Source: Dehalococcoides mccartyi
Lineage (GTDB): Bacteria > Chloroflexota > Dehalococcoidia > Dehalococcoidales > Dehalococcoidaceae
Direction of reading: 5' to 3'
Length of the DNA: 64,000 nucleotides
NCBI RefSeq assembly: GCF_001889305.1
Contig: NZ_CP013074.1
Span: 992,001 to 1,056,000, forward strand
In this document: positions 1 to 64,000 of the stretch, in pieces
How the letters are laid out: the number at the start of each line of letters is the position of its first letter
How positions within the stretch are numbered: position 1 is the first letter of the stretch
Notes under the pieces: generated by a model
What the model was told of the DNA's origin: nothing
Database searches by the model: none
Seen by the model: the letters and a program-made list of their open reading frames with translations, nothing else
Position numbers and translations under genes: made by a program

Positions 1-1034
1 AACCCAACACCGCTCTGGCTCAGGCTTATTATAATAAAAAAGCCGGCATAAAAAGGATTGCCACCGAGACCGGCGCCGGACAGTGGGGTTCTTCGCTGGC
101 TATGGCCTGCAAATTCTTTGATATAGAGTGCAAGGTCTACATGGTAAAGGTCAGCTACAATATGAAACCCTACCGCCGCATTATGATGGAAACCTGGGGT
201 GCCTCTGTCGTACCCAGCCCCAGCCCTGATACCAAGATAGGCCGTGAAATACTTGAACGTGACCCTGAATGCCCCGGCAGCCTGGGTATTGCTATAAGCG
301 AAGCCGTGGAAGACGCCGTAACCCATCCCGGCACCAAGTATGCTTTGGGGAGTGTACTTAACCACGTTCTGCTGCATCAGACTATTATCGGTCAGGAAGC
401 CAAAAAACAGATGGCTATGGCTGACTGCTACCCGGATATCGTGATTGGCTGCGTAGGCGGCGGCTCTAACTTCGGCGGTATAGCCCTGCCTTTTGTAGAA
501 GACAAATTGAACGGCACTCACAAGAATACCCGAATTCTGGCTGTTGAACCCGCCAGCTGCCCTTCTCTGACCAAAGGTCTGGATGCTTATGACTTCGGAG
601 ACGAAGCCGGTATGACACCCATGATGAAAATGTTTACCTTGGGTCACCGGTTCATGCCCCCTCCGGTACATGCCGGCGGTTTGCGCTATCATGGTATGTC
701 ACCCTTACTGTCTCACCTCAGCCGCCTGAAGCTGATTGAGGCCACAGCTGTTAACCAGGTAGAAACCTTTGAAGCTGGCATGCAGTTTGCCCAAACCGAA
801 GGCTTCATAAGCGCACCTGAAACCAATCACGCCATTAGGGCGACCATTGATGAAGCTTTGAAATGCCGTGAAACCGGCGAAGCCAAAACCATACTCTTCT
901 GCCACAGCGGCCATGGCCATGTGGACATGGCTTCTTATGACCTATATCTGCGCGGTAAGTTGAGCAATTATGAATATCCTGCAGAACTGGTAAAAGAGGC
1001 TCAGAAGGGTTTACCCAAAGTAAACGTCAAGTAA
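1..1034 (+). CDS. trpB: Tryptophan synthase beta chain-like protein (TrpB2 type), 5'-truncated by window edge
   Basis: PLP-dependent enzyme that would condense indole with serine in the last step of tryptophan synthesis. The open frame enters from the left edge: the first two bases can be the end of the PLP-lysine codon, because the residues that follow ([15 protein letters not shown]) are those that follow that lysine in TrpB2 proteins. The motif ETGAGQWG and the phosphate-binding loop [10 protein letters not shown] are present. The methionine at 102 is internal. A strong hairpin terminator follows the stop. The TrpB2 rather than TrpB1 assignment rests on the AGQWG variant and the long insert after the phosphate loop; the N-terminus is not visible. 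Confidence 0.9.
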
Positions 1035-1058
1035 TATTTCTGTCTAAACGTTTTTTTG

Positions 1059-1090
1059 GAGGGAGGGGCTTTTAGCCCCTCCCTCTTTTT
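1059..1090 (+). terminator. Rho-independent terminator after trpB-like gene
   Basis: Eleven-bp perfect stem (gagggaggggc / gcccctccctc) with a 5-nt loop, followed directly by five T. Confidence 0.9.
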
Positions 1091-1114
1091 ATCAATAATT
1101 TCTACACAATTTCC

Positions 1115-1123
1115 TGCTATAAT
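1115..1123 (+). promoter_or_regulatory. Extended -10 promoter for tandem htrA genes
   Basis: TGCTATAAT is an extended -10 (TGnTATAAT) about 30 nt before the ATG at 1154. No convincing -35 is seen, which is typical for extended -10 promoters. An AGGAAG Shine-Dalgarno lies at 1143-1148. Confidence 0.6.
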
Positions 1124-1153
1124 GAGCACAATAACTCCTTACAGGAAGATGCT

Positions 1154-1969
1154 ATGAAAAAAATTTTCAATAATTTCTTCGGGCTGTTTATTTCAATCAG
1201 TCTGGTACTATCCATGCTTCTGGCACAGGGCTGCGACATACTTCAGGATTTCAACAATTCCCCTGAAGATAACACCCAAAACCAGACTAATGAACAAAAT
1301 TTGCCGGACTACAGCGATGAATTTGGGAGTGTACAAAGTCCAGTTAATTTCGTAAATGCAGTAAAAGCGGTAAAACCCTCGGTAGTAGCTATAAATGTAG
1401 AGCTGGTCACCCGTGATATATTTGGGAGGACAGTAGTAGAACAGGCTGCCGGCTCCGGCTGGATTATAGATTCAAACGGGATTATCGTAACTAATAACCA
1501 CGTGGTGGAGGACGCCACCAGCATAACAGTAACCCTGGATGACGGGCGCACCTTTAACTCGGTAGCGGTACGCACTTACCCGGCCAACGACCTGGCGGTG
1601 ATAAAGATAGATGCCACCAATCTGCCCGCAGTCAAGCTGGGTGATGCATCTAAACTGGCGGTAGGAGAACCGGTGGCCGCCATAGGTAATGCACTGGGTA
1701 TGGGTATTTCCATGACCGGCGGCTGGATAAGCCGGCTAAATACCACTGTTCAGTTTAGCGATACCGAAAGCCTGACCGGGCTTATAGAAACCGATGCCGC
1801 TATAAATCCGGGTAACTCCGGCGGTCCGCTGGTTAACTATTTGGGTGAAGTGATAGGCATAACCAGTGCTAAAATACAGGAGATAGGAGTGGAGGGTATT
1901 GGCTATGCTATCAGCCTTTACATAGCTTTGCCCATTATCAATAACCTTATCTCCCAGCTGCCTGCTTGA
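1154..1969 (+). CDS. HtrA/DegP-like trypsin-fold serine protease, lipoprotein, no PDZ domain
   Basis: Exported protease of the HtrA family (271 aa). A signal peptide ends in a lipobox with Cys27, so it is probably membrane anchored outside the cell. The catalytic triad is visible: His116 in NNHVVED, Asp146 in NDLAVIKID and Ser222 in GNSGGPLVN. The protein stops right after the protease domain, so the usual C-terminal PDZ domain is missing. It is followed with overlapping codons by a close paralogue that has the PDZ. HtrA proteases degrade or refold damaged exported proteins; the substrate here is unknown. Confidence 0.9.
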   Translation: MKKIFNNFFGLFISISLVLSMLLAQGCDILQDFNNSPEDNTQNQTNEQNLPDYSDEFGSVQSPVNFVNAVKAVKPSVVAINVELVTRDIFGRTVVEQAAGSGWIIDSNGIIVTNNHVVEDATSITVTLDDGRTFNSVAVRTYPANDLAVIKIDATNLPAVKLGDASKLAVGEPVAAIGNALGMGISMTGGWISRLNTTVQFSDTESLTGLIETDAAINPGNSGGPLVNYLGEVIGITSAKIQEIGVEGIGYAISLYIALPIINNLISQLPA

Positions 1970-1977
1970 GAAAAACC

Positions 1978-3111
1978 ATGAAAAAGAACCAAAAATTGCT
2001 AAGCCTGTTTCTAAGCATACTGCTTGCTGCTACCGTCTTTACGGGTGGGGGCTGCGATTACTTGTCCCAGCCTATAAACTCTGACAATACGAACGATACC
2101 AATAACACTTCCCTCCCTATTGACACAGACTGGACTTTCCCCACTCCCCAGCAGAATCTGCCGAAACTCGCAAACTACGCCATGGTGGTTGCGATGGTGA
2201 AACCGGCAGTAGTTGCAATAGATGTGAAGTATACCACCCAGGACATATTCGGACGACAGACTATCTCTGTAGTTTCGGGTTCGGGTTTCATAATAGACCC
2301 CAACGGCTACATTATTACCAACAACCACGTAGTTGAAGGCGGAAGCACTGTCACCGTCACCCTTTCAGACGGCCGTACCTTTACCGCCAGCCAGGTGGTA
2401 ACAGACTCACGCACAGACCTGGCGGTAATCAAAGTGGATACACTGGGTGAAGACCTGCCGTTTGTATATATAGGTGATTCGTCAGCTTTGGAAGTAGGCG
2501 AACCGGTGGCGGCTATCGGCAATGCCCTGGGGCTGGGGATAACCATGAAAGGCGGCTGGATAAGCCGGCTGGATGCCCAGATAACCGTTGACCAAAGTGT
2601 CACCCTGTACGGGCTGATAGGTACAGATGTAGCCATAAACGAAGGCAATTCCGGCGGCCCGCTGGTAAATATGGCAGGTGAGGTTATCGGCATTACCTCT
2701 GCCAAAATAGCTGAAGTGGGGGTGGAAGGGGTAGGCTACGCTATAAATATAAACTCCGCCCGCACCTTTATTGAAGAACTTGTTAACAAAGGCTATATTA
2801 CCCGTCCTTTTATGGGAGTGGCCGGCATACTGACCGTAGACAATTCAATCCAGTCATACTTCAGGCTGGGCATAGACAGAGGGGTGCTTATCCGGGGTGT
2901 ATCTGAAGGTGGACCTGCCGAAAAAGCAGGGCTAATGGCAAATGATGTTATTCTGGCCATAAACGGCCAGCCAGTGCTGACTGATGAAGAACTGATACTG
3001 GCTATCCACGGCAAAAAGGTAGGAGATAAAATAGAGGTCAGCTATTTCCGGGACGGAGTAACCACTACTGTCACTCTGACACTGACAGAGACCCCGCCGC
3101 CGGAAAGCTAG
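1978..3111 (+). CDS. HtrA/DegP-like serine protease with PDZ domain, lipoprotein
   Basis: Second HtrA protease, about 377 aa from ATG 1978. A TTG at 1966, overlapping the previous TGA as TTGA, is an alternative start and would translationally couple the two genes. Lipobox ends in GGGC. The triad is in TNNHVVEG, RTDLAVIKVD and GNSGGPLVN. A single PDZ domain follows (GVLIRGVSEGGPAEKAGL, then DVILAINGQPV). It is strongly similar to the upstream protein, so the pair is a tandem duplication in which the first copy lacks the PDZ. Both are likely transcribed from the promoter at 1115. Confidence 0.9.
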   Translation: MKKNQKLLSLFLSILLAATVFTGGGCDYLSQPINSDNTNDTNNTSLPIDTDWTFPTPQQNLPKLANYAMVVAMVKPAVVAIDVKYTTQDIFGRQTISVVSGSGFIIDPNGYIITNNHVVEGGSTVTVTLSDGRTFTASQVVTDSRTDLAVIKVDTLGEDLPFVYIGDSSALEVGEPVAAIGNALGLGITMKGGWISRLDAQITVDQSVTLYGLIGTDVAINEGNSGGPLVNMAGEVIGITSAKIAEVGVEGVGYAININSARTFIEELVNKGYITRPFMGVAGILTVDNSIQSYFRLGIDRGVLIRGVSEGGPAEKAGLMANDVILAINGQPVLTDEELILAIHGKKVGDKIEVSYFRDGVTTTVTLTLTETPPPES

Positions 3112-3123
3112 TTTTTTAGTTTT

Positions 3124-6100
3124 TTAGCGTGCCACCCACAGGCTTAGGGAGTGGCCATCAATATCCAGACTTTCAGCATACGCCCCTTCGGGGGCGTTTC
3201 CATTTATAAGCCGGCTGGAAAGTGTTTCTTTCTTTATATATTCGCTATGCATCTGGATAACACTATCCAGATATTCATCAGCCTGATAATAAGTATTTAT
3301 ATAATCTGCAATCTCAAATCCGGCAGATTTCCGCATGGTCTGCAAACGGTGGACAATCTCGCGGGCAGTGCCTTCTGCCAGTAGTTCGGGTGAAAGCCCG
3401 GTATAGACCGCTACTGTATAAGCCCCCTCGGTACTGGCGGCATAGTTTTTCTCCGGTATAACTGTGCCCGGCTCTTCCACTGCCAAAGCCTTTACATTCA
3501 GCTCTTCCAGCACTTGTTCGGCCAGACGCATAAGTCCTGTTCTTTCACTAGCGGAAGCCAGTACCACCCGTACCTCAGCCAATGGCTGGCGAACTTTGAG
3601 AGCCGCTTTGCTTCGGGCAGAACGCCCCATACTGGAAACCCTCATTACCAGCCGTATTTCGTTATCCAATTGTTCGTCTATAAGCACTGTGTCCGCCACC
3701 GGAAAATCCGTCAGGTGGACACTTTCCAAAGCAGACGGGTCTGCTGAAAGCACCAGGTTCTGGTAGAGTTCTTCGGCTACGAACGGGGTAAAGGGAGCCA
3801 GCAGCCTGGAAAGGGTAACCAGACAGGTATACAAAGCCTGATAGGCTGAAAGTTTGTCGGCATCATTTTCGCTCTTCCAGAAACGGCGGCGGCTGCGGCG
3901 GACATACCAGTTGGAAAGGTATCCCACAAAATCTTCAATCCGCCGTCCGGCCTGAGTGGGGTCATAATTATCCAGCCCCTTATCCACATCCAGCACCAGC
4001 TGGTTAAGCTCGGATAAAATCCACCTGTCCAGTTCGGGCACTTCGCCTTCCAGATACTTTTCCGAAGGGGTAAAGCTATCTATATTGGCGTAGGTAACGA
4101 AAAATGAATATACGTTCCAGAGCATCAGCAGGAACTGGCGGGTTACCTCGCCCACCAGTTTTTCGGAAAAGCGTCTGGCATTTCCGGGAGGAGCCGCGGT
4201 ATAGAAATACCAGCGGACAGCGTCTGCTCCGTATTTATCCAGCACCGTAGCCGGCTGAATAACATTATTTCTGGACTTGCTCATTTTTTCGCCGCGCTCA
4301 TCCAGTATATGCCCCAAACAGATTACATTCTGATAACAGGGGCGGTTGAATATCAGGGTAGAAATAGCATGCAAACTGTAAAACCAGCCGCGTGTTTGGT
4401 CTACAGCCTCACAGATATAGTCAGCAGGGAAACGCCCGTCTTTGGCAATAGACCTGCTTTCGGGCTCAAAGGGGTAATGGTACTGGGCAACCGGCATAGC
4501 CCCGGAGTCATACCAGCAGTCCATAACCTCGGTAACCCGTTTCATATTCCCGCCGCATTTATCACAGTCATAAATCCACTCGTCTACATATGGGCGGTGG
4601 ATATCCAGTTTTTCCTGCATGCCTTTAAAATTCGGCTTGGCTTTGAGTTCGTCAATCCCGCCGACACACTCCGTCCGGCCGCACTTTTCACACCGCCAGA
4701 TGGGTACAGGCGTTCCCCAGTAACGCTCGCGGGAAAAAGCCCAGTCAATATTATTTTCCAGCCAGTCTCCAAAACGGCCGTCTTTTATATGTTCGGGATA
4801 CCAGTTTATCTGCTGGTTGCCCTTTATCAGTTCGTCTCTGACCGCGGTAGTCCGTATGTACCAGCTTTGCTTGGCATAATAAATAAGCGGGGAATCACAC
4901 CGCCAGCAGAACGGATAGGTATGGTGCATACGTTCATTACGGAACATCAGCCCACGCTCTTTAAGGTTGCGGGAGATATCCTTGTCCGCTTCTTTAACGA
5001 ATTTGCCGGCAAACGGGTAACTGCCGGTTATCCTGCCCTGCAAATCCACGTGGTGGACAAATTTTAGCCCGTACTTCACCCCGGATTCATAGTCCAGTTC
5101 ACCATAAGCCGGAGCAGTATGGACTATACCCGTGCCATCATCCATGGATACATAGCTGGTGGTTATTACCGGATAAAGCAGTTCTTCAGAAACACCTGTC
5201 TCAGAGTTATCCTTCATATTTCTTACAGGAATACCGAATTCCCGCGGGTCAAACAGCGGCTTATAAAAAAGCCCACTAAGGTCACTGCCCAGGCATTCCC
5301 CCGCTACGGGATTTTCTGCCAGTTTAAGGGCTGACAGACGTGGTTTGGCCAGTATCATATAGTAGTCCGTCATATCCAGTATGACATACTGGTCCGCAGC
5401 GGATACCGCCAGCGCGGTATTGGCGGGTAAAGTCCAGGGGGTAGTAGTCCAGGCCAGCAGGTAAAGCGGTTTGTCAGCCGGGTAAGCCCATTTCTTTGCC
5501 AAACCTGCCTTAGCCAGACTTTCTTTGGCTATTTCAAATTTCACAAATACGGAAGGGTCTTCGGTATTATCCTTATATCCCTGCGCCACCTCATGAGAGC
5601 TTAGCGAAGTGCCGCAGCGCGGGCAATGTGGGGTAACCCTATGCCCCTGATACACTAGTCCCTTGTCCCACATTTGCTTAAGCGCCCACCAGCCGCTCTC
5701 TATATAATTGTTATCCATAGTTATATAGGCATTGTCCAGATCCACCCAGTAGGCAATCCGTTCGGTCAGCTTGTTCCATTCGGACACATATTTAAAAACG
5801 CTGGAACGGCAACGGGCATTAAACTCAGCAATGCCGTACTTTTCAATATCATTTTTGCTAGTAAATCCCAGTTCTTTTTCCACCTCAAGCTCAACCGGCA
5901 AACCATGGGTATCCCAGCCGCCAATCCTGGGGGCATAATAACCCTTCATAACCTTGTAGCGGGGTATGACGTCCTTAAAAACCCGTGAAAGAACATGGTG
6001 AATACCCGGACGTCCGTTGGCAGTGGGCGGCCCTTCGTACAGGGTAAAACGCTTGCCGTCACGGCGGTTTTCAATGCTCTTTTTGAATACGCCCTTGTCC

Positions 6101-6168
6101 TGCCAAAGTTTCAGGATATCTTCTTCCATCTGGGGGAAGTTTTGTCTGGGATTCACAGCCTTAAACAT
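3124..6168 (-). CDS. ileS: Isoleucyl-tRNA synthetase (type 2-like)
   Basis: Class I aminoacyl-tRNA synthetase charging tRNA-Ile; 1014 aa. The HIGH-type motif is GIHH (residues 55-58, in PTANGRPGIHH) and KMSKS is at about residue 625 (GEKMSKSRNNV). Cys pairs (CPRCGTSL, RCEKCGRTEC, CDKCGGNM) suggest bound zinc. The extended length and the CP1 editing-region sequence resemble eukaryote-like IleS2 enzymes, some of which are less sensitive to mupirocin; the subtype is inference. It is expressed from its own T-box leader, which begins just beyond the jag stop codon. It converges on the second htrA with only 12 bp between stops. Confidence 0.95.
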   Translation of the reverse strand: MFKAVNPRQNFPQMEEDILKLWQDKGVFKKSIENRRDGKRFTLYEGPPTANGRPGIHHVLSRVFKDVIPRYKVMKGYYAPRIGGWDTHGLPVELEVEKELGFTSKNDIEKYGIAEFNARCRSSVFKYVSEWNKLTERIAYWVDLDNAYITMDNNYIESGWWALKQMWDKGLVYQGHRVTPHCPRCGTSLSSHEVAQGYKDNTEDPSVFVKFEIAKESLAKAGLAKKWAYPADKPLYLLAWTTTPWTLPANTALAVSAADQYVILDMTDYYMILAKPRLSALKLAENPVAGECLGSDLSGLFYKPLFDPREFGIPVRNMKDNSETGVSEELLYPVITTSYVSMDDGTGIVHTAPAYGELDYESGVKYGLKFVHHVDLQGRITGSYPFAGKFVKEADKDISRNLKERGLMFRNERMHHTYPFCWRCDSPLIYYAKQSWYIRTTAVRDELIKGNQQINWYPEHIKDGRFGDWLENNIDWAFSRERYWGTPVPIWRCEKCGRTECVGGIDELKAKPNFKGMQEKLDIHRPYVDEWIYDCDKCGGNMKRVTEVMDCWYDSGAMPVAQYHYPFEPESRSIAKDGRFPADYICEAVDQTRGWFYSLHAISTLIFNRPCYQNVICLGHILDERGEKMSKSRNNVIQPATVLDKYGADAVRWYFYTAAPPGNARRFSEKLVGEVTRQFLLMLWNVYSFFVTYANIDSFTPSEKYLEGEVPELDRWILSELNQLVLDVDKGLDNYDPTQAGRRIEDFVGYLSNWYVRRSRRRFWKSENDADKLSAYQALYTCLVTLSRLLAPFTPFVAEELYQNLVLSADPSALESVHLTDFPVADTVLIDEQLDNEIRLVMRVSSMGRSARSKAALKVRQPLAEVRVVLASASERTGLMRLAEQVLEELNVKALAVEEPGTVIPEKNYAASTEGAYTVAVYTGLSPELLAEGTAREIVHRLQTMRKSAGFEIADYINTYYQADEYLDSVIQMHSEYIKKETLSSRLINGNAPEGAYAESLDIDGHSLSLWVAR

Positions 6169-6180
6169 TCATCACCTCTT

Positions 6181-6456
6181 AAAAAAGAAAATCCCGTCCT
6201 TATCAGGGACGGGACTATAAGCCCGCGGTACCACCCCGCTTCCCCCGCTTTAAAGCAGAGGCTCTCATAAGGGCACTAACATGCCCCGCTTATGATAACG
6301 GGTAGCGAACCCGGCCAGGTCTACTTAGCCGAAAGGCTTTTCGGCTGGCGGCTCAGGAGTGATTTTCGGGATAACCGCGGGAAGGTCTGCTTTCACCGTA
6401 CCAGACTCGCTGCTGCACCGCAGATAACCTACTCTTCTCCGTCAAGGCCTTTTGTA
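6181..6456 (-). promoter_or_regulatory. T-box leader controlling ileS
   Basis: Senses uncharged tRNA-Ile and antiterminates ileS. On the minus strand the T-box core GGTGGTACCGCG lies at about 6224-6236. A terminator follows at 6181-6214 (stem TCCCGTCC/GGACGGGA, then a T-rich run). At the 5' end stem I shows an AGAGTAGG segment facing a loop carrying ATC, closed by GGAG/CTCC. The ATC at 6361-6363 is the likely Ile specifier codon. The terminator and the T-box cannot both form their long-range pairs, as expected. Confidence 0.9.
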
Positions 6457-6462
6457 AGGTTT

Positions 6463-6491
6463 ATTGTACTATTCTTTTAAGACTACCACAA
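6463..6491 (-). promoter_or_regulatory. Putative promoter of ileS T-box transcript
   Basis: TACAAT (6463-6468) is 17 nt from a weak -35 TTGTGG (6486-6491) lying within the 3' end of jag. The predicted start near 6456 gives a full T-box leader. Confidence 0.45.
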
Positions 6492-7149
6492 CTTTTCTTG
6501 ATTCACCAAAGCCAACGCTCTGGGTAGTCACTTCGTCATCATCAGCTAATGCCAGATGAATAATCCGCCGTTCATAAGCAGGCATAGGCTCAAGTGAAAA
6601 AGGCATACGCCGCAATTTTACCTGTTCGGCTGTTCTCCAAGCCAAAACCTGAAGGGAACTTAGGCGGCGTTGCCGGTAACCATTTACGTCAACTACCACC
6701 GGTTCAAATCTGCCCAACTGGTGGGAAAGCATCAGCCTCACCACTTGCTGCAAACTTATGAGAGTCTGACCCTTGCGTCCTATCAGGATACCCAAGTCTT
6801 CGCCCACAATGTTCAAAACAGTACTCGGCTGTGATTCCTCATCGGTAACCATCTTTTCAGGCAGGATATCTACATAGGCTTCGATATCCATCTTGTCCAG
6901 TAGGGTTTCCAGAATATTTTGTGCTAGATCGCCTGCATCCATCTGGTTGCCCGGCGCAATATCATCATCGTATTCATTTTCAATAAGATGCAGGCAGACC
7001 CTTGCATCTTCCCCGCGCAGACCCAGTAACCCATGCCTGCCTTCAGACAGAACCTCTACCTCAACTTCGTCTCGGCTTACGTTTAGCTGATTTAGCCCCA
7101 GTTTTATTGCTTCCTCCACCGTCTTGGCGCTCGTCTCGACCTTTTTCAT
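6469..7149 (-). CDS. jag: Jag/KhpB RNA-binding protein (SpoIIIJ-associated)
   Basis: Cytosolic RNA-binding protein of 226 aa with three parts in the usual order: a Jag-N domain (TSAKTVEEAIKLGLNQL at the start), a KH-like domain with the GxxG-type loop IGRKGQTL, and a C-terminal R3H domain (EPMPAYERRIIHLAL). The Jag-N domain begins only a few residues after the ATG at 7149, so that start is well supported. The first 89 nt therefore overlap the 3' end of yidC in another frame. The yidC-jag pairing is conserved across bacteria. Confidence 0.92.
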   Translation of the reverse strand: MKKVETSAKTVEEAIKLGLNQLNVSRDEVEVEVLSEGRHGLLGLRGEDARVCLHLIENEYDDDIAPGNQMDAGDLAQNILETLLDKMDIEAYVDILPEKMVTDEESQPSTVLNIVGEDLGILIGRKGQTLISLQQVVRLMLSHQLGRFEPVVVDVNGYRQRRLSSLQVLAWRTAEQVKLRRMPFSLEPMPAYERRIIHLALADDDEVTTQSVGFGESRKVVVVLKE

Positions 7150-8008
7150 CTATACTACCTTCCATCTGCTTACCTTTGGCCGAAGAATCAATCAACTGAC
7201 CAGACGGAGTTGCAGTTCTTTTTTCAGTTTTATATGTGTTTCCCGACCGTACCTGCCGGCCGCCGCGGAAATAGGAAATGACTTTTTCGGCCATAGGTTC
7301 AAGCTGTCCCCAACCAGTAATGAAATACTGCATTATGATACCCACTATGGCAGAAACGAACCAGTAGAAAGCCAGACCACTGGGGAAAGAGAGCGAGAAG
7401 AAGAAGAACATGAACGGCATCATGAAACTCATCATCTGCCCCTGAGCTGCCTGCTGCTGATTAATAGCTTTGGGGGTAGACATTTTCTGCTGGACATACA
7501 TGCTTACACCCACCAGCAAAGCCAAGGCAAAGTCCGGAAGGGAAAGATCCATCCAGAGGAAATGATTGCTGAGCGGCAGGGTTTGGTAAACTACCGGCCA
7601 TGAATAAAGATGATCAGCCAGATTCATAAAGTCTTCGGGAGTAACAGCCAATACTCTCACAATAGCCTGATACAAGGCTATCCAGATAGGAAACTGAATG
7701 AGCATGGGAACCAGACAACCGGTAGGTGAAACACCGGACTCTTTGTAGAGCTTCATTTGCTCTTCGGCCAGTTTCTGGCGGTCATTACCGTGCTTTTTCT
7801 TCAAAGCTTCCATATGTACGGTAATTTCCTGCATCTTCTTGGTGGCCGTAAGCTGTTTTCGGTTAAGCGGCCAGAGTGCCAGCCTTATAACCACAGTCAG
7901 CACAATAACTGTCAGCCCGAAACTTCCCCATAAATTGTGGGAAAGCCAGACCATGCCGTTTATCATCGGCGAAAGTATTACTAAATCCCAAATAGCACCA
8001 ATATCCAA
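7061..8008 (-). CDS. yidC: YidC/Oxa1-family membrane protein insertase
   Basis: Inserts and folds membrane proteins, alone or with SecYEG. It is 315 aa with about five membrane segments: one near residues 10-40, the conserved pair after the basic loop (QFPIWIALYQAIVRV), and the last two around MMPFMFFFFSLSFPSGLAFYW. The conserved Arg in the first helix (VIRLALWPLN) is present. It ends in a basic tail (KTGAKSAKRKPRRS) of the kind that contacts ribosomes. That tail is coded by the same DNA that encodes the Jag N-terminus. It lacks the large periplasmic domain of proteobacterial YidC. Confidence 0.95.
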   Translation of the reverse strand: MDIGAIWDLVILSPMINGMVWLSHNLWGSFGLTVIVLTVVIRLALWPLNRKQLTATKKMQEITVHMEALKKKHGNDRQKLAEEQMKLYKESGVSPTGCLVPMLIQFPIWIALYQAIVRVLAVTPEDFMNLADHLYSWPVVYQTLPLSNHFLWMDLSLPDFALALLVGVSMYVQQKMSTPKAINQQQAAQGQMMSFMMPFMFFFFSLSFPSGLAFYWFVSAIVGIIMQYFITGWGQLEPMAEKVISYFRGGRQVRSGNTYKTEKRTATPSGQLIDSSAKGKQMEGSIDEKGRDERQDGGGSNKTGAKSAKRKPRRS

Positions 8009-8019
8009 CGACTACCTCG

Positions 8020-9135
8020 CTAACTTACTACAAAAGTCCAGATTATAGTACGGCTCTCCGGATTTATAGCATATACAGTTTCATCTTCCTGAGTATGTAT
8101 GTATACAACTTCACCTGACACCGTAACCGGTGCTATCACTTTCAAGGCAAGGTCGGTAACAGCCTTCATTTCCATTGTATTTACATTTATGGAAAAAATC
8201 TTGCCGGTCTTAGTGGCCACAATCACATTGTCACCCAGCAGCGCCGGAGAGGAAGCAACCTCGTCAGTCATATCAATGACTTTAATCTGGGAACCAGTCA
8301 AAGCATCCAGTACATAGGTGTTGCCGTCCAGATTGGGGGCAAAAACTTTGCCGTCAGCCACAACCGGGGTTGCCCAGAACCAGTTGGGTGATTCAAAGAC
8401 CCATTTCTGGCTGCCGTCTTCCAAATCCAGAGCGTACAGATTGCGGTCAAAACAGCCCACATAAACAACGCCGTTATCCACTACCGGGGCGCTGGCAAAG
8501 GGGCTTTGGGTTTCAAACGTCCAAACAGGGCTGCCTGTGTTGATATCCAAGGCATATACCTTTTTATCAAAACCGGGTACTATAACTAAATCTCCATCAA
8601 CCACCGGAGAAGCCCAAATCTTGGCACCGGTCTGATATTCCCAAACCTTCTGACCGTCTGCCTTGCTCAGGGCATAAACAACACCATTAGTGTCTGCAAA
8701 AAAGATTTTATCTCCGTTAGGGGCAATACCGCTGACAATAGCGGATAGTGACCCTGTTCCGGGGTAAACCCACTTCAGACTGCCATCAGCCTGATTATAA
8801 GCATAAACTTTGCCGCCGTAGGTAGAAATATAGATAACACCGTCCGAGACTACCGGAGTACCATATATACCCACTGTAGTAACAGCACCAGCACAGCCGC
8901 CGCCGTTGGTGGTAGTCTCCAGAGTCACCTGATAACGAGGAGTGCTGGCATCTTTATTAAGGGCTATAAGTTTACCAGTCATAGAACCAAATATGGCATC
9001 ATTATCAGAGACAAGCACGCCTGACCAACCCAAAGGCTTCTGACTGGCACCCATACAGCCGCTTAAAACGGCCAAAATGCCGATAAGGCTGAACAGCAAA
9101 ACAATTTTTTTGGATATGCGATTGGTTTTGAACAA
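8020..9135 (-). CDS. PQQ-like beta-propeller lipoprotein
   Basis: 371 aa with an N-terminal signal peptide and lipobox (SGC), then repeated blades of the PQQ/BamB type: GVIYISTYGGKVYAYN, DGSLKWVYPG, GVVYVGCFDRNLYAL and similar, about seven in all. It is probably an exported membrane-anchored propeller acting as a protein-binding scaffold. No enzymatic residues were recognised. It lies between yidD and yidC, which are usually adjacent, so a role in handling freshly inserted exported proteins is possible but only inferred from position. BamB proper belongs to an outer-membrane complex that this kind of organism lacks. Confidence 0.8.
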   Translation of the reverse strand: MFKTNRISKKIVLLFSLIGILAVLSGCMGASQKPLGWSGVLVSDNDAIFGSMTGKLIALNKDASTPRYQVTLETTTNGGGCAGAVTTVGIYGTPVVSDGVIYISTYGGKVYAYNQADGSLKWVYPGTGSLSAIVSGIAPNGDKIFFADTNGVVYALSKADGQKVWEYQTGAKIWASPVVDGDLVIVPGFDKKVYALDINTGSPVWTFETQSPFASAPVVDNGVVYVGCFDRNLYALDLEDGSQKWVFESPNWFWATPVVADGKVFAPNLDGNTYVLDALTGSQIKVIDMTDEVASSPALLGDNVIVATKTGKIFSINVNTMEMKAVTDLALKVIAPVTVSGEVVYIHTQEDETVYAINPESRTIIWTFVVS

Positions 9136-9144
9136 TTTTCCGTC

Positions 9145-9357
9145 CTATTCTGGCACTGGGTCGTAGCCACCCTTGTTCAAGGGGTGACAGCGGCTAAGCC
9201 GTTTCACACCCAACCAAATTCCCTTAAAAATTCCGAATCTTTCGATAGCTTCGTAGGTATACTGTGAACAAGTGGGAATAAACCTGCATGAGGAGGGTGC
9301 AGTTTTAGAGTAGGTATTCTGGTATAATCTAATCAGTTTTAAAGCTAGTTTTTTCAT
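9145..9357 (-). CDS. yidD: YidD membrane protein insertion efficiency factor
   Basis: About 70 aa from MKKLALK; an upstream in-frame start at 9387 would add ten residues. Conserved family core: [19 protein letters not shown] and [16 protein letters not shown] small, probably membrane-associated protein that helps YidC. It overlaps the end of rnpA, as is common in the rpmH-rnpA-yidD-yidC cluster. Confidence 0.92.
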
Positions 9358-9709
9358 CTGTTTTTGATAGTATCTGCGCCTTGCCAAGCAAGTGCTTAAC
9401 TACCCTCTCCATTTCGGCACATTTTACTGTAGCCGCTTTTGCCCTAGCTATAAATACTATGTCCCAGCCCTGTCTGAGTGCGATAGTCCGCAGGCTTTCC
9501 CGCAATATCCGCTTTGCCCTATTACGCTCTACTGCTCCGCCTACTTTTTTGCTTACAATGAAGCCTACCCGGCTAAATTCAAGGTTATTAGGCAACGCCT
9601 TCATCACAGCCAGCTGCCCAATATAAGTTCCGTCACCGGCAAGCACCCGGGAATATTCTTCCCGCTTGGTAAGCCTGTTTGAGTATTTCATTGTAAATAG
9701 TGTAACCAT
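9329..9709 (-). CDS. rnpA: Ribonuclease P protein component
   Basis: Protein subunit that helps the RNase P RNA cut tRNA 5' leaders. 126 aa, with the RNR signature around [15 protein letters not shown] and the hydrophobic core [13 protein letters not shown]. The true start may be the ATG six codons downstream ([13 protein letters not shown]). It follows rpmH and overlaps yidD at its 3' end. Confidence 0.93.
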
Positions 9710-9750
9710 ACTCCGGATGGATAATCAACCCGGAGTACAGCTGTTACACT

Positions 9751-9891
9751 CTAGACTACAATCAGTTTCTTGCGCCCCTTAGCCCGGCGGGCGCTGAGTA
9801 CACCGCGTCCTCCGCGGGTGCTCATCCTTGACAGAAAACCATGAACCCTCATGCGGGGGATACGTTTCGGTTGATATGTCCTCTTAGGCAC
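9751..9891 (-). CDS. rpmH: 50S ribosomal protein L34
   Basis: Very short gene (46 aa) starting with GTG at 9889-9891. The product begins [20 protein letters not shown] and continues [20 protein letters not shown], which is the L34 pattern with its conserved KR..R..GF and RRAKGR elements. A GGAG Shine-Dalgarno lies 5 nt upstream. It heads the rpmH-rnpA-yidD-yidC-jag order and follows rpsR by 34 nt. Confidence 0.95.
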
Positions 9892-9925
9892 ATTAACTCC
9901 TTAAATGGCAAGTAATAATTTACTA

Positions 9926-10369
9926 TTATGCAGACTCCGCAGACTCAGAAGCTTCCGCTGCAGGAGCAGCCTCAGCCTTTACTTCGGGTACCGCAACTTC
10001 GGCCTTGGTCTCTACTTTAGGCTCAACCTTGGGTTCAGCCATTTTAGGTTCGGGCCTCAGCTCACGCATAGGCGAAAAAGTAGCCACATTTCCCTGGCGG
10101 CGTACATGCTCAGAAACAAAGGGCATCAGGGCTATAAAACGAGCCCGTTTAATGGCATTAGCCAAAGCCCTCTGGTGCCGGGCACAGGTACCGGTGCGGC
10201 GGCGGGGTTCAATTTTGCCGCGGTCAGATATATATCTGGCCAGTTTAGCCGAATCCTTGTAATCAATACGGCTAACCTTCTCAGCGCAGAAAGAACATAT
10301 CTTGCGCTTGGGGGTATAGCGGCCGCGCCCACCCCTGGCTGGTCTGTTAGGTCTGTCCTGGATACTCAC
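9926..10369 (-). CDS. rpsR: 30S ribosomal protein S18 with long acidic/Ala-Pro C-terminal extension
   Basis: GTG start at 10367-10369 with an AGGAG 9 nt upstream. Residues 1-90 or so carry S18: [15 protein letters not shown], then [18 protein letters not shown] and [21 protein letters not shown]18 usually ends there (about 75-90 aa). Here another 50 or so residues follow, rich in Glu, Pro, Ala, Val and Lys ([20 protein letters not shown]), likely disordered. The gene stands in the usual rpsF-ssb-rpsR order. Confidence 0.93.
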
Positions 10370-10403
10370 TCAATCAAACTCCTATCAAGAGATTTAATAT
10401 TCA

Positions 10404-10811
10404 CTAAAACGGAATGTCTTCCGGTTCTAATTCACCACCGCCATTGTCATCATCACGGGCATCCATCCCGGTACCTGCACTGGCTTTCTCAAGGAAGGTA
10501 ACCCTGGAAGCAATTACCTCGGTACGGTAATGTTTCAGATTATCCTGCCCTTCCCAGCTTCGGGTGCGAAGCCGTCCTTCCACGTACACCAGCCGCCCTT
10601 TGGAAAGGAACTGGTTGCACTGTTCAGCCAGCTTGTTCCAAGCAACTACCGTAAACCATTCAGTTTCCTGTTTGCGTTCACCCTCGGGGGTATTATAAAC
10701 CCAGTTGGTAGCAACTTTAAAGGAGGTAACAGGATGCCCGCTGGGGGTATACCGCATCTCCGGCTCACCGCCAACATTGCCAATTATCATAACCTTATTC
10801 AAACTCACCAT
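10404..10811 (-). CDS. ssb: Single-stranded DNA-binding protein
   Basis: 135 aa. An OB-fold region starts MVSLNKVMIIGNVGGEPEMR and includes EWFTVVAWNKLAEQC and GRLVYVEGRL. The acidic tip EPEDIPF at the C-terminus is the partner-docking peptide of bacterial SSBs. The linker is short. Coats ssDNA during replication and repair. It lies between rpsF and rpsR, the common bacterial operon. Confidence 0.95.
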   Translation of the reverse strand: MVSLNKVMIIGNVGGEPEMRYTPSGHPVTSFKVATNWVYNTPEGERKQETEWFTVVAWNKLAEQCNQFLSKGRLVYVEGRLRTRSWEGQDNLKHYRTEVIASRVTFLEKASAGTGMDARDDDNGGGELEPEDIPF

Positions 10812-10858
10812 CTCTCGCGTCTCCTCTCTGGCAAAATGCCCGGCAGCATTAACAGATA

Positions 10859-11188
10859 TTATTCTTCGTCCATATTAATGGCCATATGTCGAATAACCTG
10901 CTCTGAAATACGCAGGTCAGAGTTTATCTTGCGTATGGAAGAAGGCTTAGCCTTCATCTTGATAAACACGTAATAACCTTCGCCGTATCTGCCGATAAGA
11001 TAAGCCAGCTTGCGTTTACCCCAGTGGTTCACCTCGGTAAAGCTGCCTTCTTTTTCAGCTATGGTTTTGCTAATGCCTTCCAGAATGGCCTCAACCTTTT
11101 CCTTGGGGGTGTCAGTGGTTAAAATAACCACCAGTTCGTAATCACGCAGGTTTTCAACTCTGGATTTAAGTAGTTCGCTTGCGGCCAT
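10859..11188 (-). CDS. rpsF: 30S ribosomal protein S6
   Basis: 109 aa small-subunit protein. It has the family features LRDYELVVILTTDT near the start and the strand WGKRKLAYLIGRYGEGYYVF. It pairs with S18 in the platform of the 30S subunit. First gene of the leftward ribosomal/insertase cluster; a promoter lies about 50-75 nt upstream. Confidence 0.95.
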   Translation of the reverse strand: MAASELLKSRVENLRDYELVVILTTDTPKEKVEAILEGISKTIAEKEGSFTEVNHWGKRKLAYLIGRYGEGYYVFIKMKAKPSSIRKINSDLRISEQVIRHMAINMDEE

Positions 11189-11240
11189 GTTTTCCTCTCT
11201 AAGTTAAAGGCAATATATTCCCTTAAAAAATCTGACGGTC

Positions 11241-11269
11241 ATTATAGCATATAGCGAAGAAGCAAACAA
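11241..11269 (-). promoter_or_regulatory. Promoter of the rpsF-ssb-rpsR cluster
   Basis: On the minus strand TTGTTT (11264-11269), 17 nt, then TATAAT (11241-11246) preceded by TGC, so also an extended -10. It is positioned just upstream of rpsF. Confidence 0.7.
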
Positions 11270-11351
11270 TATTGACCGGAATGAACCTACCCGACCATCA
11301 AATCATATTTGACAGATTGCGTCAAATACTCTAAACTGTTTTCCGCTTCTA

Positions 11352-11428
11352 GGCCCCATGGTGTAGCGGTCTAACATGCCACCCTGTCACGGTGGAGATC
11401 GGGGGTTCGAATCCCCCTGGGGTCGCCA
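11352..11428 (+). tRNA. tRNA-Asp (GTC)
   Basis: Full cloverleaf of 77 nt including encoded CCA: acceptor GGCCCCA/TGGGGTC with one G-T pair, anticodon stem CCACC/GGTGG with loop CTGTCAC (anticodon GTC at 11386-11388), T-arm GGGGG-TTCGAAT-CCCCC, discriminator G. The last 14 nt form the left copy of the prophage attachment repeat, so the tRNA stays intact after integration. Confidence 0.97.
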
Positions 11429-12958
11429 ATTACAGCCTACTTTCTGTTCCTCTACAGCAAAATATTTTATCCGAGCTGTAGTTTCATCAAGTTCTATCCG
11501 GTCTATAAACTCAGGCAGGATAGCCTTTAATTTCTCAGGTGAAGCGGCAAACATATCAATATATTTTGCCCGAATGCCCTCAATCATTGAGTCAGTTATG
11601 TCAGGCAATAACAAATCAATCTCACGCTGGCGGTCTATTTCTGCCAGCTGAAGATATAATTTATTTTTTAAATCAGACCTTTCTTCTATCGGTTGAGTTA
11701 AATTTTCAGGATTCACCCCAGAGGCTATCGCTTCAAAAAATCTTTTTAGCTCAAGTTCTACCTTATTTATTTTAATGAGAAGGTCTTTTCTTTCCCGGTC
11801 ATCTTCCTGCTTATTTTTCTGGTTCTCTCTTGCGAAATATTCAAGCCCAGCCCTTATTCTTTTACTGGTAAAGGCATGGGTTTTCAGATTATCCAAAATA
11901 AATTTTTCTACTGTTTCTTTTTTAACATTTCGGCATGGGGAAATCTTGGCGCCTAATTTTCTTTTGGCACTGCATACATAATAATTGAGGCTGGCATTTG
12001 TATTACCTGTATATAACGCCTGGTGTGCTTTGCACCATAGCAGACCGGTCAATAAATAAGTTCTCTTGCTGTTCTGCGCCCTGCCCTGTATATGAGGCCG
12101 TTTACGTTCCAAAACTGCCTGAACATTATCAAACAGTTCAGGACTGATAATGGCTTCATGGGCATTTTCTTTTCTTATTATATCTTCGGGTTTGGTGTTG
12201 GCCCTTCGCCGGGTCTTCCCATCTACCTGTTTCATAACATTGTAGATTCTTTCACCGAGATATGCCCGGTTACGTAAAAGCGACACAAGGCTGCTGGGGC
12301 TGGTAACAACCCCGGTGGCCTTTATTATTTCCGGCCCGGATGAACCATTGGCACACATTTCAAAGGCTTTTTTAACCCGCGGCGCATAATCCGGGTCTAT
12401 CTCCCAGCCTGTTCTCATTATGGGTTCACCATTTGGTTTAAGCCCTGCAACCTTGCGTACATTCCGATATCCAGTGGCCGCTTTTCCCCCGGTAGAATAC
12501 CCTGCCATAGCTATTTGCTTAAGACCTCTCAAAGTATCTTCTGATACTTGGGAAACATACAGCTCGTCAGCAGCCGCTAAGACAGTTTCCATGAACATAG
12601 CAGAAGCACCCTCAAATTCAGGCTCATGCATGGCTACAAAGCGGATAGAATGGCGTCTGAAGATGCGTGAATAGGCAAGCCTGTGTTCTACGGAGCGGAA
12701 CAAGCGGTTTGACCGCCAGCAGAGAATTATGTCAAATGGTTTCGGATTGGTAGAGGATTTAATAATCTCAATCATGTGCCGGAATGAAGGGCGGTCATCT
12801 GTACGACCGGAGAAACCGGCGTCTGTAAATACTTCTGCTACTTCCCAGCCTTTATCAGCTGCGAATTTACGGCACTCGTCTATCTGGCCGTTGATGGGTA
12901 CTTCTTCTTCAGCCTGCCCTTCAGTACTGACACGGGCATAAATTGCGATTCTAGTCAT
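11387..12958 (-). CDS. int: Large serine recombinase / phage integrase
   Basis: 523 aa as read in the integrated state. N-terminal resolvase domain with the catalytic serine in IYARVSTEGQ, and the motifs ILCWRSNRLFRS and TDAGFSGRTDDRPSF. A recombinase domain follows (GYRNVRKVAGLKPNGEP region), then a zinc-ribbon-like part (LLWCKAHQALYTG ... YYVCSAKRKLG ... CRNVKKE) and a coiled coil (about residues 380-450). The last codons read through attL into the antisense strand of tRNA-Asp; the TGA stop overlaps the anticodon. In the excised circle the reading frame would instead enter the right end of the phage (see 46596-46677). It catalyses integration at attB without host factors in related systems. 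Confidence 0.95.
   Translation of the reverse strand: MTRIAIYARVSTEGQAEEEVPINGQIDECRKFAADKGWEVAEVFTDAGFSGRTDDRPSFRHMIEIIKSSTNPKPFDIILCWRSNRLFRSVEHRLAYSRIFRRHSIRFVAMHEPEFEGASAMFMETVLAAADELYVSQVSEDTLRGLKQIAMAGYSTGGKAATGYRNVRKVAGLKPNGEPIMRTGWEIDPDYAPRVKKAFEMCANGSSGPEIIKATGVVTSPSSLVSLLRNRAYLGERIYNVMKQVDGKTRRRANTKPEDIIRKENAHEAIISPELFDNVQAVLERKRPHIQGRAQNSKRTYLLTGLLWCKAHQALYTGNTNASLNYYVCSAKRKLGAKISPCRNVKKETVEKFILDNLKTHAFTSKRIRAGLEYFARENQKNKQEDDRERKDLLIKINKVELELKRFFEAIASGVNPENLTQPIEERSDLKNKLYLQLAEIDRQREIDLLLPDITDSMIEGIRAKYIDMFAASPEKLKAILPEFIDRIELDETTARIKYFAVEEQKVGCNWRPQGDSNPRSPP
11415..11428 (+). repeat. attL core (14 bp), 3' end of tRNA-Asp
   Basis: CCCTGGGGTCGCCA, identical to 46678-46691. The flanking bases differ on both sides. 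Confidence 0.9.
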
Positions 12959-12980
12959 ACGATAATCTCAGCGTAAATAC

Positions 12981-13586
12981 TCACGTCCTATAATCTCTAT
13001 TATCAGCTATAGACTGGTAATCTATATAATTTAACCAATGACACCATACCTTATCACCTGGAATATCTAGCCGAATATTAGTAGTTCTGCTTTTCCAAGA
13101 CGCTACTTTTATTCTGCACTTTGAATTACATTTACTTCTAACATACTCTAATGCTGGGCGCAAGTCAGTATCAAGGGACGCAATTATCCCGATATCATAT
13201 CCGCCATCTATTGCGAATGATACGAAATCAATAGCTATAGCCACATCAACACCCTTTTGTTGAGCCTTACTGGAAGGCCAGTCTGATAAATATCTTAGAG
13301 GCCTCGCTATTACACAAGCCCCGCTTTTCTCCCAAGCAGAACACTGTCTCATATGTGCGGCATAAGCAAAAGGCTCTTTATTGGGGTCAGGGCGTCCGGT
13401 GTATATTCTTACTTGATGCAAAATTGGTTTAACAGGTATAGGAGTTTGTAAACAGAGCAGTTTCCCGAGTGCAATTGGGTCAAATTGCCCCGGAACATGA
13501 GATTCTTCATCTGGGAAAAAGGCACGTCTAGCACTGTTATAAAAATTCTGGGCATCTACAAATAAAACTAACCGCTCTGCATCCAT
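12981..13586 (-). CDS. NYN-domain (LabA/DUF88-like) putative ribonuclease
   Basis: About 201 aa from ATG 13586, which has an AGGGGG Shine-Dalgarno close upstream; an earlier in-frame start at 13655 is less likely. PIN-like NYN fold: LVLFVDAQNFYNSARRAF at the start, KGVDVAIAIDF in the middle, and IIASLDTDLRPALEYVR, providing the acidic residues of the active site. NYN proteins are nucleases acting on RNA in known cases. Lying between the integrase and the other lysogeny genes, it is probably expressed by the prophage; a role in host interference or phage exclusion is speculation. Confidence 0.75.
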   Translation of the reverse strand: MDAERLVLFVDAQNFYNSARRAFFPDEESHVPGQFDPIALGKLLCLQTPIPVKPILHQVRIYTGRPDPNKEPFAYAAHMRQCSAWEKSGACVIARPLRYLSDWPSSKAQQKGVDVAIAIDFVSFAIDGGYDIGIIASLDTDLRPALEYVRSKCNSKCRIKVASWKSRTTNIRLDIPGDKVWCHWLNYIDYQSIADNRDYRT

Positions 13587-13820
13587 CAAACCCCCTATAA
13601 AAACGAACCTCGCCAATTCACCCTGTTTCCAGAGGGAATAGCGAGGAAGATTCAACTATTAGTATACCATACACCTCTAACCAGTTCTACGGCATTCACA
13701 GCCATTCCCAGCAATTAAAAGCCATTATACAGGCAATAATATCCGATTACGAATTTGTAAACCCTGATATCTCACTTACTCTCTAGTTTTCAGTGGATAC
13801 CCTGGCGTAGATAGCTACTT

Positions 13821-14162
13821 TTACCATGCTCTAGCCGTAACCATTTTCCACACTTTGAATCCTAATAAAAGTACCGGTATGGCAAAGTATATCAACCAAT
13901 CTGTCGGAGTTGATAGCATCCCATTTAATAATAGTCCCCCACCTATCCATCCCATCAGATAAGTAATCCCCACAAATTGTAAATGTTCAACAGTGGCAAG
14001 AGTGAATATGGCACTAAGTGCTATCCCAAATAATGTATATAACTGAAGAACATATGCAGGGAAATCTGGATTTTCTTCTATAAAACTTAATCCAGCAGCA
14101 TAGATTGCACCAGTAAAGATACCACCTATTACTTCAGAAAAAACATCTCTACAACTGTTCAT
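13821..14162 (-). CDS. Small multi-pass membrane protein, unknown function
   Basis: 113 aa with three or four hydrophobic segments (around VIGGIFTGAIYAAGLSF, LYTLFGIALSAIFTL, ITYLMGWIGGGLLL and LIYFAIPVLLLGFKVW). No family recognised. It lies in the leftward lysogeny block, where membrane proteins blocking superinfection are often found, but nothing in the sequence proves that role. Confidence 0.6.
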   Translation of the reverse strand: MNSCRDVFSEVIGGIFTGAIYAAGLSFIEENPDFPAYVLQLYTLFGIALSAIFTLATVEHLQFVGITYLMGWIGGGLLLNGMLSTPTDWLIYFAIPVLLLGFKVWKMVTARAW

Positions 14163-14181
14163 AACTTCGCTATTCTAATGC

Positions 14182-14673
14182 TTATATCCCCAGAATCTGT
14201 TTTTTCTTGGCCTCAAAATCAGAGGGGGTAATAATTCCTTTGTCTCGTAATTCGGCTAAGCGTTCAAGGTCATCGTAGCCGCTCCGAACCGGCTGTCTGG
14301 GGGCTTCATGTGTGGTATTCTTTGGTTCAGTTTTATTGCGATACCTGATATCGTCTATCAAGTCCTTCAAATCTTCAAAGTCTCTTGCCTGTTTGGGGTT
14401 GAAAGCAACGCTGTTTTCGTCATGTACTGCGTCCCACATGCCGCCTTTGGACTCATGACTACCGGAAAAGACAAACTGAATATAGCCGTTGGTAATGGAG
14501 CCTGGCCGCTTGAATTGGATACTGGTTAAGCTGCTAATAGCGATATCTTTCTCGCCTCGGTTACCAAAGCCGATAGTCGCGTGAATACCCTTACGGCATA
14601 TCCGGACAAACTGGTTATATAGTTCTACCTGCCCGTTGATACCTCTGGCTACAAATAAAGGCTCTTCGTACAT
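14182..14673 (-). CDS. SHOCT-domain protein
   Basis: 163 aa. The last 30 residues form a SHOCT motif (LERLAELRDKGIITPSDFEA then KKKQIL), a short helical oligomerisation or targeting module. The N-terminal part (about 1-100) is a beta-rich domain resembling the PH-like domain (DUF4429 type) often paired with SHOCT. No signal peptide. Leftward lysogeny block; function unknown. Confidence 0.65.
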   Translation of the reverse strand: MYEEPLFVARGINGQVELYNQFVRICRKGIHATIGFGNRGEKDIAISSLTSIQFKRPGSITNGYIQFVFSGSHESKGGMWDAVHDENSVAFNPKQARDFEDLKDLIDDIRYRNKTEPKNTTHEAPRQPVRSGYDDLERLAELRDKGIITPSDFEAKKKQILGI

Positions 14674-14712
14674 GGCTTTCTCCGCAGATATTTAGACTTT
14701 CATAATCAAGCA

Positions 14713-15303
14713 TCATTTGAGAATAGGCATATAAGTGCAACGGCACCATTCGCATCCTTCAACTGGTAACGGCATCTTTTCAATGGCCTCTTTTATCGTA
14801 TATGTCTTACCATTCAGCGCTTTACACTTAGCACAAGTTGTATCATTTGACGCTGATAATATTTGCACCTTGGAATAGAATCTCTCGTTATAATAACTTT
14901 TCAATAATTCCTGATGGCTTTGTTGCATCAGTGAAAACCACTCATTGCCTTGCTCATAACGTAATCTGGCCATTTGCCAAGTAATTGTTGAAGCTGACTG
15001 TAAATCATTCTTTTTGATGTAATTTGATTTTTTCTTGTTAAGTATACCCCAAGCCACATCTCTAATAGAATATTGAGGATTTGCAATACGAACTGCTTTT
15101 ATAAAATCAGTCATCGATCCACTATTTTTCATAGCATCTAAACTAACAGCATCAGCTTTTTTAAGTAGTAATTTTATACCATCTACAGTACGCACATATA
15201 TATCTTGTTTACATGCAGGGCAAGCTTTCTGCCGTGCTGGTACAGGAGATAGAATTACATCACAGTGGGGACAGTTAGGTTTAGATGTGAGAAGCGTTTG
15301 CAT
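14713..15303 (-). CDS. Zinc-ribbon protein with phage minor-head (gp7/MuF)-like Cys C-terminus
   Basis: 196 aa. N-terminal Cys motifs CPHCDVI and CPACKQDI form a probable zinc ribbon. The C-terminus (TTCAKCKALNGKTYTI ... GCEWCRCTYMPIL) resembles the metal-binding end of SPP1 gp7/Mu F minor capsid proteins, which also have DxxxCxxCxxLDG and CRC elements. The middle is helical. It ends one base before the repressor stop codon and is transcribed with it. Why a lysogeny gene would carry this tail is unclear. Confidence 0.55.
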   Translation of the reverse strand: MQTLLTSKPNCPHCDVILSPVPARQKACPACKQDIYVRTVDGIKLLLKKADAVSLDAMKNSGSMTDFIKAVRIANPQYSIRDVAWGILNKKKSNYIKKNDLQSASTITWQMARLRYEQGNEWFSLMQQSHQELLKSYYNERFYSKVQILSASNDTTCAKCKALNGKTYTIKEAIEKMPLPVEGCEWCRCTYMPILK

Positions 15304-16194
15304 CTACAATTTTCTCATCTGATATATCAAACGGCCTTGAATTTCTACGTCAGTAGCCAGGAGGCGCTTGTATTCGCCATTGGAACTTTCAAGGCGTAGA
15401 TGGCCGTTCTCTTTGTACACGTGCCTTGCCAGAACCTCTGTACCGCCAATACGGACAGCATAAATCTTGCCGTCTATGATAGGAGCATCCGGGTCTATAA
15501 GTACGTTATCCCCATAATGAAGGCCGTCACCGCTTAAACTCTCACCGCCAATCTTTAACGCAAACACTCTATCTATCTTTCCCTCCACTACTTCTCTCGG
15601 CACTCGTATAACGCCTAAGTCTATCTCTTCTTCAACGGCGGGGTTACCAGCAGGTATAACTCCCCTTACAGGTATCTCAATTATCTCTAGTTTCTGTAGT
15701 TTGTCAGCAAAATCTGATGTGAATGCCTTTAGCATATCCGCCATGGATTTGTCGGGCAATCCCGCTTTGTCGCTAGTTTTCACTTCCATAAGGTCGTCAG
15801 TACTAACGTCCAATGCCCCAGCTAACTTCTGTGCAGTTTGAATGGTTATGTTAGGTATTCTCCCGCACTCAATATGATTAACATAGGTTCTACCTAAACC
15901 GGAGAGTTGACCTAAAGCTTCTTGAGTCAGCCCTTTACTGGTTCTTATCTCCCTCAATTTATCAGCGATGCTCATTTTTTCATTTTTATCACTGGTTTCT
16001 GATTCTATCAACTCTTCTAAGTTAACTCCTAATGCGGCAGACAAGCGACGTGCCACATCCAGTGTAATATTAGTTCGCTTCCCGCTTTCCACGATGCTAA
16101 GGTAGCTTGGGTCTAGCTCTGCTTTTATTGCAAGTTGTCTCTGGCTAATACCACGCAACTCTCTTAACTCTTTAATTTTATCCCCAATTTTCAC
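15304..16194 (-). CDS. CI-type phage repressor, tandem XRE HTH domains plus S24/LexA-like domain
   Basis: 296 aa, GTG start with GGGGG Shine-Dalgarno. Two XRE helix-turn-helix domains in series: residues about 1-65 (ISQRQLAIKAELDPSYLSIV) and about 75-140 (LTQEALGQLSGLGRTYVNHI). Most CI repressors have one. The C-terminal half is LexA/S24-like: RGVIPAGNP could be the cleavage site, GGESLSGDG holds the nucleophile serine position, but at the usual lysine position the sequence reads EVLARHVY, so Arg appears to replace Lys. Autocleavage may therefore be lost or slow. It likely maintains lysogeny by binding the palindromes at 16256-16310. Confidence 0.88.
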   Translation of the reverse strand: MKIGDKIKELRELRGISQRQLAIKAELDPSYLSIVESGKRTNITLDVARRLSAALGVNLEELIESETSDKNEKMSIADKLREIRTSKGLTQEALGQLSGLGRTYVNHIECGRIPNITIQTAQKLAGALDVSTDDLMEVKTSDKAGLPDKSMADMLKAFTSDFADKLQKLEIIEIPVRGVIPAGNPAVEEEIDLGVIRVPREVVEGKIDRVFALKIGGESLSGDGLHYGDNVLIDPDAPIIDGKIYAVRIGGTEVLARHVYKENGHLRLESSNGEYKRLLATDVEIQGRLIYQMRKL

Positions 16195-16255
16195 CTATTT
16201 ATCCCCCTACGGGCATTTTCTCATTAAGTTATGAATAAAATCAATATGTATTTTT

Positions 16256-16310
16256 AGTCAATACCCTATTGACAATATTCATATCTTAGTGCATAATAAC
16301 CATATGAATA
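16256..16310. promoter_or_regulatory. Divergent phage control region: operator palindromes and early promoter
   Basis: A perfect palindrome GTCAATA-CCC-TATTGAC (16257-16273) contains the rightward -35 TTGACA (16269-16274) and, on the other strand, TTGACT (16256-16261), a possible -35 for the repressor. The rightward -10 is CATAAT (16292-16297) with a 17-nt spacer. A second inverted repeat, TATTCATAT (16276-16284) and ATATGAATA (16302-16310), brackets the -10 and the start codon. No strong leftward -10 was found. Confidence 0.75.
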
Positions 16311-16582
16311 TAGTCATCACTCAATTAAACAATATTGCTATCCGGTCATCTCTCTCTACTTCCAAAATTGCAAAGATGATTGGCGTTGACTCGTCATACC
16401 TCTATCACGTCAAAAGTGGGCGAATTAAGCCCGGCCTTAAGTTCTATTCCGGTGTAGTCAACGCCTTTCCTGCCCTCAAGCCCTTAGTAGATGCCGAAAT
16501 CTACGGAAAAACTAATTATAAGCACACTGAAATACCTGTACGCAAGACCTTTCTGACTAAATGCTTGGAGGCATTCAAATGA
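16304..16582 (+). CDS. Small Cro-like HTH protein (probable leaderless gene)
   Basis: 92 aa from ATG 16304; residues around SLSTSKIAKMIGVDSSYLYH form a helix-turn-helix. First gene of the rightward early transcript and divergent from the repressor, the position of Cro. The ATG is 7 nt downstream of the -10 hexamer, so transcription should begin on or next to the start codon and no Shine-Dalgarno is possible. A GTG at 16289 lies upstream of the -10 and cannot be used by this promoter. DNA binding is inferred from the HTH. Confidence 0.7.
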   Translation: MNIVITQLNNIAIRSSLSTSKIAKMIGVDSSYLYHVKSGRIKPGLKFYSGVVNAFPALKPLVDAEIYGKTNYKHTEIPVRKTFLTKCLEAFK

Positions 16583-16758
16583 AAGAACTTACCTGTTCCC
16601 ACTGTGGGCATACCGGCTCTGACGTGCATGAAGTCAACTCCTACATAGGCGGACAAGGCTACGTAGAGATACCGCTTTGCGATGATGGCAAGGAATGCTG
16701 GAAACGCTGGGACGTCCAGCATGGTATCCGCAAACCTGAGTTGGTGGGTGCAAAGTGA
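16579..16758 (+). CDS. Small zinc-ribbon phage protein
   Basis: 59 aa from ATG 16579, overlapping the previous stop; GGAGGC lies 7 nt upstream. A CSHCGHTG motif near the start and two more Cys (LCDDGKECWKRW) suggest a bound zinc. Early gene of unknown role. Confidence 0.65.
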   Translation: MKELTCSHCGHTGSDVHEVNSYIGGQGYVEIPLCDDGKECWKRWDVQHGIRKPELVGAK

Positions 16759-16928
16759 AAGCCTTAGGCGAAAAGGAATTCGCCAAGATGACTGTGATTG
16801 TTGAGTACTCAGAGAAGCCTAATCCGAGAACGGAGCGCCTGATTGACGAGATGATTGCAGACGCATACATGGCGTACATGAGAGATAAAAAGGCCGGAGA
16901 GCAGCAACTCCCCGGCGGAAAGGAATAA
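16755..16928 (+). CDS. Small hypothetical phage protein
   Basis: 57 aa starting with GTG, overlapping the preceding stop (GTGA). The product starts MKALGEKEFAKMTVIVEYSE and is charged and helical. The tight overlap on both sides supports it; no family recognised. Confidence 0.55.
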   Translation: MKALGEKEFAKMTVIVEYSEKPNPRTERLIDEMIADAYMAYMRDKKAGEQQLPGGKE

Positions 16929-16990
16929 AAGATAAACCTTCACCAAATTCATTGTAACCCGAACCTTAAAAATTCACAAGGAGGCATCAC

Positions 16991-17110
16991 ATGGAAATAT
17001 TCGGATTCTTTTTCTTCTGCCTGTATGCCGGGTTCGTTCTTGGGTTTGCCTTCAACTGGAAGTGGCAAAAGGTAGAACACAAGCCCCGGATTATCAACAA
17101 CGTCAGATAA
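16991..17110 (+). CDS. 39-residue single-pass membrane peptide
   Basis: ATG 16991 with AAGGAGG 6-8 nt upstream. One transmembrane segment (FGFFFFCLYAGFVLGFAF) then a basic tail (KWQKVEHKPRI). Early phage gene, function unknown. Confidence 0.6.
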   Translation: MEIFGFFFFCLYAGFVLGFAFNWKWQKVEHKPRIINNVR

Positions 17111-17128
17111 ATCAACAAGGAGTTTGAA

Positions 17129-17341
17129 ATGACTTATTTACCGGAAGTATTGGAAGGCGGGATAGACCGCAAATATAAAGAACTCGGTTTCAGGCTTGAA
17201 GAAGACGACCACTGTGTCTGTCTGTATTTCAAGGACAAACTGGTAGACCGCTTCACCATCTTCGTTACGCCCATAACCTTGAGAAACAGGTGCGAGGACT
17301 ACCTGAATAACCTGAATTCTGAATTAGCAGGAGTGAACTAG
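17129..17341 (+). CDS. Hypothetical early phage protein
   Basis: 70 aa, soluble and acidic, with AAGGAG before the ATG. It directly abuts the putative excision factor gene, so the two are probably co-translated. No family recognised. Confidence 0.6.
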   Translation: MTYLPEVLEGGIDRKYKELGFRLEEDDHCVCLYFKDKLVDRFTIFVTPITLRNRCEDYLNNLNSELAGVN

Positions 17342-18292
17342 ATGCCTATAAAAGGATTAAGTGAAACAAGAAGGATGCCCCGGCTGGGTAAGATACACCT
17401 TGGTATCAAAGCCAAAAACGCTAACGGGGTTGAATATCCAAAAGCAGTTGACTATTTTGTCTGCCCCCCGGAAGTACAGGCTGTATTCGGGGAAAAACCT
17501 AAGGAACTGGCGATAATGTTCCCTTTGGAAGACGAAGCCAAATTTGCCAGCCAGTATTACAGATGCTATTCAAACCTTCGCGGTCTGGTATGCAAGGGTG
17601 ACGGGGAAATATCCACTCGCTTGATTGATACCGCCACCGGAGACTTCGCCGGCAGGGACAGCAAAGAAACTGTGATGAAGGACCTTCCCTGCACAGGACG
17701 GGATTGCTCCCAGTATCAGGCTAAAAAGTGTAAAGAGGTTATGAACCTCCTGTTTCTTTTGCCCTCTGTACCTGGCCTTGGTATCTGGCAACTGGATACC
17801 GGCTCAATAAACAGCATCATTACCCTCAATAGCGCAATTGAACTTGTACGGGGTGTTTGTGGCAGGGTAAGCATGATACCTCTTACTCTGGCTATAGAAC
17901 CGCGTGAAGTAACCGCAGAGGGCAAGAAAAAGACTATCAACGCTCTTACCATCAAGGTTGGCGTCACCCTGGCTGAAATTCAAAAGTACGCCGCCCTACC
18001 AGTGGGCAAAGTATTACTGCCGCCCCCTGACGATGAAAAGCCGGACATGCTGTATCCGGAAGTTGAGGGGATTGAAGAAGAGGAACCGGAGCAGGAAAAG
18101 GTAAAGGAGCCGGCTGGTAATGAGGCACAGTTAGCCCATATACGGGAACTGTATGCCAAGCTGAACTTCAAAAAATCAGGCTGGACTGCTTATCTTGCCA
18201 ATGCCAAACTCCCCAGCGATATAAGTCTCATGACTAAAGAACAGCTTGACTGGGTAGAAAAGGATTTGACCGAGAGAGTTTCCTTGCAATAA
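17342..18292 (+). CDS. gp3-like recombination directionality factor candidate
   Basis: 316 aa. The first 220 residues resemble the phiC31 gp3-like family found with large serine integrases: RMPRLGKIHLGIKA near the start, YPKAVDYFVCPPEV, a central Cys set (LPCTGRDCSQYQAKKCKE) and the conserved segment MIPLTLAIEPREV. Such proteins switch a serine integrase from integration to excision. The C-terminal 100 residues are a proline/glutamate-rich linker and a small helical domain. The pairing with a serine integrase in the same prophage fits, but the assignment is from remembered family pattern. Confidence 0.55.
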   Translation: MPIKGLSETRRMPRLGKIHLGIKAKNANGVEYPKAVDYFVCPPEVQAVFGEKPKELAIMFPLEDEAKFASQYYRCYSNLRGLVCKGDGEISTRLIDTATGDFAGRDSKETVMKDLPCTGRDCSQYQAKKCKEVMNLLFLLPSVPGLGIWQLDTGSINSIITLNSAIELVRGVCGRVSMIPLTLAIEPREVTAEGKKKTINALTIKVGVTLAEIQKYAALPVGKVLLPPPDDEKPDMLYPEVEGIEEEEPEQEKVKEPAGNEAQLAHIRELYAKLNFKKSGWTAYLANAKLPSDISLMTKEQLDWVEKDLTERVSLQ

Positions 18293-18359
18293 CGGGTAAT
18301 AGTAACGGGCAGGAAATCTCCCTCCCCTGCCCGTTACCGGCCCGGATACGGAGCAACAT

Positions 18360-18572
18360 ATGTACGAAACAGGAAGAATAAACACTTACAAAGATTTAAA
18401 TGACCTTATAGACGCCAGACCTAACGGCGGGTGCAGGGTTGCTGATACCTACCTATCCAAAAGATACGGCAGGAAGGCTTATTCCTCATGCTTTGAGTGT
18501 CCTTTTGCTGAGTGCAAGGGCAGAGAATACGACCTATTCAGGCAACCAAAACGGGAGCTATGCCACGCCTAA
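18360..18572 (+). CDS. Small Cys-containing phage protein
   Basis: 70 aa with GGCRVADTYLSKRYGR and a cluster SSCFECPFAECKG, which looks like a small metal-binding site. Unknown role. Confidence 0.55.
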   Translation: MYETGRINTYKDLNDLIDARPNGGCRVADTYLSKRYGRKAYSSCFECPFAECKGREYDLFRQPKRELCHA

Positions 18573-18600
18573 CCGGGCAATAACGAGAAGGTAACAGAAC

Positions 18601-19656
18601 ATGAATAAAAATGCCTACTATTTCCCACATGACTGTAACGCGGCAGATGACCCGAAGATACTGGCCATGCGATTTACTTATAAAGCCGAAGGGTACGGGT
18701 GGTACTGGATGCTGGTTGAGCAATTGAGGCAACAGCAAGACTACCGTATTTCAGTTGAAATACTGCCGATGTATGCCAAGAAATTTGATGCCCCGCCTAA
18801 GAAATTCGCCCAGTTTATAGACGACTGCGTCAACAAATATCACCTCTTTTTTGTAGAAAATTTTTACATTTTTTCTGAAAGTTTAATAAAAAGAATGGAA
18901 TTTATTGAAAATAAATCAGAAAAAGCCAAAAGTGCCGCAAGTGCCAGATGGACACGTGAGGGGTCTGTAGCTTCAAAAAGTGATGCAGACGCTATGCAGA
19001 CGCAATGCGTTCGCAATGCAATAAAAGAAAATAAAATAAAAGAAAATAAAATAAAAGTAATTACCCCCTTACCCCCTAAGGGGTATGCAGCTGATGCCGC
19101 TGTTTCCAGTAAAGAGGGTACGGATTTTGTTGATACTGAAACCGGAGAGATACTCACCAAACCTCCTGTGAATACCCCTGCTAAGGAAATCCCGGAAAAA
19201 GAACCCGTTTCAAATAATTCTGCCGGGCCAGCCCTTCAAGTGGACGCTGACTTCGGGGAAATCTGCAAACAGTACCAGAACAATATTGGCAACATCTCCC
19301 CTCTAATAGCCGATGAGATAAGAGGCTGGGTGGACAATTACCCGGCTGAATGGATTTTAGAAGCTATACGCGAGGCTGTACTTGCCAATGCCAGAAGGCC
19401 GAAGTATATCAGCGCCATACTGGACAACTGGAATAAAAACGGGCTTAAGGCGAAGCCTAGAAACAAAGACGCTCCCCCACCTGATACCCACTCCGATACA
19501 GCCCGGACAAACATAGAAAACCAGATAAGTATCAGGGTGCGGCAAGAGATAATCCGCAATGAAAAGACAGGCAAGCCGGCAAATCTGGACAGTATCCGTG
19601 ACAGGGTAAGGCGCGAAGTAGAAGCCGAATATGCCGAATGCGGGAGTAACACATGA
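18601..19656 (+). CDS. Replication initiator: Lin1244/Lin1753-like N-terminus plus DnaD C-terminal domain
   Basis: 351 aa. The N-terminal 100 residues (YYFPHDCNAADDPKILAMRF, then YGWYWMLVEQL) match the DUF4373 domain of phage initiators. A low-complexity linker (KENKIKENKIK) follows. Residues about 215-285 form a DnaD/DnaB_2 domain (ISPLIADEIRGWVDNYPAEW ... YISAILDNWNKNGLK). It probably opens the phage origin and recruits host helicase. No helicase or primase gene was seen in the phage, so host DnaB/DnaG are likely used. The linker region is very A-rich and could overlap an origin, which is untested. Confidence 0.8.
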   Translation: MNKNAYYFPHDCNAADDPKILAMRFTYKAEGYGWYWMLVEQLRQQQDYRISVEILPMYAKKFDAPPKKFAQFIDDCVNKYHLFFVENFYIFSESLIKRMEFIENKSEKAKSAASARWTREGSVASKSDADAMQTQCVRNAIKENKIKENKIKVITPLPPKGYAADAAVSSKEGTDFVDTETGEILTKPPVNTPAKEIPEKEPVSNNSAGPALQVDADFGEICKQYQNNIGNISPLIADEIRGWVDNYPAEWILEAIREAVLANARRPKYISAILDNWNKNGLKAKPRNKDAPPPDTHSDTARTNIENQISIRVRQEIIRNEKTGKPANLDSIRDRVRREVEAEYAECGSNT

Positions 19657-19772
19657 ACAATAAACAGTTAGCTGACTGGGTGGAGTTAATTATAGCCATT
19701 TTCTTTCTCGGAATGTCAGTCGGCTTCTTTATCAAATTCATCATTTCAATTGTGGAGTGGATAGCGGAATGA
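19653..19772 (+). CDS. 39-residue single-pass membrane peptide
   Basis: ATG overlaps the initiator stop (ATGA) and its own stop overlaps the next ATG (ATGA). One hydrophobic helix (VELIIAIFFLGMSVGFFIKF) and an acidic end. The double overlap supports a real gene; function unknown. Confidence 0.6.
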   Translation: MNNKQLADWVELIIAIFFLGMSVGFFIKFIISIVEWIAE

Positions 19773-20197
19773 CAGTAGAGACAAAGAGAAATTACCGCAA
19801 ATGGACGCCTGAAGAAGAACTTGTTTTAAAAGAATATGACGGCAGTGCCAAGAGTGCAGAAACTCTGGCCAAGAAACTTGATGTTAATCCTGAATGGCTA
19901 CGCTGTAAAGCCAACAGGTTACTAAATGCCGAAGTATCCGGGGAGAAAGGAACTACTGATAATCCCAGCTTATTTACTGTGGATGATATCTGCTATGCGT
20001 TGGGCGTGCCGGAACACAAGGTTAATACATGGATAGCCACAGGCGCACTCAGGAAAGAGCGGGTACCGGGTGGATTTGTAGTCACCCGGCAAGAACTCAA
20101 GAGGTTTTTCTTTAAATTCACCGGCGAACTGGAAGGCTGGCAACCCAAACCCGAAATACTCAAGGACATTATCCAGAGCGAGATTAAGAATGACTGA
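19769..20197 (+). CDS. HTH DNA-binding phage protein
   Basis: 142 aa from ATG 19769. An N-terminal SANT/Myb-like helical part (RKWTPEEELVLKEY ... ETLAKKLDVNPEWL) and a second, MerR/excisionase-like winged helix (SLFTVDDICYALGVPEHKVN, then GFVVTRQELKRFF). It probably binds DNA in early gene control or recombination. Its stop overlaps the next gene by 8 nt. Confidence 0.6.
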   Translation: MTVETKRNYRKWTPEEELVLKEYDGSAKSAETLAKKLDVNPEWLRCKANRLLNAEVSGEKGTTDNPSLFTVDDICYALGVPEHKVNTWIATGALRKERVPGGFVVTRQELKRFFFKFTGELEGWQPKPEILKDIIQSEIKND

Positions 20198-20564
20198 GAA
20201 ACTGACCGAAGCCCAGCTCAAGACGTCCGTAGACCAGTATCTCCAGTACGGAATGAACATGGGCTTATGGTATAGCGACCGGCTGAATAGTGGCAACTTC
20301 TTTGTACCGGCTGGTGAAAACTACAAGGGCAGGCTTATCCGGGGCTGTAGAAGGGGTACAGCCGATTATATGGTACTTCAAAGGCGAACTGACGGCACAG
20401 TCACTTACTGCCAGGTTATCTTTCTGGAACTCAAAGGGAATAAAACCCGTATCAGCCCTGAGCAGCGTGTCTTTGCAGATATGGTTATCGCACTTGGGGC
20501 AGAGCATTACTTTATCCGGTCACTGGAAACACTGGAAAAGATACTGCCGGTAGAGGCGGCTTAG
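20190..20564 (+). CDS. VRR-NUC domain nuclease
   Basis: 124 aa. VRR-NUC fold of the PD-(D/E)XK superfamily: RGCRRGTADYMVLQ supplies the catalytic Asp and IFLELKGNKTRISPEQRVF the ExK and the conserved Gln. Stand-alone phage VRR-NUC proteins are thought to resolve branched DNA or process recombination intermediates. It lies with an HNH protein in what looks like a recombination/repair section. Confidence 0.8.
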   Translation: MTEKLTEAQLKTSVDQYLQYGMNMGLWYSDRLNSGNFFVPAGENYKGRLIRGCRRGTADYMVLQRRTDGTVTYCQVIFLELKGNKTRISPEQRVFADMVIALGAEHYFIRSLETLEKILPVEAA

Positions 20565-20948
20565 ATGAAGCGGACAGAGTTAAAACGCAGGACACCCATG
20601 AAAAGGATATCCAAGAAGATGCAGAGGCAGAGGGCAAAGGAAGTGGTACTGAAAAAACAGATACTCAAAGAGCAGGGAAGATGCGGTATGGACGATAGCC
20701 GAGCCGCCTGCCTTATCTGTGGGAAATGGGCATTACTGCATAAGCACGAAATCAAATCACGTGGTCAGTGCGGTGACGCCCTTGATAGGAAAAACTGCGT
20801 CTGTATCTGTGGTTCTTGCCATGAGGATTGTACCAACGGAATTATCAAACTTGTGGTAGACGAAGATGACCTGGTAGTGACGTGGGTAAAGACGTCAAAG
20901 ACAAAACGAATTTTAAATTACATGAAACCACTAGAGGTGACGGCATGA
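20565..20948 (+). CDS. HNH/NinG-like Cys-rich nuclease candidate
   Basis: 127 aa. Strongly basic N-terminus (MKRTELKRRTPMKRISKK) like NinG/Rap-type proteins, then a metal-binding core CLICGKWALLHKHEIKSRG ... CVCICGSCHEDCTNG with His and paired Cys as in HNH nucleases. Follows the VRR-NUC gene by no gap. The catalytic assignment is tentative. Confidence 0.6.
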   Translation: MKRTELKRRTPMKRISKKMQRQRAKEVVLKKQILKEQGRCGMDDSRAACLICGKWALLHKHEIKSRGQCGDALDRKNCVCICGSCHEDCTNGIIKLVVDEDDLVVTWVKTSKTKRILNYMKPLEVTA

Positions 20949-21205
20949 CAGCCATATTAAATTTGAGAGGAAATAAACAAATGTTCACAAAAGCACAGAT
21001 AACACGTCAGGCAAAACAGAGAGGAGAGATTAAGGCCAAGATTTTAAAGGCTTTCGGCGAGGATTTTATAAAACAAAAGCAAAAGCAGCTTTGCACTATT
21101 TGTAGATTAAGACGAGCGGGGGGGGGCTGTAGTGAAGGATTATACCCGATTGATACTCATGGCAATAACTGTTGTTACTTCAGTGTAACTAGCAACAGGC
21201 AATAG
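20945..21205 (+). CDS. Hypothetical phage protein with C-terminal Cys cluster
   Basis: 86 aa from ATG 20945, overlapping the previous stop. Helical basic N-terminus, then CTICRLRRAGGGCSEGLYPI and NNCCYF. The codons for the Gly run lie in a stretch of nine G (21120-21128), a potential slippage site. Function unknown. Confidence 0.55.
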   Translation: MTAILNLRGNKQMFTKAQITRQAKQRGEIKAKILKAFGEDFIKQKQKQLCTICRLRRAGGGCSEGLYPIDTHGNNCCYFSVTSNRQ

Positions 21206-21216
21206 GAGTGTAAGAG

Positions 21217-21411
21217 ATGGTAAACAGGAAAATTTGTCAGGGAACAGGTAAACCGCCAATAGAATCATCCAGCAGTCCGCTGTATCCGGTTTGTCCTATA
21301 TGTGGCAAGGAATTTTCAGGGCAAGGGCATAAATATAGTACACATGGTTATTGGCGGGAAGGTTGCCCTAAACATTTTCAGGAGTTTAAGAGGGTGGAGG
21401 CACAACAGTGA
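21217..21411 (+). CDS. Small zinc-finger phage protein
   Basis: 64 aa with VCPICGKEFSGQG and HGYWREGCPKHF, a C2-H-C type zinc site. Its stop overlaps the start of the radical SAM gene by 4 nt, so the two may be coupled. Confidence 0.6.
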   Translation: MVNRKICQGTGKPPIESSSSPLYPVCPICGKEFSGQGHKYSTHGYWREGCPKHFQEFKRVEAQQ

Positions 21412-22157
21412 GAGTAGTTTATGAGACAAAAGGCAAAGCCAGAGAATACTTTGAACTGGCAGTCAATCTATATAGTGGCTGTACTCATGGATGCACATAT
21501 TGCTATGCACCGCAGGTAGCTCATAAAAGTAAGCTGGAATTCCTTAATGCCCAACCGAGAATAGACCTGTTGAAAAACCTTGAATTGGATTGTGCCGAGC
21601 TTGAAAAGGCAGGCGAAGAACGCCATATACTGATGAGTTTCTTAACTGACCCTTATCAGCCGTTACCATGGGGAATAAGCATTACTGGTAAAGCCATACA
21701 CACTATTAAAACGCATGGCTTAAACGTGGCAATCCTATCTAAAGCAGGTGATTGTTGCGACCGTGATTTAATGACTGATAATGACTGGTTCGGGCAAACT
21801 CTCACGCTTGATAATCCTCATGACAGCAGGAAGTATGAGCCAAATGCGGCCAGCCCATTATGGCGGCTGGGAAGTTTAAGAGCGGCTCACAATGCGGGTA
21901 TACAAACCTTCGCATCATGCGAACCGATAATCAATCCAGCCCAAACACTGAACCTCATAGAGCAGTCTGCCGAATTTGTAGACCGCTTCTTAGTAGGTAA
22001 GTGGAATTACGATAAGAGGGCTGACCTTATTGATTGGGCTAAAGTTGCTAATCGGGCTATAGAACTGCTAGATAAATTAGGTAAGAATTACTACATCAAG
22101 AAGGATTTGGCCGCCTATATTGGTCATCCAGAAGGAATAAGAGTGGAGGCAAAGTAA
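21408..22157 (+). CDS. Radical SAM protein related to SplB/COG1533
   Basis: 249 aa. The 4Fe-4S/SAM-binding motif CTHGCTYCYAP (CX3CX2C) is near residue 25. Segments MSFLTDPYQPLP, TKT-like strands and QTFASCEPIINP fit the SplB-related group rather than true spore photoproduct lyase. GTG start overlapping the preceding stop. Related proteins occur in some phages and in bacteria as companions of DNA metabolism; the substrate is unknown. The cell would have to supply the iron-sulfur cluster. A repair or DNA-modification role is inference. Confidence 0.8.
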   Translation: MRVVYETKGKAREYFELAVNLYSGCTHGCTYCYAPQVAHKSKLEFLNAQPRIDLLKNLELDCAELEKAGEERHILMSFLTDPYQPLPWGISITGKAIHTIKTHGLNVAILSKAGDCCDRDLMTDNDWFGQTLTLDNPHDSRKYEPNAASPLWRLGSLRAAHNAGIQTFASCEPIINPAQTLNLIEQSAEFVDRFLVGKWNYDKRADLIDWAKVANRAIELLDKLGKNYYIKKDLAAYIGHPEGIRVEAK

Positions 22158-22346
22158 ATGGAAAACAGGAAATTTACAGAGGTAGTAACCGAATGTTCTG
22201 AGTGTCCAAAACATCATGAATTAACTGAGGGAATAGTAAAAATTCATTGGTGCGCTAAATACCGTAGGGAAATTAATCTCCCGCCTCTATTCTGGGGGGC
22301 GCGTATGGGGTGGTTTCCAAAGTTTTGTAAATTAGAGAAATCTTAA
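22158..22346 (+). CDS. Small Cys-containing phage protein
   Basis: 62 aa starting one base after the radical SAM stop. Cys and His arrangement CSECPKHHEL ... HWCAKYRREI ... KFCKLEK suggests a metal site. Unknown function. Confidence 0.55.
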   Translation: MENRKFTEVVTECSECPKHHELTEGIVKIHWCAKYRREINLPPLFWGARMGWFPKFCKLEKS

Positions 22347-22362
22347 AAGGAGAGCAAAGTAA

Positions 22363-22584
22363 ATGAGTGATAAATTAGTCAAGAAGGTTGCAACTGGAGA
22401 GACATTTATAGCTACCGATTGGGATGACGAAGAGTTAAGGCAAACTCGTCTTTCTATGTGGCGATTAGACCCTCACCAACATCAACCCATGCCGTGTGAC
22501 CATAAAATGTTCCAGCGTCCACAAGATTATGGATGCGTTTTTATCAGGTTCAATGTAAATACTTTTATGATAGAGGAATATTGA
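22363..22584 (+). CDS. Hypothetical phage protein
   Basis: 73 aa, with AAAGGAGAGC before the ATG. Contains RLDPHQHQPMPCDHKMF. No family recognised. Confidence 0.55.
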   Translation: MSDKLVKKVATGETFIATDWDDEELRQTRLSMWRLDPHQHQPMPCDHKMFQRPQDYGCVFIRFNVNTFMIEEY

Positions 22585-22587
22585 GCC

Positions 22588-22860
22588 ATGCCTAACTTAG
22601 AAGATGTACTGGTAGAACATAATAAAATTTGTACTGCCCCGGGGGCTGCTATTTGCCCCCGAGATGGGTGTTCCGCATGTGAGTTTAGTACTGATACATG
22701 TGCTTCAGGATGCCCTCGTTGCGCTCAAGAGAAACTGCTTGCTTGGCAGAGAGAAAACTGCAAGCTTGAACCGATTAAGAACACTTTTCACCCCATTGAA
22801 ATGAACCGTCAACTATTTCAAGACCAGCAGGCCGTAAATAAGATACTAGGAGTGGAGTAA
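22588..22860 (+). CDS. Cys-rich phage protein
   Basis: 90 aa with nine Cys, eight of them in the first 50 residues (CPRDGCSACEF, CASGCPRCAQ), probably binding zinc. Stop overlaps the yopX-like start (TAATG). Unknown function. Confidence 0.55.
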   Translation: MPNLEDVLVEHNKICTAPGAAICPRDGCSACEFSTDTCASGCPRCAQEKLLAWQRENCKLEPIKNTFHPIEMNRQLFQDQQAVNKILGVE

Positions 22861-23300
22861 TGACCAGAGAGATTAAATTCAGAGGCAAACGGGTTGATAC
22901 AGGGGAATGGGTATTCGGATACTTTGCTTATATAAGCGATGGCACTACAGAACATAAGAAAATACCAGTAATTTTCACTGGCGATACTGGGTATAACTTG
23001 TATGAAGAGTTAGTGATTAAACGCTTTGAAGTTATCCCTGAAACAGTAGGGCAGTATACAGGATTAAAAGATAAGAACGGCAAGGAAATATACGAAGGCG
23101 ATATTGCCACTATAGCTTGGCATCCTGAAGAACCGCTTAAGAAGATAAAGAATTTATGGGTAGTGCGATACAGCGGATGGAAATTCAATGCAGAGCCGAA
23201 CAGGGAAACACTAAAGCCTCTGGGTTCAACATATGCAGAGGTATTAGAGGTTATAGGCAACATCTATGACAATCCAGAACTATTAAAGGAGATTAAATAA
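22860..23300 (+). CDS. YopX family phage protein
   Basis: 146 aa. Typical YopX start (REIKFRGKRVDTGEWVFGYF) and later QYTGLKDKNGKEIYEGDI, followed by a beta-rich C-terminus ending VIGNIYDNPELL. Common in Firmicute and other phages, usually in early regions; biochemical role unknown. Confidence 0.85.
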   Translation: MTREIKFRGKRVDTGEWVFGYFAYISDGTTEHKKIPVIFTGDTGYNLYEELVIKRFEVIPETVGQYTGLKDKNGKEIYEGDIATIAWHPEEPLKKIKNLWVVRYSGWKFNAEPNRETLKPLGSTYAEVLEVIGNIYDNPELLKEIK

Positions 23301-23301
23301 G

Positions 23302-23538
23302 ATGATAAGAACAGTATTCAATAACGGTAAATATATTAAATACGAACATCATGGGGTAGATACTATAGTAAGAAAGGATTTAAAAGGCAAACATAGGGAA
23401 AGTTGTTTGTGCTATGAGTGTTCATTATTAATGTCTCCTTGCCCGATAGCTAAAGACTTATTCGCATTAGATAAAAAATATCACATTGTAACGCCAGTTT
23501 TTGAATGCCCTGATTTTAAAGAGGAAAAAGAGGTTTGA
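23302..23538 (+). CDS. Small Cys-rich phage protein
   Basis: 78 aa. SCLCYECSLLMSPCPIAKDL and FECPDF suggest a metal-binding knuckle. Starts 1 nt after the YopX stop. Unknown role. Confidence 0.55.
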   Translation: MIRTVFNNGKYIKYEHHGVDTIVRKDLKGKHRESCLCYECSLLMSPCPIAKDLFALDKKYHIVTPVFECPDFKEEKEV

Positions 23539-23540
23539 CT

Positions 23541-23897
23541 ATGTACGAACCGAGTAAAGAACTGATAGAGCAGATAGCCAAAGAATTCCAAAACAGGAAG
23601 CCCTTAGATTATCCATTAACTGATGCAGAGGCATATATTAAAACTGATATATGTGTCCAGTTACCCACTATCCTTAAGGCTCTTGAGCACATGGAGAACC
23701 GACCTCAGTGGCAGGATAAGCCAGATAAAGAGGGCTGGTGGTGGGTTAAATCTTCAAACAAGGAATTAGGTATTTGGGTTGTTGAAATACTTAAAAAGGA
23801 TGGCACTCTACTTATACCAAAGTACATATCCATGATTGGTGGAACAAAAAGTTATCTCTACATACCAGAACCAGAACCTTATAAGGGAGAGGAATAG
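23541..23897 (+). CDS. Hypothetical phage protein
   Basis: 118 aa from ATG 23541; a TTG two codons upstream overlaps the previous stop but the ATG is better spaced from AGAGG. Contains a Trp-rich middle (WQDKPDKEGWWWVKSS), a pattern seen in several phage proteins of unknown role. Confidence 0.6.
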   Translation: MYEPSKELIEQIAKEFQNRKPLDYPLTDAEAYIKTDICVQLPTILKALEHMENRPQWQDKPDKEGWWWVKSSNKELGIWVVEILKKDGTLLIPKYISMIGGTKSYLYIPEPEPYKGEE

Positions 23898-23940
23898 ATT
23901 TTGCGGAACATATAAAAAAGTCTGATTTTATCTTGGGAGA

Positions 23941-24135
23941 ATGGCATACCGGTATTATAATATAAAGCAGGTAGATTTGAAGGAGCTGACAGAGAAGGAA
24001 CTAGCCAAGATAATAACCAAAATCCAAGCCGTGAAAGAATCCGGCTTCGGAGAGGTTAAAGTCTGCATCAGAAACGGCTCTATCTACCGCATTATCAAAA
24101 CCGAAGAGGAAATGATGGAAACCTCTAAGAACTAA
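23941..24135 (+). CDS. Hypothetical phage protein
   Basis: 64 aa, basic-acidic helical then a beta strand pair (EVKVCIRNGSIYRIIKT). GGGAGA immediately before the ATG. No family recognised. Last gene before a terminator. Confidence 0.5.
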   Translation: MAYRYYNIKQVDLKELTEKELAKIITKIQAVKESGFGEVKVCIRNGSIYRIIKTEEEMMETSKN

Positions 24136-24168
24136 AAACTGAATAATTAGGTCCTTACAGAAGAACTG

Positions 24169-24206
24169 AGCAGGACATTCCCGAAAGGGCGTGTCCTGCT
24201 TTTTTA
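24169..24206 (+). terminator. Rho-independent terminator in early block
   Basis: Stem AGCAGGACA / TGTCCTGCT with an inner CCC-GAAA-GGG hairpin, then a run of T. Confidence 0.8.
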
Positions 24207-24229
24207 TTTGCGCGAGAAAGAGAGGCTAT

Positions 24230-24418
24230 ATGGCAACCGAGTGGCTAACAGAAAAATGCCCCAGGGCTAACTGCAATGGCACGCTGTATTTGGATGACAC
24301 GTTAAGAAGCCATGAGCGGAGATACAAATGTTCACTTTGCAGCCGTGAATGGGGAGAGGCAGAACTCAAGCGGGAACTGGAATCCCTTAAAGACAAACTG
24401 AGAGGCCGCCAGATATGA
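24230..24418 (+). CDS. Small zinc-ribbon phage protein
   Basis: 62 aa from ATG 24230, with GAGAGG upstream. Zinc ribbon CPRANCNGTLYL ... YKCSLCSREWG followed by a charged helix. Stop overlaps the next start (ATGA). Confidence 0.6.
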   Translation: MATEWLTEKCPRANCNGTLYLDDTLRSHERRYKCSLCSREWGEAELKRELESLKDKLRGRQI

Positions 24419-24612
24419 GAGAGAGATATTTACGTTGCACTATCTGGGAGTGCCTGCCGGAGATAATCCAGTTGAAACTGAGGGCATTAGCGTCTGCCGG
24501 CTGGTGTCCGCCTGGGGAACATTCAGCCTTTGCAGGGCTGGAAAGCACCGAGGAGATTGACCGCCTGATGAGACAAACCCCCAGCCATGTTAAGCGGGGT
24601 AAAGCATGGTAA
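24415..24612 (+). CDS. Hypothetical phage protein
   Basis: 65 aa; begins within ATGA overlap. Contains WECLPEIIQLKLRALASAG. No family recognised. Confidence 0.5.
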   Translation: MRERYLRCTIWECLPEIIQLKLRALASAGWCPPGEHSAFAGLESTEEIDRLMRQTPSHVKRGKAW

Positions 24613-25013
24613 GAGAGGCGTATTTCAGACCTGCTCAAATACGTTTCAAAGTGGAAGACGTCATGTGGGTAATCGCTACAGTTTTACCTCAGGAAGAGGG
24701 ATACTGGCCGCCTGAACCCTGTATTGAAATAAGCGCCGGCGGTCAAAGGTCTATATCCCATGTCGCACCATTTGAGGCAGCCTGCCAAGTCCGGGCAGAG
24801 GTATCTGAACGGCTCAGGATGACAAAGGAAGATGGTGAAACCCTATTGTGGGAGTTACAGAAGGGCGGAGTAGACTACTACCCTGTGCTGTGTCCTGCGG
24901 CCCGTAAAGCCCTGTTATATATCAGCTCAGGCTGGAAAAGAAGAAGGCAGACATACGCCGAGTGGAAAGCCCATAGAAAAGCTACTAACAAGGTCTTCGC
25001 AGTAAAAGGATAA
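24606..25013 (+). CDS. Hypothetical phage protein
   Basis: 135 aa overlapping the previous gene by 7 nt. Mixed alpha/beta, with a basic C-terminus (SGWKRRRQTYAEWKAHRKAT) that could bind nucleic acid. Last gene before the structured non-coding region. Function unknown. Confidence 0.55.
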   Translation: MVREAYFRPAQIRFKVEDVMWVIATVLPQEEGYWPPEPCIEISAGGQRSISHVAPFEAACQVRAEVSERLRMTKEDGETLLWELQKGGVDYYPVLCPAARKALLYISSGWKRRRQTYAEWKAHRKATNKVFAVKG

Positions 25014-25040
25014 ATTTGTCCTTTTTTATGTGAAAATCTG

Positions 25041-25069
25041 TTGACACAAACGTATGCAGTTTATATACT
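25041..25069 (+). promoter_or_regulatory. Strong sigma70-type promoter before structured RNA
   Basis: TTGACA (25041-25046), 17-nt spacer, TATACT (25064-25069). Start predicted near 25076. It is one of the best consensus promoters in the window and stands just upstream of a region with no convincing long ORF. Confidence 0.8.
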
Positions 25070-25101
25070 TAAGAAAAGTAAAAGTATACAAAGTTTCCAG
25101 C

Positions 25102-25126
25102 AAGCCGGTGTAACAGCCGGCTTTTT
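25102..25126 (+). terminator. Promoter-proximal terminator or attenuator
   Basis: Stem AAGCCGG / CCGGCTT, 8-nt loop, overlapping a run of five T. It would stop transcription about 50 nt after the start unless overcome. Confidence 0.7.
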
Positions 25127-25410
25127 CTATTGGGTGAGAGATACGGCGGCATACTGGCGCAACGTGGGAAATAAATTCTCTTAATGGCAGCAAAACCCTT
25201 AGGCTACCAGCCCAATAGACTTATCCCCCCAAAGGAGCGTGTCTCCGATGGGAATATATGGGGCAACCTGCCGAGATAAGACCGCAACTTGTCTTGGTTA
25301 TATAGAAGCCCAGGGCGGTATTGCAGGATGAAACCGCCCACATTATCATCCCCAGTTGTAAAGGGAAATTATACAACTGGCCACTCCGGTGATGCGTTGC
25401 CGGAGACTAT

Positions 25411-25487
25411 AACGCAGGGTAGAGCAGCGGTTAGCTCGTCTGGCTCATAACCAGAAGGAGCTGGGACAGAACCGGCACCCGTTACCA
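25411..25487 (+). tRNA. tRNA-Met(CAT)-like element, degenerate or non-canonical
   Basis: D stem GAGC/GCTC (25422-25437), anticodon stem TCTGG/CCAGA with loop CTCATAA (anticodon CAT at 25446-25448), and a 5-bp T stem GCTGG/CCGGC are clear, and an A-CCA end is encoded at 25484-25487. Two oddities: the T loop is GACAGAA, lacking TTC, and the acceptor stem AACG[CAG]GGT/ACCCGTT pairs fully only if three bases bulge out. It may be a tRNA relic, a tRNA mimic within the larger RNA, or a recently acquired phage tRNA. Confidence 0.4.
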
Positions 25488-25515
25488 AAATTCACGCTTT
25501 TGACTGAGGAGAATT

Positions 25516-25860
25516 ATGCATTATCGTAAAATCCGTATTTCAAGGGCAGAGACCAAGGATGAACACAGAGTAATCATGGAACGGTTATTAGGTAGGCCTC
25601 TAAGAAGCGACGAGGTTGTTCATCACATCAACGGTGATAAACAAGATAACCGTCCTGATAATTTACAATTGATGACATATAAACAGCATAATAGCCTGCA
25701 TTTTTCACCCGATGAGCCGCGTATTTGTTCGATTCCCGGGTGTGGAGGAATACATGATGCTCAGGGATATTGTAAAAAACATTGGTTCCGATGGCGAAGG
25801 ACTGGTAGTCCTTATGGATTAAAGGGGCATAGTAGCAGAAATACTGCGTGTATTCCTTAG
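25516..25860 (+). CDS. HNH homing-type endonuclease
   Basis: 114 aa. HNH core EHRVIMERLLGRPLRSDEVV, then HHINGDKQDNRPDNLQLM, followed by a second metal site (CSIPGCGGIHDAQGYCKKHW). This is the free-standing or intron-borne HNH type. TGAGGAGAA precedes the ATG. It directly follows the structured RNA and tRNA-like element, a typical site for such mobile endonucleases. A terminator follows. Confidence 0.85.
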   Translation: MHYRKIRISRAETKDEHRVIMERLLGRPLRSDEVVHHINGDKQDNRPDNLQLMTYKQHNSLHFSPDEPRICSIPGCGGIHDAQGYCKKHWFRWRRTGSPYGLKGHSSRNTACIP

Positions 25861-25887
25861 CCGCCCCCTGCAACCAGCCTTTACCAT

Positions 25888-25910
25888 AGCCCGCCTAACC
25901 AGCGGGCTTT
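25888..25910 (+). terminator. Terminator after HNH gene
   Basis: Stem AGCCCGC/GCGGGCT with a 7-nt loop, then TTATTATTT. It closes the transcript of the structured-RNA/HNH unit. Confidence 0.7.
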
Positions 25911-25974
25911 ATTATTTCCCCTTACAAAATCTTACGTAATCTTACGTTTTTTGACAAAACTAAAGGAGAAGGTT

Positions 25975-26988
25975 TTGAAATTACCAGAGGGCGAAACCAA
26001 GGCATCTTTGTTAGCCAGATATGACCTTGCCAGAGGTGATAAGGATAAAATTATGGAGCTAATGGCTCTCTGTGGGCGCAGTTCAAGAAACTCACTCAGA
26101 GACTTTATGTCCACCTTACGCTGTGAGCCAGACCCTCAACCTTTCAGCATGGGTATAGCTCCAACTTTAAAAGACCATCTGGAAGCCTTCAAAGCCTCAG
26201 ACAAAATCGTATCATACCATCAGCAAGTACCCTTTGAGTGGGTATTTGAGATTAAAACAAATAAACCAGTTGCAATAGTACATACCGCAGATTGGCAATT
26301 GGGAGAGTCCGGGGTAGACTATGAGCAATTTGAAGCAGACCATAATACGTGGCTAATTACGCCCAATCTCCTCGTTAATGTTGGCGGAGATGGGTATCAG
26401 AATATCATTCAGACTTCCAAGATGGGGTCTTCGCATAACCAACAGCCGATAGTAAGCCAGCGGGGTATTTACTACACGGCAATTAAACCTTTGAGCGACG
26501 CGAAAAAGCTTCTTGCCATAGGTACAGGCAACCATAACTACTGGTCTGCCTTACTTTCGGGAGAAGATTGGGATATGGAGTTAGCCCACCGGCTTGATGT
26601 TGCCTATTCCAGACATGCTTCGGTAATCCACGTCAAGGTTGGCAAAATGGACTATCCGATACTCAGGATGCATAAGGGCCGGTTTAACTCCTCGTTTAAT
26701 TTAACCCATTCAGCTAAACAGCATCAGAGAATGGATTTCCCGGATGCCAGAATAGTGGTTGTTGAACATCATCACTGCCCAGCGGTTGAGCAATATTACT
26801 ATAACAATAAATGGTGTTGTGCTATCCGGCCCGGAACTTACGCTGTCAATGATGATTTTGCTCAACAGAATGGTTTTTTCGGTGCAAGGGTAGCAAATCC
26901 AACAGTGGTTTTATTTCCTGACGAAGACAAGATAGTTGGCTTTTTGGATATGTACGCTGCCATTACTTACTTAAAGGCGGTCAGTTAG
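25975..26988 (+). CDS. Calcineurin-like metallophosphoesterase family protein
   Basis: About 337 aa from TTG 25975, chosen because AAGGAG lies 6 nt upstream; a TTG at 25951 has no ribosome site. The N-terminal 70 residues look like an HTH. A metallophosphoesterase core follows: VHTADWQLGE, NVGGDGYQN, GTGNHNYW, RMHKGRFNSS and VVEHHH approximate the five family motifs, but GNHN replaces GNHD/E and DWQ replaces DxH, so activity is uncertain. It sits before the terminase genes. Possible nuclease or phosphatase; substrate unknown. Confidence 0.6.
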   Translation: MKLPEGETKASLLARYDLARGDKDKIMELMALCGRSSRNSLRDFMSTLRCEPDPQPFSMGIAPTLKDHLEAFKASDKIVSYHQQVPFEWVFEIKTNKPVAIVHTADWQLGESGVDYEQFEADHNTWLITPNLLVNVGGDGYQNIIQTSKMGSSHNQQPIVSQRGIYYTAIKPLSDAKKLLAIGTGNHNYWSALLSGEDWDMELAHRLDVAYSRHASVIHVKVGKMDYPILRMHKGRFNSSFNLTHSAKQHQRMDFPDARIVVVEHHHCPAVEQYYYNNKWCCAIRPGTYAVNDDFAQQNGFFGARVANPTVVLFPDEDKIVGFLDMYAAITYLKAVS

Positions 26989-26989
26989 G

Positions 26990-27367
26990 ATGACAGAAGA
27001 ATTTGACCATGTGCAAGATAGCGGGGAACGGCAATCATTTCAGACCGGTGCAGTCCGAGACGCTCAAGACCACAAAGGCCGCTATGACCTGTTACCGCCA
27101 TATGCCATAGAACGCTTGGCAAAACATTTTGAAAACGGCGCAGTCAAATATGCTGCTCGCAACTGGGAAAAGGGTATACCCCTAATGCGCTATATAGATT
27201 CCGGTATGCGTCATATGTACAAACTGATGGATGGGCAGACAGATGAAGACCATGCGGCAGCCGCCATGTGGAATATTGCCTGCTATATCCAAACTGAGAA
27301 ATGGATTAAGGACGGCATACTCCCTAAAGAGCTTGATGACCGCCCTGTACGGATACAATGGACATAA
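26990..27367 (+). CDS. DUF5664-type dATP/dGTP diphosphohydrolase
   Basis: 125 aa. Family features: GAVRDAQDHKGRYDLLPPYA, then FENGAVKYAARNWEKG and DEDHAAAAMWNIACYI with the acidic metal ligands. Relatives include MazZ, which cleaves dATP/dGTP in phages that make 2-aminoadenine DNA. No PurZ-like synthetase was recognised here, so nucleotide-pool control is more likely than a modified genome. It overlaps the SemiSWEET gene by 10 nt. Confidence 0.7.
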   Translation: MTEEFDHVQDSGERQSFQTGAVRDAQDHKGRYDLLPPYAIERLAKHFENGAVKYAARNWEKGIPLMRYIDSGMRHMYKLMDGQTDEDHAAAAMWNIACYIQTEKWIKDGILPKELDDRPVRIQWT

Positions 27368-27618
27368 TAGGCTGGCTTGGCGTCTGTATAGGCGTTGTAG
27401 TGCCACTCCCCCAGCTTATACGCATATTCAAGACGGGTAAGGTCGCCAATATCTCAGTTTTAACCTACGCCTTACTGGTCGTCACTATCACCTGTTATCT
27501 GCTCCATGCCATACAGATAGGCGATGCTGTTTTTACAGTGAGCAATGCCTTTAATCTTTTAACAAACAGCCTGGTGCTGATTATGCTCATAAGAGGCCGA
27601 TATGACAGAGGCAGATAG
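27358..27618 (+). CDS. SemiSWEET / PQ-loop family small transporter
   Basis: 86 aa with three transmembrane helices. The first holds the PQ motif (VVVPLPQLIRIFKTGKVANI), followed by the conserved SVLTYALLVV and the third helix with SNAFNLLTNSLVLI. SemiSWEETs form dimers that move sugars across membranes. The size and pattern match bacterial SemiSWEETs. Presence in a phage is unusual; it lies between a nucleotide hydrolase gene and a small helical protein gene. Confidence 0.7.
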   Translation: MDIIGWLGVCIGVVVPLPQLIRIFKTGKVANISVLTYALLVVTITCYLLHAIQIGDAVFTVSNAFNLLTNSLVLIMLIRGRYDRGR

Positions 27619-27778
27619 AACTGAACTTATACTGGACAGCCAGATAAAACTGCGTGACCGGTTCTGCACTGAGGCCATGCTGGAACTGCAAGACCGCTAT
27701 CCCGGCAGGCCTCTTTGTAACCGCCAGTGGTTTAATACCTATATCAGGCTGTGGAGCGAGTACGCAAGGACTAACTAA
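27602..27778 (+). CDS. Small hypothetical phage protein
   Basis: 58 aa beginning MTEADRTELILDSQIKLRDR, overlapping the SemiSWEET end by 17 nt. Helical. Its stop overlaps the hicB stop of the opposite strand by 4 nt. Confidence 0.55.
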   Translation: MTEADRTELILDSQIKLRDRFCTEAMLELQDRYPGRPLCNRQWFNTYIRLWSEYARTN

Positions 27779-28143
27779 CTACCTACTGCCTCAGCCAGCT
27801 TCTCAGTAACGAACTGGTTCAGGCTCATCTTATCCATAGACGCCTTTTGAGATAGTTTGCGGTGCAGTTCCGGGCCGACCCGGACATTGAACTTACCGCT
27901 GAACTTCTGCTGTGGTTCAGGAATTTTATACCCACGTTCCAGTTGGTCTTCAAGCCACATTCGCTTGTGGATAGCCAAACTCTCAAGAGCTTCTTCTGGA
28001 GTATCTCCATCACCTATGCACCCTGATAACTCTAAAGCTCTGGCTACATAGTAAGTACCGCCGTCATTATCTTCGTCAGGCTCAATGACAACTGTATAAG
28101 GCAATCCCATATAGTAGTCCAAGTTCTTTGATGCTGTTTTCAT
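27775..28143 (-). CDS. hicB: HicB-type antitoxin
   Basis: 122 aa. An N-terminal degraded-RNase-H HicB fold (YTVVIEPDEDNDGGTYYVAR, then GCIGDGDTPEEALESL) and a C-terminal ribbon-helix-helix (RVGPELHRKLSQKASMDKMS) that would bind the operator. Downstream of hicA, 20 nt apart, on the strand opposite to the phage late genes. Confidence 0.85.
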   Translation of the reverse strand: MKTASKNLDYYMGLPYTVVIEPDEDNDGGTYYVARALELSGCIGDGDTPEEALESLAIHKRMWLEDQLERGYKIPEPQQKFSGKFNVRVGPELHRKLSQKASMDKMSLNQFVTEKLAEAVGS

Positions 28144-28163
28144 ATTAACCTCCAGACAGCCTG

Positions 28164-28385
28164 TTATTTCAGGCTGTCTATTTTATTGATTAAATCCTTT
28201 ACATAGCAAGTGCGAATTGGGTTTGTTCTCGGATAAGGCAGGGAGTATTGCCCAATCTGTGCTTTTGCGTGAGACCCACCCATTTTGATTGTTCCGTATT
28301 TATTGACCAGCCATTCAAAATCTTCAAGTGAAACATTCTTAGGGTTCTGGCGTATCTTCTGCTCTCTTTTATCGCTGGTGGTCAT
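28164..28385 (-). CDS. hicA: HicA-like mRNA interferase toxin
   Basis: 73 aa. A dsRBD-like HicA fold with the catalytic His in KMGGSHAKAQIG and a C-terminal helix (CYVKDLINKIDSL). It cuts mRNA in ribosomes in known systems. First gene of the hicAB pair with AAGGAG upstream. Probably keeps the prophage in the population or acts against other phages; the role is inference. Confidence 0.75.
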   Translation of the reverse strand: MTTSDKREQKIRQNPKNVSLEDFEWLVNKYGTIKMGGSHAKAQIGQYSLPYPRTNPIRTCYVKDLINKIDSLK

Positions 28386-28407
28386 TTCATTAACTCCTTA
28401 CATTCAT

Positions 28408-28436
28408 ATAGTACCATATACAGTACCATGTGTCAA
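28408..28436 (-). promoter_or_regulatory. hicAB promoter with direct-repeat operator
   Basis: On the minus strand TTGACA (28431-28436), 17 nt, TACTAT (28408-28413). Two copies of AGTACCA (28410-28416 and 28422-28428, plus strand), 12 bp apart, cover the spacer and the -10: a likely HicB site. Confidence 0.7.
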
Positions 28437-28479
28437 TACTTTAATCACTGATTATCAAAATATTTTTAGCGGGCAAGTT

Positions 28480-28680
28480 ATGAAACAGTCAGTATTTTAC
28501 GCCTCACTCCCCCCTATTCAATCAGCAATCAAAATCGGGCAGGACGGGGCAAGAATCCAGTTAGATATTCCTGAAACTGAACTGGATAAACTGGCCCAAA
28601 TAATCCAGTGGCGGGATAAAGTCTTAAGAATAACCATTGAACCGGTTGAAGGTTACATTTATGGTGCAAAAAGCGAATAA
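28480..28680 (+). CDS. Hypothetical phage protein
   Basis: 66 aa from ATG 28480. Beta-rich start (YASLPPIQSAIKIGQDGARI) resembling small phage proteins preceding terS. It overlaps terS by 20 nt. Unknown role. Confidence 0.55.
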   Translation: MKQSVFYASLPPIQSAIKIGQDGARIQLDIPETELDKLAQIIQWRDKVLRITIEPVEGYIYGAKSE

Positions 28681-29200
28681 AAAGACATCTGACAAAACAG
28701 CAAAAAAGGTTGGCCGTCCCCGAATAAACATAGATTGGGAGATGGCTAAAAGATTATGTGAAATACACTGTACCCAAGAGGAAATAGCCAGCGTACTCAG
28801 GGTGTCTGTTGATACTCTGGACAGAGCAGCTATACGCAAATTCAATCATTCTTTGTCTGAGTTTATGCAAAAGAATTCAGAGATTGGCAAAGCCAGCTTA
28901 CGCCGGATGCAATGGGAAGCATGTATGGGTGTAGCCCCTCAACTGGCAAAGGATAAGAACGGCAATGTAATTCTTGACCGCAAGGGCAAGCCAACAGTCA
29001 TCCCCGGTATTCCTCCAAGCCCTACAATGCAAATCTGGCTTGGTAAACAATATCTCGGACAGGTTGATAAACATGAGATTACGGGGAAGAACGGGCAGGA
29101 ACTTATGAACCAGCCCATTATTCAAGTTATTTCTGTGTCTGCCCAACAGGCTACTCAGCGAATTACGGCAGGCGAAGGGACAGAACCTTGTGCAGATTAA
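28661..29200 (+). CDS. terS: Terminase small subunit candidate
   Basis: 179 aa from ATG 28661. AT-hook-like KKVGRPRINIDWEMAKRLCE and an HTH (TQEEIASVLRVSVDTLDRA) for pac/cos recognition, then a helical oligomerisation part. Overlaps terL by 11 nt, the standard order. Confidence 0.75.
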   Translation: MVQKANKKTSDKTAKKVGRPRINIDWEMAKRLCEIHCTQEEIASVLRVSVDTLDRAAIRKFNHSLSEFMQKNSEIGKASLRRMQWEACMGVAPQLAKDKNGNVILDRKGKPTVIPGIPPSPTMQIWLGKQYLGQVDKHEITGKNGQELMNQPIIQVISVSAQQATQRITAGEGTEPCAD

Positions 29201-30356
29201 AACTACCCGGATTTATGAACAGAATGCCAATGCATGGCTGAAACGCAAGGAAGGTATCCGGCGTGCTTTAAATGAGGGTGGTACGTCCTCAAGCAAGACT
29301 TTCTCCGTATTGCAAACTATCTATCTCATTCTCTCCCACTCAAAACGCCCATTACTGGCAACAATCGTTAGCGAATCATTACCGCATCTGAAACGGGGTT
29401 GCATACGGGATTTCTTTACAATCCTTGATGAGTCTCCCGACAACAATCCCAAATACAATAAGACAGACCACATTTACACCTTTGTCAATGGCTCCAAGCT
29501 GGAATTCATGGGCTTGGATGAGATAGGCAAAGAACGTGGGCCGAGACGGGATATCCTCTACTGCAATGAGCTTAATAACCTCAAGTGGGAAGTGGTGCAA
29601 GGGCTTGATGTCCGAACCAATCTATTCACATTTGCAGACTGGAACCCGACCTCTGAATTCTGGGTGCATGAAAAGTGGATAAACCGGCCTGAAAACATCT
29701 ATATCCACTCAACCTATCTTGACGCTTTGAATGTATTGCCGCCGGAAGTGGTGGCCAATATAGAAAGCAATAAAGACACAGACCCCAACTGGTGGAATGT
29801 GTACGGGTTGGGCCGTATAGGCAAGATTGAAGGTCTGGTATATCCGATGTTTGACCAGGTCAATGAATTACCCCCAGGTGATATGTTCTACGGCTTGGAC
29901 TTTGGTTATTCAAATGACCCTACAGCCCTTGTCCGGTGCGTTATTCAGGGTAAAGACCTTTACTGCCAAGAGCTTATTTACCAGTCAGGTCTTACCAATG
30001 ATGCTATTGCCTATCGCATGAGCGAGCTTGGTATCCGTAAGGGTTATGACGAGATATTCGCAGACGCGGCAGAACCCAAATCCATAGAGGAAATACATCG
30101 GCATGGGTTCAATATCAAGTCATGTCCTAAAGGGGCTGACAGTGTGGAATACGGCTTACAAAGAGTACGCCAACATCGCATCCACTGGACAAAGGACAGC
30201 TTAAACAGCATCAAAGAAATACGAAACTATCGGTATATAGCCGATAAAAACGGAGCCTTAACTTCCAAAACCACTCATCAGTACAGCCACATGATGGACG
30301 CAATGAGGTATGGAGTTATAGGCAAGATAAACAGAATTCCCATTATAGTGGCTTAG
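29190..30356 (+). CDS. terL: Phage terminase large subunit (PBSX/Terminase_3 type)
   Basis: 388 aa, GTG start. The ATPase half shows a Walker A-type loop (EGGTSSSKTFS) and a Walker B region (RRDILYCNEL). The nuclease half shows YGLDFGYSNDPTALV and a further acidic pair (FADAAEPKSIEEI), with TTHQYSHMMDAMRYG at the end. It packages DNA into proheads through the portal. No inteins or frameshift. Confidence 0.92.
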   Translation: MQIKTTRIYEQNANAWLKRKEGIRRALNEGGTSSSKTFSVLQTIYLILSHSKRPLLATIVSESLPHLKRGCIRDFFTILDESPDNNPKYNKTDHIYTFVNGSKLEFMGLDEIGKERGPRRDILYCNELNNLKWEVVQGLDVRTNLFTFADWNPTSEFWVHEKWINRPENIYIHSTYLDALNVLPPEVVANIESNKDTDPNWWNVYGLGRIGKIEGLVYPMFDQVNELPPGDMFYGLDFGYSNDPTALVRCVIQGKDLYCQELIYQSGLTNDAIAYRMSELGIRKGYDEIFADAAEPKSIEEIHRHGFNIKSCPKGADSVEYGLQRVRQHRIHWTKDSLNSIKEIRNYRYIADKNGALTSKTTHQYSHMMDAMRYGVIGKINRIPIIVA

Positions 30357-30367
30357 GGGGAGCGTGA

Positions 30368-32350
30368 ATGTTAGACACTCTAAGAGGCAATATCGCTAGT
30401 TTTATATATCCGAAGCATCAGAAGGCCAAGACTGCCGATGTGGTTGGTTTCCAATTTACCTCTGACCAGCCCATCTATACCAATATGTCAGTTGAAAAGG
30501 GTACACGCGAAGGTTATGCCTGTTCCGTTTACGTCTACCGGAGTGTGAGGACTATCATTCAGGCCGCATCTGCTATCCCTTGGATGGTTGTAGATAAGGA
30601 CGGAGAACGCATACCCGGCCATGAATTTGAAAAGCTAATGGCCAAGCCTAACCCGTATTTTTCCGGGCAGGACTTGATAGAATTCACGATTGCCCACTTA
30701 TGCTTAGTGGGCAATTCCCTTTGGCAGCCTATCTTTGTAAATGGGAAACCGCGAGAATTCTGGGTAACAATGCCGGATAAAGTTAAGCCTGTTCCGGGTG
30801 GTGATTGGATATCACGCTGGGAAGTCAAAGGAGAAGGTGGCAAAACAGAAAATAGACCGCCTGAAACCTTTATCCACTTCATGCAGGTAAACCCCGGCAA
30901 TCCTTATTGGGGTATCGGGCCGCTACAGGCAGCTGCTAGAACTGTAGACACCGATAACGAAGCCCAAGACACTCAGAAGGTCACCATGCAAAACAGGGCA
31001 ATGCCTTCGGGTATTTTATCACCTGATACAGACATACCCCCTGACCAGTTTGAACAGACACAAAAGCAATTCAAGGAGCTTTATAAAACCAAGACTGCTC
31101 GGCGTGAACCCTGGCTCTTAAATGCGGGTATGAAGTGGCAACAGATGAGCTTATCAGCTGTTGAAATGGACTTCATCGCTTCCCGATTACAGAATAAACG
31201 TGATATAGCCGCCGCTTTCGGTATCTCCCCAATATTCTTGGGAGACCTTGAGCAGTCCAGTTATAACAACATGGCTGAGGCCCGTAAGGCTTTATACCAG
31301 GATGTAGTAATCCCCATGCTTGATGATATACAAGCTACCCTCAATATGCGGATAGCTCCCTTGTATGGAGATAACCTGTCAATAGCCTATGACCTTTCAG
31401 GTGTGGCGGCTCTGCGAGGAGACTTCACCGCCAAGGTAACACAAGCCCAGACACTTTTTAACATGGGCGTACCCTTTGAACAGATAAACAGCCGTCTTGA
31501 GCTTGGATTTGAGAAGTTCACAGGCTGGGATAGAAGTTATAAGCCGTTTAATCTGATGGCAGACGGAAAGTCCATGCAGTTACCTGCCGGCAATAAATCA
31601 GAAGTCATGTCTGAGGAACAGAAGACTGCCGCGTGGAAACGGATTGACTCCCGACGTATTGGTTGGTGGAGTGTTGTTGGCGACAAGGTTGAGGAGTTAT
31701 ACAAAGAAAATGGCGACCTATTGGCAAAGGCCAAAGGTAAAACCCCCACTGAATACATAAACGCCGCTAAAAACGCCTTGGAATCAACTACCCCTGAATG
31801 GGAGAAGAAACTCTCCGCCATGTATATGTCCTTGATAGAGGATTTTGGGGGAGAGATAGCCGGTGATTTAGGCATGAGGAAAAAGGCCGATGAGCCTTTT
31901 GACCCCTTTACTGAAGCGGCTATGGCTTGGATAAAAAAGAATGCCGCCAAGACAGTGACTACCATCATGGAAACTGAACTTGAAGCAATAGCCGGGATAA
32001 TAGAGGCTGGTTTTGCTGATGGTTTATCTATCCCCAATATCAGTAAGCAGATTAGGCAGTACTATGATGACAACTCCGCATGGAAAGCCGCACGAGTTGC
32101 CAGAACAGAAGTGGCAAAGGCAGCCGGATATGGGCAACAGGAAGCGGCCAGACAATCCGGTGTGGTAAAAACTCACACTTGGCTGGCTTCCAGAGATGAA
32201 CGTACCAGAGATTCGCACTCTTATATGGATGGCGAAACAGTACCTCTTGGCAAGCCCTTTTCCAATGGTTTGAAGTATCCGGGTGACCCCAGCGGTGGTG
32301 CGGATGAGGTAATTAACTGCCGGTGTACAGAGTTATACGGCGTAGATTAA
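30368..32350 (+). CDS. HK97-type portal protein fused to MuF/gp7-like head morphogenesis domain
   Basis: 660 aa. Residues about 1-400 form an HK97-family portal (MLDTLRGNIASFIYPKH start, KPNPYFSGQDLIEFTI, GNPYWGIGPLQAAA, SISPIFLG-like AAFGISPIFLGDLEQSSYNN). Residues about 430-660 form a Mu F/SPP1 gp7-like domain (ARVARTEVAKAAGYG, then TWLASRDERTRDSHSYMDG and GGADEVINCRCTEL). These are usually two proteins; here no stop separates them, so each of the twelve portal subunits would carry the ejected/minor head domain unless processed. Confidence 0.88.
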   Translation: MLDTLRGNIASFIYPKHQKAKTADVVGFQFTSDQPIYTNMSVEKGTREGYACSVYVYRSVRTIIQAASAIPWMVVDKDGERIPGHEFEKLMAKPNPYFSGQDLIEFTIAHLCLVGNSLWQPIFVNGKPREFWVTMPDKVKPVPGGDWISRWEVKGEGGKTENRPPETFIHFMQVNPGNPYWGIGPLQAAARTVDTDNEAQDTQKVTMQNRAMPSGILSPDTDIPPDQFEQTQKQFKELYKTKTARREPWLLNAGMKWQQMSLSAVEMDFIASRLQNKRDIAAAFGISPIFLGDLEQSSYNNMAEARKALYQDVVIPMLDDIQATLNMRIAPLYGDNLSIAYDLSGVAALRGDFTAKVTQAQTLFNMGVPFEQINSRLELGFEKFTGWDRSYKPFNLMADGKSMQLPAGNKSEVMSEEQKTAAWKRIDSRRIGWWSVVGDKVEELYKENGDLLAKAKGKTPTEYINAAKNALESTTPEWEKKLSAMYMSLIEDFGGEIAGDLGMRKKADEPFDPFTEAAMAWIKKNAAKTVTTIMETELEAIAGIIEAGFADGLSIPNISKQIRQYYDDNSAWKAARVARTEVAKAAGYGQQEAARQSGVVKTHTWLASRDERTRDSHSYMDGETVPLGKPFSNGLKYPGDPSGGADEVINCRCTELYGVD

Positions 32351-32367
32351 GTAACAAGTTATCAAGC

Positions 32368-32393
32368 AAGCCCCCTTAGCCGGGGGCTTTTTT
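32368..32393 (+). terminator. Terminator between portal and protease genes
   Basis: Stem AAGCCCCC/GGGGGCTT, 6-nt loop, followed by T run. It would reduce capsid gene expression from upstream unless transcription is antiterminated or a promoter lies nearby. Confidence 0.8.
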
Positions 32394-32406
32394 ATTGGAG
32401 GCAATT

Positions 32407-33270
32407 ATGGCTGAGACCATAGCCGATACACCTATAAACACTATCAATTGCCCATATTGCAGTAACCCGAATATCAGCCGGTCTGAGTGTGTTGATGAAG
32501 GCTGGTTATGTCTGGACTGCGGAAGAACATTTAATTTTTTTGAGGTGATGGGTATGACACGAATACTGGAACACAAAGAATACAAACTCGCTATTAAGGC
32601 CGTTGATGAAGAAGCCGGCACTTTTGAAGGTTACGCTTCAACCTTTGACTCTGCGCCGGATTCTTACGGCGATGTAGTTGACAAAGGTGCGTTTACCAAA
32701 ACCATCAACGAGAACAAGAAGCGTATAAAGCTCTTATTCAACCACAACGCTAACGAGCCAATCGGCAACATTCTTGAACTTAGTGAAGATGATGTTGGGC
32801 TACATTTCAAAGCCAAACTTTCCTTAGGCGTACAAAGGGCGAGGGAAGTGCTGGCGCTGATGAAGGACGATGTCATCAACACGATGTCCATCGGGTATGA
32901 CACCATCACCGAGGAATGGAAGGACAAAATCCGCCACCTCAAAGAAGTCAGATTATGGGATATCTCCCCGGTTACCTTTGCGGCCAATCCTGAGGCCGTA
33001 ATTACCGGGGTTAAATCAGGGCGGGTATTATCCGCCTCCAATTTATCCAAAGTTAAAGAGGCCATTTCCGCTTTACAGGCACTTGTGGAGTCTGCTGAGC
33101 AGGACGAGGAGCCGGCTAAGTCCACTCCCCCCACTGTAAGAGACCCGGAAGCCGCTGAATTAGAGAAAGCGGTTAAAGACCTTAGGGCTGCTTGCCTAGG
33201 TTTTGACTTTCAAAAAGCTGAAGCCAGTATCGCAAGCAATTTCAAGAAAATAGAAGGAGAAAGTAAATAA
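32407..33270 (+). CDS. HK97-family prohead protease with N-terminal zinc ribbon
   Basis: 287 aa from ATG 32407 (GGAGG 6 nt upstream). A zinc ribbon (CPYCSNPNISRSEC ... GWLCLDCGRTF) occupies residues 13-45. The U35/HK97 protease follows, starting near MTRILEHKEYKLAI: FEGYASTFDSAPDSYGDVV, catalytic His in LLFNHNANEPIGN and Ser in NTMSIGYDT. The tail is acidic, like a fused scaffold. An internal ATG at 32554 would give the usual protease alone. It would trim the capsid N-terminus. Confidence 0.88.
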   Translation: MAETIADTPINTINCPYCSNPNISRSECVDEGWLCLDCGRTFNFFEVMGMTRILEHKEYKLAIKAVDEEAGTFEGYASTFDSAPDSYGDVVDKGAFTKTINENKKRIKLLFNHNANEPIGNILELSEDDVGLHFKAKLSLGVQRAREVLALMKDDVINTMSIGYDTITEEWKDKIRHLKEVRLWDISPVTFAANPEAVITGVKSGRVLSASNLSKVKEAISALQALVESAEQDEEPAKSTPPTVRDPEAAELEKAVKDLRAACLGFDFQKAEASIASNFKKIEGESK

Positions 33271-34482
33271 ATGGAAAACAAGGAATTAGCCGAACTGATT
33301 CAAGGTGCAGTTGCTGACCTCAGGAATCATGCTGCCCGGATGGACGAGGAAGCCAAGAAATATGGCGCCGCTTCTGCCACCGCTCAGGCCACAATGGAAA
33401 AACTGAATACCCGCATTGACGGGCTGGAGTTGAAACTTCAGAAAAACGCCATCGTACCACCCGGTGAGGCTGAAAACGCCGAAAAGAAAGCACATACCAC
33501 AGCCTTCTTCAAGTGGATGCGGCATGGCAAATCAGGGCTGGAACCCGCTGAACGCAAAGCCCTTGTTCAGGACACTACCGGTCTTTATCTGGTGCCTGAA
33601 GAAATAGAGAAGGAAATCATAAGGGCTATTCCTGGGCTGAACATTTTCCGCACCTTGGTTCCTTCTCGCCCTATTACCACTGACAAAATCCGCAAGCGGA
33701 CTCTGACCGAGGTGTCTATGGGCTGGGGCAAGATAGAAACCGGTGCAAGCATCACCGAGTCCACCCCCACTCCTGCCACTTCCTACATTTACGCCGAAGA
33801 CCTGTACGGCCTGGCTAAAATCGGCGAGGATGAACTGGCTGATGTGGATGCCAACTTGTCCGCCATTATCGCTGACAGCTTTGGGGTAGCAAGAGGCGAA
33901 TCCGAAGAAGCTGCCTTTGCAATTGGCACCGGGCATACGTATGAACAGCCCTGCGGTATCGCCGTAGACTCTACCTTGCTGACCGGTATCGGTAGTGGCG
34001 CTGGAGCAGGGGCTGTCGGCACTTATGGCCGCACTTGGGCTACTGATAACACTGTCACTGTTGAAGACCTCCTGAAGTGCGAATATGCTCTGCCGGCTCA
34101 GTACAAGAAAGGCGCTGTCTGGCTGATGAACAGCAAGACCGAACTGGCTCTGCGCCTGCTCCGTGCCGGTGGCAGCACTACAGGAGATGGTCCGTTCCTT
34201 TGGCAGCCTTCACTGATTGCCGGTCAGCCCAACACCTTTGATGGTTTCCCTGTTTACAACAACGACAGCATGAAATATCCCGCTGATACCACTGCCGGTA
34301 TCAACGTCATATTCGGCAACTTCCAGTTGGGTTATCGCATCATTGACCGCCAGGGTATGTTCATCCAGAGGCTTGACGAACTGTACGCCGAAGATGGTCT
34401 CGTGGGCTTCAAGGCTCACTTCCGCGTAGGCGGCGATATAATCCGCCACGCTGCCTTCCAGGTTATTGCCAACGATGTCTAA
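33271..34482 (+). CDS. HK97-family major capsid protein
   Basis: 403 aa. Residues 1-70 or so form a coiled-coil delta/scaffold domain (ELAELIQGAVADLRNHAARM) likely removed by the protease. The HK97 fold follows: GLNIFRTLVPSRPITTDKIR, YGLAKIGEDELADVDANLSA, a QPCGIAVDS motif and the late VIFGNFQLGYRIIDRQGM. It starts right after the protease stop. A stable hairpin follows. Confidence 0.93.
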   Translation: MENKELAELIQGAVADLRNHAARMDEEAKKYGAASATAQATMEKLNTRIDGLELKLQKNAIVPPGEAENAEKKAHTTAFFKWMRHGKSGLEPAERKALVQDTTGLYLVPEEIEKEIIRAIPGLNIFRTLVPSRPITTDKIRKRTLTEVSMGWGKIETGASITESTPTPATSYIYAEDLYGLAKIGEDELADVDANLSAIIADSFGVARGESEEAAFAIGTGHTYEQPCGIAVDSTLLTGIGSGAGAGAVGTYGRTWATDNTVTVEDLLKCEYALPAQYKKGAVWLMNSKTELALRLLRAGGSTTGDGPFLWQPSLIAGQPNTFDGFPVYNNDSMKYPADTTAGINVIFGNFQLGYRIIDRQGMFIQRLDELYAEDGLVGFKAHFRVGGDIIRHAAFQVIANDV

Positions 34483-34490
34483 ACCCTCAG

Positions 34491-34517
34491 AAGGGGAGCG
34501 GTTATCCCGCTCCCCTT
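34491..34517 (+). terminator. Stem-loop after capsid gene (partial terminator or mRNA stabiliser)
   Basis: AAGGGGAGCGG/CCGCTCCCCTT, 11 bp, 5-nt loop, with only a weak T-rich run after it. Confidence 0.55.
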
Positions 34518-34537
34518 ACTAAATTTAAGGAGTTGAA

Positions 34538-34921
34538 ATGCCCATACGAGTTTCCAATGATATAGGTGCCACGATTACAGTCGGCACCCCAACTGCCGGG
34601 GCTTTCCCGGTCAGTGTTCAGCTTACCGGGCCAACTGGTAAAGACCTGCGGACAGCAAGAGTAGTCCAATATTATCTGGCCAAAGACTCTGCAGGAGATA
34701 CCTTGTGTACTGATGGCACAGATACGAGTGACGTAACCATCGGCACAGATGGCACACTTATTGCAGAAACTGCAGCTGATGTTGCCGGCATAGTCAAGAG
34801 TGAGGCTGACGGCGACATTGATTTTGTCGTCACAGTTATCACTACCAAACAGGCTTATCTTGTTATCGTTCTTCCTGATGGGGAAACAGTTATGTCTGCT
34901 GTCATGGCTTACACCGCTTAA
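34538..34921 (+). CDS. Putative head decoration or virion structural protein
   Basis: 127 aa, beta-rich, starting MPIRVSNDIGATITVG and containing GPTGKDLRTARVVQYYLA. Position directly after the capsid gene suggests a capsid stabilising protein; no family recognised. Confidence 0.5.
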   Translation: MPIRVSNDIGATITVGTPTAGAFPVSVQLTGPTGKDLRTARVVQYYLAKDSAGDTLCTDGTDTSDVTIGTDGTLIAETAADVAGIVKSEADGDIDFVVTVITTKQAYLVIVLPDGETVMSAVMAYTA

Positions 34922-34985
34922 CCCCGATAGGCTTTGGGGGCTGAGCCTTTTAATCAACCCCCATTTTTAAAGAGGTATCAAGGTT

Positions 34986-35186
34986 ATGAGACTTCGCATA
35001 TTAAAAGATTGCTATTCATTATTTGGCTTGCTTAGAGCAGGTCAGATTGCAGATATACCAGAGCCTGAAGCCACAGAATGGCAGAGGAGCGGCCTTGCCA
35101 TGCAGGACAAGGCTTACGAACCAACTGAGAACAAAGCCGCTCAGATTAACACCGAGAACCCAAGACGCAGGGCTAGAAAGAAATAG
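34986..35186 (+). CDS. Small hypothetical head-region protein
   Basis: 66 aa. RILKDCYSLFGLLRAGQIAD at the start resembles small phage proteins with an SH3-like strand pair; the end is basic (ENPRRRARKK). Unknown role. Confidence 0.5.
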   Translation: MRLRILKDCYSLFGLLRAGQIADIPEPEATEWQRSGLAMQDKAYEPTENKAAQINTENPRRRARKK

Positions 35187-35642
35187 ATGTACGCCATAAT
35201 TGTCGGCACCCAAACGAATAAAAAAGGGCAGGAATTCGTCCGGGTGGACTTTTACCTTGAGAAGGGCGAACCTCTGTATGATGGATACCATGTCCGTATG
35301 CCTGCCCGCGAACTGAACGAGAAGGAATTATCCAGCCTGACAAACAAAGACGGGGTAATCTCAAAAGCTGATTACGAGGCTTTCGTGGATAAGAACATTG
35401 GCTGGGAGATGAAAGATACCCCGTTTAACTGCCACATGTTCGCAAAGCCTGCCACCCTTGAAGACCTTGATGATGCGGTACAGGCACGTATCAAGCTTTT
35501 AAAGGCCAATTGTGCCGAGAATGCAAAGACCAGTACGGAGTTTAAGCCATCCCGAATACTCTGCCAGCTGACTGTCTGCTCTGCCAAATACTCCATGGGG
35601 TTAAAGGAGATACTGCCCGGCACAGAACTAATGGAGACTTGA
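35187..35642 (+). CDS. Hypothetical phage protein
   Basis: 151 aa starting one base after the preceding stop. Mixed alpha/beta, with GDPTQ-free sequence and no family signature recognised. Contains YDGYHVRMPARELNEKEL. Confidence 0.5.
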   Translation: MYAIIVGTQTNKKGQEFVRVDFYLEKGEPLYDGYHVRMPARELNEKELSSLTNKDGVISKADYEAFVDKNIGWEMKDTPFNCHMFAKPATLEDLDDAVQARIKLLKANCAENAKTSTEFKPSRILCQLTVCSAKYSMGLKEILPGTELMET

Positions 35643-35643
35643 T

Positions 35644-37296
35644 ATGGCTGTAATTGATATTGGGCCAGGGGCAATTAACCGGGGTGATAACTGGTCTTCA
35701 GGTTATACTCGTGTAGACTGTAACAACCCCGCTAATGACGACGGGATACTAGATACAGTAGAAGTGTGGGCAACTTCCCAAAGTTTGTCTGGATTCAAAA
35801 TAGGTACTTTTTCAGGGTCAGGTACTAGTTATGATGACAGAGATTATGCGACAATCGGTTCAGTAACTGCGGGTTCAAAACAAACCTTTACAGGTCTATC
35901 TATAGATGTAGTTACTGGTGATTTCTTAGGCTGCTACTATAGTAGTGGCGTTATCGAACGCGATACATCTGGGTTTGATGGCGTATATAGCGGAAATTCC
36001 AGTGGTGACAGGTTTGGTTCGGGTTCTAGCACATATATCCTATGGGCAGGCGACGCTATCTCTATTTATGGCACTGGTGCAACTACCAGTAACACCTATG
36101 AATTATCCTGCACTGATGGGCTAAGCGTAGGAGACAACAATAAAGGGAACTTACTCTTAAGCCTATCTTTAGCGGATGGGCTTAAATCCGGTGAAAGTTT
36201 GGGCAATACCAGAGCTTCTTTCCCGATAATCTCAGACGGATTGTCTTTGGGCGAAAGCCTAGCCGCATATTTAAAACTTTCTCCAGCTCTTTCTGATGGA
36301 ATTGCCTTAGGAGATGCCCAAGGAACTCAGCTAACAACTAATCCAGAAGTTAATGATGGGTTAAAACTAACTGATATCTTAAATACTCAGGCAATCCTGA
36401 ACGCCTCTGCTCAGGACGGCATTTCTTTGGGGGATACACCGCAGGGGAATATCAGTATTTTCTTAAGTCTCATAGACGGGCAAACGCTTTCCGATACAGT
36501 AACAGCTGGCTTCTTAATTTCCTTACTCTTATCAGATGGCGTTTCATTAAGCGATACAACGGCAGCACAGGCTATCCATAACCCCGCCCTTGTAGATGGT
36601 TTAAATCTCTCTGGCTTGCCCTCAGGTACCGCCCTGTTAAGTTTGGCGGTAGCCGATGGAGTGACTACAGGAGACACACCAAGTACACAAGTGAGTTTTA
36701 AGGTAGCTCTGGCTGATGGACTGATTACTGGAGACAGCGGATTAAACTCACTTATTCTTAACCTGCAAGCTATAGACGGCATTTCCCTTAATGACACTAC
36801 CCTTGCCAATCTGATTTACCAACTGCTGGTGCAGGCAGGGCTTAAGTTATCTGATACTCCATTAGCAAACGCCATATTAGAACTCTTGGCTCAGGATGGT
36901 TTATCCCTTTCGGATAGCACCTATTATTCCAGCGCAGCCATTTACAATATGCTGGTTTCTGACGGGCTAACGCTTTCCGATTCCCCCAGTACAACTTGCA
37001 CGCTAAACCTGATAGTTCAGGAGAACATCTCACTCGGAGATACTGGCAGTATTATCTGCCAGTTTTTTGAATCAGTAACTGACGGCTTCAAGCTGGGTGA
37101 TATCGCACTGAACTATACCAACGGACTTATTAAACTCACTGTCAACCTGTACGGCAGAAACGGAACGGGAACACTACCTGCCCGGACTATCACAGTAAAC
37201 CTGCTTAACCGCAGTTCGGCAGCAGAATTAAAGCAAAGAGCGGTTAATCTGGGGCTGAAAGACCAATCCATAACCTTAAATACAAAAACTGAATAA
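35644..37296 (+). CDS. Repeat-rich putative virion protein with seventeen 20-residue repeats
   Basis: 550 aa. Residues 1-157 form a beta-rich globular N-terminus. From residue 158 the pattern DGxxLxDT plus 12-13 hydrophobic/small residues repeats about 17 times, nearly always exactly 20 residues (examples: DGISLGDTPQGNISIFLSLI and DGVSLSDTTAAQAIHNPALV). The last 70 residues are a separate strand-rich end. The regular register with Asp-Gly turns suggests a beta-solenoid or a string of hairpins. It stands in the head-tail region, so an adhesin, fibre or decoration spike is likely, but this is inference. Confidence 0.7.
   Translation: MAVIDIGPGAINRGDNWSSGYTRVDCNNPANDDGILDTVEVWATSQSLSGFKIGTFSGSGTSYDDRDYATIGSVTAGSKQTFTGLSIDVVTGDFLGCYYSSGVIERDTSGFDGVYSGNSSGDRFGSGSSTYILWAGDAISIYGTGATTSNTYELSCTDGLSVGDNNKGNLLLSLSLADGLKSGESLGNTRASFPIISDGLSLGESLAAYLKLSPALSDGIALGDAQGTQLTTNPEVNDGLKLTDILNTQAILNASAQDGISLGDTPQGNISIFLSLIDGQTLSDTVTAGFLISLLLSDGVSLSDTTAAQAIHNPALVDGLNLSGLPSGTALLSLAVADGVTTGDTPSTQVSFKVALADGLITGDSGLNSLILNLQAIDGISLNDTTLANLIYQLLVQAGLKLSDTPLANAILELLAQDGLSLSDSTYYSSAAIYNMLVSDGLTLSDSPSTTCTLNLIVQENISLGDTGSIICQFFESVTDGFKLGDIALNYTNGLIKLTVNLYGRNGTGTLPARTITVNLLNRSSAAELKQRAVNLGLKDQSITLNTKTE
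36115..37131 (+). repeat. Tandem 60-bp coding repeats (20-aa units)
   Basis: Period 60 bp, diverged at DNA level but conserved in protein. One unit has 22 residues. The final partial unit starts at 37081. Confidence 0.85.
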
Positions 37297-37318
37297 ATAA
37301 ACAAAGGAAATGACCTTC

Positions 37319-37345
37319 AAAGACCAACTCACAAGTTGGTCTTTT
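37319..37345. terminator. Terminator after repeat protein
   Basis: Stem AAAGACCAACT/AGTTGGTCTTT, loop CACA; the T-rich 3' side serves the plus strand and the A-rich 5' side the minus strand. Confidence 0.75.
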
Positions 37346-37366
37346 GGTTTATAAAGGGAGGATTAA

Positions 37367-37885
37367 GTGGAAAATATTAAAGACGGATGCAAACTAAGCG
37401 GTAAGTTCATTACCGAGTGTTACCGCAAAGGCAAGCTCATCTGGAAGGAAGAAAGCCATAACATCGTAACCACCGAAGGGCGTAACCGCATACTTGATGT
37501 GATGTTCCATGGCACTACCCAGATATCCACCTGGTACTGTGGACTTGTGGAAACAGACACTTCCCCTGATGCAGGTATGACTTATGACGTACCAACATTT
37601 ACCGAAAGTACCGCCTATGATGAAGCGGCTCGCCCTGCTTTTGTTGAAGCGGCCTCCAGCTCCGGCTCGGTTACCAACTCAGCAAATAAAGCTGTCTTCA
37701 CCATTTCAGGTACAAAGACAATGTACGGAGCGGCACTGTTCAGCGTCAATACCAAAGGAGACCATACCGCTGGAGCAGACAATGTACTGTACTGTTATTC
37801 CAAATTTACCTCCGGGCGTTCTGTGGTAGACGATGATGTAATCAACCTGACCTACACAGTCACTGCTGCTGATGATGGTGCATAA
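37367..37885 (+). CDS. Hypothetical virion protein
   Basis: 172 aa, GTG start with GGGAGG upstream. Contains WKEESHNIVTTEGRNRILDV and TWYCGLVET, a pattern common in phage structural proteins of unknown fold. Ser/Thr-rich middle, beta-rich. Confidence 0.55.
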   Translation: MENIKDGCKLSGKFITECYRKGKLIWKEESHNIVTTEGRNRILDVMFHGTTQISTWYCGLVETDTSPDAGMTYDVPTFTESTAYDEAARPAFVEAASSSGSVTNSANKAVFTISGTKTMYGAALFSVNTKGDHTAGADNVLYCYSKFTSGRSVVDDDVINLTYTVTAADDGA

Positions 37886-37898
37886 GGGAGGCTGATTG

Positions 37899-38228
37899 AT
37901 GGCTACCTTAACAATACCGAACAGTGATAAGGGTTATACCCTGCAATTTACTGTCCATGATTCTGCCGGTGCAGCAAAAAACCTGACCGGGTACACAGTC
38001 ACTTTGAAAGTCTGGAGACCTGGCGCACCTGCGACCTTGCTTGTAACCGGCGCTTGTACAATAAGCGATGCTGAAAATGGGGTTGTTACTTACACTTTGA
38101 CTGGAACAGATTTTGCTCTTACCGGCACTTATCATGCCGAGTTGGAACTGACAATGGTATCCAGCGAAGTAACAACTGTACGGGAAAGCACCGGCAATTT
38201 CAGCATTACTGTAGCGGAGAGTGGTTGA
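37899..38228 (+). CDS. BppU-N-like (baseplate upper) immunoglobulin-type protein
   Basis: 109 aa from ATG 37899. Starts MATLTIPNSDKGYTLQFTVH with GYTVTLKVWRPG and GTYHAELELTM, a pattern typical of the N-terminal domain of BppU-type baseplate proteins. Adhesin or structural role inferred. Confidence 0.6.
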   Translation: MATLTIPNSDKGYTLQFTVHDSAGAAKNLTGYTVTLKVWRPGAPATLLVTGACTISDAENGVVTYTLTGTDFALTGTYHAELELTMVSSEVTTVRESTGNFSITVAESG

Positions 38229-38229
38229 T

Positions 38230-38808
38230 ATGGTTGATTATTGCACCCTTGAAGAAGTTAAAAGAGAACTTAATATTTCAGGTGGCGAGTCAGACGATAT
38301 ACTCCAAGCATTAATAGGGCAAACTAAAGACCTCATAGATAAGTTTTGTAACCGAAGTTTTGATAGCGTTACCACTACAAAGTACTTCGACGGAACCGCC
38401 AGCCCATTATGTATTCCAGATTTGATTACGCTCACCAGTCTCAAACTGGACACAAACGGAGACGGAGTTTACGAGGCCACTTTAACCACAAGCGATTATA
38501 TTCTTTACCCCCTTAACAGCACACCCAAGGAGTCCATTAGAATAAATCCTAATGGAAACTATTCCAGTTTTGCCTCTGGTATTCCAAGTGGAGTTTCTAT
38601 CACAGGAACATGGGGTTATGCCTCTACTGTACCAGGGCCAATACACAGGGCCAGCATAATACAAGTACAACGCTGGTATAAACGTAAAGAGACCGCCTTC
38701 GCTGATGTAGTGGGAGTGCCAGAATTAGGCGAAGTGCATTACTACAAGGGGCTTGACCCAGACATACATTTGATAGTTCAAGCCTATCGCAAGCAGAGGT
38801 ATTTTTAA
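38230..38808 (+). CDS. Head-tail connector (gp6-like) protein
   Basis: 192 aa from ATG 38230 (GGAG 10 nt upstream); GTG 38221 has no room for a ribosome site. The helical start DYCTLEEVKRELNISGGESD, then LIGQTKDLIDKFCNRSF, is characteristic of the gp6/HK97 connector family. It forms the ring under the portal. Confidence 0.82.
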   Translation: MVDYCTLEEVKRELNISGGESDDILQALIGQTKDLIDKFCNRSFDSVTTTKYFDGTASPLCIPDLITLTSLKLDTNGDGVYEATLTTSDYILYPLNSTPKESIRINPNGNYSSFASGIPSGVSITGTWGYASTVPGPIHRASIIQVQRWYKRKETAFADVVGVPELGEVHYYKGLDPDIHLIVQAYRKQRYF

Positions 38809-39197
38809 TGGCCATCAATGTCCATGTACTTGGTGCTGATGAAATTATTAAGGCACTCACTAACAAAGATATCTTATCTAATGTAAACAAAGAGCTGTCT
38901 AAACTAGCAATCAAAATGGCAAATCGAGCCAAGAAGGCAACTGTGGTAGATACAGGGCGCCTAAGAGCGTCAATCGCAACCCAGATATCAGACCTGTCAG
39001 CTGAAATAGGCACTAATGTTGAATATGCCCCTTTTGTTGAATTCGGCACGTCAAAGATGGAAGCCCGCCATTTAGAAGGTAGTTCTAAGGTGCTAGGTGA
39101 GGGTATGTTCACTTTCGCGGCCAATAATTCGCAAGAAGACATAGACAAATTCAGCGATGAGATGGGGAAAATCATGTCGGATAGGTGGCCAAAATGA
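38808..39197 (+). CDS. HK97 gp10-like neck / tail completion protein
   Basis: 129 aa with AKKATVVDTGRLRASIATQI and VEYAPFVEFGTSKMEARH, hallmark segments of the gp10 family. Its start overlaps the connector stop by one base. Confidence 0.85.
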   Translation: MAINVHVLGADEIIKALTNKDILSNVNKELSKLAIKMANRAKKATVVDTGRLRASIATQISDLSAEIGTNVEYAPFVEFGTSKMEARHLEGSSKVLGEGMFTFAANNSQEDIDKFSDEMGKIMSDRWPK

Positions 39198-39610
39198 GTG
39201 TAGAAATAATAGGGAATGGCCTCAAGACAAGGCTACAAACCATAACCGCTCTCAAGGCGGTTTTTTCTTGCTCCGAAATACCCCAGTCAGTTAATAGCTT
39301 CCCGACCGCCTTAATTTTCCACACCGGTACAGAATATGACCAAACGATGGGTGTTACCAATATGCAGCTACATCACTTCAAGGTAAAAATCTGTACCCAA
39401 ACCGCAGACCAGTCAAGCGGGCTTAACGCTCTGCTGGACTTCGCGGAAAACACAGGCGATAACTCGGTTAAAGCAACCGTTGATGGTGACGTTACCCTTA
39501 GTGGTAAATGCGATACAGCAAGAGTCATAAGAAACTCTGGCCAAGGGACTTTTAGCATGGGTGGTCATGTTTATCTGGGGACAGAATTTGAAATTGAAGT
39601 ATGGGAATAA
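39194..39610 (+). CDS. Tail terminator/neck protein
   Basis: 138 aa from ATG 39194 (ATGA overlap). Order and size match the tail terminator between gp10-like and tail tube proteins. Contains HHFKVKICTQTADQSSGLNA. No direct signature beyond position. Confidence 0.6.
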   Translation: MSVEIIGNGLKTRLQTITALKAVFSCSEIPQSVNSFPTALIFHTGTEYDQTMGVTNMQLHHFKVKICTQTADQSSGLNALLDFAENTGDNSVKATVDGDVTLSGKCDTARVIRNSGQGTFSMGGHVYLGTEFEIEVWE

Positions 39611-39622
39611 TAGGAGGACAAA

Positions 39623-39991
39623 ATGCCAGTATTAAGTGGTAAAGCCGGAGAGGTAACTGTAGGAGGTACTACAGTAGCCGGCATTAAATCATGGCAATTG
39701 GATTACACGTCTGAAGTATTGGACAGTACGGATTTTGGAGATGCGGGTGTGCGGACATTTGCGGCCGGGTGTTCAAGTTGGGCAGGCAGTTTTGAAGGCT
39801 ACAAAAAGGGTGCACCTTTAACCATTGGATCTGAAGTCGCTTTGGTTCTTAAAGAGAGCCAAACGGCAACTCAAAAATGGACAGGACAAGCAATTGTATC
39901 TGGTATCCACCCTGCAAATAGCATAGATGGGCTTACAGCCTATTCGTATGACTTTCAGGGGACAGGAGCTCTCACAGTACCCACGGCTTAA
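39623..39991 (+). CDS. Tail tube protein (short paralogue)
   Basis: 122 aa. Beta-rich: VLSGKAGEVTVGGTTVAGIK, then SWQLDYTSEVLDSTDFGDAG and AYSYDFQGTGALTVPTA. Related to the TP901-1-type major tail protein group. A longer paralogue with an insertion follows immediately. Confidence 0.75.
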   Translation: MPVLSGKAGEVTVGGTTVAGIKSWQLDYTSEVLDSTDFGDAGVRTFAAGCSSWAGSFEGYKKGAPLTIGSEVALVLKESQTATQKWTGQAIVSGIHPANSIDGLTAYSYDFQGTGALTVPTA

Positions 39992-40002
39992 GGAGTTAAA
40001 AA

Positions 40003-40809
40003 ATGAGTGTATTATCAGGTAAATTGGGCGGAGTTTATAGCTCTGCCTTATTAATTGAAGGTTGTGAGGCTGCATGGGACGAACTGATAGATGTCGATGT
40101 AACCGCTTCAGCTGACAGCACAGACTTCAAGGTGGGTACATATAGTGCCAAGTTTGTTTGTGCGGCAAGTCTGGGTGCCGGAGACATTATTGCAACCAAT
40201 GACATCGTAAGTAAAGACCTCTCTGACTATAAAAAAATATATGCATGGGTAAAATCCAGCGTGGCATTAGATACTGGCGATATCCAATTTCTACTGGATG
40301 ATACCGCTCAATGTGCTAGTGCTTTAAAAGCGCTAAATCTCCCGGCTTTAAGTGCTAATACATGGACACGTGTTTTGCTGGACTTAGGAGACGCCAGTGG
40401 CTTAACTGCAGTCATTTCGGTTGGGATAAAACAGGTAGTAGATAAAGGGGCTTTTAACCTCTGGATAGACGACATAGAAGCTCTAAAGGCTATCGCTGGC
40501 ATTAAGTCGTGGCAGTTGGACTATACAGTAGATATCTTGGATAGTACATCCTTTATAGATGCCGGAGCTAGAACATTCTCACCTGGCAACTCTCAATGGG
40601 GTGGCTCATTTGAAGGCTACAAGTATGGTATTCCACTTGGTATTGGCACAAATGTGATATTAGCACTCGCAGAGGGTATTATCACCGGGCAGGCGTGGAT
40701 GGGAAACGCATATATAAGCGGTGCGCATGTGGCCTCAAGCCTTGACGCTCTTGTGACTTACTCGTATGACTTTCAGGGGACAGGAAGTGTTGAGGTTGCG
40801 TCCTTGTAA
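40003..40809 (+). CDS. Tail tube-like protein with inserted carbohydrate-binding-like domain
   Basis: 268 aa. The first 10 residues (MSVLSGKLGG) and residues 163-268 (IAGIKSWQLDYTVDILDST ... GAYSYDF-type end VTYSYDFQGTGSVEVA) match the preceding protein. Between them sits an extra 146 residues, equal to the size difference. The insert (GCEAAWDELIDVDVTASADS ... FNLWIDDIEALKA) resembles galactose-binding-like jelly-roll domains. If built into the tube it would decorate the tail surface, or it may be a minor tube or tip protein. Confidence 0.65.
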   Translation: MSVLSGKLGGVYSSALLIEGCEAAWDELIDVDVTASADSTDFKVGTYSAKFVCAASLGAGDIIATNDIVSKDLSDYKKIYAWVKSSVALDTGDIQFLLDDTAQCASALKALNLPALSANTWTRVLLDLGDASGLTAVISVGIKQVVDKGAFNLWIDDIEALKAIAGIKSWQLDYTVDILDSTSFIDAGARTFSPGNSQWGGSFEGYKYGIPLGIGTNVILALAEGIITGQAWMGNAYISGAHVASSLDALVTYSYDFQGTGSVEVASL

Positions 40810-41153
40810 TGCGTAACCTAGACGAGACAATTGTTTATCTAATGAGAGTCTACAAGTGGCCGCTGGAATATACACGCAATTTGGTACGTACCATGCCTGT
40901 CAAAGACTTAAACACACTTATATTTGAGACCGATTATCAGGAACGTATGGCTACTTATCAACAGTCATACAATTTTGCCTTAATCCTCTCCGTAATATGC
41001 AGTTCAGAAAAACGTAAATACAAACCCTCAGACTTTATTGGCAAACAACCTGAAAGGAAGATAAATGTCTCTAAACCAAGATCCCAAACTGAAGCAGATA
41101 CAATTGGGAGAAACCCTTTTTACACTCTCCCCACTGAACCTGAATGTGCTTGA
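40809..41153 (+). CDS. Putative tail assembly protein
   Basis: 114 aa. A helical protein (RVYKWPLEYTRNLVRTMPVK) between the tail tube and tape measure genes, the place of tail assembly chaperones. Overlaps the next gene by 89 nt in another frame. Confidence 0.55.
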   Translation: MRNLDETIVYLMRVYKWPLEYTRNLVRTMPVKDLNTLIFETDYQERMATYQQSYNFALILSVICSSEKRKYKPSDFIGKQPERKINVSKPRSQTEADTIGRNPFYTLPTEPECA

Positions 41154-41352
41154 AGATATAGAATGCGAATTTGGTTCTACCGGTGATATGGTAACAGCCT
41201 TGCAAGACAAACCTGTATCCACACTCAAGAAAATCCTCTGGATATTGATTAAGGATAACCATCCGGATATGACTCCAGATAGCATTGGGCGAATGGTGGA
41301 ATATCAAGACATAGAACGGCTCAATGAGTCCATTGCTGAAGTCCTGAAGTGA
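41065..41352 (+). CDS. Putative tail assembly chaperone
   Basis: 95 aa. LGETLFTLSPLNLNVLEDIE resembles the gpG-type chaperone. Starts inside the previous gene and is read +1 relative to it. GGAAG lies 5 nt before the ATG, so it probably initiates independently. Precedes the tape measure by 7 nt. Confidence 0.6.
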   Translation: MSLNQDPKLKQIQLGETLFTLSPLNLNVLEDIECEFGSTGDMVTALQDKPVSTLKKILWILIKDNHPDMTPDSIGRMVEYQDIERLNESIAEVLK

Positions 41353-41359
41353 GGTAATT

Positions 41360-42601
41360 ATGGCTAAGTCTATTGCCGATTTGGTTATTAAAATAGGTGC
41401 AGATACCAAGGATATGGAAGCCGGTATTTCTTCTGCCCAAGTTAAACTACAGAAACTATCTGAAGGTGCAAAAAAAACTGGCATAGGACTGATGGCTGTT
41501 GGAACTGCGGTAACTGGCCTAGGTGTAGCTGCGGTTAAATCCTACGCCGAAACTGGTGATGCACTTTCAAAAATGGCTACCAGAACAGGCATCAGTGCAC
41601 AGGCATTATCAGAGTTGAAATATGCAGCTCAGATGTCCGGGAGCAGTATTGAAGACCTTGAAACTAGTGTTAAGCGTATGCAGATGTTCATGGCAGACGC
41701 AGCTGAAGGTTCAACACTCGCTACCGAAACACTGGATAAATTAGGATTAAAACTAACAGACCTCCAAGGATTAAACCAAGAAGACCAGTTTTTAAAATTG
41801 TCTTATGCCTTGGCAGATGTGGATGACGCGGGCCAGAGAGCCGCACTGGCCTTTGATTTATTTGGTAAAAGCGGAACTGACTTGCTCCCTATGTTTGCTG
41901 ATGGCTCAGCTGCTCTAGCATTATTGCGACAAGAGGCAAACGACCTCGGAGTTACAATGGATGATGTCAGTGCCAACAGGGCAGCCGAACTCGGTGATTC
42001 AATTGAAAAATTAAAAACTACCTTTGACGGCATGAAAGTTCAGATAGGAGAAGCACTCGCCCCAGCAGTGATCAATTTAGCAAACAGTTTTACCGAAAAA
42101 CTAAAACCAGCTATCGCATGGTTATCAGAACACCCTGAAGCCACAGAAGCATTTATTAAATTTGGGCTTGCATTTGTGGGTGTTGGCGGTCTCCTGTTGA
42201 TAATCCCCCGGATTGTTCAAGCTTTTAGAGCTATCAAAATAGCCATCATGGAAGTAAGCGCCGCCTTAATATTCCTTCAGACTTTGACAGGAGTTGGTCT
42301 TGTAAAGGCTTTAGTTGGAGTTGCAGCGGCAGGTGCGATTATTTTTGGCATGAATAAGGTCGTAGAGGCTAACACAGAAGATATACCGGGATTTGCAGAC
42401 GGGGGTATTGTAACTAAACCCACACTGGCGATGGTTGGAGAGGCAGGTCCCGAAGCGATAACCCCTCTCGGACAAGGATTTGGTAATACGGTAAATGTTA
42501 CTGTTCAGGGTTCGGTCATAGCAGAACATGACCTTGCTCAAAGTATTCGCTCTGCCCTGCTACAAGATAAATCCCGTAATGCCAATTTAGGGCTGGCTTA
42601 A
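41360..42601 (+). CDS. Tail tape measure protein (short)
   Basis: 413 aa. Helical N-terminus (MAKSIADLVIKIGADTKDME) followed by an aminoglycan-like TMP core (RTGISAQALSELKYAAQMSG), hydrophobic stretches (FGLAFVGVGGLLLIIPRIV and LVKALVGVAAAGAIIFGM) and the C-terminal DGGIVTKPTLAMVGEAGPEA, a standard TMP end. The short length predicts a short tail. Confidence 0.88.
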   Translation: MAKSIADLVIKIGADTKDMEAGISSAQVKLQKLSEGAKKTGIGLMAVGTAVTGLGVAAVKSYAETGDALSKMATRTGISAQALSELKYAAQMSGSSIEDLETSVKRMQMFMADAAEGSTLATETLDKLGLKLTDLQGLNQEDQFLKLSYALADVDDAGQRAALAFDLFGKSGTDLLPMFADGSAALALLRQEANDLGVTMDDVSANRAAELGDSIEKLKTTFDGMKVQIGEALAPAVINLANSFTEKLKPAIAWLSEHPEATEAFIKFGLAFVGVGGLLLIIPRIVQAFRAIKIAIMEVSAALIFLQTLTGVGLVKALVGVAAAGAIIFGMNKVVEANTEDIPGFADGGIVTKPTLAMVGEAGPEAITPLGQGFGNTVNVTVQGSVIAEHDLAQSIRSALLQDKSRNANLGLA

Positions 42602-42602
42602 T

Positions 42603-43847
42603 ATGATATTACCTACTATTCAAGTAAGAATTGCTTTTGAGAGTGCACCTTTTGCCGAAGTGCCTATTTGGACAGATGTTACTACTGACGCTATCTCTTT
42701 CTCTACCCGGAGAGGCAGACAGAAACAACTAGACCGCATTGAGTGCGGCGTAGCTACTGTTATACTTAACAATTCAAGCGGTAATTACTGGCCCAATAAT
42801 ACCGGCGGGGTTTACTATCCCAATATCCAACCTTGGAAGCGTATAAACATCCGGGCTACTTATAACGGCACAACTTATGACGTTTTTACAGGCTTTATTG
42901 AGGCATGGAGACCAACTTGGGCAGGCACAGGTGGCATGGGGCCTATGGTGCAGTTGACCTGTGCTGACCTTCAAAAGTCAATTTCTCTCTGTAATCTCAA
43001 TGATATTACCGGGTATTCTGAAGAAAAGAGCGGGGCTAGAATAGATAATGTTTTGGATGATATCGGCTGGCCAAATTTGGCAACAGATGATTATTGGAAG
43101 TTAGGCACATCAACTCTAGACATTGATACTCTACTTGCTTATCGTGATAGATTTACCGATACAGGCCAATCATCCATTCAGGCAAGTGGTGCGCTGGGAA
43201 ATGTCAACGCAATGGAACATATCTACTCGGTTATTCAGACAGAGATGGGCATCTTCTATATCGGTACAGACGGAAACCCCAAGTTTCAAGATAGGTACGC
43301 AAGGCTAAAAGAACCATATCTGACCAGCCAAGCTACGTTTGGAGATGATAACGGAGAAAACCACTACCACGTATTAGACCCTGTGTATGATGACTCCGAT
43401 ATTTTTAACGATATCCGGTTAACTCGTACAGGTGGCAGTGAGCAAGTGTCATCTGATGTTACCAGCCAGTCTGATTATGGAATACGCACTTTGTCAAGAA
43501 ACAACCTGCTTATGACTACTGACGATGAGGCACTTGACCAGGCGAATTATCTGAAGGGTAAATACGCAAATCCCAATCTTAGTTTTAAACGCATGGATAT
43601 TTGTCCCATGCGAGACCCTGATAATTTATTCCCGAAGGTGCTTTCATACGATATTTCTACACGCATAACACTCCGGCTTAATCAAGCATCCATTGACCAA
43701 GATTATCACATTGAAGGTATTAATCATCAGTACGCTACCAATAAGGCGGCATGGGTAACACAGTGGCAATTATTTGACGCCGATACCCAGTCATATTGGG
43801 TACTTAATGCAACCAAACTAGGCGAAACCTCAAGATTAGCATATTAA
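42603..43847 (+). CDS. Tail tip/hub-like structural protein
   Basis: 414 aa following the tape measure by 1 nt. Segments such as TVILNNSSGNYWPNNTGG, WKRINIRATYNGTTYDVFTG and MEHIYSVIQTEMGIFYIGTD recall tail proteins that combine distal tail and hub functions. Probably part of the tail tip; no enzymatic motif seen. Confidence 0.65.
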   Translation: MILPTIQVRIAFESAPFAEVPIWTDVTTDAISFSTRRGRQKQLDRIECGVATVILNNSSGNYWPNNTGGVYYPNIQPWKRINIRATYNGTTYDVFTGFIEAWRPTWAGTGGMGPMVQLTCADLQKSISLCNLNDITGYSEEKSGARIDNVLDDIGWPNLATDDYWKLGTSTLDIDTLLAYRDRFTDTGQSSIQASGALGNVNAMEHIYSVIQTEMGIFYIGTDGNPKFQDRYARLKEPYLTSQATFGDDNGENHYHVLDPVYDDSDIFNDIRLTRTGGSEQVSSDVTSQSDYGIRTLSRNNLLMTTDDEALDQANYLKGKYANPNLSFKRMDICPMRDPDNLFPKVLSYDISTRITLRLNQASIDQDYHIEGINHQYATNKAAWVTQWQLFDADTQSYWVLNATKLGETSRLAY

Positions 43848-43859
43848 GGAGATTTGAAA

Positions 43860-44282
43860 ATGAGTTGGACAGAACCACGCACTTGGGTAACAGGTGAGAT
43901 AGTAACCGCTGCACAGCTGAATGAACAAGTTAGGGATAATATAGATTTTGTCCATGACGCATTACCCAGCAATACCCAGACAGTTACCAGTAATGTCTTG
44001 GGTACTGTATATCAAAACACCACATCGGCAATGAAGTTCGTGACTGTTACTATAGGCCATATATTAGCTGGTGCTGGACAATCAGCTAGAAACGTAGCAT
44101 ACGTTAAAAGCACCAGTTCACCTGATACAGAGGTCGCAGAAATTTATTCGGAGTATGGCTCTGCGATAACCAGTTATAGGTTAAGTATGACTTTCTGCGT
44201 GCCGGCCGGTTATTACTACAAGGTAACAGACGAGGATAGCGGAGGCGGTACGTCTACTCTCTTGAAATGGACAGAGTGGTAA
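43860..44282 (+). CDS. Small tail fibre or tip protein
   Basis: 140 aa from ATG 43860. The start MSWTEPRTWVTGEIVTAAQL, then NEQVRDNIDFV, is a frequent phage tail fibre N-terminus. The rest is beta-rich. Host-recognition role inferred from position. Confidence 0.65.
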   Translation: MSWTEPRTWVTGEIVTAAQLNEQVRDNIDFVHDALPSNTQTVTSNVLGTVYQNTTSAMKFVTVTIGHILAGAGQSARNVAYVKSTSSPDTEVAEIYSEYGSAITSYRLSMTFCVPAGYYYKVTDEDSGGGTSTLLKWTEW

Positions 44283-44286
44283 TGAA

Positions 44287-44502
44287 ATGAACTTCCGAAA
44301 TTTCTTAACGATATTCTTCTTGATTTTCTTTTTGGTCTGGTGCAGTGCCGTTGTTTATTGGGCTACTAACTACGGGTTGGATACAATGGAAGCCCTGGGT
44401 ATCGGAGCATCAATCGGTTATTTTCTCAAGATGATTGGCGATGCATGGCAGTTTTACTTCCGTAAGAAGCCTTCAGCCGATACTACAAACGTAATCAAGT
44501 AA
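44287..44502 (+). CDS. Small membrane protein, holin candidate
   Basis: 71 aa with two hydrophobic segments (FLTIFFLIFFLVWCSAVVYW and ALGIGASIGYFLKMIGDAW) and a charged C-terminus. Size, topology and position after the tail genes fit a class II holin. Confidence 0.55.
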   Translation: MNFRNFLTIFFLIFFLVWCSAVVYWATNYGLDTMEALGIGASIGYFLKMIGDAWQFYFRKKPSADTTNVIK

Positions 44503-44560
44503 CCTCTCAAAGCTATTAACCTCTACAATCAAAATCTAGCCACTTTATAAGGCGGTGCGT

Positions 44561-45100
44561 ATGTTTCCTTATGCTGATACTCCAAGAATAGGCAGTCTTG
44601 TTATCTGGGGGAAGTCAGGGCGGTTGGCGTGGATACTTGCATGGGCTATCCGCCTCTTTGACCCAGACCCTTGGATAAGGGAAAACTATAAAACATGGTG
44701 GGATTCATGGCATACCTCTCAAATAGTTGACCAAACTGACAAAGACGGCTGGATACTTGACGAGGCTGCCGGCTCAGGTGATAGGCGCATACCGCTGAAA
44801 GACCTTAAAGGGCCGTACATAGTTATCAACTGGCTGCCGGATAATATCACTGCTGAAGAATGCCAGAATTTTATAAACGAGTTTCAGGGCTTCAGGTATG
44901 ATGCACTGGCTTATCTCTGGGTAGCCCTTAACCGCTTAAGCCGGAATATCTTTCCTCGGATAGCTGATAACAGGCATATGTGCTGGGAGCGGACAGCTGA
45001 CTTCTGTAATTTCATGGGACACCCTATTTGCCATGTATACGAAATGGCTTATATGCCGTTGATGATAGAACGCTATGCGATGAGGTGTGGCCATGACTAA
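44561..45100 (+). CDS. Permuted NlpC/P60 (papain-like) hydrolase candidate
   Basis: 179 aa from ATG 44561. GSLVIWGKSGRLAWILAWAI at the start, His in SWHTSQIVDQ, and later MCWERTADFCNFMGH with a Cys. This His-before-Cys order is that of permuted NlpC/P60 (YiiX/YebB-like) enzymes. It could cut a cell-surface amide or ester, taking the place of the endolysin. Confidence 0.6.
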   Translation: MFPYADTPRIGSLVIWGKSGRLAWILAWAIRLFDPDPWIRENYKTWWDSWHTSQIVDQTDKDGWILDEAAGSGDRRIPLKDLKGPYIVINWLPDNITAEECQNFINEFQGFRYDALAYLWVALNRLSRNIFPRIADNRHMCWERTADFCNFMGHPICHVYEMAYMPLMIERYAMRCGHD

Positions 45101-45341
45101 AGAAGAACAAAAGCAGATAAATGACCTGGCGGTGGTAGTTGCCCGGATTGATGAACGCACAATAAACATTGAGAAAACTCTGGTAAACATGAACAAGGCA
45201 ATTGATAAGGCCCAGAATAGAGCAGACGAGGCCTGTTATAAAGCTAACAAGGCTCAAACTCAGTTATCTACCCTTAAGTGGGTGGGCGGTTTTATAGCCG
45301 CTCTGCTGGGGGCTTTAGGAGGCTGGCTTGGCAGGGGGTAA
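45093..45341 (+). CDS. Coiled-coil membrane protein, XhlA-like holin accessory candidate
   Basis: 82 aa from ATG 45093, overlapping the previous gene by 8 nt. A coiled coil (INDLAVVVARIDERTINIEK and following heptads) leads into a single Gly-rich membrane segment (WVGGFIAALLGALGGWLG), the layout of hemolysin XhlA. Confidence 0.65.
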   Translation: MTKEEQKQINDLAVVVARIDERTINIEKTLVNMNKAIDKAQNRADEACYKANKAQTQLSTLKWVGGFIAALLGALGGWLGRG

Positions 45342-45342
45342 G

Positions 45343-45729
45343 ATGAAACAGATTGTTATGACCGCCGAGGAAGTCTTTAGCATCCTGAATAAACTCCATG
45401 TAAAAACCATTATGATTGACGATGAACTCCTATATTATCTCGCTGAGGAAGACTGGTTGCCTATACTTAAAGAGGCATCAGCAAATCTCCCCCCGTATCA
45501 ACCAGACCGCTTTGACTGTGATAACTTTGCGATAGCTGTAATTGCCCACATATCTGAAAAGTACCAGCTGAACAGTTGCGGTATGGCCAGAGGAGAAAGT
45601 CCGGGTGGTTATCACGCATGGAACATTATACTGACCGAGCATGGCCCGAAATTCTTTGAGCCTCAGACAGGTAAACTATTTGAATTCAACGAGGGCGGAT
45701 ATTCCGCTGACTTCGTTTACTTCGGGTAA
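45343..45729 (+). CDS. Papain-fold protein of the phage lectin-like/agglutinin C-terminal type
   Basis: 128 aa from ATG 45343. Cys in DRFDCDNFAIAVIAH, His in SPGGYHAWNIIL, and a following FEPQTGKLFEF, the Cys-His-acidic order of a papain-like protease. Related domains occur at the end of several phage lysis regions. It may act with the preceding gene at the envelope. Confidence 0.6.
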   Translation: MKQIVMTAEEVFSILNKLHVKTIMIDDELLYYLAEEDWLPILKEASANLPPYQPDRFDCDNFAIAVIAHISEKYQLNSCGMARGESPGGYHAWNIILTEHGPKFFEPQTGKLFEFNEGGYSADFVYFG

Positions 45730-46296
45730 TTAACCAATATCGAATTTAAAATTAGGTGGCGGAGAAAATCGCTTTAAATCGAATGCCATTGCTCTTATCT
45801 TATTATCTTTGTCTTTATCAGTCATAAGTTCAAATCCATTTTTCTCATAAAATCCCACCACATGGGAATAAGCATCTACAGTAATCCACCTACAGCCTGT
45901 CCTATTATCGGTCATAAATAAAGCCTTCACCATATTAAGCAAATGAGTTCCTACGCCATGTTGTTGGAATGGTTGATTGACACCAAATCGTGTCAACTTT
46001 ACCGCTGGCAAAGAAGGATATTTCTTAACATCTGCATTAGTTATAAAACTTCTGTAATCTTTAAAACTAATTGAATCATTACAGAAATCTAATAATGCGA
46101 CTGGTACTCCTAATTGAGTAGAAGATTGAAGGCAATAAGACTGAGCAATCAGTTGTTCTTTATGGGGTATTGACTCATTGTGGAAATAGTCATTTAAGTC
46201 ATCATCACCACAATCAAACGAAGAGCAAATCGAATGGTCTTTTATTTTTTGAAGCAGCCATATACCGCTTTTACAGCTATTTCTTTGAAGAAGCAT
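45730..46296 (-). CDS. GNAT-family acetyltransferase, TacT/AtaT-like toxin candidate
   Basis: 188 aa from ATG 46296 (ATG 46326 would overlap the upstream gene more). CGDDDLNDYFHNES near the N-terminus and the acetyl-CoA site RFGVNQPFQQHGVGTHLLN match tRNA-acetylating GNAT toxins. A YEKNGFELM motif lies near the C-terminus. A small gene precedes it on the same strand with a 20-nt overlap, as in toxin-antitoxin pairs. Confidence 0.75.
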   Translation of the reverse strand: MLLQRNSCKSGIWLLQKIKDHSICSSFDCGDDDLNDYFHNESIPHKEQLIAQSYCLQSSTQLGVPVALLDFCNDSISFKDYRSFITNADVKKYPSLPAVKLTRFGVNQPFQQHGVGTHLLNMVKALFMTDNRTGCRWITVDAYSHVVGFYEKNGFELMTDKDKDNKIRAMAFDLKRFSPPPNFKFDIG

Positions 46297-46441
46297 ATTC
46301 TTTGACAAGTTTAGCCACTTGGTCAAGCTTTGGAGTAGGTATTATACTTACTGGTTTATTCTCATTCTCGTGCATTCTAGTAAGAAAACTAGCAGCTTCT
46401 TTACCACGCAATACTGGAGTAGGAGAAATTGGTAATGCCAT
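46277..46441 (-). CDS. Small putative antitoxin paired with GNAT protein
   Basis: 54 aa, ATG at 46439-46441 with GGAGGA upstream. Product starts MALPISPTPVLRGKEAASFL and ends PTPKLDQVAKLVKEYASSKK. Not a classic DUF1778 ribbon-helix-helix, but the layout (small gene first, overlapping the GNAT) is that of an antitoxin. Assignment rests on context. Confidence 0.6.
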   Translation of the reverse strand: MALPISPTPVLRGKEAASFLTRMHENENKPVSIIPTPKLDQVAKLVKEYASSKK

Positions 46442-46475
46442 ATTTAGTGTCCTCCTCTCATGAAGGGTTAACTAT

Positions 46476-46503
46476 ACTATACTCTTGTCAATACCCTTGT
46501 CAA
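46476..46503 (-). promoter_or_regulatory. Promoter of GNAT toxin-antitoxin-like pair
   Basis: Minus strand TTGACA (46498-46503), 16-nt spacer, TATAGT (46476-46481). A second TTGACA lies within the spacer, giving the direct repeat TATTGACAAG-like units that may be an operator. Confidence 0.65.
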
Positions 46504-46578
46504 CATTATACATGGTTATATAACATATATATACATTATACCGAGTCAAAAACCTGCATATCAGCACTGGTACAGCAA

Positions 46579-46604
46579 AGCCCCCATAACGGGGGCTACT
46601 TTTT
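46579..46604. terminator. Terminator at right end of prophage
   Basis: Stem AGCCCCC/GGGGGCT, loop ATAAC, then ACTTTTT on the plus strand. On the minus strand it directly follows the stop codon of the phage-form integrase C-terminus, so in the circular phage it ends the int transcript. Confidence 0.75.
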
Positions 46605-46677
46605 GCATGCCCGGCGAATATACACTCCATCCGGTATCTTAACTGAGACTGTGAATGATAGTCTGTTGGCTACTACG
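46596..46677 (-). other. Alternative integrase C-terminal coding segment (used in excised circle)
   Basis: When attL and attR recombine to attP, the integrase frame runs from the core (codons W R P Q G) into this stretch: 26 more residues starting VVANRLSFTVSVKIPDGVYI and ending RRACKK, then TAG at 46596-46598 and a terminator hairpin. In the integrated state it is separated from the gene by 35 kb and has no start. The predicted circular-form protein has 541 aa instead of 523. Confidence 0.7.
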
Positions 46678-46691
46678 CCCTGGGGTCGCCA
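46678..46691 (+). repeat. attR core (14 bp)
   Basis: CCCTGGGGTCGCCA, identical to attL. Host DNA resumes at 46692. From there to 46953 no gene was recognised; TATAAT at 46901-46906 is a possible -10 for the next gene. Confidence 0.9.
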
Positions 46692-46953
46692 TTGAGCTTC
46701 TTTTTACCTTCAGTTACCAGAGTATACCACATTGCCGGTTTGTCATTTTCCCGTAGTGTTTTATTCATCTCCTGCCACCCTAATTCTAACGGATATATCT
46801 TAAAACTATCAGTTTCATCATATTTTTAAAGAATATTTTTAATAATGTGCATTTCGATATATATGCGTTCTCAAATAATAAATTTTCCGCAAGCCTTTCT
46901 TATAATGCAATGATAGGCTAAAATATTTCCAGAGTACTCTTAAGGAGCTACCA

Positions 46954-47196
46954 ATGGAAAAAGAGAAATTTGAAATCGTAATTACCAGCCCTAATGCCAA
47001 AGAAGTAAAAACCATAACTATGGAAGGCACACTAGATGAGGCCAAGGCTAAAACAGACCAAATTGCCAGAGAACATATCGGCAGTATTGTCTCTGCTTTT
47101 ACCACTAACGGCTTCAAGTCGGTTTACCAGAAACACTACCTATCTGCTATCAAATGCCCCAAATGCGGGGAGATTATCCCCATAGAACACCTGTAA
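46954..47196 (+). CDS. Small zinc-site hypothetical protein (host)
   Basis: 80 aa. Beta-alpha start (KFEIVITSPNAKEVKTITME) and a C-terminal CPKCGEIIPIEHL half zinc ribbon. AAGGAG lies upstream. Followed by a terminator. Function unknown. Confidence 0.6.
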   Translation: MEKEKFEIVITSPNAKEVKTITMEGTLDEAKAKTDQIAREHIGSIVSAFTTNGFKSVYQKHYLSAIKCPKCGEIIPIEHL

Positions 47197-47221
47197 TTAT
47201 AAAAATATTTTCAAAAGAAAA

Positions 47222-47255
47222 AAGCTGCCTCTAGCTTAGCTGAAGGCAGCTTTTT
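47222..47255. terminator. Bidirectional terminator between convergent genes
   Basis: AAGCTGCCT/AGGCAGCTT stem with A run before and T run after. Confidence 0.8.
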
Positions 47256-47271
47256 GTTTCCCAGTTTGCAG

Positions 47272-47649
47272 TTATACCTGTGGCAAATAGGCTATCGCCT
47301 CTATTTCCACCATTATTTCAGGAAAAACCATACCGGCAATCACAGTAGACCGGGCAGGTTTAGTGCCGCTGAAAAAGACCGTATAAACACTATTCATTTT
47401 GGCAAAGTCTTCCTGATTTTTTAAAAATACGGTTGTCTTTACCACATCATCAAAAGAAGCTCCAGCTGTTTTAAGCAGTTCCGCCATTTTTTCCAGACAT
47501 CGCTTAGTCTGAGTCTCAACACTAGCTAAAGGTTTGCCGTCCGCATCAATATGGCCTATCTGACCCGAAATATACAGGTAATCACCTGCTTTTACCGCCA
47601 ATGAATAAGGCCCTTGTGCTCCGGGTGCTGAAAAATACTTTTTGCTCAT
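47272..47649 (-). CDS. ridA: RidA-family enamine/imine deaminase
   Basis: 125 aa from ATG 47649; an upstream GTG at 47688 lacks a ribosome site. Conserved FSAPGAQGPYSLAVKAGDYL, ISGQIGHIDADGK, the catalytic Arg in GTKPARSTV and MVEIEAIAYL at the end. RidA hydrolyses reactive 2-aminoacrylate from PLP enzymes such as threonine or serine dehydratase. Confidence 0.92.
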   Translation of the reverse strand: MSKKYFSAPGAQGPYSLAVKAGDYLYISGQIGHIDADGKPLASVETQTKRCLEKMAELLKTAGASFDDVVKTTVFLKNQEDFAKMNSVYTVFFSGTKPARSTVIAGMVFPEIMVEIEAIAYLPQV

Positions 47650-47779
47650 TTCCCATTCTTTCTTCTTTATTTTTTTCAAATTAGCCACCGTTCAGAGCAG
47701 CGTTTTAAAGCGTTGCTATAGCGGATTTTTAATTGTAGAATAACTTGTCTGAAATTACCAAATCATATGAGGTGTAAAA

Positions 47780-49105
47780 ATGACCGATGAAACCGGCAAA
47801 TCAGCCAAAGAATCCGCTGAAGAATATTTAAAAGTTACCCGTATAGCTCTTAAACAAGCTGAAGACCAAGCCAGAGCAGCAAAAAAAGCAGCTGAATCTG
47901 CGGCCAAAGACTCTCAAACAGCCATAGACAAAGCTGATGCTGCGGCCAAACAATATCAGGAAAATATGGAGAAATATACGGCACTGTACGCCCAAAAAGC
48001 CGAGGAAGCCAGCCGGCGTTCAGAGGAAATGATTGCCAAATATACAGACCTGTTTGAAAAAGCCATAAAACGGGCTGACGATACCAGCCGCTGGGCAAAA
48101 GATAACTGTGAAGAAGCAATACGCCAGACCAAAGAAGCTATGCTGCGCATAGAGGATGCCACCCGTTCAGCCAAGCAGTCTGCTTTGGACAGCATCCGCA
48201 CCGCCAAAGAAATGAGCGAAGAATGTATACGTGCCTCCCGTGATGCTGTTTCCCAGTCTGATGAAACTATAGACATGCTGAAAAAGACGGCTGATGTATC
48301 CGTAAGGGCTTCCGAATCTGCTCTGTTAAAGATGCAGGAAAACGGCGCCCGCATACGCGAGAATGTAGATACCAATGTAAAAAATTCAACTAAAGCCATT
48401 GCTGAAATGAATCAGCTCAGCCATAATTCTTCAGCAGAAATTTCAGAGCTGATAACCAGGCTTCAAAATGAAATCCGCAAAGCCGAAGCTATGAATGCCC
48501 AAATGAAGCATCTGGTAGATTCTTCTAATGCTCATCTGAAAGAAACTGTAGCCAGAGTTGAAGAGGTCCAGCAAAATACTGTACAGGCAGTAAAGCAGAT
48601 ACAGGAAACATCCCGCAAGGCTGCGGATGATGCTAAGACAGCCTCTAACAAAGCTGTTGAGGCTAGCCGCAAAGCAGCACAAGAAGTATCCCAGACTTGG
48701 GTCGGGGTATTTAAAGAATTTATCGGCAGTGTGGATACTTCAAAACAGGTTATAGCCGCCATTACCAAGCAGACAGCCGAAAAACTAGATGCTGTGGCCA
48801 GCGAACCGTCTGTTACCCGCCCGGCAATCTCACCCCGCCCTGCCCACCAGCCGCAAGCTGTAACACCTGAAACCGCAAAGGCAGATGCTACTACTGATGA
48901 GGTTAATGAACAAGCCGAATCCACATCAGAGGAAAATCCCTATTACTCTGAACCGGAAGAAAAGGATAACAAGGTAGACTTACCTGCCAAAGAGGTAAAT
49001 GAAGCAACCCAGAACCGTTTGGAATATCTGGCAAAAATGTATGCCGCCAACAAGGCCCGCCGCCAGAATGACCCCGGTGCCAAAGACACCGAAGATGACG
49101 ATTAA
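47780..49105 (+). CDS. Long Ala/Lys/Glu-rich coiled-coil protein, unknown function
   Basis: 441 aa. Residues about 10-330 are continuous heptad-rich helix with repeats such as SAKESAEEYLKVTRIALKQA and Ala-rich KKAAESAAKD. No signal peptide or membrane span. The last 110 residues are proline-rich and acidic (SPRPAHQPQAVTPETAKADA), likely disordered. It resembles cytoskeletal or surface-spacing coiled coils in composition. GAGGTG precedes the ATG. No family recognised. Confidence 0.65.
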   Translation: MTDETGKSAKESAEEYLKVTRIALKQAEDQARAAKKAAESAAKDSQTAIDKADAAAKQYQENMEKYTALYAQKAEEASRRSEEMIAKYTDLFEKAIKRADDTSRWAKDNCEEAIRQTKEAMLRIEDATRSAKQSALDSIRTAKEMSEECIRASRDAVSQSDETIDMLKKTADVSVRASESALLKMQENGARIRENVDTNVKNSTKAIAEMNQLSHNSSAEISELITRLQNEIRKAEAMNAQMKHLVDSSNAHLKETVARVEEVQQNTVQAVKQIQETSRKAADDAKTASNKAVEASRKAAQEVSQTWVGVFKEFIGSVDTSKQVIAAITKQTAEKLDAVASEPSVTRPAISPRPAHQPQAVTPETAKADATTDEVNEQAESTSEENPYYSEPEEKDNKVDLPAKEVNEATQNRLEYLAKMYAANKARRQNDPGAKDTEDDD

Positions 49106-49133
49106 TTTAACCGCATGAAATAGGTTTATATAC

Positions 49134-49163
49134 AAAGAGCCGTACTTTAAAGTACGGCTCTTT
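49134..49163. terminator. Bidirectional terminator
   Basis: Perfect 15-bp inverted repeat (aaagagccgtacttt / aaagtacggctcttt) with A and T ends, between convergent genes. Confidence 0.9.
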
Positions 49164-49196
49164 TATTGCAAATACAGATTCAGACAACAATCCCTG

Positions 49197-50345
49197 TCAG
49201 TCCAGCAGGGAGGGTATACTCCCGAAAGCGTCTTCCACGTTGAACCCCTCGGACAGACGCTTGTCCAGAGAAATAAAGCGAATGGTTCGGTCAAAATAAT
49301 CCATAACCTTTTTGGGGCTGGAAATCTCGGACATAATAACAGTCACACCCATATTGTCTCCCCGCGGGTAATCGCCGCTGCGGATAATAGCATGCTTGGC
49401 ATTGTCCCTTAGAGTGGCTGAAAGCTCCTTGATAATATCTATACTCATCTTGTTGGGGTTAGCAGACAGCAGGTATAAAGCCCGTCTGGCATCTTCGGGG
49501 CGGCATTTCAAAGAAAGCTCGGCAATAGCGTCTTCCATAGCCTGAGCCCCCTTTTGGGTTTCGGCATGTTTGCCTCTGAAATCCAGTTTGAACGGCAGGA
49601 AAGAGCTGGCAATCTTGCTATGACCGATAACCGTCCAGCCGGATAATGTTTGGATAATATCACCCGCATCCAGCACCTTTGAGCCTATATAACGGGGGGT
49701 AGTCTCTTCACCGGCGGAAAGTATATTGTAAAAAGGTTCTACAAAACGGTAGTTAATCTTGTTGAAATTATCACTTATCGAGGAGGCATCACGCACATAA
49801 CGCTGGTTATCCGCCAGTATTACAGCATCCGCCACCCCGTAAGCAGACTTCAGGCAAGTCCCCACATTATAAATAGTCCGCTCTTCAGTGACTTCTTCAT
49901 AGTTAAAGGGTAAAACAATCATATTGTAGACCGGTTTGTCTACAAACCGCTCTTTTATCATCTTGGTCAGCACCGCAATCGCCCCTGAGCCGGTACCACC
50001 GGATGCCCCTGCTATCAGCAAAAAGGCATCGGTATCCTGAAGCAGGCGGGTTTCGCGGATACTGTCCAGTATTTTATCCCCGTCCTCACGCGCCAGCTGG
50101 GCTCCCAGCTCATTCAGTTTACCCACGCCATGCCCGCTGGTTTTGCGGCTGCCTATAAGAATACGGTGTTTATAATCAGGCTTAACGTGTACCAGACCGG
50201 ACAGGTCTGCAATATCGGTATTTACCGCTAAAACATTTGACACTATGCTGATGCCGCGCTGACGCTTTGCATTTTTTCCTAACAGGGCAAACTGGTCCGC
50301 AATACGTCCGCCGCACTGGCCGCAGCCTATGACCATTAATTTCAC
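49197..50345 (-). CDS. Tubulin/FtsZ-superfamily GTPase, CetZ-like
   Basis: 382 aa. N-terminal nucleotide loop GCGQCGGRIADQFALLG, the tubulin signature GASGGTGSGAIAVLTKM (for FtsZ GGGTGTG) and NTD acidic site VLAVNTDIADLSGL. A DNQRYVRD segment near the T5/T6 region differs from FtsZ. The GQxGG..AD.F start and the GTGSG loop are closer to CetZ/FtsZ-like proteins known mainly from archaea. Ends without the FtsZ C-terminal peptide that binds FtsA/SepF. Cell-shape or division role inferred; a canonical ftsZ is not in the window. Confidence 0.8.
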   Translation of the reverse strand: MKLMVIGCGQCGGRIADQFALLGKNAKRQRGISIVSNVLAVNTDIADLSGLVHVKPDYKHRILIGSRKTSGHGVGKLNELGAQLAREDGDKILDSIRETRLLQDTDAFLLIAGASGGTGSGAIAVLTKMIKERFVDKPVYNMIVLPFNYEEVTEERTIYNVGTCLKSAYGVADAVILADNQRYVRDASSISDNFNKINYRFVEPFYNILSAGEETTPRYIGSKVLDAGDIIQTLSGWTVIGHSKIASSFLPFKLDFRGKHAETQKGAQAMEDAIAELSLKCRPEDARRALYLLSANPNKMSIDIIKELSATLRDNAKHAIIRSGDYPRGDNMGVTVIMSEISSPKKVMDYFDRTIRFISLDKRLSEGFNVEDAFGSIPSLLD

Positions 50346-50519
50346 TTTTTCACCCGCTTCTCAGCAAAAAATCCGAAAACCTTTAAAAGTTTAACTGCTA
50401 AGGTAGCAATAGTCAATCAGAAGCTTGCCGGTTTAATACAAGATAACCTGTTTTCTTGATTTTTCGGCCTTAAAACCAGATAATGATTTTAATATAAAAA
50501 GCTGGTCAGGCACGATATT

Positions 50520-52286
50520 ATGCTAGTTGAGCTTCGGGTAAAGAATTTTGGCATTATTGAGGATATCACCTGGTCTCCAGGTGAAGGGCTTAATGTCATT
50601 ACGGGTGAAACCGGAGCCGGAAAATCACTGGTAATAGATGCAGTGGAAAGCCTGCTTTCGGGGCGTATCGGTGACGAACAAATTCGCCACCAGGCCAGTG
50701 AAGCCAATCTGGAAGGGGTATTTTATTTAAACCCCGCCAGCCGCCTGAAAATAGCCGCCATGCTGGCCGAAAACGGGTTGGAACTGGAAGATGACAGCCT
50801 TATTATCCGTCTTGAGTCAAAACTGGCCGGCCGCAGTGTGCTGAGGTTAAACGGCAGCGCCATAAGCCGCTCGGTCTTAAGCCGTCTCTGCCCGTATCTC
50901 ATTGATATACACGGTCAAAGCGAACACCTTTCCCTTCTTAATAAATCTTTCCATCTGGATATGCTGGATGGTTATGCCCATACTACTGATGAACGCACCG
51001 AGTTTGCCCGTCTGGCACATGAGCTTAACAGCCTGCAAAGGCAGCTATCCGAATTGGAAAAGACCAACCGCGAAGCCGTCCGCCAGCAGGAATTCCTGCG
51101 TTTTCAGGCAGATGAAATAGAGGCGGCTAATCTTGCTGAAGGCGAAGAAGAAAACCTGCTTTCCAAACGGCAGGTCATGGCTTCCACCGAAAAACTGAAA
51201 ACCCTGACCCACCAGTCACTGGAGTATTTGTGCAGCGGCCAAAACGGAGGGGTCCTGGCCGATTTAAACCAGGCTATGCAGTCCCTCAGGAAAATTGCCG
51301 AAATAGACTCCTCACTCAAAGATACCGCAGATGAAGTGGAGAGTGTATATTTTAGTCTTGAAGAAAGCTGCCGCTCTGTCCAGAACTATAACCGGGGGCT
51401 TGATTTTAACCCCGCAGAACTGGAAGATATTGAAAACCGTCTGGCACTTATCCACAGTCTGGAAAGGAAATACGGGCGGGATATCCCCCAGATACTGGCT
51501 TTTCTGGCTAAAACCAAAACCGAGCTGGATAATATAACCAGCTTTGCCGAAAAGACAGATAAACTAAGCAACGCTATAACAGAATTTAAAAGCCGCCTTG
51601 GAGATATGGCATCAGGATTAAGCAAACACCGCAAAGAAGCCGCTCTTAATCTTGAAAAAGCAGTCCAAGCAGAACTGGCAGACCTGAATATGTATCAGGT
51701 AATATTTAAAGTAAATTTCCAAACCCAAGCTGACGAAAACGGACTGCCGGTAAGCGGTCAGACGCTCGAATTTTCATCAAGCGGCACAGACCTAGTAGAG
51801 TTTTTTGTAAGCACCAATCCCGGCGAACCTCTCCGCCCGCTTAACAAAATAGCCTCTACCGGTGAAATATCACGCATTACTCTGGCTTTAAAAAGCGCTG
51901 CTTCACGGCTGGATGATATACCGGTGATGATATTTGATGAAATTGATATAGGCGTAGGCGGACGCTCCGGAGATATGCTGGGGCGAAAACTCTGGAAACT
52001 TTCACAGGGGCATCAGCTGATAAGTGTTTCTCATCTGCCCCAGATAGCCGCATATGCCGACCACCACTTTTATGTATCAAAAACCGAACTTAACGGCAGA
52101 ATAAACAGCCGTATTGCACGCTTGGATAGTGAAGAACACCTTGCCGAACTTTCGGTAATGCTATCAGGCAGCCAGACTGGTGAAAAATCACTGGAGAATG
52201 CCCGCGAACTATTAAAAAAAGCCTCTATATTTAAGGAAACCAGCCCCGAACAACCTGAACTGAATATGCCCCTAAGCGGTAAATAG
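50520..52286 (+). CDS. recN: DNA repair protein RecN
   Basis: 588 aa SMC-like ATPase acting at double-strand breaks. Walker A GETGAGKS at residues 29-36, long coiled coil in the middle (about residues 150-360), then signature STGEISRITLALKS and Walker B VMIFDEIDIGVGGRS, and the His switch SVSHLPQIAAYADHH. Length is close to the family norm (about 550). Followed by a transporter gene with a 2-nt gap. Confidence 0.95.
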   Translation: MLVELRVKNFGIIEDITWSPGEGLNVITGETGAGKSLVIDAVESLLSGRIGDEQIRHQASEANLEGVFYLNPASRLKIAAMLAENGLELEDDSLIIRLESKLAGRSVLRLNGSAISRSVLSRLCPYLIDIHGQSEHLSLLNKSFHLDMLDGYAHTTDERTEFARLAHELNSLQRQLSELEKTNREAVRQQEFLRFQADEIEAANLAEGEEENLLSKRQVMASTEKLKTLTHQSLEYLCSGQNGGVLADLNQAMQSLRKIAEIDSSLKDTADEVESVYFSLEESCRSVQNYNRGLDFNPAELEDIENRLALIHSLERKYGRDIPQILAFLAKTKTELDNITSFAEKTDKLSNAITEFKSRLGDMASGLSKHRKEAALNLEKAVQAELADLNMYQVIFKVNFQTQADENGLPVSGQTLEFSSSGTDLVEFFVSTNPGEPLRPLNKIASTGEISRITLALKSAASRLDDIPVMIFDEIDIGVGGRSGDMLGRKLWKLSQGHQLISVSHLPQIAAYADHHFYVSKTELNGRINSRIARLDSEEHLAELSVMLSGSQTGEKSLENARELLKKASIFKETSPEQPELNMPLSGK

Positions 52287-52288
52287 CC

Positions 52289-53152
52289 ATGCCGCGGCAT
52301 ATTTTAATATCTCTTATCTTTACCACTTTATTCTGGGCATCAGCCTTTGCTGCAATACGGGTGGGTTTGGCAGACTACAGTCCGTCCCATATGGCTCTGC
52401 TCCGTTTTCTGGTAGCTTCATTAGCCCTGATTATATATGCAGTGATAACCAGAATGCGCCTGCCGGACAAAAGTGACTTACCGGCTATATTTCTGCTGGG
52501 GCTGGTAGGCATAAGCATGTATCACTCCGCCCTCAACTACGGTGAAAAGACAGTCACCGCCGGTGCTGCCAGCCTTATTATTGCTGCTGCGCCTATATTC
52601 AGCGTTTTACTGGCCAGATTTTTCTATAAAGATAAGCTAACCCCGGCAGGCTGGCTGGGCATAATTCTCAGCTTTGGGGGAATTGCAATAATCACCCTGG
52701 GCGAAGGGCAAACCCTCAGCTTTGAACCCCATGCCATTTTTGTATTGCTGGCTGCTATCTGTACCAGCATATACATAGTATTCCAAAAACCCCTGCTAAA
52801 AAAATACAGCGGATTTGAGTTTTCTACCTATGCTATCTGGGCAGGGACTTTGCTGCTCATGGTATTTGCACCCGGTCTTTTAAAAGAGATATCAGAGGCC
52901 CCTCCATCATCTACTTTGGCGGTGGTTTACCTGGGCATATTCCCTACTGCCATCTCCTACCTTTTATACAGTTATGCCTTATCCAAAGCCCGCACCGCAC
53001 AGGTAATCAGTTTTTTATACCTGAACCCTGTTTTTGCCATAGGCATAGCCTTTTTCTGGCTGGGTGAAATACCGGCTGTTATCAGCCTGCTGGGAGGCCT
53101 GCTGGCACTGTTCGGAGTCATACTAGTTAACCGCTACGGCCACAGCCGCTGA
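52289..53152 (+). CDS. DMT/EamA-family transporter
   Basis: 287 aa, ten hydrophobic helices in two EamA repeats. The first repeat has WASAFAAIRVGLADYSPSHM, the second begins near YIVFQKPLLKKYSGFEFSTY and ends with the conserved YLNPVFAIGIAFFWLGE. Exporter of an amino acid, sugar or other metabolite; substrate not predictable. Confidence 0.9.
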   Translation: MPRHILISLIFTTLFWASAFAAIRVGLADYSPSHMALLRFLVASLALIIYAVITRMRLPDKSDLPAIFLLGLVGISMYHSALNYGEKTVTAGAASLIIAAAPIFSVLLARFFYKDKLTPAGWLGIILSFGGIAIITLGEGQTLSFEPHAIFVLLAAICTSIYIVFQKPLLKKYSGFEFSTYAIWAGTLLLMVFAPGLLKEISEAPPSSTLAVVYLGIFPTAISYLLYSYALSKARTAQVISFLYLNPVFAIGIAFFWLGEIPAVISLLGGLLALFGVILVNRYGHSR

Positions 53153-53257
53153 TATCCGCTTGAATCAATTTTGACATACCATTTACACACCTCCTCCATA
53201 ATATCTCCACACACACCTTGTATAGTTAATGCATAACAACCTGAGGAGGTTACAGAA

Positions 53258-53782
53258 ATGAAAAAGAGTCTAAAAATCTTAATCATTGTGGGGGTAGTAG
53301 CTGCCCTATCCGCCCTGTTCATGTTTTCCACTGTCTCGGCTGCTGGTCAAAACCGCAGTTTTGCCGGGGAGTGTGACGGAACAGTGCTTACTCTGCTTAA
53401 TATGACACAGGCAGAGCTACAGGCGGAACGCCAAAGTGGTAAAACTCTGGCAGCAATTGCCGCCGAACAGGGCATCAGTACCGATGCTCTGGTAAATGCC
53501 CTTATGGAACAGCACAGAGCCGCAGTGCAGGCTATGGTAAATGCCGGACAGATTACCCAGGAGCAGGGTACTTACCGCCTGCAGATAATGGAGCAAAACG
53601 TTATCCGCATGGTAAACCAAACCGGCGGCGCTAACGGAGCAGGCAGCGGAAACGGTGTCTGTGATGGAAGTGGTCCTATCAGTGGTGCTGGTAATGGCAC
53701 AGGCGTTGGCGCTGGCAGCAGCAACGGCATCTGTGACGGAAGCGGTATCGGCAGCGGTGGAGGACAAAGAGGCGGCAGATAA
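53258..53782 (+). CDS. Secreted protein with Gly-rich repeat tail
   Basis: 174 aa. Signal peptide (residues 1-29, cut after VSAAG). A helical middle (LNMTQAELQAERQSGKTLAA, then EQGISTDALVNALMEQH) resembles DUF2680-type envelope stress domains. The tail (about 125-174) is Gly/Ser/Asn-rich with NGVCDGSG and NGICDGSG. GAGGAGG precedes the ATG. A histidine kinase/response regulator pair follows; whether they sense it is unknown. Confidence 0.7.
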   Translation: MKKSLKILIIVGVVAALSALFMFSTVSAAGQNRSFAGECDGTVLTLLNMTQAELQAERQSGKTLAAIAAEQGISTDALVNALMEQHRAAVQAMVNAGQITQEQGTYRLQIMEQNVIRMVNQTGGANGAGSGNGVCDGSGPISGAGNGTGVGAGSSNGICDGSGIGSGGGQRGGR

Positions 53783-53811
53783 ACTTGCCCGGTCTTTCTT
53801 TACTAACATCA

Positions 53812-53839
53812 AAGGGGCAGACTTTTGCGTCTGCCCCTT
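53812..53839 (+). terminator. Strong hairpin after secreted protein gene
   Basis: AAGGGGCAGAC/GTCTGCCCCTT, 11 bp, 6-nt loop; no T run follows, so termination is uncertain. Confidence 0.5.
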
Positions 53840-53875
53840 GCCGTTTAGAAGATTGCATTATAATATGAGAAGACA

Positions 53876-54559
53876 ATGACTAAGCAAATACTGATAGCGG
53901 ATGACGAAAAAAGGATAGCAGAAATCCTGCAAGCCTATCTTGAACGTGAAGGCTTCATGGTGGTTGTAACCTATGACGGAAAAACAGCTCTGGCAAAATT
54001 CCATGAAGAAAACCCTGACCTGATAATACTTGACCTGATGCTACCCGAAATATCCGGCTGGGATGTCTGCCGTGAAATCCGCAAAGAAAGCCGCGTACCT
54101 ATAATAATGCTTACCGCTCGTGATGAACTTACCGACAAGCTGATAGGATTGGAAATTGGGGCGGATGATTATATGACCAAACCCTTTGAGGCCAAAGAAC
54201 TGGTAGCCCGCGTCAAAGCTCAGCTCAGACGGTCTGAATACACTCCCAGCCTTGACTCAGTACTGATTATTGACCAGCTGGAAATAGACAAGGCACGGCG
54301 CCTGGTTAAAATAGGCGGTAAGGCGGTTGATTTGACTGCCACCGAGTTCGATATACTGATAAACCTTGCTGCAAGCCCGGGACGTGTCTTTTCCCGTATG
54401 CAGATACTGGACAAACTGGGTGAAGCTTACGAAGGATATGAACGTACCATAGACAGCCATATTAAAAATCTGCGTAAAAAAATAGAGCCTGATCCCGAAT
54501 CCCCTGCCTATATCCTGACCATACACGGGGTAGGCTACAAGATGAAAGATAAAGGATAA
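53876..54559 (+). CDS. OmpR/PhoB-family response regulator
   Basis: 227 aa. Receiver domain with acidic pocket ILIADDEKRIAE, phosphoacceptor Asp53 in IILDLMLPE, Thr in IIMLTARDE and Lys in DYMTKPFEAKEL. The winged-helix DNA-binding domain follows (DLTATEFDILINLAASPGRV, then TIDSHIKNLRKKIEPD). Six nt before the kinase gene. Confidence 0.95.
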   Translation: MTKQILIADDEKRIAEILQAYLEREGFMVVVTYDGKTALAKFHEENPDLIILDLMLPEISGWDVCREIRKESRVPIIMLTARDELTDKLIGLEIGADDYMTKPFEAKELVARVKAQLRRSEYTPSLDSVLIIDQLEIDKARRLVKIGGKAVDLTATEFDILINLAASPGRVFSRMQILDKLGEAYEGYERTIDSHIKNLRKKIEPDPESPAYILTIHGVGYKMKDKG

Positions 54560-54565
54560 AAGAGC

Positions 54566-55978
54566 GTGTTCCGCTTAAGCTATAAAATTTTCGGTGCCCT
54601 GCTGCTTACAGTGTTACTTTCGGTAGGTCTTACTTCGTTTGCCGCCAATCAGCTGACCGCCAGCCAGTTTCGCCAGTATATTATCCGTGGAAATACCGAG
54701 TTTATAACCGGTGTGGAAAGCACACTAAGTATGTATTATACCCAGTACCAAAGCTGGGATAACGTAAGTACCATACTTGTACAACTGCTGGGCAGTAACG
54801 GCGGGAGGCTTCTTTTAAGTGATGCTGGCGGGCTGATAGTAGCTGATACCCAAAACAAATGGGTAGGCCACCTGACAGACGAGTATAACCTGTCAGACGG
54901 TAACACGATAAACGTTTCCGGTACATTGGCGGGATATTTTTATTGGCTCGGCAGTGAAAGCAGCGCCTCAGGAAGCGGCTATGGCAAAGGAATGCATAGC
55001 AGCCAAAACAACACCGGCAATTCCGCTATCACTATCATCACCGAACCCCAACAGCAGCTGCTAGATGAAATGAACAGGTCTGTTTGGATATCCGGTATTT
55101 TAGCCGGTCTGGCCGCATTGGGTCTGGGACTACTGCTGACGAACCAAATTATCCGCCCTATAAACGCCCTTAACCGCAGTGCCAGGCAGGTTGCCGGCGG
55201 AAAGTTCTCCCAGCGGGTAAGAGTAGAATCCCGTGACGAACTGGGTGAACTGGCTGAAAGTTTCAACCACATGGCTAAAAGCCTTGAGACAAATGAACAG
55301 TCACGCCAGAGACTGCTGGCAGATATTGCCCATGAGCTTCGTACTCCACTCACAGTTATTGAGGGAACGGTAGATGGAATACTGGACGGGGTTTTTGAGG
55401 CTGATACCCGTCACCTTACCACCATCAAAGAGGAATCTGCCACGCTTACCCGCCTAATCAAAGATCTGCGTGATATATCTCTGGCCGAATCCGGCAAACT
55501 CAAACTGGAAATCGCTCAAGTGGATATAGCAGAAATTATCCGCCGTCAGGCAAGTCAAATATCCATACTGGCAAAAGATAAGTCTGTTTCCCTTGTAACC
55601 GATATACCAGAAAATTCATCTGTCATTTCAGGTGATGCCACCCGCTTAAACCAAATAACCGCCAACCTTCTTAGCAATGCCTTGCGGCATACATCTGCCG
55701 GCGGGCAGATAACCCTCAGCCTGAAAAATATGCTTTACAAGGATAAATCCGGAGTAATGGTATCGATAGCTGACAACGGGGAGGGAATACCCCCGACGGA
55801 TTTGCCCCACATTTTTGACCGCTTTTACAGGGTAGCCACTTCCAGAGCCAGAAGCGAAGGCGGCAGCGGGCTTGGTCTGGCTATTGTAAAAGAAATGACA
55901 GAAGCACACGGCGGTTATGTATGGGCAGAAAGCTTACTTGGAAAAGGGAGCACATTTAACTACTGGCTGCCCAGATAA
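54566..55978 (+). CDS. Membrane sensor histidine kinase
   Basis: 470 aa, GTG start. Membrane segment at about 5-27, an extracytoplasmic sensor of about 145 residues with YYTQYQSWDNVSTIL and a Gly/Ser-rich stretch, second membrane segment near 175-195, HAMP (NQIIRPINALNRSARQVAGG), HisKA with His256 in ADIAHELRTPLTV, and HATPase boxes SNALRHTSAGG, ADNGEGIP and GGSGLGLAIV. Signal unknown. Confidence 0.95.
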   Translation: MFRLSYKIFGALLLTVLLSVGLTSFAANQLTASQFRQYIIRGNTEFITGVESTLSMYYTQYQSWDNVSTILVQLLGSNGGRLLLSDAGGLIVADTQNKWVGHLTDEYNLSDGNTINVSGTLAGYFYWLGSESSASGSGYGKGMHSSQNNTGNSAITIITEPQQQLLDEMNRSVWISGILAGLAALGLGLLLTNQIIRPINALNRSARQVAGGKFSQRVRVESRDELGELAESFNHMAKSLETNEQSRQRLLADIAHELRTPLTVIEGTVDGILDGVFEADTRHLTTIKEESATLTRLIKDLRDISLAESGKLKLEIAQVDIAEIIRRQASQISILAKDKSVSLVTDIPENSSVISGDATRLNQITANLLSNALRHTSAGGQITLSLKNMLYKDKSGVMVSIADNGEGIPPTDLPHIFDRFYRVATSRARSEGGSGLGLAIVKEMTEAHGGYVWAESLLGKGSTFNYWLPR

Positions 55979-56007
55979 CAGCTAATTCCCAGTCTTCAAA
56001 AACCCTT

Positions 56008-56997
56008 TTAAGGCCAGCATTCTTTATAAAGCAGACAAGCCACATGGTGCCCGGGTGAAACCTCCCCCATTACCGGCACTATTTTAGGACAATCTTCAAA
56101 GGCTTTAAAACAGCGCGGATGAAATACACAACCGCTGGGCGGATTCAGGGGGCTGGGTACTTCACCCTTGAGTATAATGACTTTACGTTCAGCCTCAACC
56201 GCAGGGTCAGGTATAGGCACCGCCGAGAGAAGTGCCTGAGTATACGGGTGAAGTGGTTTTTCATACAAACCATCCCTATCGGCTACTTCCATAAGTTTAC
56301 CCAGGTACATTACCATTACCCTATCTGAAATATGCCTAACTACTGAAAGGTCATGCGAAATAAACAGGTACGAAAGACCAAATTTATTCTTCAGGTCATC
56401 CAGCAGATTTATTATCTGAGCCTGAATGGATACATCTAATGCCGAAAGCGGCTCGTCACACACAATAAATTCCGGCTGCAAGGCCAAAGCTCTGGCCACC
56501 CCAAGACGCTGGCGCTGGCCGCCGCTGAATTCATGTGGATAACGCTCGGCCATATAGGGTGATAATCCTACCAGCTTTAAAAGCTCAGCTATACGTTTAT
56601 TATATTCTTTGTTGTTTACTTTATGTAAACGAAGCGGTTCGCCGATAATATCTGCCGCGGTAAAACGCGGGTCAAGCGATTCGTAAGGGTCTTGAAATAC
56701 CACCTGCAACTTCTGACGGTACGGACGAAGCTCTTTGGTGGTCAGACTGGCCAAATCTTTATTTTTAAACCAGACTTCACCAGAAGTAGGCCGCTGAAGC
56801 TGGAGTATGTTTTTACCGATAGTAGTTTTACCGCTGCCGCTTTCCCCCACCAAACCCAGCGTTTCCCCCTTGTGAATAGCAAAACTTACCCCATCTACCG
56901 CTTTGACCTCAGCCAGTTTTTTACGGCCGAAAAGCCCGCCGGTAACAGGGAAATATTTAGTCAGATTGGTAACTTCAAGGATTATATCTTTTCCCAC
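56008..56997 (-). CDS. oppF: Oligopeptide ABC transporter ATPase, OppF type
   Basis: About 329 aa from GTG 56997, chosen because AGGAAGGGG lies just upstream; the frame is open farther up to 57081 inside oppD. Walker A GESGSGKTT, signature FSGGQRQRLG, Walker B FIVCDEPLSALD, and the C-terminal oligopeptide domain with CVFHPRCFKAFEDC. Last gene of the operon, pairing with OppD as a heterodimeric ATPase. Confidence 0.92.
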   Translation of the reverse strand: MGKDIILEVTNLTKYFPVTGGLFGRKKLAEVKAVDGVSFAIHKGETLGLVGESGSGKTTIGKNILQLQRPTSGEVWFKNKDLASLTTKELRPYRQKLQVVFQDPYESLDPRFTAADIIGEPLRLHKVNNKEYNKRIAELLKLVGLSPYMAERYPHEFSGGQRQRLGVARALALQPEFIVCDEPLSALDVSIQAQIINLLDDLKNKFGLSYLFISHDLSVVRHISDRVMVMYLGKLMEVADRDGLYEKPLHPYTQALLSAVPIPDPAVEAERKVIILKGEVPSPLNPPSGCVFHPRCFKAFEDCPKIVPVMGEVSPGHHVACLLYKECWP

Positions 56998-57977
56998 GGC
57001 AACGCCCCTTCCTGGGCAACCAAACAAGCTGTCAAATGACCCGGTTTTATTTCTACAAGCGGAATCCGTTTGATTTTGCATTCCGGCTTAACATATACAC
57101 AGCGCGGGGCAAACGGACAACCCTGCGGCGGACCAATCAAATCGGGAGGCTGGCCATCTATAGGCTGCAAACGGGTGCGTCTGGGCTCGTCCAGCCGGGG
57201 CACAGAGCCAAGAAGTCCTGCAGTATACGGGTGGAGGGGTTTATGATAAACATCTATGGCTGTACCCTGTTCCATAATCTGCCCGGCATACATCACATAC
57301 ACCCGTTGGGCATATCTGGCAACCACCCCCAGATTATGAGTGATAATAATAAGTGCGGTATTCAAGCGTAAGGTCAGGCTTCGTATCAGGTCCAGCAGTT
57401 GGGCTTGAATAGTCACATCTACGGCAGTAGTAGGTTCATCAGCAATAACCAGCTGCGGTTCACAGGCCAAAGCCATAGCTATCATAACCCGCTGACGCAT
57501 ACCGCCGCTGAAATGATGCGGGTAATCATTTAGCCGCCCTTCGGCATGAGGGATACCCACCGATTTCAGAAGTTCCACTGCCTGTCTGGTGGCCTCATTT
57601 TTATTCAGCTTGAGATGGAATTGCAGCCCCTCGGTCAGTTGACGGCCTATGGTCAAGACCGGATTAAGCGAAGTCATAGGCTCCTGAAATATCATGGAAA
57701 TGTTTGAACCGCGTATTTTTTGCATCTCTTCTTTATTTTTTTTCAGCAAATCCACACCGTTAAACAGCACCTGCCCAGCCACTATCTTGCCCGGCGGCTG
57801 TGGTATCAGCTGAAGCACAGACAAAGAACTGACGGTCTTGCCGCAGCCGCTTTCTCCCACCAATGCCACCATTTCGCCTTTATTAACTTCAAAAGAAACC
57901 CCGCTAACTGCCTGGACAATGCCGTCCTGAGTCATAAAATGAGTTACCAGATTTTTTACTTCAAGCAATTTAGCCAT
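56982..57977 (-). CDS. oppD: Oligopeptide ABC transporter ATPase, OppD type
   Basis: 331 aa. Walker A GESGCGKTVSS, signature HFSGGMRQRVM, Walker B LVIADEPTTAVD, and the end domain CPFAPRCVYVKPEC, whose Cys may hold an iron-sulfur cluster in related proteins. It starts 1 nt after the oppC stop. Confidence 0.92.
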   Translation of the reverse strand: MAKLLEVKNLVTHFMTQDGIVQAVSGVSFEVNKGEMVALVGESGCGKTVSSLSVLQLIPQPPGKIVAGQVLFNGVDLLKKNKEEMQKIRGSNISMIFQEPMTSLNPVLTIGRQLTEGLQFHLKLNKNEATRQAVELLKSVGIPHAEGRLNDYPHHFSGGMRQRVMIAMALACEPQLVIADEPTTAVDVTIQAQLLDLIRSLTLRLNTALIIITHNLGVVARYAQRVYVMYAGQIMEQGTAIDVYHKPLHPYTAGLLGSVPRLDEPRRTRLQPIDGQPPDLIGPPQGCPFAPRCVYVKPECKIKRIPLVEIKPGHLTACLVAQEGALPWEKI

Positions 57978-57978
57978 T

Positions 57979-58884
57979 TTATCTTCTCAACCTCGGGTCA
58001 AGGGCATCTCTCAGGCCGTCTCCCAGGAAAGTAAACGAAAGCATCAGTATAGCTATGGCAATAGCCGGGAAAATTACCAGATGAGGTGCGGCATATATAA
58101 CGTTATTGCCGTCTGCTATCATAGTACCCCAGCTGGGAGTAGGCGGGCGGACGCCAATACCGATATAACTTAGAGCCGCTTCCGCAAAGATAGCTCTGGG
58201 TATATTAAAGGTTATGGCCACGATAATAGGACCGAGTGAATTTGGCAGCAGATGCCGCAGAGTTACATATGCCCCGCTTCCGCCCATCGCACGGGCGGCC
58301 GACACAAAGTCTCTCTGCTTAACAGATAGTATCTGCCCGCGTACCAAACGGGCTATACCAACCCAGGCAACAAGCCCGATAGCCAGAAATATCATAAAAA
58401 TGCTACCGCCGAAAATGGCCCGCAGCAGAATTATCAAAAGAATATCCGGAAATGCATACATTATATCTACAAACCGCATAAGCATGTTATCAACTTTGCC
58501 GCCGGCTGCTGCCGCAATGGCACCGATGGGTAAACCGACCACCAGCACCACCAGCTGGGTAAACAAACCTACAGCCAGAGAGGTGCGGGCACCATATATA
58601 AGGCGGGAAAATACATCCCTGCCCAATTCATCCGTACCCAGCCAGTGTTCAGACGAAGGCCCTACCAGAATGGCATCGTAATTCTGGGTGGCAAAGTCAT
58701 ATTTCAAATAAAGCGGTGCAAATATAGCCGCCAGTGCCAGAAGCAGAATAATAGACCCGCCCAGGACCGCCAGCCTGTTACGGCGTAACCTTACCCAGGC
58801 ATCACCCCAAAGAGTATGATGCTGACGGGAAGATGCTTCCGTTTCAGTGACCTCTTTTTTAGCCCGGTAAAACAGGTTAAACAT
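57979..58884 (-). CDS. oppC: Oligopeptide ABC transporter permease, OppC type
   Basis: 301 aa with an N-terminal cytosolic part and about six membrane helices. OppC_N region (LRRNRLAVLGGSIILLLALA), WLGTDELGRDVFSRLIYGAR and the EAA-like loop RAMGGSGAYVTLRHLLPN. 7 nt after oppB. Confidence 0.93.
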   Translation of the reverse strand: MFNLFYRAKKEVTETEASSRQHHTLWGDAWVRLRRNRLAVLGGSIILLLALAAIFAPLYLKYDFATQNYDAILVGPSSEHWLGTDELGRDVFSRLIYGARTSLAVGLFTQLVVLVVGLPIGAIAAAAGGKVDNMLMRFVDIMYAFPDILLIILLRAIFGGSIFMIFLAIGLVAWVGIARLVRGQILSVKQRDFVSAARAMGGSGAYVTLRHLLPNSLGPIIVAITFNIPRAIFAEAALSYIGIGVRPPTPSWGTMIADGNNVIYAAPHLVIFPAIAIAILMLSFTFLGDGLRDALDPRLRR

Positions 58885-58891
58885 ATCTCAC

Positions 58892-59809
58892 CTAATCATA
58901 ACGGATACGCGGATCTATCCAGCCGTACATTATATCTACTATCAGGTTTACAATAGCCACTGCAAAGGCATAGAAAAGAATTGTCCCCATGATAAGCCCG
59001 TAGTCACGGGCAAATACCCCTTGAACAAACAAACGGCCTACGCCCGGTATGGAAAATATATTTTCAATAATAAATGAGCCGGAAATAAGAAATGCCAGCT
59101 CGGGTCCGGCTACTGTGACAACCGGTATAAGAGCATTCCGCAGAGTATGCCGGAAAAGAATAATTCGTTCGCTTAACCCTTTGGCTCTAGCTGTACGTAT
59201 ATAATCCTGCCTGACTACCTCCAGCATAGAGGCACGCGTAATGCGGGCGGTATAGGCGGCCGGAAGGGCAGCGAGCGAAAATGCCGGCATAATAATCTGC
59301 CGCCAGTCTCCCCACCCGCTGGTTGGCAGCCAATGCAACCAAACAGAAAAGATAATAACCAGCAAGATACCCAGTACAAAGCCGGGAATACTGGCAAACA
59401 CGGTTGAAAAACCTACAGCTGCATAGTCTACAATTGAGTTTTGTTTGAGAGCCGCCGCCATGCCTAATGGAATTCCTATAACAAGTGCCAGCAAAAAGGC
59501 GACTACCCCCAGAGTAGCGGTGATGGGCAAACCGGTACCTATAATCTCAGTAACACTGCGGTCCTGATACTTGTAAGAAACCCCCAAATCCCCATGCAAA
59601 GCATTCCAGACATAATTTATGTACTGCTCATAAAAAGGTTTATCCAAACCGTATTTTATGTTCAGGTTTTCCACAATCTGGGGGGCAAGCTCTTTTTCCC
59701 GGTCCCAAGGGCCGCCCGGAACCAGATGCATGAGACTGAAGGTAATAAAGGACACTGCCAGAAGTACCAGTCCCAGCCAGAGTATTCGTCTGAGAATATA
59801 CTTTCCCAT
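58892..59809 (-). CDS. oppB: Oligopeptide ABC transporter permease, OppB type
   Basis: About 305 aa from ATG 59809 (GGGA 5 nt upstream). MGKYILRRILWLGLVLLAVS first helix, HLVPGGPWDRE, and the EAA loop RTARAKGLSERIILFRHTLR. Forms the channel with OppC. Confidence 0.93.
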   Translation of the reverse strand: MGKYILRRILWLGLVLLAVSFITFSLMHLVPGGPWDREKELAPQIVENLNIKYGLDKPFYEQYINYVWNALHGDLGVSYKYQDRSVTEIIGTGLPITATLGVVAFLLALVIGIPLGMAAALKQNSIVDYAAVGFSTVFASIPGFVLGILLVIIFSVWLHWLPTSGWGDWRQIIMPAFSLAALPAAYTARITRASMLEVVRQDYIRTARAKGLSERIILFRHTLRNALIPVVTVAGPELAFLISGSFIIENIFSIPGVGRLFVQGVFARDYGLIMGTILFYAFAVAIVNLIVDIMYGWIDPRIRYD

Positions 59810-59883
59810 ACTATCCCTTTTAATATAGTGCAGGGCCCGACGCCACAAGTCTTATGCCGAGCCCTGCATTCAGGCTATCTGTG

Positions 59884-61560
59884 TTACTTGACTATAGAAA
59901 CATTAACAAACGACGTATCACCCATTATGGTGCCATCCATACCGGTGGGTTCCAGTCCTTTAACATAGGGTTGGACTACATAGAACCGTTCACGGTAGAA
60001 CATGGTTACAATAGGCATATCGTTCATAACCATTTCCTGGGCTTGAGCCCACATCTGAAGACGCAGGGTATTATCAAGTTCCATCATGGCCTGTCTTGCC
60101 AAGGCGTCAAAGGCAGGATTGGAATAACCTGTATGGTTATTGCCGCCGCCAGTGCCGAACAAATCAGGCAGCCAGTTATCGGGATCAGGGTAATCAGCTC
60201 CCCAGCCAAACCATGCCCAAGTATGCTGTTCGCTGTTTACAAAGGCACTGAAAGCTGAAGGTTCCATAGGTTCAAGAGTAAGATCAATATTTAAATTGGT
60301 CTTTAGCTGAGCCTGCAGGAACTGAGCGATAGTGCGGTTGCTGGCAGTATCTGCATACTGGAATTTAAGTTCGGGTAAGCCAACCCCGTTGGGATAGCCG
60401 GCATCAGCCAGAAGCTGTTTGGCTTTGGTAACGTTAAATGCAAAATCTTTACCCAAATCAGCATCGTATCCGGGCATGCCTGGCGGAATCCACGAATAAG
60501 CAGGTGCACCTACGCCACCTCTGACTTGGTCCACAAAAGCTACCCTGTCAATGGCGCAGGACATAGCCTGCCTTACCAGCAGATTATCAAAGGGGGCTTT
60601 ATTAACATTAAACTGGAAAGCAAAGGTGGTCAGGTCATTATTCCGTACCACATGCTTGCCGTAAACCGAGTCGGCCAATACAGCGGTTTCCGTCCCTACC
60701 GGAACTCTAGCCATATCAAGCTCACCGTTCTGATAAGCCGAATACTCCTGAGTAGCATCAGTAATCATAAAGTATTTGATTTCAGTCAGGGTAGGTTTGG
60801 TATCCCAGTAATTCTGGTTGATGGTAAATGTCATGTGATCCTGATGCACCCATTCTTTCAGGGTATAAGGCCCGTTGCCGATAAGGTTACCGGCTTCTGT
60901 CCAGGCAGTACCCTTAGCGGTAATAACACTTTCCTTAACCGGAGAAGTAGGCCAAAGAGCCATAATGGAGAGGAAAGTAGGACGGGTTTGGGCTAAGGTA
61001 ATGCGCAGGGTAGTATCATCTACCGCTGTTACACCTACAGCATTCCGCAGGGCTGTCTTGGTGGCGGCATCAGCATCCGCTGCGCCATTGAACTCAGCTG
61101 CACCCACAATATCATAGTAGAAAGTGGCATATTCAGCAGCTGTGTCGGGGTCAAGCATACGTTTGATGCTATATTCAAAGTCATGGGCGGTAACCTTTGA
61201 GCCATCACTCCAGGTCACGTTTGATTTGACTTTGAAGGTATAGGTCAAGCCGTCTGCCGAAATACCCCCGTTTGCCACGGTCGGAATTTCCTGAGCACAT
61301 GCTGCTTTTAAGGACAAGTCTGAATTGAAGTCCAGCAGACCCACAAAGAGCAGCATGATTACGGATCTTTCCGTAGCCCAAGAAGCCTTGTTGGGATCTA
61401 TGGTGTTGGGTTCACCTGCCAGGTTAACACGGAACACCTGAGGAGTGGTAACGGTTCCGTTATCCCCGTCATCATTGTTGTCATCACTGGTACAACCGCT
61501 AAAGACAATTGGCACAATGATTAACAGGGTTGCCAGCAGGTATAGTAACTTCCCTTTCAT
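59884..61560 (-). CDS. oppA: Oligopeptide-binding lipoprotein, OppA type (SBP family 5)
   Basis: 558 aa. Signal peptide with lipobox FSGC, an acidic linker, then the family 5 solute-binding fold: YTFKVKSNVTWSDGSKVTAHDFEYSIKRM-type signature (split here as SNVTWSDGSKVTAHDF), PFDNLLVRQAMSCAIDRVAF and WFGWGADYPDPDNWLPDLFG. Captures peptides outside the cell for the OppBCDF importer. First gene of the leftward operon with a promoter upstream. Confidence 0.95.
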   Translation of the reverse strand: MKGKLLYLLATLLIIVPIVFSGCTSDDNNDDGDNGTVTTPQVFRVNLAGEPNTIDPNKASWATERSVIMLLFVGLLDFNSDLSLKAACAQEIPTVANGGISADGLTYTFKVKSNVTWSDGSKVTAHDFEYSIKRMLDPDTAAEYATFYYDIVGAAEFNGAADADAATKTALRNAVGVTAVDDTTLRITLAQTRPTFLSIMALWPTSPVKESVITAKGTAWTEAGNLIGNGPYTLKEWVHQDHMTFTINQNYWDTKPTLTEIKYFMITDATQEYSAYQNGELDMARVPVGTETAVLADSVYGKHVVRNNDLTTFAFQFNVNKAPFDNLLVRQAMSCAIDRVAFVDQVRGGVGAPAYSWIPPGMPGYDADLGKDFAFNVTKAKQLLADAGYPNGVGLPELKFQYADTASNRTIAQFLQAQLKTNLNIDLTLEPMEPSAFSAFVNSEQHTWAWFGWGADYPDPDNWLPDLFGTGGGNNHTGYSNPAFDALARQAMMELDNTLRLQMWAQAQEMVMNDMPIVTMFYRERFYVVQPYVKGLEPTGMDGTIMGDTSFVNVSIVK

Positions 61561-61593
61561 ACAACCTCCTTTCTGGTATTGTTTTATATGTTT

Positions 61594-61621
61594 ATTATAC
61601 TCAGGTATCAGTAATTGTCTA
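61594..61621 (-). promoter_or_regulatory. Promoter of opp operon
   Basis: Minus strand TAGACA (61616-61621), 16-nt spacer, TATAAT (61594-61599), with a start about 30 nt before AGGAGG and oppA. The remaining AT-rich DNA to 61814 shows no gene. Confidence 0.65.
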
Positions 61622-61814
61622 TAGGCTTTTATTTGCTTGCTATCTTTATATAGTTGTAGTTGTTTTGTTTTTATTATATCTTTTGCTTTTTGTATTTATA
61701 TTTCCCTCGTCTTAACCACCTTAACTATTTAACACATTTGTCGGCATGCTTACTTTTATTGACCATATAATGCATAATAGTTAGGTAGACTGGGCAATCA
61801 GGGGGATATACCTT

Positions 61815-63218
61815 ATGAGTATAGAAATACAGTTTTTAGGGGCAGCTCAAAACGTCACCGGCTCAAGGTATCTGCTGAAAACAGCCCAAACCCGCCTGCT
61901 GGTGGACTGCGGGCTATATCAGGAACACCGCCTCCAAGAACGGAACTGGCAACCCTTTGATATATCTCCGGAAAGCCTGAGTGCTGTACTTATCAGCCAT
62001 GCACATATTGACCACTGCGGACTTTTGCCAAAGTTGGTAAAGGATGGCTTTAGCGGGTCGGTATTTGCAACAGAAGCCACTGCAGAAATCGCCCGTATAT
62101 CTCTGGCAGATGCCGGCAAATTACAGGAAGAAGATGCCGCTTTTAAGAAGAAACGCCACGAACATGAAGGCCGAAAAACCCGATATCCTGAAATACCCCT
62201 TTACACTGCCGAAGATGCCAAAGCTGTATTCCCATTGTTTAATATCGTGGAATACAGCCGTGAAATACCTGTCTCCGCAGATGTAACCGCCACCTTTCAT
62301 AATGCCGGGCATGTATTTGGGTCAGCCAGCATAGAACTACGGGTAACAGAGAATAATCAACATACCGTAATAGCATTTTCAGGTGACTTGGGTAACTGGA
62401 ACAGACCTATTCTTAAAAACCCTGACCTTATAGACCAGGCAGATTATATTGTCATAGAGTCTACTTACGGTGACCGCACCCATGAAGATATAAATGAGGC
62501 ATCGCTGAAATTAGCGGATATAATAAATCAAACCATTCAAAGAGGCGGGAATATTGTGATACCCAGCTTTGCCTTGGAGCGCACTCAGGATTTGTTGTAT
62601 TTTCTTAACCGCTTTATGTCAGAGAGTAAAATACCCCGGCTGAAAGTTTTCGTAGACAGCCCCATGGCTATCAGCATCACTAAAATATTCACAAAATACC
62701 CGGAACTATACGACCGTGAAACTGCCGGCTGGGTAAAAAACGGCAGTTCTCCGTTTGAGTTTGAAGGGTTATATTTTACCAATAAGGCAGCTGACTCAAA
62801 AGCTATCCTTTCAGAAAAAGCCCCCTGCATAATAATAGCCGGCTCAGGTATGTGTACCGGAGGACGGATAAAACACCATTTGGTAAATAATATAAGCCGT
62901 CCGGAATCAACTATTCTGTTTGTGGGCTTTCAGGCAACTGGCACTTTGGGCAGGCTGATAACTGACGGGGCAAAGGAAGTAAGGATATTGGGACAATACT
63001 ATCCGGTGCGTGCACATATCCAAGGACTGAGAGCCTTTTCGGCACACGCAGACCAGCCTACCCTGCTTCGCTGGCTGAGGGGATTTAAAAACAAACCCAA
63101 ACGGGTATTTGTAACCCATGGTGAACCGGAAACAAGTGAAACGCTTATAAAAGCTATTACAGAAACTTTCAGATGGGAAGCAACTGCACCGGAATACCAA
63201 GAAAAATTTAATTTATAA
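61815..63218 (+). CDS. Metallo-beta-lactamase/beta-CASP ribonuclease (CPSF-like)
   Basis: 467 aa. Zinc motif SHAHIDHCG, later FHNAGHVFGSASIEL and FSGDLGNWNRP, then the beta-CASP motifs IESTYGDRTHE, VIPSFALERTQDLLYFL, GSGMCTGGRIKHHL and the final His in FVTHGEPET. Family members cut RNA endonucleolytically or degrade from the 5' end. GGGGGATAT precedes the ATG. Confidence 0.92.
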   Translation: MSIEIQFLGAAQNVTGSRYLLKTAQTRLLVDCGLYQEHRLQERNWQPFDISPESLSAVLISHAHIDHCGLLPKLVKDGFSGSVFATEATAEIARISLADAGKLQEEDAAFKKKRHEHEGRKTRYPEIPLYTAEDAKAVFPLFNIVEYSREIPVSADVTATFHNAGHVFGSASIELRVTENNQHTVIAFSGDLGNWNRPILKNPDLIDQADYIVIESTYGDRTHEDINEASLKLADIINQTIQRGGNIVIPSFALERTQDLLYFLNRFMSESKIPRLKVFVDSPMAISITKIFTKYPELYDRETAGWVKNGSSPFEFEGLYFTNKAADSKAILSEKAPCIIIAGSGMCTGGRIKHHLVNNISRPESTILFVGFQATGTLGRLITDGAKEVRILGQYYPVRAHIQGLRAFSAHADQPTLLRWLRGFKNKPKRVFVTHGEPETSETLIKAITETFRWEATAPEYQEKFNL

Positions 63219-63228
63219 TAAGAGAAAA

Positions 63229-63251
63229 TAAAAAACCGCTGTAAACAGCGG
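63229..63251 (-). terminator. Minus-strand terminator
   Basis: CCGCTG-TTTA-CAGCGG followed by TTTTTT on the minus strand. It would end transcripts from the structured RNA/small ORF region. Confidence 0.75.
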
Positions 63252-63301
63252 CAAATTTTACACACATTCCAACCCAATCAGCTTAGGCAACCACTCTAAG
63301 G

Positions 63302-63382
63302 CTAATGCACTTCCGCCGTATCAAGGTTGCTGATACTGATGATAATAGCTATAAGTATAAGCCATAAACCCAGCGAAGACAT
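63302..63382 (-). CDS. Possible 26-residue membrane peptide
   Basis: ATG at 63380-63382, TAG at 63302-63304. The product (MSSLGLWLILIAIIISISNL plus DTAEVH) is one hydrophobic helix. GGGG lies 7 nt upstream. It immediately follows a structured RNA and precedes a terminator on the same strand. Small size makes chance possible. Confidence 0.4.
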   Translation of the reverse strand: MSSLGLWLILIAIIISISNLDTAEVH

Positions 63383-63399
63383 TATAAACCCCAAAAATA

Positions 63400-63525
63400 A
63401 CTTGGCAGATCCTTCCGATAACCGATTACACCTAGGGCTCAGCACACGGCAGGGGACCTGGATGAAATTTAAGCTTTAGCTGCCTCAAACTAAAGCACCC
63501 TAGTTTCCCCCGAAAGGATCCGCCC
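63400..63525 (-). ncRNA. Structured RNA candidate, about 125 nt (6S-like or regulatory leader)
   Basis: The ends pair over 14 bp (63404-63417 with 63511-63524, two G-U pairs). Inside is a bubble and a CTAGGG/CCCTAG stem (63432-63437 with 63498-63503). A minus-strand T run (63393-63397) follows the closing stem and TATAGT (63532-63537) is a suitable -10. The long hairpin with a central bubble recalls 6S RNA, but the RNA is short; it could also be a terminator-type leader for the small ORF downstream. Confidence 0.45.
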
Positions 63526-63589
63526 GCTGTTACTATAAACTATAACTGTTCTGATTAATATACGTATGTTTACGTAATTAAAGGACGAA

Positions 63590-64000
63590 TTATCCCGTAG
63601 TTTCCTCAGGTATATTTTTTTCGGACATTTCGCACTTGTTTTCCGGAGGGATGATACCTCTTTGCAAAGCGTAACGCAACAATTGGGTTTGGTTACGCAA
63701 ATCCAGTTTACGCATCATGTTGGCACGGTGAACTTCTACGGTACGGGGTGATATAAAAAGTTTTTCTGCTATTTCGGCACAGGTATACCCCTGTGATACC
63801 AGATGCAACACTTCCCTTTCCCGTATAGTTAAAGTTTCATACGGATCAAGTGATGTTGCTTCGGCAGACTTTTCCATATAGGCTTCAATAGCTTTTTCAG
63901 AAAGCGGCGGACTGAGATAACGATGCCCAAGCATTGCTTCTCTCACTGACCTTACCAGTTCCTCGGAAGTGGAGTCCTTAAGCACGTAAGCCCGAGCCCC
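63590..64000 (-). CDS. NarL/FixJ-family response regulator, N-terminus cut by window edge
   Basis: The frame continues beyond 64000: the codons before the apparent start read G A R A Y, and GARAYVLKD is the end of a receiver domain, so the first in-window GTG is internal. The LuxR-type HTH is complete: LTIREREVLHLVSQGYTCAE, then IAEKLFISPRTVEVHRANMM. Regulates transcription after phosphorylation; partner kinase not in the window. Confidence 0.92.
   Translation of the reverse strand, partial: GARAYVLKDSTSEELVRSVREAMLGHRYLSPPLSEKAIEAYMEKSAEATSLDPYETLTIREREVLHLVSQGYTCAEIAEKLFISPRTVEVHRANMMRKLDLRNQTQLLRYALQRGIIPPENKCEMSEKNIPEETTG

Follow-up and report, generated by a model that had tools for sequence, protein, structure and literature searches.

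Sequence evidence for an att-dependent integrase C-terminus in a Dehalococcoides mccartyi prophage integrated at tRNA-Asp

The large serine integrase of a prophage located at tRNA-Asp in Dehalococcoides mccartyi has a C-terminus that, as the sequence data support well, depends on the state of its attachment site, with a 541-aa form encoded by the circular phage and a 523-aa form encoded by the lysogen. The DNA analyzed here (hereafter the window) is a stretch of 64,000 nucleotides that forms part of a 1.52-Mb genome. Both forms have residues 1 to 515 in common, after which the reading frame continues either into eight host-coded residues (DSNPRSPP) or into 26 phage-coded residues (VVANRLSFTVSVKIPDGVYIRRACKK). 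At the level of sequence, we consider this exchange very probably real.

The integrase frame at the prophage ends

In agreement with the initial annotation, which had the integrase frame crossing attL, an ORF on the reverse strand (11387-12958) runs through a 14-bp core, CCCTGGGGTCGCCA, that occurs in two copies and no others in the whole window and that constitutes the final 14 bases of tRNA-Asp (Table 1). The attL core encodes W511 to Q514 plus two bases of codon 515. The same annotation had the lysogen form ending in eight host residues read antisense to tRNA-Asp; translation and ARAGORN coordinates agree on this point, and the stop codon at 11387-11389 overlaps the anticodon at 11386-11388. 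At the right end of the prophage lies the C-terminal tail of the circle form, separated in the lysogen from the rest of the gene. When the two prophage ends are joined in silico, the frame stays open and yields 541 aa; the predicted gain of 26 residues from the 46677-46596 region is borne out by this computed join and by the homologous tail of a related phage described below. The further proposal that the circle form stops just before a terminator holds in part: a hairpin is indeed present, but it overlaps the stop codon by 2 bp and carries its T run on the + strand, and is therefore not clearly the terminator of the integrase gene itself.

Table 1. Coordinates in the window of the integrase gene, its two alternative ends and the att cores
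Feature	Coordinates	Strand	Basis
Large serine integrase gene, prophage form	11390..12958 (stop codon 11387-11389)	-	ORF of 523 aa; Pfam domains
Host-coded integrase end in the lysogen: 8 codons (DSNPRSPP) and TGA stop	11387..11413	-	Translation; tRNA coordinates
tRNA-Asp (GTC), integration target	11352..11428	+	ARAGORN; identical tRNA at the empty site of G002
attL core, CCCTGGGGTCGCCA	11415..11428		Repeat
attR core, same sequence as attL core	46678..46691		Repeat; flank beyond corresponds to the empty site of G002
Phage-coded integrase end of the circle form: 26 codons (VVANRLSFTVSVKIPDGVYIRRACKK), preceded by the third base of codon 515	46599..46677	-	Computed join; homologous tail in L034
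TAG stop of the 541-aa circle form	46596..46598	-	Identical stop codon at the corresponding position of L034
Terminator-like hairpin with T run on the + strand	46579..46597	+	

The join of the prophage ends is not merely hypothetical because both of its counterparts exist in nature, as an empty attB in sister genome G002, in which the same tRNA-Asp is followed directly by the sequence that lies beyond attR in the window (TTGAGCTTCTTTTT...), and as the natural attP of a related phage, L034. Sister genome G001 has, next to its tRNA-Asp, a decayed integrase C-terminus (L067, G001:C1:950330-950600), the remnant of an old integration at the same site. The element between the att cores is a prophage that carries terminase, portal, protease, major head protein and tape measure genes of a tailed phage, together with a repressor-like gene at 15304-16194; attP is located in the integrase gene instead of in the latter, and the insertion point is tRNA-Asp, not ssrA.

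Domain searches identified Pfam Resolvase (4.8e-27), Recombinase and Zn_ribbon_recom domains in the window integrase, which is thus a serine recombinase and not a tyrosine recombinase as in phage Mx8. The catalytic serine S11 is invariant in our alignments, and the nearest solved structures are those of the SPbeta YokA, Bxb1, phiC31 and A118 integrases. In AlphaFold models of the 541-aa L034 protein and of the 523-aa window protein, one of which shows paired long helices at residues 365-449 (coiled coil), confidence is for the most part good as far as roughly residue 500, and pLDDT drops under 50 for most of what follows, with a weak strand predicted at residues 522-528 of the long form; domain placement is uncertain (pTM of 0.43). 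Since both tails lie beyond the confident fold, the exchange appears, in these models, not to touch the part of the enzyme responsible for catalysis and DNA binding.

A natural attP in a related phage and conservation of the circle tail

L034 (IMG/VR contig 3300050186_000001, 31,387 bp) is probably a circular genome, as read from its 105-bp direct terminal repeat. Its integrase, 84% identical to that of the window, crosses the same 14-bp core, which is present in a single copy with no tRNA beyond it, and is exactly 541 residues long, ending in the tail VGDKRLSFTISVKIPDGIYIRQTCRK. A relative that keeps the 26-residue end, as one would look for if the two forms exist, is therefore available, with 18 of 26 tail residues identical to those predicted for the window. 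We also searched for an attP sequence that breaks the frame and for a crossover outside the 14-bp core, and found neither; the natural attP of L034 keeps the frame open. Large serine integrases act on short symmetric att sites and cross over at a central dinucleotide. In the attP of L034, 17 of 28 pairs (P about 0.0002) fit an even-centred dyad whose midpoint falls inside the core, at the equivalent of 11417/11418, which suggests that the crossover probably occurs near this point; the window itself scores 13 of 28 at that midpoint, a value short of significance (P about 0.14).

Searches of IMG/VR for further attP forms added none to L034, which remains the one independent relative found. A tail-peptide pattern matched only the window prophage, L034 and unrelated proteins; a DNA pattern of the core followed by CG matched contigs that are otherwise unrelated; and a pattern combining the integrase end with the core returned just the two known records. 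For a candidate second isolate, L102 (IMGVR 2639762808), comparison of 2500 bases with the window gave 100% identity, and this record was not counted as independent.

An open frame of 26 codons is by itself weak evidence for a coding tail, yet the occurrence of the same tail with the same stop in L034 points to more than chance. The two tails differ by 10 synonymous and 10 nonsynonymous changes, mainly synonymous or conservative in effect, and for this single pair of sequences, on which the whole selection test is based, dN/dS is approximately 0.22 in the tail versus 0.10 in the integrase body. When an equal number of changes was placed at random, an identity of 18/26 was reached in 0.7% of trials (P about 0.007), and in 0.2% of trials when residues 520-541 alone were considered. 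Conservation is nearly as high in one of the antisense frames of the tail (17/25), the third positions of which fall on the same bases as those of the integrase frame, so that the signal at codon level is not specific to the latter. We also considered conservation of an attP binding site as the sole cause. The minimal arm of a serine integrase attP is about 25 bp, and conservation persists in residues 524-541, roughly 27 to 80 bp past the core, which led us to reject this explanation. Taken together, the comparison provides evidence, albeit modest, that the circle tail is under selection.

The DNA that follows the integrase gene differs between the two phages. L034 has no hairpin directly after the integrase stop, where HicAB genes are found instead. 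The HicB-like antitoxin region of L034 (11633-12296) sits between the integrase stop and a hairpin beside attP, and its counterpart in the window, 86% identical in DNA sequence, lies in the middle of the prophage (27775-28444), so that this region has moved within the phage genome.

Integrase ends among relatives of the same bacterial class

We surveyed 44 loci with a full-length integrase ORF of the same family and bacterial class, 38 after removal of duplicates. An antisense run into a tRNA or tmRNA gene was detected in 32 of the 44 (26 of the 38 distinct loci), a share that is no unbiased estimate given that the loci are the best-scoring matches and that ORF ends were assigned mechanically. 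The frame stops inside the RNA gene in 18 of these overlaps (15 distinct) and reads through it in the other 14 (11 distinct). Such overlaps thus seem common among serine integrases of this class, and the best-scoring loci carry many differing host-coded ends. G001 contains one integrase, identical over 1400 of 1400 bases, at both tRNA-Ala-GGC and tRNA-Ala-CGC, and the two copies differ in their host-coded ends, GGAGGIRTLYLLTASQTFSQVNYGPSNR and GGAEGIRTPDLCDANAALSQLSYSPM; the integrase found at tRNA-Ala loci (L203, L205 and L215, in G001 and G002) is a more distant member of the family. Likewise, the genome of the window encodes three DsiB-like integrases (L041, L042 and L043, G000) whose sequences match as far as the ssrA repeat, past which their tails are unrelated. 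From the survey, the G001 pair and the DsiB-like copies, the setting of the C-terminus by the integration site looks routine in this class.

Several further observations concern the attachment sites of sister elements. A tRNA-Ala 3′ fragment in L220 (G010:C27:5128-5143) lies between the inverted arms CGGTTCTAGATATCG and CAGTATTCTGAACCG and looks like the symmetric attP of a sister integrase; the frame there reads in the sense direction of the tRNA fragment. In L049-L063 and other loci, a motif close to TATCAATAGGTAGAAC directly follows the tRNA CCA, encodes VLPID in sister integrases and is probably an att arm within the coding sequence. Searches of sister genomes with 16-bp tRNA 3′ ends revealed no clear attR for the sister elements, perhaps because their cores are shorter. 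In the window's genome, a second, partial tRNA-Ala-GGC lies about 16 kb from the intact gene (L216, G000:C1:186714-186729; L210, 170440-170455), which perhaps marks another integrated element.

Possible consequences of the exchange and comparison with known systems

In the model that we propose, the phage is temperate and tailed, and it uses its large serine integrase, the gene of which contains attP near the 3′ end, to insert at the 3′ end of tRNA-Asp. Before integration, the gene would continue into phage DNA and specify the 541-aa enzyme. Recombination within the 14-bp core would strand the last 26 codons at the far end of the prophage, and the gene would gain eight codons read from the tRNA's antisense strand instead, which would leave the lysogen able to make only the 523-aa enzyme; excision would bring back the long form. 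We infer that both proteins are made and that the form under selection is the 541-aa enzyme acting on attP × attB.

We give even odds to the possibility that the exchange is a passive by-product of a gene that runs over attP, with inconsequential, unstructured tails and a host end set by whichever antisense tRNA frame is open. This possibility is consistent with the position of both tails outside the confident AlphaFold fold, with the wide variation of host-coded tails among relatives, including the unrelated post-repeat tails of DsiB copies in the same genome, and with the fact that all three antisense frames of tRNA-Asp are open over most of the gene, such that entry of the frame needs no selection. 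On the contrary, it does not account for the conservation of the 26-residue circle tail in L034, even past the likely reach of the attP binding site. An effect at the RNA level is unlikely: expression would be altered because the integrase transcript is convergent with tRNA-Asp in the lysogen and meets phage DNA and a hairpin in the circle, an idea supported by the convergent overlap at attL and by the hairpin at 46579-46597, but L034 has HicAB genes rather than a hairpin directly after the stop, and such an effect would not explain why amino acids of the tail are conserved. A fixed prophage that no longer excises, with the exchange absent from the strain today, is very unlikely. The decayed remnant that is all G001 retains at the same tRNA speaks in favor of this idea; against it are an intact integrase, identical core copies, the tailed-phage and repressor genes listed above, and a related phage that exists as a separate contig with terminal repeats.

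For the att-dependent C-terminus itself, a functional switch is possible. It is conceivable, with a likelihood somewhat short of even, that the tail mildly aids integration or stability and that its loss lowers integrase activity in the lysogen; otherwise the exchange would be neutral. We regard as doubtful a stronger version, a reversible DNA-encoded switch in which the phage tail is needed for efficient integration and the tRNA-coded end lowers or redirects activity, thereby stabilizing lysogeny without any change in expression, and a true directional or stability switch seems similarly improbable. An effect on direction or stability is favored by a tail in L034 kept more than random change would leave; a strong one is disfavored by the location of both tails past the confident fold and by the diversity of host ends.

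These findings give concrete form to a remark made in 2011 on the integrases of Dehalococcoides: the present case can be tested, since the sequences of both forms are available. Serine integrases are widely used in genome engineering, and if the tails matter, these enzymes would carry an inbuilt means of altering themselves after one reaction. The analysis is also a warning for annotation, since what is listed as the C-terminus of an integrase, GDSNPR for example, can be a tRNA read in antisense.

The integrases of SPbeta (YokA), Bxb1, phiC31 and A118 share their domain order and fold family with the window integrase. The integrase of Mx8 is a tyrosine integrase, alike in working to the serine integrase described here but not homologous to it, and the host end in the window is antisense to a tRNA. 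In IntP of the Myxococcus phage Mx8, and also in Mx9, attP lies inside the integrase coding sequence as it does in the window, and integration replaces the C-terminus with a new 3′ end; the altered Mx8 enzyme was tested and, according to a review of Myxococcus phages, remains active, its activity being modified, with changed specificity, rather than lost (PMC6070905), whereas the two forms in the window are known from their sequences. Closer in host, DsiB is also a serine integrase of the Dehalococcoides group, the frame of which overlaps attL and continues in antisense into ssrA, a structural RNA gene, and its authors suggested in 2011 that full function may be confined to the circle (PMC3146451). 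DsiB targets ssrA and is carried by genomic islands rather than phages (PMC3146451), in contrast with the tRNA-Asp prophage of the window; the two proteins are only about 23-24% identical, and the post-repeat tails of DsiB are not conserved among the copies seen. In mycobacteriophage BPs, the attachment site is within a phage gene and the C-terminus of the product depends on integration, but the altered protein is a repressor with a known regulatory role (PMC4557955), and in the window it is the integrase, with attP outside the repressor gene. Islander allows for the Mx8 and SSV integrases that extend across attP, and its 2014 paper stated that tRNA genes were not known as targets of serine integrases (PMC4383910); contrary to this statement, serine integrases of the present bacterial class appear to be commonly located at the 3′ ends of tRNA genes, with att lying within the integrase gene. 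What is new here is a serine phage integrase at a tRNA gene for which both forms are documented by sequence.

Follow-up and report, generated by a model that had tools for sequence, protein, structure and literature searches.

The window, a 64,000-nucleotide stretch that is part of the 1.52-Mb genome of Dehalococcoides mccartyi, contains a prophage that starts at about 11.4 kb, after a tRNA-Asp gene (11352–11428). Its genes are arranged in the order large serine integrase, XRE-type repressor (assigned by eye), replication proteins, the RNA region described here, and late genes, the last encoding in order a phosphoesterase, a dGTPase-like protein, the small and large terminase subunits, portal, capsid and tail proteins. 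The RNA region is at the boundary between the replication genes and the packaging and structural genes. The tRNA-Asp gene and the adjoining integrase gene (window 11352–12958) are the probable attachment site of the prophage, and a hicB/hicA-like gene pair (toxin-antitoxin, by eye) lies on the minus strand at 27775–28385, within the late operon, with the dGTPase-like gene on one side and terminase on the other. A viral contig collection contains an identical copy of the RNA region (L013) and six distinct carriers (L012, L016, L017, L021, L023 and L057); these six together with the window, and without the identical copy, make up the seven distinct members compared below. The features of the locus are listed here in window coordinates.

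25004–25027 (+), terminator-like hairpin and T-run closing the upstream (replication/early) genes, AAAAGGA..TCCTTTT, read from the sequence
25041–25069 (+), promoter, TTGACA-17-TATACT
25076–25101 (+), probable transcript start, placed 6–7 nt past the -10, and A-rich 5' leader
25102–25130 (+), M0, promoter-proximal hairpin with a U-run, intrinsic-terminator-like, from the terminator scan in the window and L057
25126–25219 (+), M1, optional module closed by a 9-bp long-range pair, only in the window and L012
25228–25252 (+), M2, small optional hairpin, invariant in four members and missing in L017
25260–25339 (+), conserved core of ~80 nt, in all seven members
25261–25264/25308–25311, 25273–25280/25288–25295 and 25313–25319/25333–25339 (+), core stems P1, P2 and P4
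25267–25271 (+), 5' strand of the pseudoknot, CCTGC, pairing with 25323–25327
25323–25327 (+), 3' strand of the pseudoknot, GCAGG, in the P4 loop
25352–25380 (+), M5, optional 9-bp hairpin, only in the window and L012
25384–25405 (+), M6, hairpin directly before the tRNA slot, CTCCGG/CCGGAG
25413–25458 (+), 5' portion of a tRNA-iMet (CAT) gene, matching the intact L021 tRNA-Met at 43/46 positions
25459–25488 (+), substitute, degenerate T-arm and acceptor end, with T-loop GACAGAA and poor acceptor pairing
25516–25860 (+), HNH endonuclease ORF of 114 aa inserted in the tRNA gene (Pfam HNH_3, 1.4e-13; PHROG HNH)
25861–25876 (+), displaced true tRNA 3' end (CCGCCCCCTGCAACCA), 15/16 identical to the L021 tRNA 3' end
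25888–25916 (+), T_end, intrinsic-terminator-like hairpin before the first late gene, from the scan; the same in L012, L021 and L017, and in L016 by eye
25951–32347 (+), first late genes (phosphoesterase, dGTPase-like, small and large terminase, portal), with the hicB/hicA-like pair inserted on the minus strand

The near-consensus promoter named in an earlier, sequence-only reading of this DNA is present, with 11/12 matches, and ranks first among 25 promoter-like sites in the 22–32 kb interval. Four close relatives have TTGACA-17-TACAAT, also with 11/12 matches; the 17-nt spacing is kept, the -10 differs, and the A-rich leader is likewise kept in the close relatives. We agree that there is no convincing gene here: none is credible between 25014 and 25515, and a 53-aa ORF at 25289–25450 was rejected as a hidden protein frame because it is frameshifted in L012 by a 1-nt indel. 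The hairpin at 25004–25027 has two-sided changes with pairing kept in the relatives (AAAACCA/TGGTTTT in L012 and L017, ATCCGA/TCGGAT in L016), and its G-C pairs are too few for the terminator-scan rule.

At least six perfect inverted repeats had been claimed for the region and these are present, but their number is not unusual, with seven of at least 6 bp compared to 6.1 in shuffles. The long-range pair described as 8 bp (25127–25134/25211–25218) is real and is 9 bp long (25126–25134 with 25211–25219), and the 9-bp stem 25352–25360/25372–25380 and the 7-bp stems are real as well. Two 9-bp repeats are rare, with a shuffle mean of 0.11 and two reached in 3/200 shuffles. The region folds more stably than its shuffles, with z of -3.0 and -4.1 at the two lengths used. 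Across the rest of this DNA, 250-nt windows have a mean z of -0.76 (sd 1.37), and ten reach a lower z than the best one in the RNA region, so that folding energy alone is unconvincing. A closing helix of ~25092 with 25410, seen in the minimum-energy fold, was dropped because it is not kept in L012. The strongest folding signals in the window are at 53251–53500 and 24001–24250 (z of -6.4 and -5.7 respectively), the latter including a terminator-like AGGACATTCCCGAAAGGGCGTGTCCT hairpin.

The relatives differ widely in how much of the region they carry. L012 is 91% identical to the window; L021, L016 and L017 have the promoter, the first hairpin and the core in common with it and lack modules; and L023 and L057 are distant relatives, recovered with a covariance model and a pattern. 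A short-core model applied to 393 genomes of the class gave no further copy, the sole match being the window's own genome. Searches of the species-genome collection gave nothing for an exact 21-nt piece or for the phosphoesterase, plasmids gave no match, and among phage records only the tRNA-Met-like sequence was matched. Three sets of matches were judged to be chance: one to contig 28 of G043 (93% over 29 nt, to 25183–25211), in an apparently coding region; weak model matches in five Dehalococcoidales genomes (L032–L037, 18–21 bits), which rested mostly on low-complexity or terminator-like hairpins; and all but one (L057) of seven new pattern matches (L055–L062), mostly in coding sequence.

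Compensatory change across these relatives, the outcome expected of a structured RNA, is found in P4 and the pseudoknot of the core. In the seven-sequence alignment 91.4% of cells are paired, compared to 82.6 in shuffles, and 11 cells have two-sided changes compared to 3.1 (0/500 shuffles), with two-sided changes in six pairs; the covariation score is 0.326 compared to 0.155 (0/500), and the signal is abolished when the pairing partners are slid. With seven related sequences these covariation counts are good, not large. P4 is paired in 49/49 cells and has two-sided changes in 4/7 of its pairs, and P2 is weaker, with 89% of cells paired. The 5-bp pseudoknot, whose strands were placed by hand as the automatic alignment was off by one base, reads CCUGC/GCAGG in four members, CCUGU/GCAGG in L012 and CUCGG/CCGAG in L023 and L057; because the last two have identical letters here, the change may have been one event. 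Loop bases CGCAAC, GUUA and GAAAC are invariant in the core. These patterns argue that the region is a genuine structured non-coding RNA element, and together with the outcome of the Rfam searches they support the proposal of a promoter-driven structured RNA in a Chloroflexota prophage.

Outside of the core the region is much more variable. The M0 hairpin is in all seven members, although in L023 its stem is interrupted and its U-run weak. In L012 the M1 closing pair has a T-A to T-G change that keeps pairing, and M1 is missing from L016, L017 and L021; M6 of L021 is CGCCGG/CCGGCG, a compensatory T-A to G-C change. An extra tail module is carried by L016, L017 and L021 (TTACACAGAACCGGCAGACGTG..GAGGAAGCTGTGGTGAAAAGAG, near-invariant; L021:7618–7690, L016:5594–5655, L017:9635–9700). 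Its stem changes on both sides (CCATG/CATGG as against CCAAG/CTTGG), and it is also an open frame (..YTEPADVSEHLEEAVVKRAW..) that has no clear start. The alignment thus indicates that most of the 340 nt preceding the tRNA slot is optional hairpin modules, and of the description of the region as a large ornate RNA, the structure stands but the size does not, the conserved element being only ~80 nt.

The same reading had placed the RNA with GOLLD and ROOL, and Rfam gives this no support. No Rfam model matches any part of the region except tRNA, and models for GOLLD, ROOL, HEARO and group I or II introns have no match either to the window at the gathering score or to 24900–25600 at E values up to 10, so the element is absent from Rfam. 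These searches indicate that it is a new RNA family, without an Rfam family, and our literature search found no paper on it. The main rival to the interpretation that we prefer below is nonetheless of this general kind: a stand-alone, trans-acting structured phage RNA gene ended by T_end, GOLLD- or ROOL-like in being abundant and possibly self-assembling, with the tRNA cut from its 3' end. ROOL itself assembles into a cage made of RNA only. We consider this rival unlikely, if still a serious candidate. Like GOLLD and ROOL, the RNA is non-coding, structured, in a prophage and linked to tRNA genes; it has its own strong promoter and a terminator-like end, a stable fold over 340 nt, and a tRNA attached as for GOLLD linkers and tRNA islands (PMC12286853), and an unrelated-looking structured, promoter-driven region of ~480 nt is at the same place in another phage, L044. 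However, GOLLD and ROOL are about 600–800 nt long, and many GOLLD members exceed 800 nt and have a conserved 3' region (PMC12286853). The RNA here is shorter, reaching about 340 nt up to the tRNA slot; it consists of a small core among modules that come and go, and it occupies the position of a late-operon leader. In addition, it has no end of its own in L057 and L023, where the core runs straight into the first genes.

The L044 region (L044:3379–3890) is non-coding and very stable (z -4.35), lies between an apparent homologue of the window ORF at 24606–25013 and a phosphoesterase gene, and is matched by neither covariance model. Its 3' ~60 nt recurs in three Dehalococcoidia genomes (L065:1470–1560, L066:1470–1560 and L067:1216–1272), with the first two copies directly 3' of a strong promoter-like site, and looks like a tiny stand-alone RNA with a terminator end (CTAACTCATCTACCA..AAGGAGTCCTTAAGTCGCC..GGCGGCTTTTG).

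The tRNA-like fold noticed at the 3' end of the region is real but was misread, in that it comprises the first 46 nt, from the 5' end, of a tRNA-iMet gene. The sequence CCGCCCCCTGCAACCA stands immediately 3' of the HNH stop codon, 400 nt downstream of the 5' part, and when paired with CGCAGGG it retains the C1:A72 mismatch of initiator tRNAs. Because matching 5' and 3' parts flank the HNH ORF, we infer that the tRNA gene was split by an HNH-bearing insertion; the ORF is not at this site in non-identical relatives. Segments 25413–25458 and 25861–25876 correspond to most of an initiator-type tRNA-Met (CAT) gene of the kind found in phages, from which they differ in the HNH insertion in the T-arm and in the loss or replacement of the T-stem 5' strand and T-loop. 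The split tRNA is probably not functional, because its true halves lack the T-stem 5' strand and loop and the substitute GACAGAA lacks the usual bases. The tRNA-like region scores 28.9 bits with the Rfam tRNA model, for which the cut-off is 29, and is not called by ARAGORN, which calls the intact tRNAs of L021 and L012. The substitute T-arm has ACAGAACCGGCA in common with the tail module of L021, L016 and L017, and may have arisen by recombination with that module. A group I intron, a reading prompted by the HNH gene, was rejected given the Rfam result; the insertion consists of the HNH ORF and ~57 nt, which is below the length of a group I core.

Directly after M6, the slot is occupied by tRNA-Thr(TGT) in L012 and by the intact tRNA-Met(CAT) in L021, and it is empty in L016, L017, L023 and L057. 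With 3/7 members having the slot filled, and inverted repeats at their chance number, the whole region could be read as a tRNA-gene leader decorated by chance hairpins and having no function of its own. We regard this as highly improbable, since the four members with the core and no tRNA contradict it and the two-sided changes in the core exceed those in every shuffle.

The RNA is ahead of packaging genes in all seven phages, despite differing terminase and first genes; in L023 the core is upstream of phosphoesterase and terminase genes, and in L057, the smallest version, 22 nt separate the end of the core from the start of terS, and the large terminase encoded downstream belongs to another family. 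A packaging or replication RNA resembling the phi29 pRNA, or a transcribed element beside a cos or pac site, would account for the fixed vicinity of packaging genes in those contigs that reach that far. However, most members have one to several genes between the core and terminase, the covarying pseudoknot favours an RNA over a DNA signal, and nothing ties the RNA directly to packaging. In addition, pRNA-type motors belong to another kind of phage. We consider this explanation very unlikely.

Five of the versions have terminator-like hairpins between the promoter and the first late gene. In L021 and L017 the next ribosome-binding site is about 12–15 nt past T_end, leaving no room for another promoter, and the late genes of these phages should therefore be reached only via read-through. 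The place of the RNA at the start of the late operon, and the terminators before the genes, make a cis-acting leader the first candidate. The explanation that we favour, at somewhat less than even confidence, is that the region is a late-operon leader whose structured RNA would serve as an antiterminator, acting in cis on RNA polymerase. On phage induction RNA polymerase would start at the leader promoter, and the core, once folded and together with some of the extra hairpins, would act in cis on the polymerase. As with HK022 put and Tn916 canT, transcription would then pass T_end and the terminators beyond it and continue into the late operon of 20 kb. Where the element does not act, transcription would stop at M0 or T_end. 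The tRNA slot would be a passenger site, with any tRNA located there co-transcribed and cut out.

Covariation in the core and pseudoknot and conservation of the promoter, even though its -10 differs, are consistent with this leader model, and three observations count against it. M0 is upstream of the core, beyond the reach of a downstream antiterminator, and would have to be leaky or obey a different rule; no T_end follows closely on the core in L057 or L023; and a cis element by itself leaves the tRNA slot and the large optional modules unexplained.

A related possibility is an attenuator or protein-binding leader, in which the core would sense a metabolite or a phage protein such as terminase or another late product, and would thereby choose between stopping and reading on or control translation of the first gene. 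A leader position and a compact pseudoknot with invariant loop bases, as in ligand-binding RNAs, fit with this, as does the spacing of 17–22 nt between the core and a downstream start codon in L023 and L057. Elsewhere, however, in five of the seven members, a tRNA, the HNH gene or another module keeps the core far from the next gene; the first gene differs among phages; and no alternative antiterminator pairing with T_end was noticed in an unsystematic look. On balance we think that a sensing role of this type is improbable, if less so than one in packaging.

Comparison with known elements is consistent with antitermination in cis, although the likeness to both put and canT is one of layout, not of sequence. 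The HK022 putRNA is ~70 nt, and putR is located ~270 nt after its start site (PMC9378689). As with put, there is here a compact structured RNA (~70 and ~80 nt respectively) near a strong promoter in a phage operon leader, with terminators downstream; put is built of two stem-loops plus a triplex and acts in early operons, whereas the core here is predicted to form a hairpin-loop pseudoknot and precedes a late operon. Antiterminators of the put type let polymerase pass terminators in cis and depend on the beta' zinc-binding domain. Tn916 canT is a 341–452-nt structured RNA that promotes processive antitermination in cis (PMC11658703). Like the RNA here, it has a complex structure, belongs to a mobile element and precedes terminators and an operon. 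It differs in that its element is a conjugative one, whereas the RNA here is in a prophage and is a putative antiterminator.

The RNA family is new and, if the leader model is right, would work like known leader antiterminators. Our literature search found nothing on late gene control in phages of Dehalococcoides-type Chloroflexota, and we raise as a tentative, somewhat doubtful possibility that these Chloroflexota phages have a new class of phage RNA antiterminator for late (packaging) transcription that operates with no Q-like protein and has a pseudoknotted core of ~80 nt, exchangeable hairpin modules and a tRNA cargo slot. If the RNA does act as an antiterminator, it would add late genes, in phages of the organohalide-respiring, Dehalococcoides-type Chloroflexota, to the early phage operons and the conjugative element in which RNA-only antitermination has its precedents. 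Exchangeable hairpin modules and a slot for different tRNAs make a clean case within one phage RNA gene, and offer a tractable route to understanding why GOLLD, ROOL and similar phage RNAs so often adjoin tRNAs.
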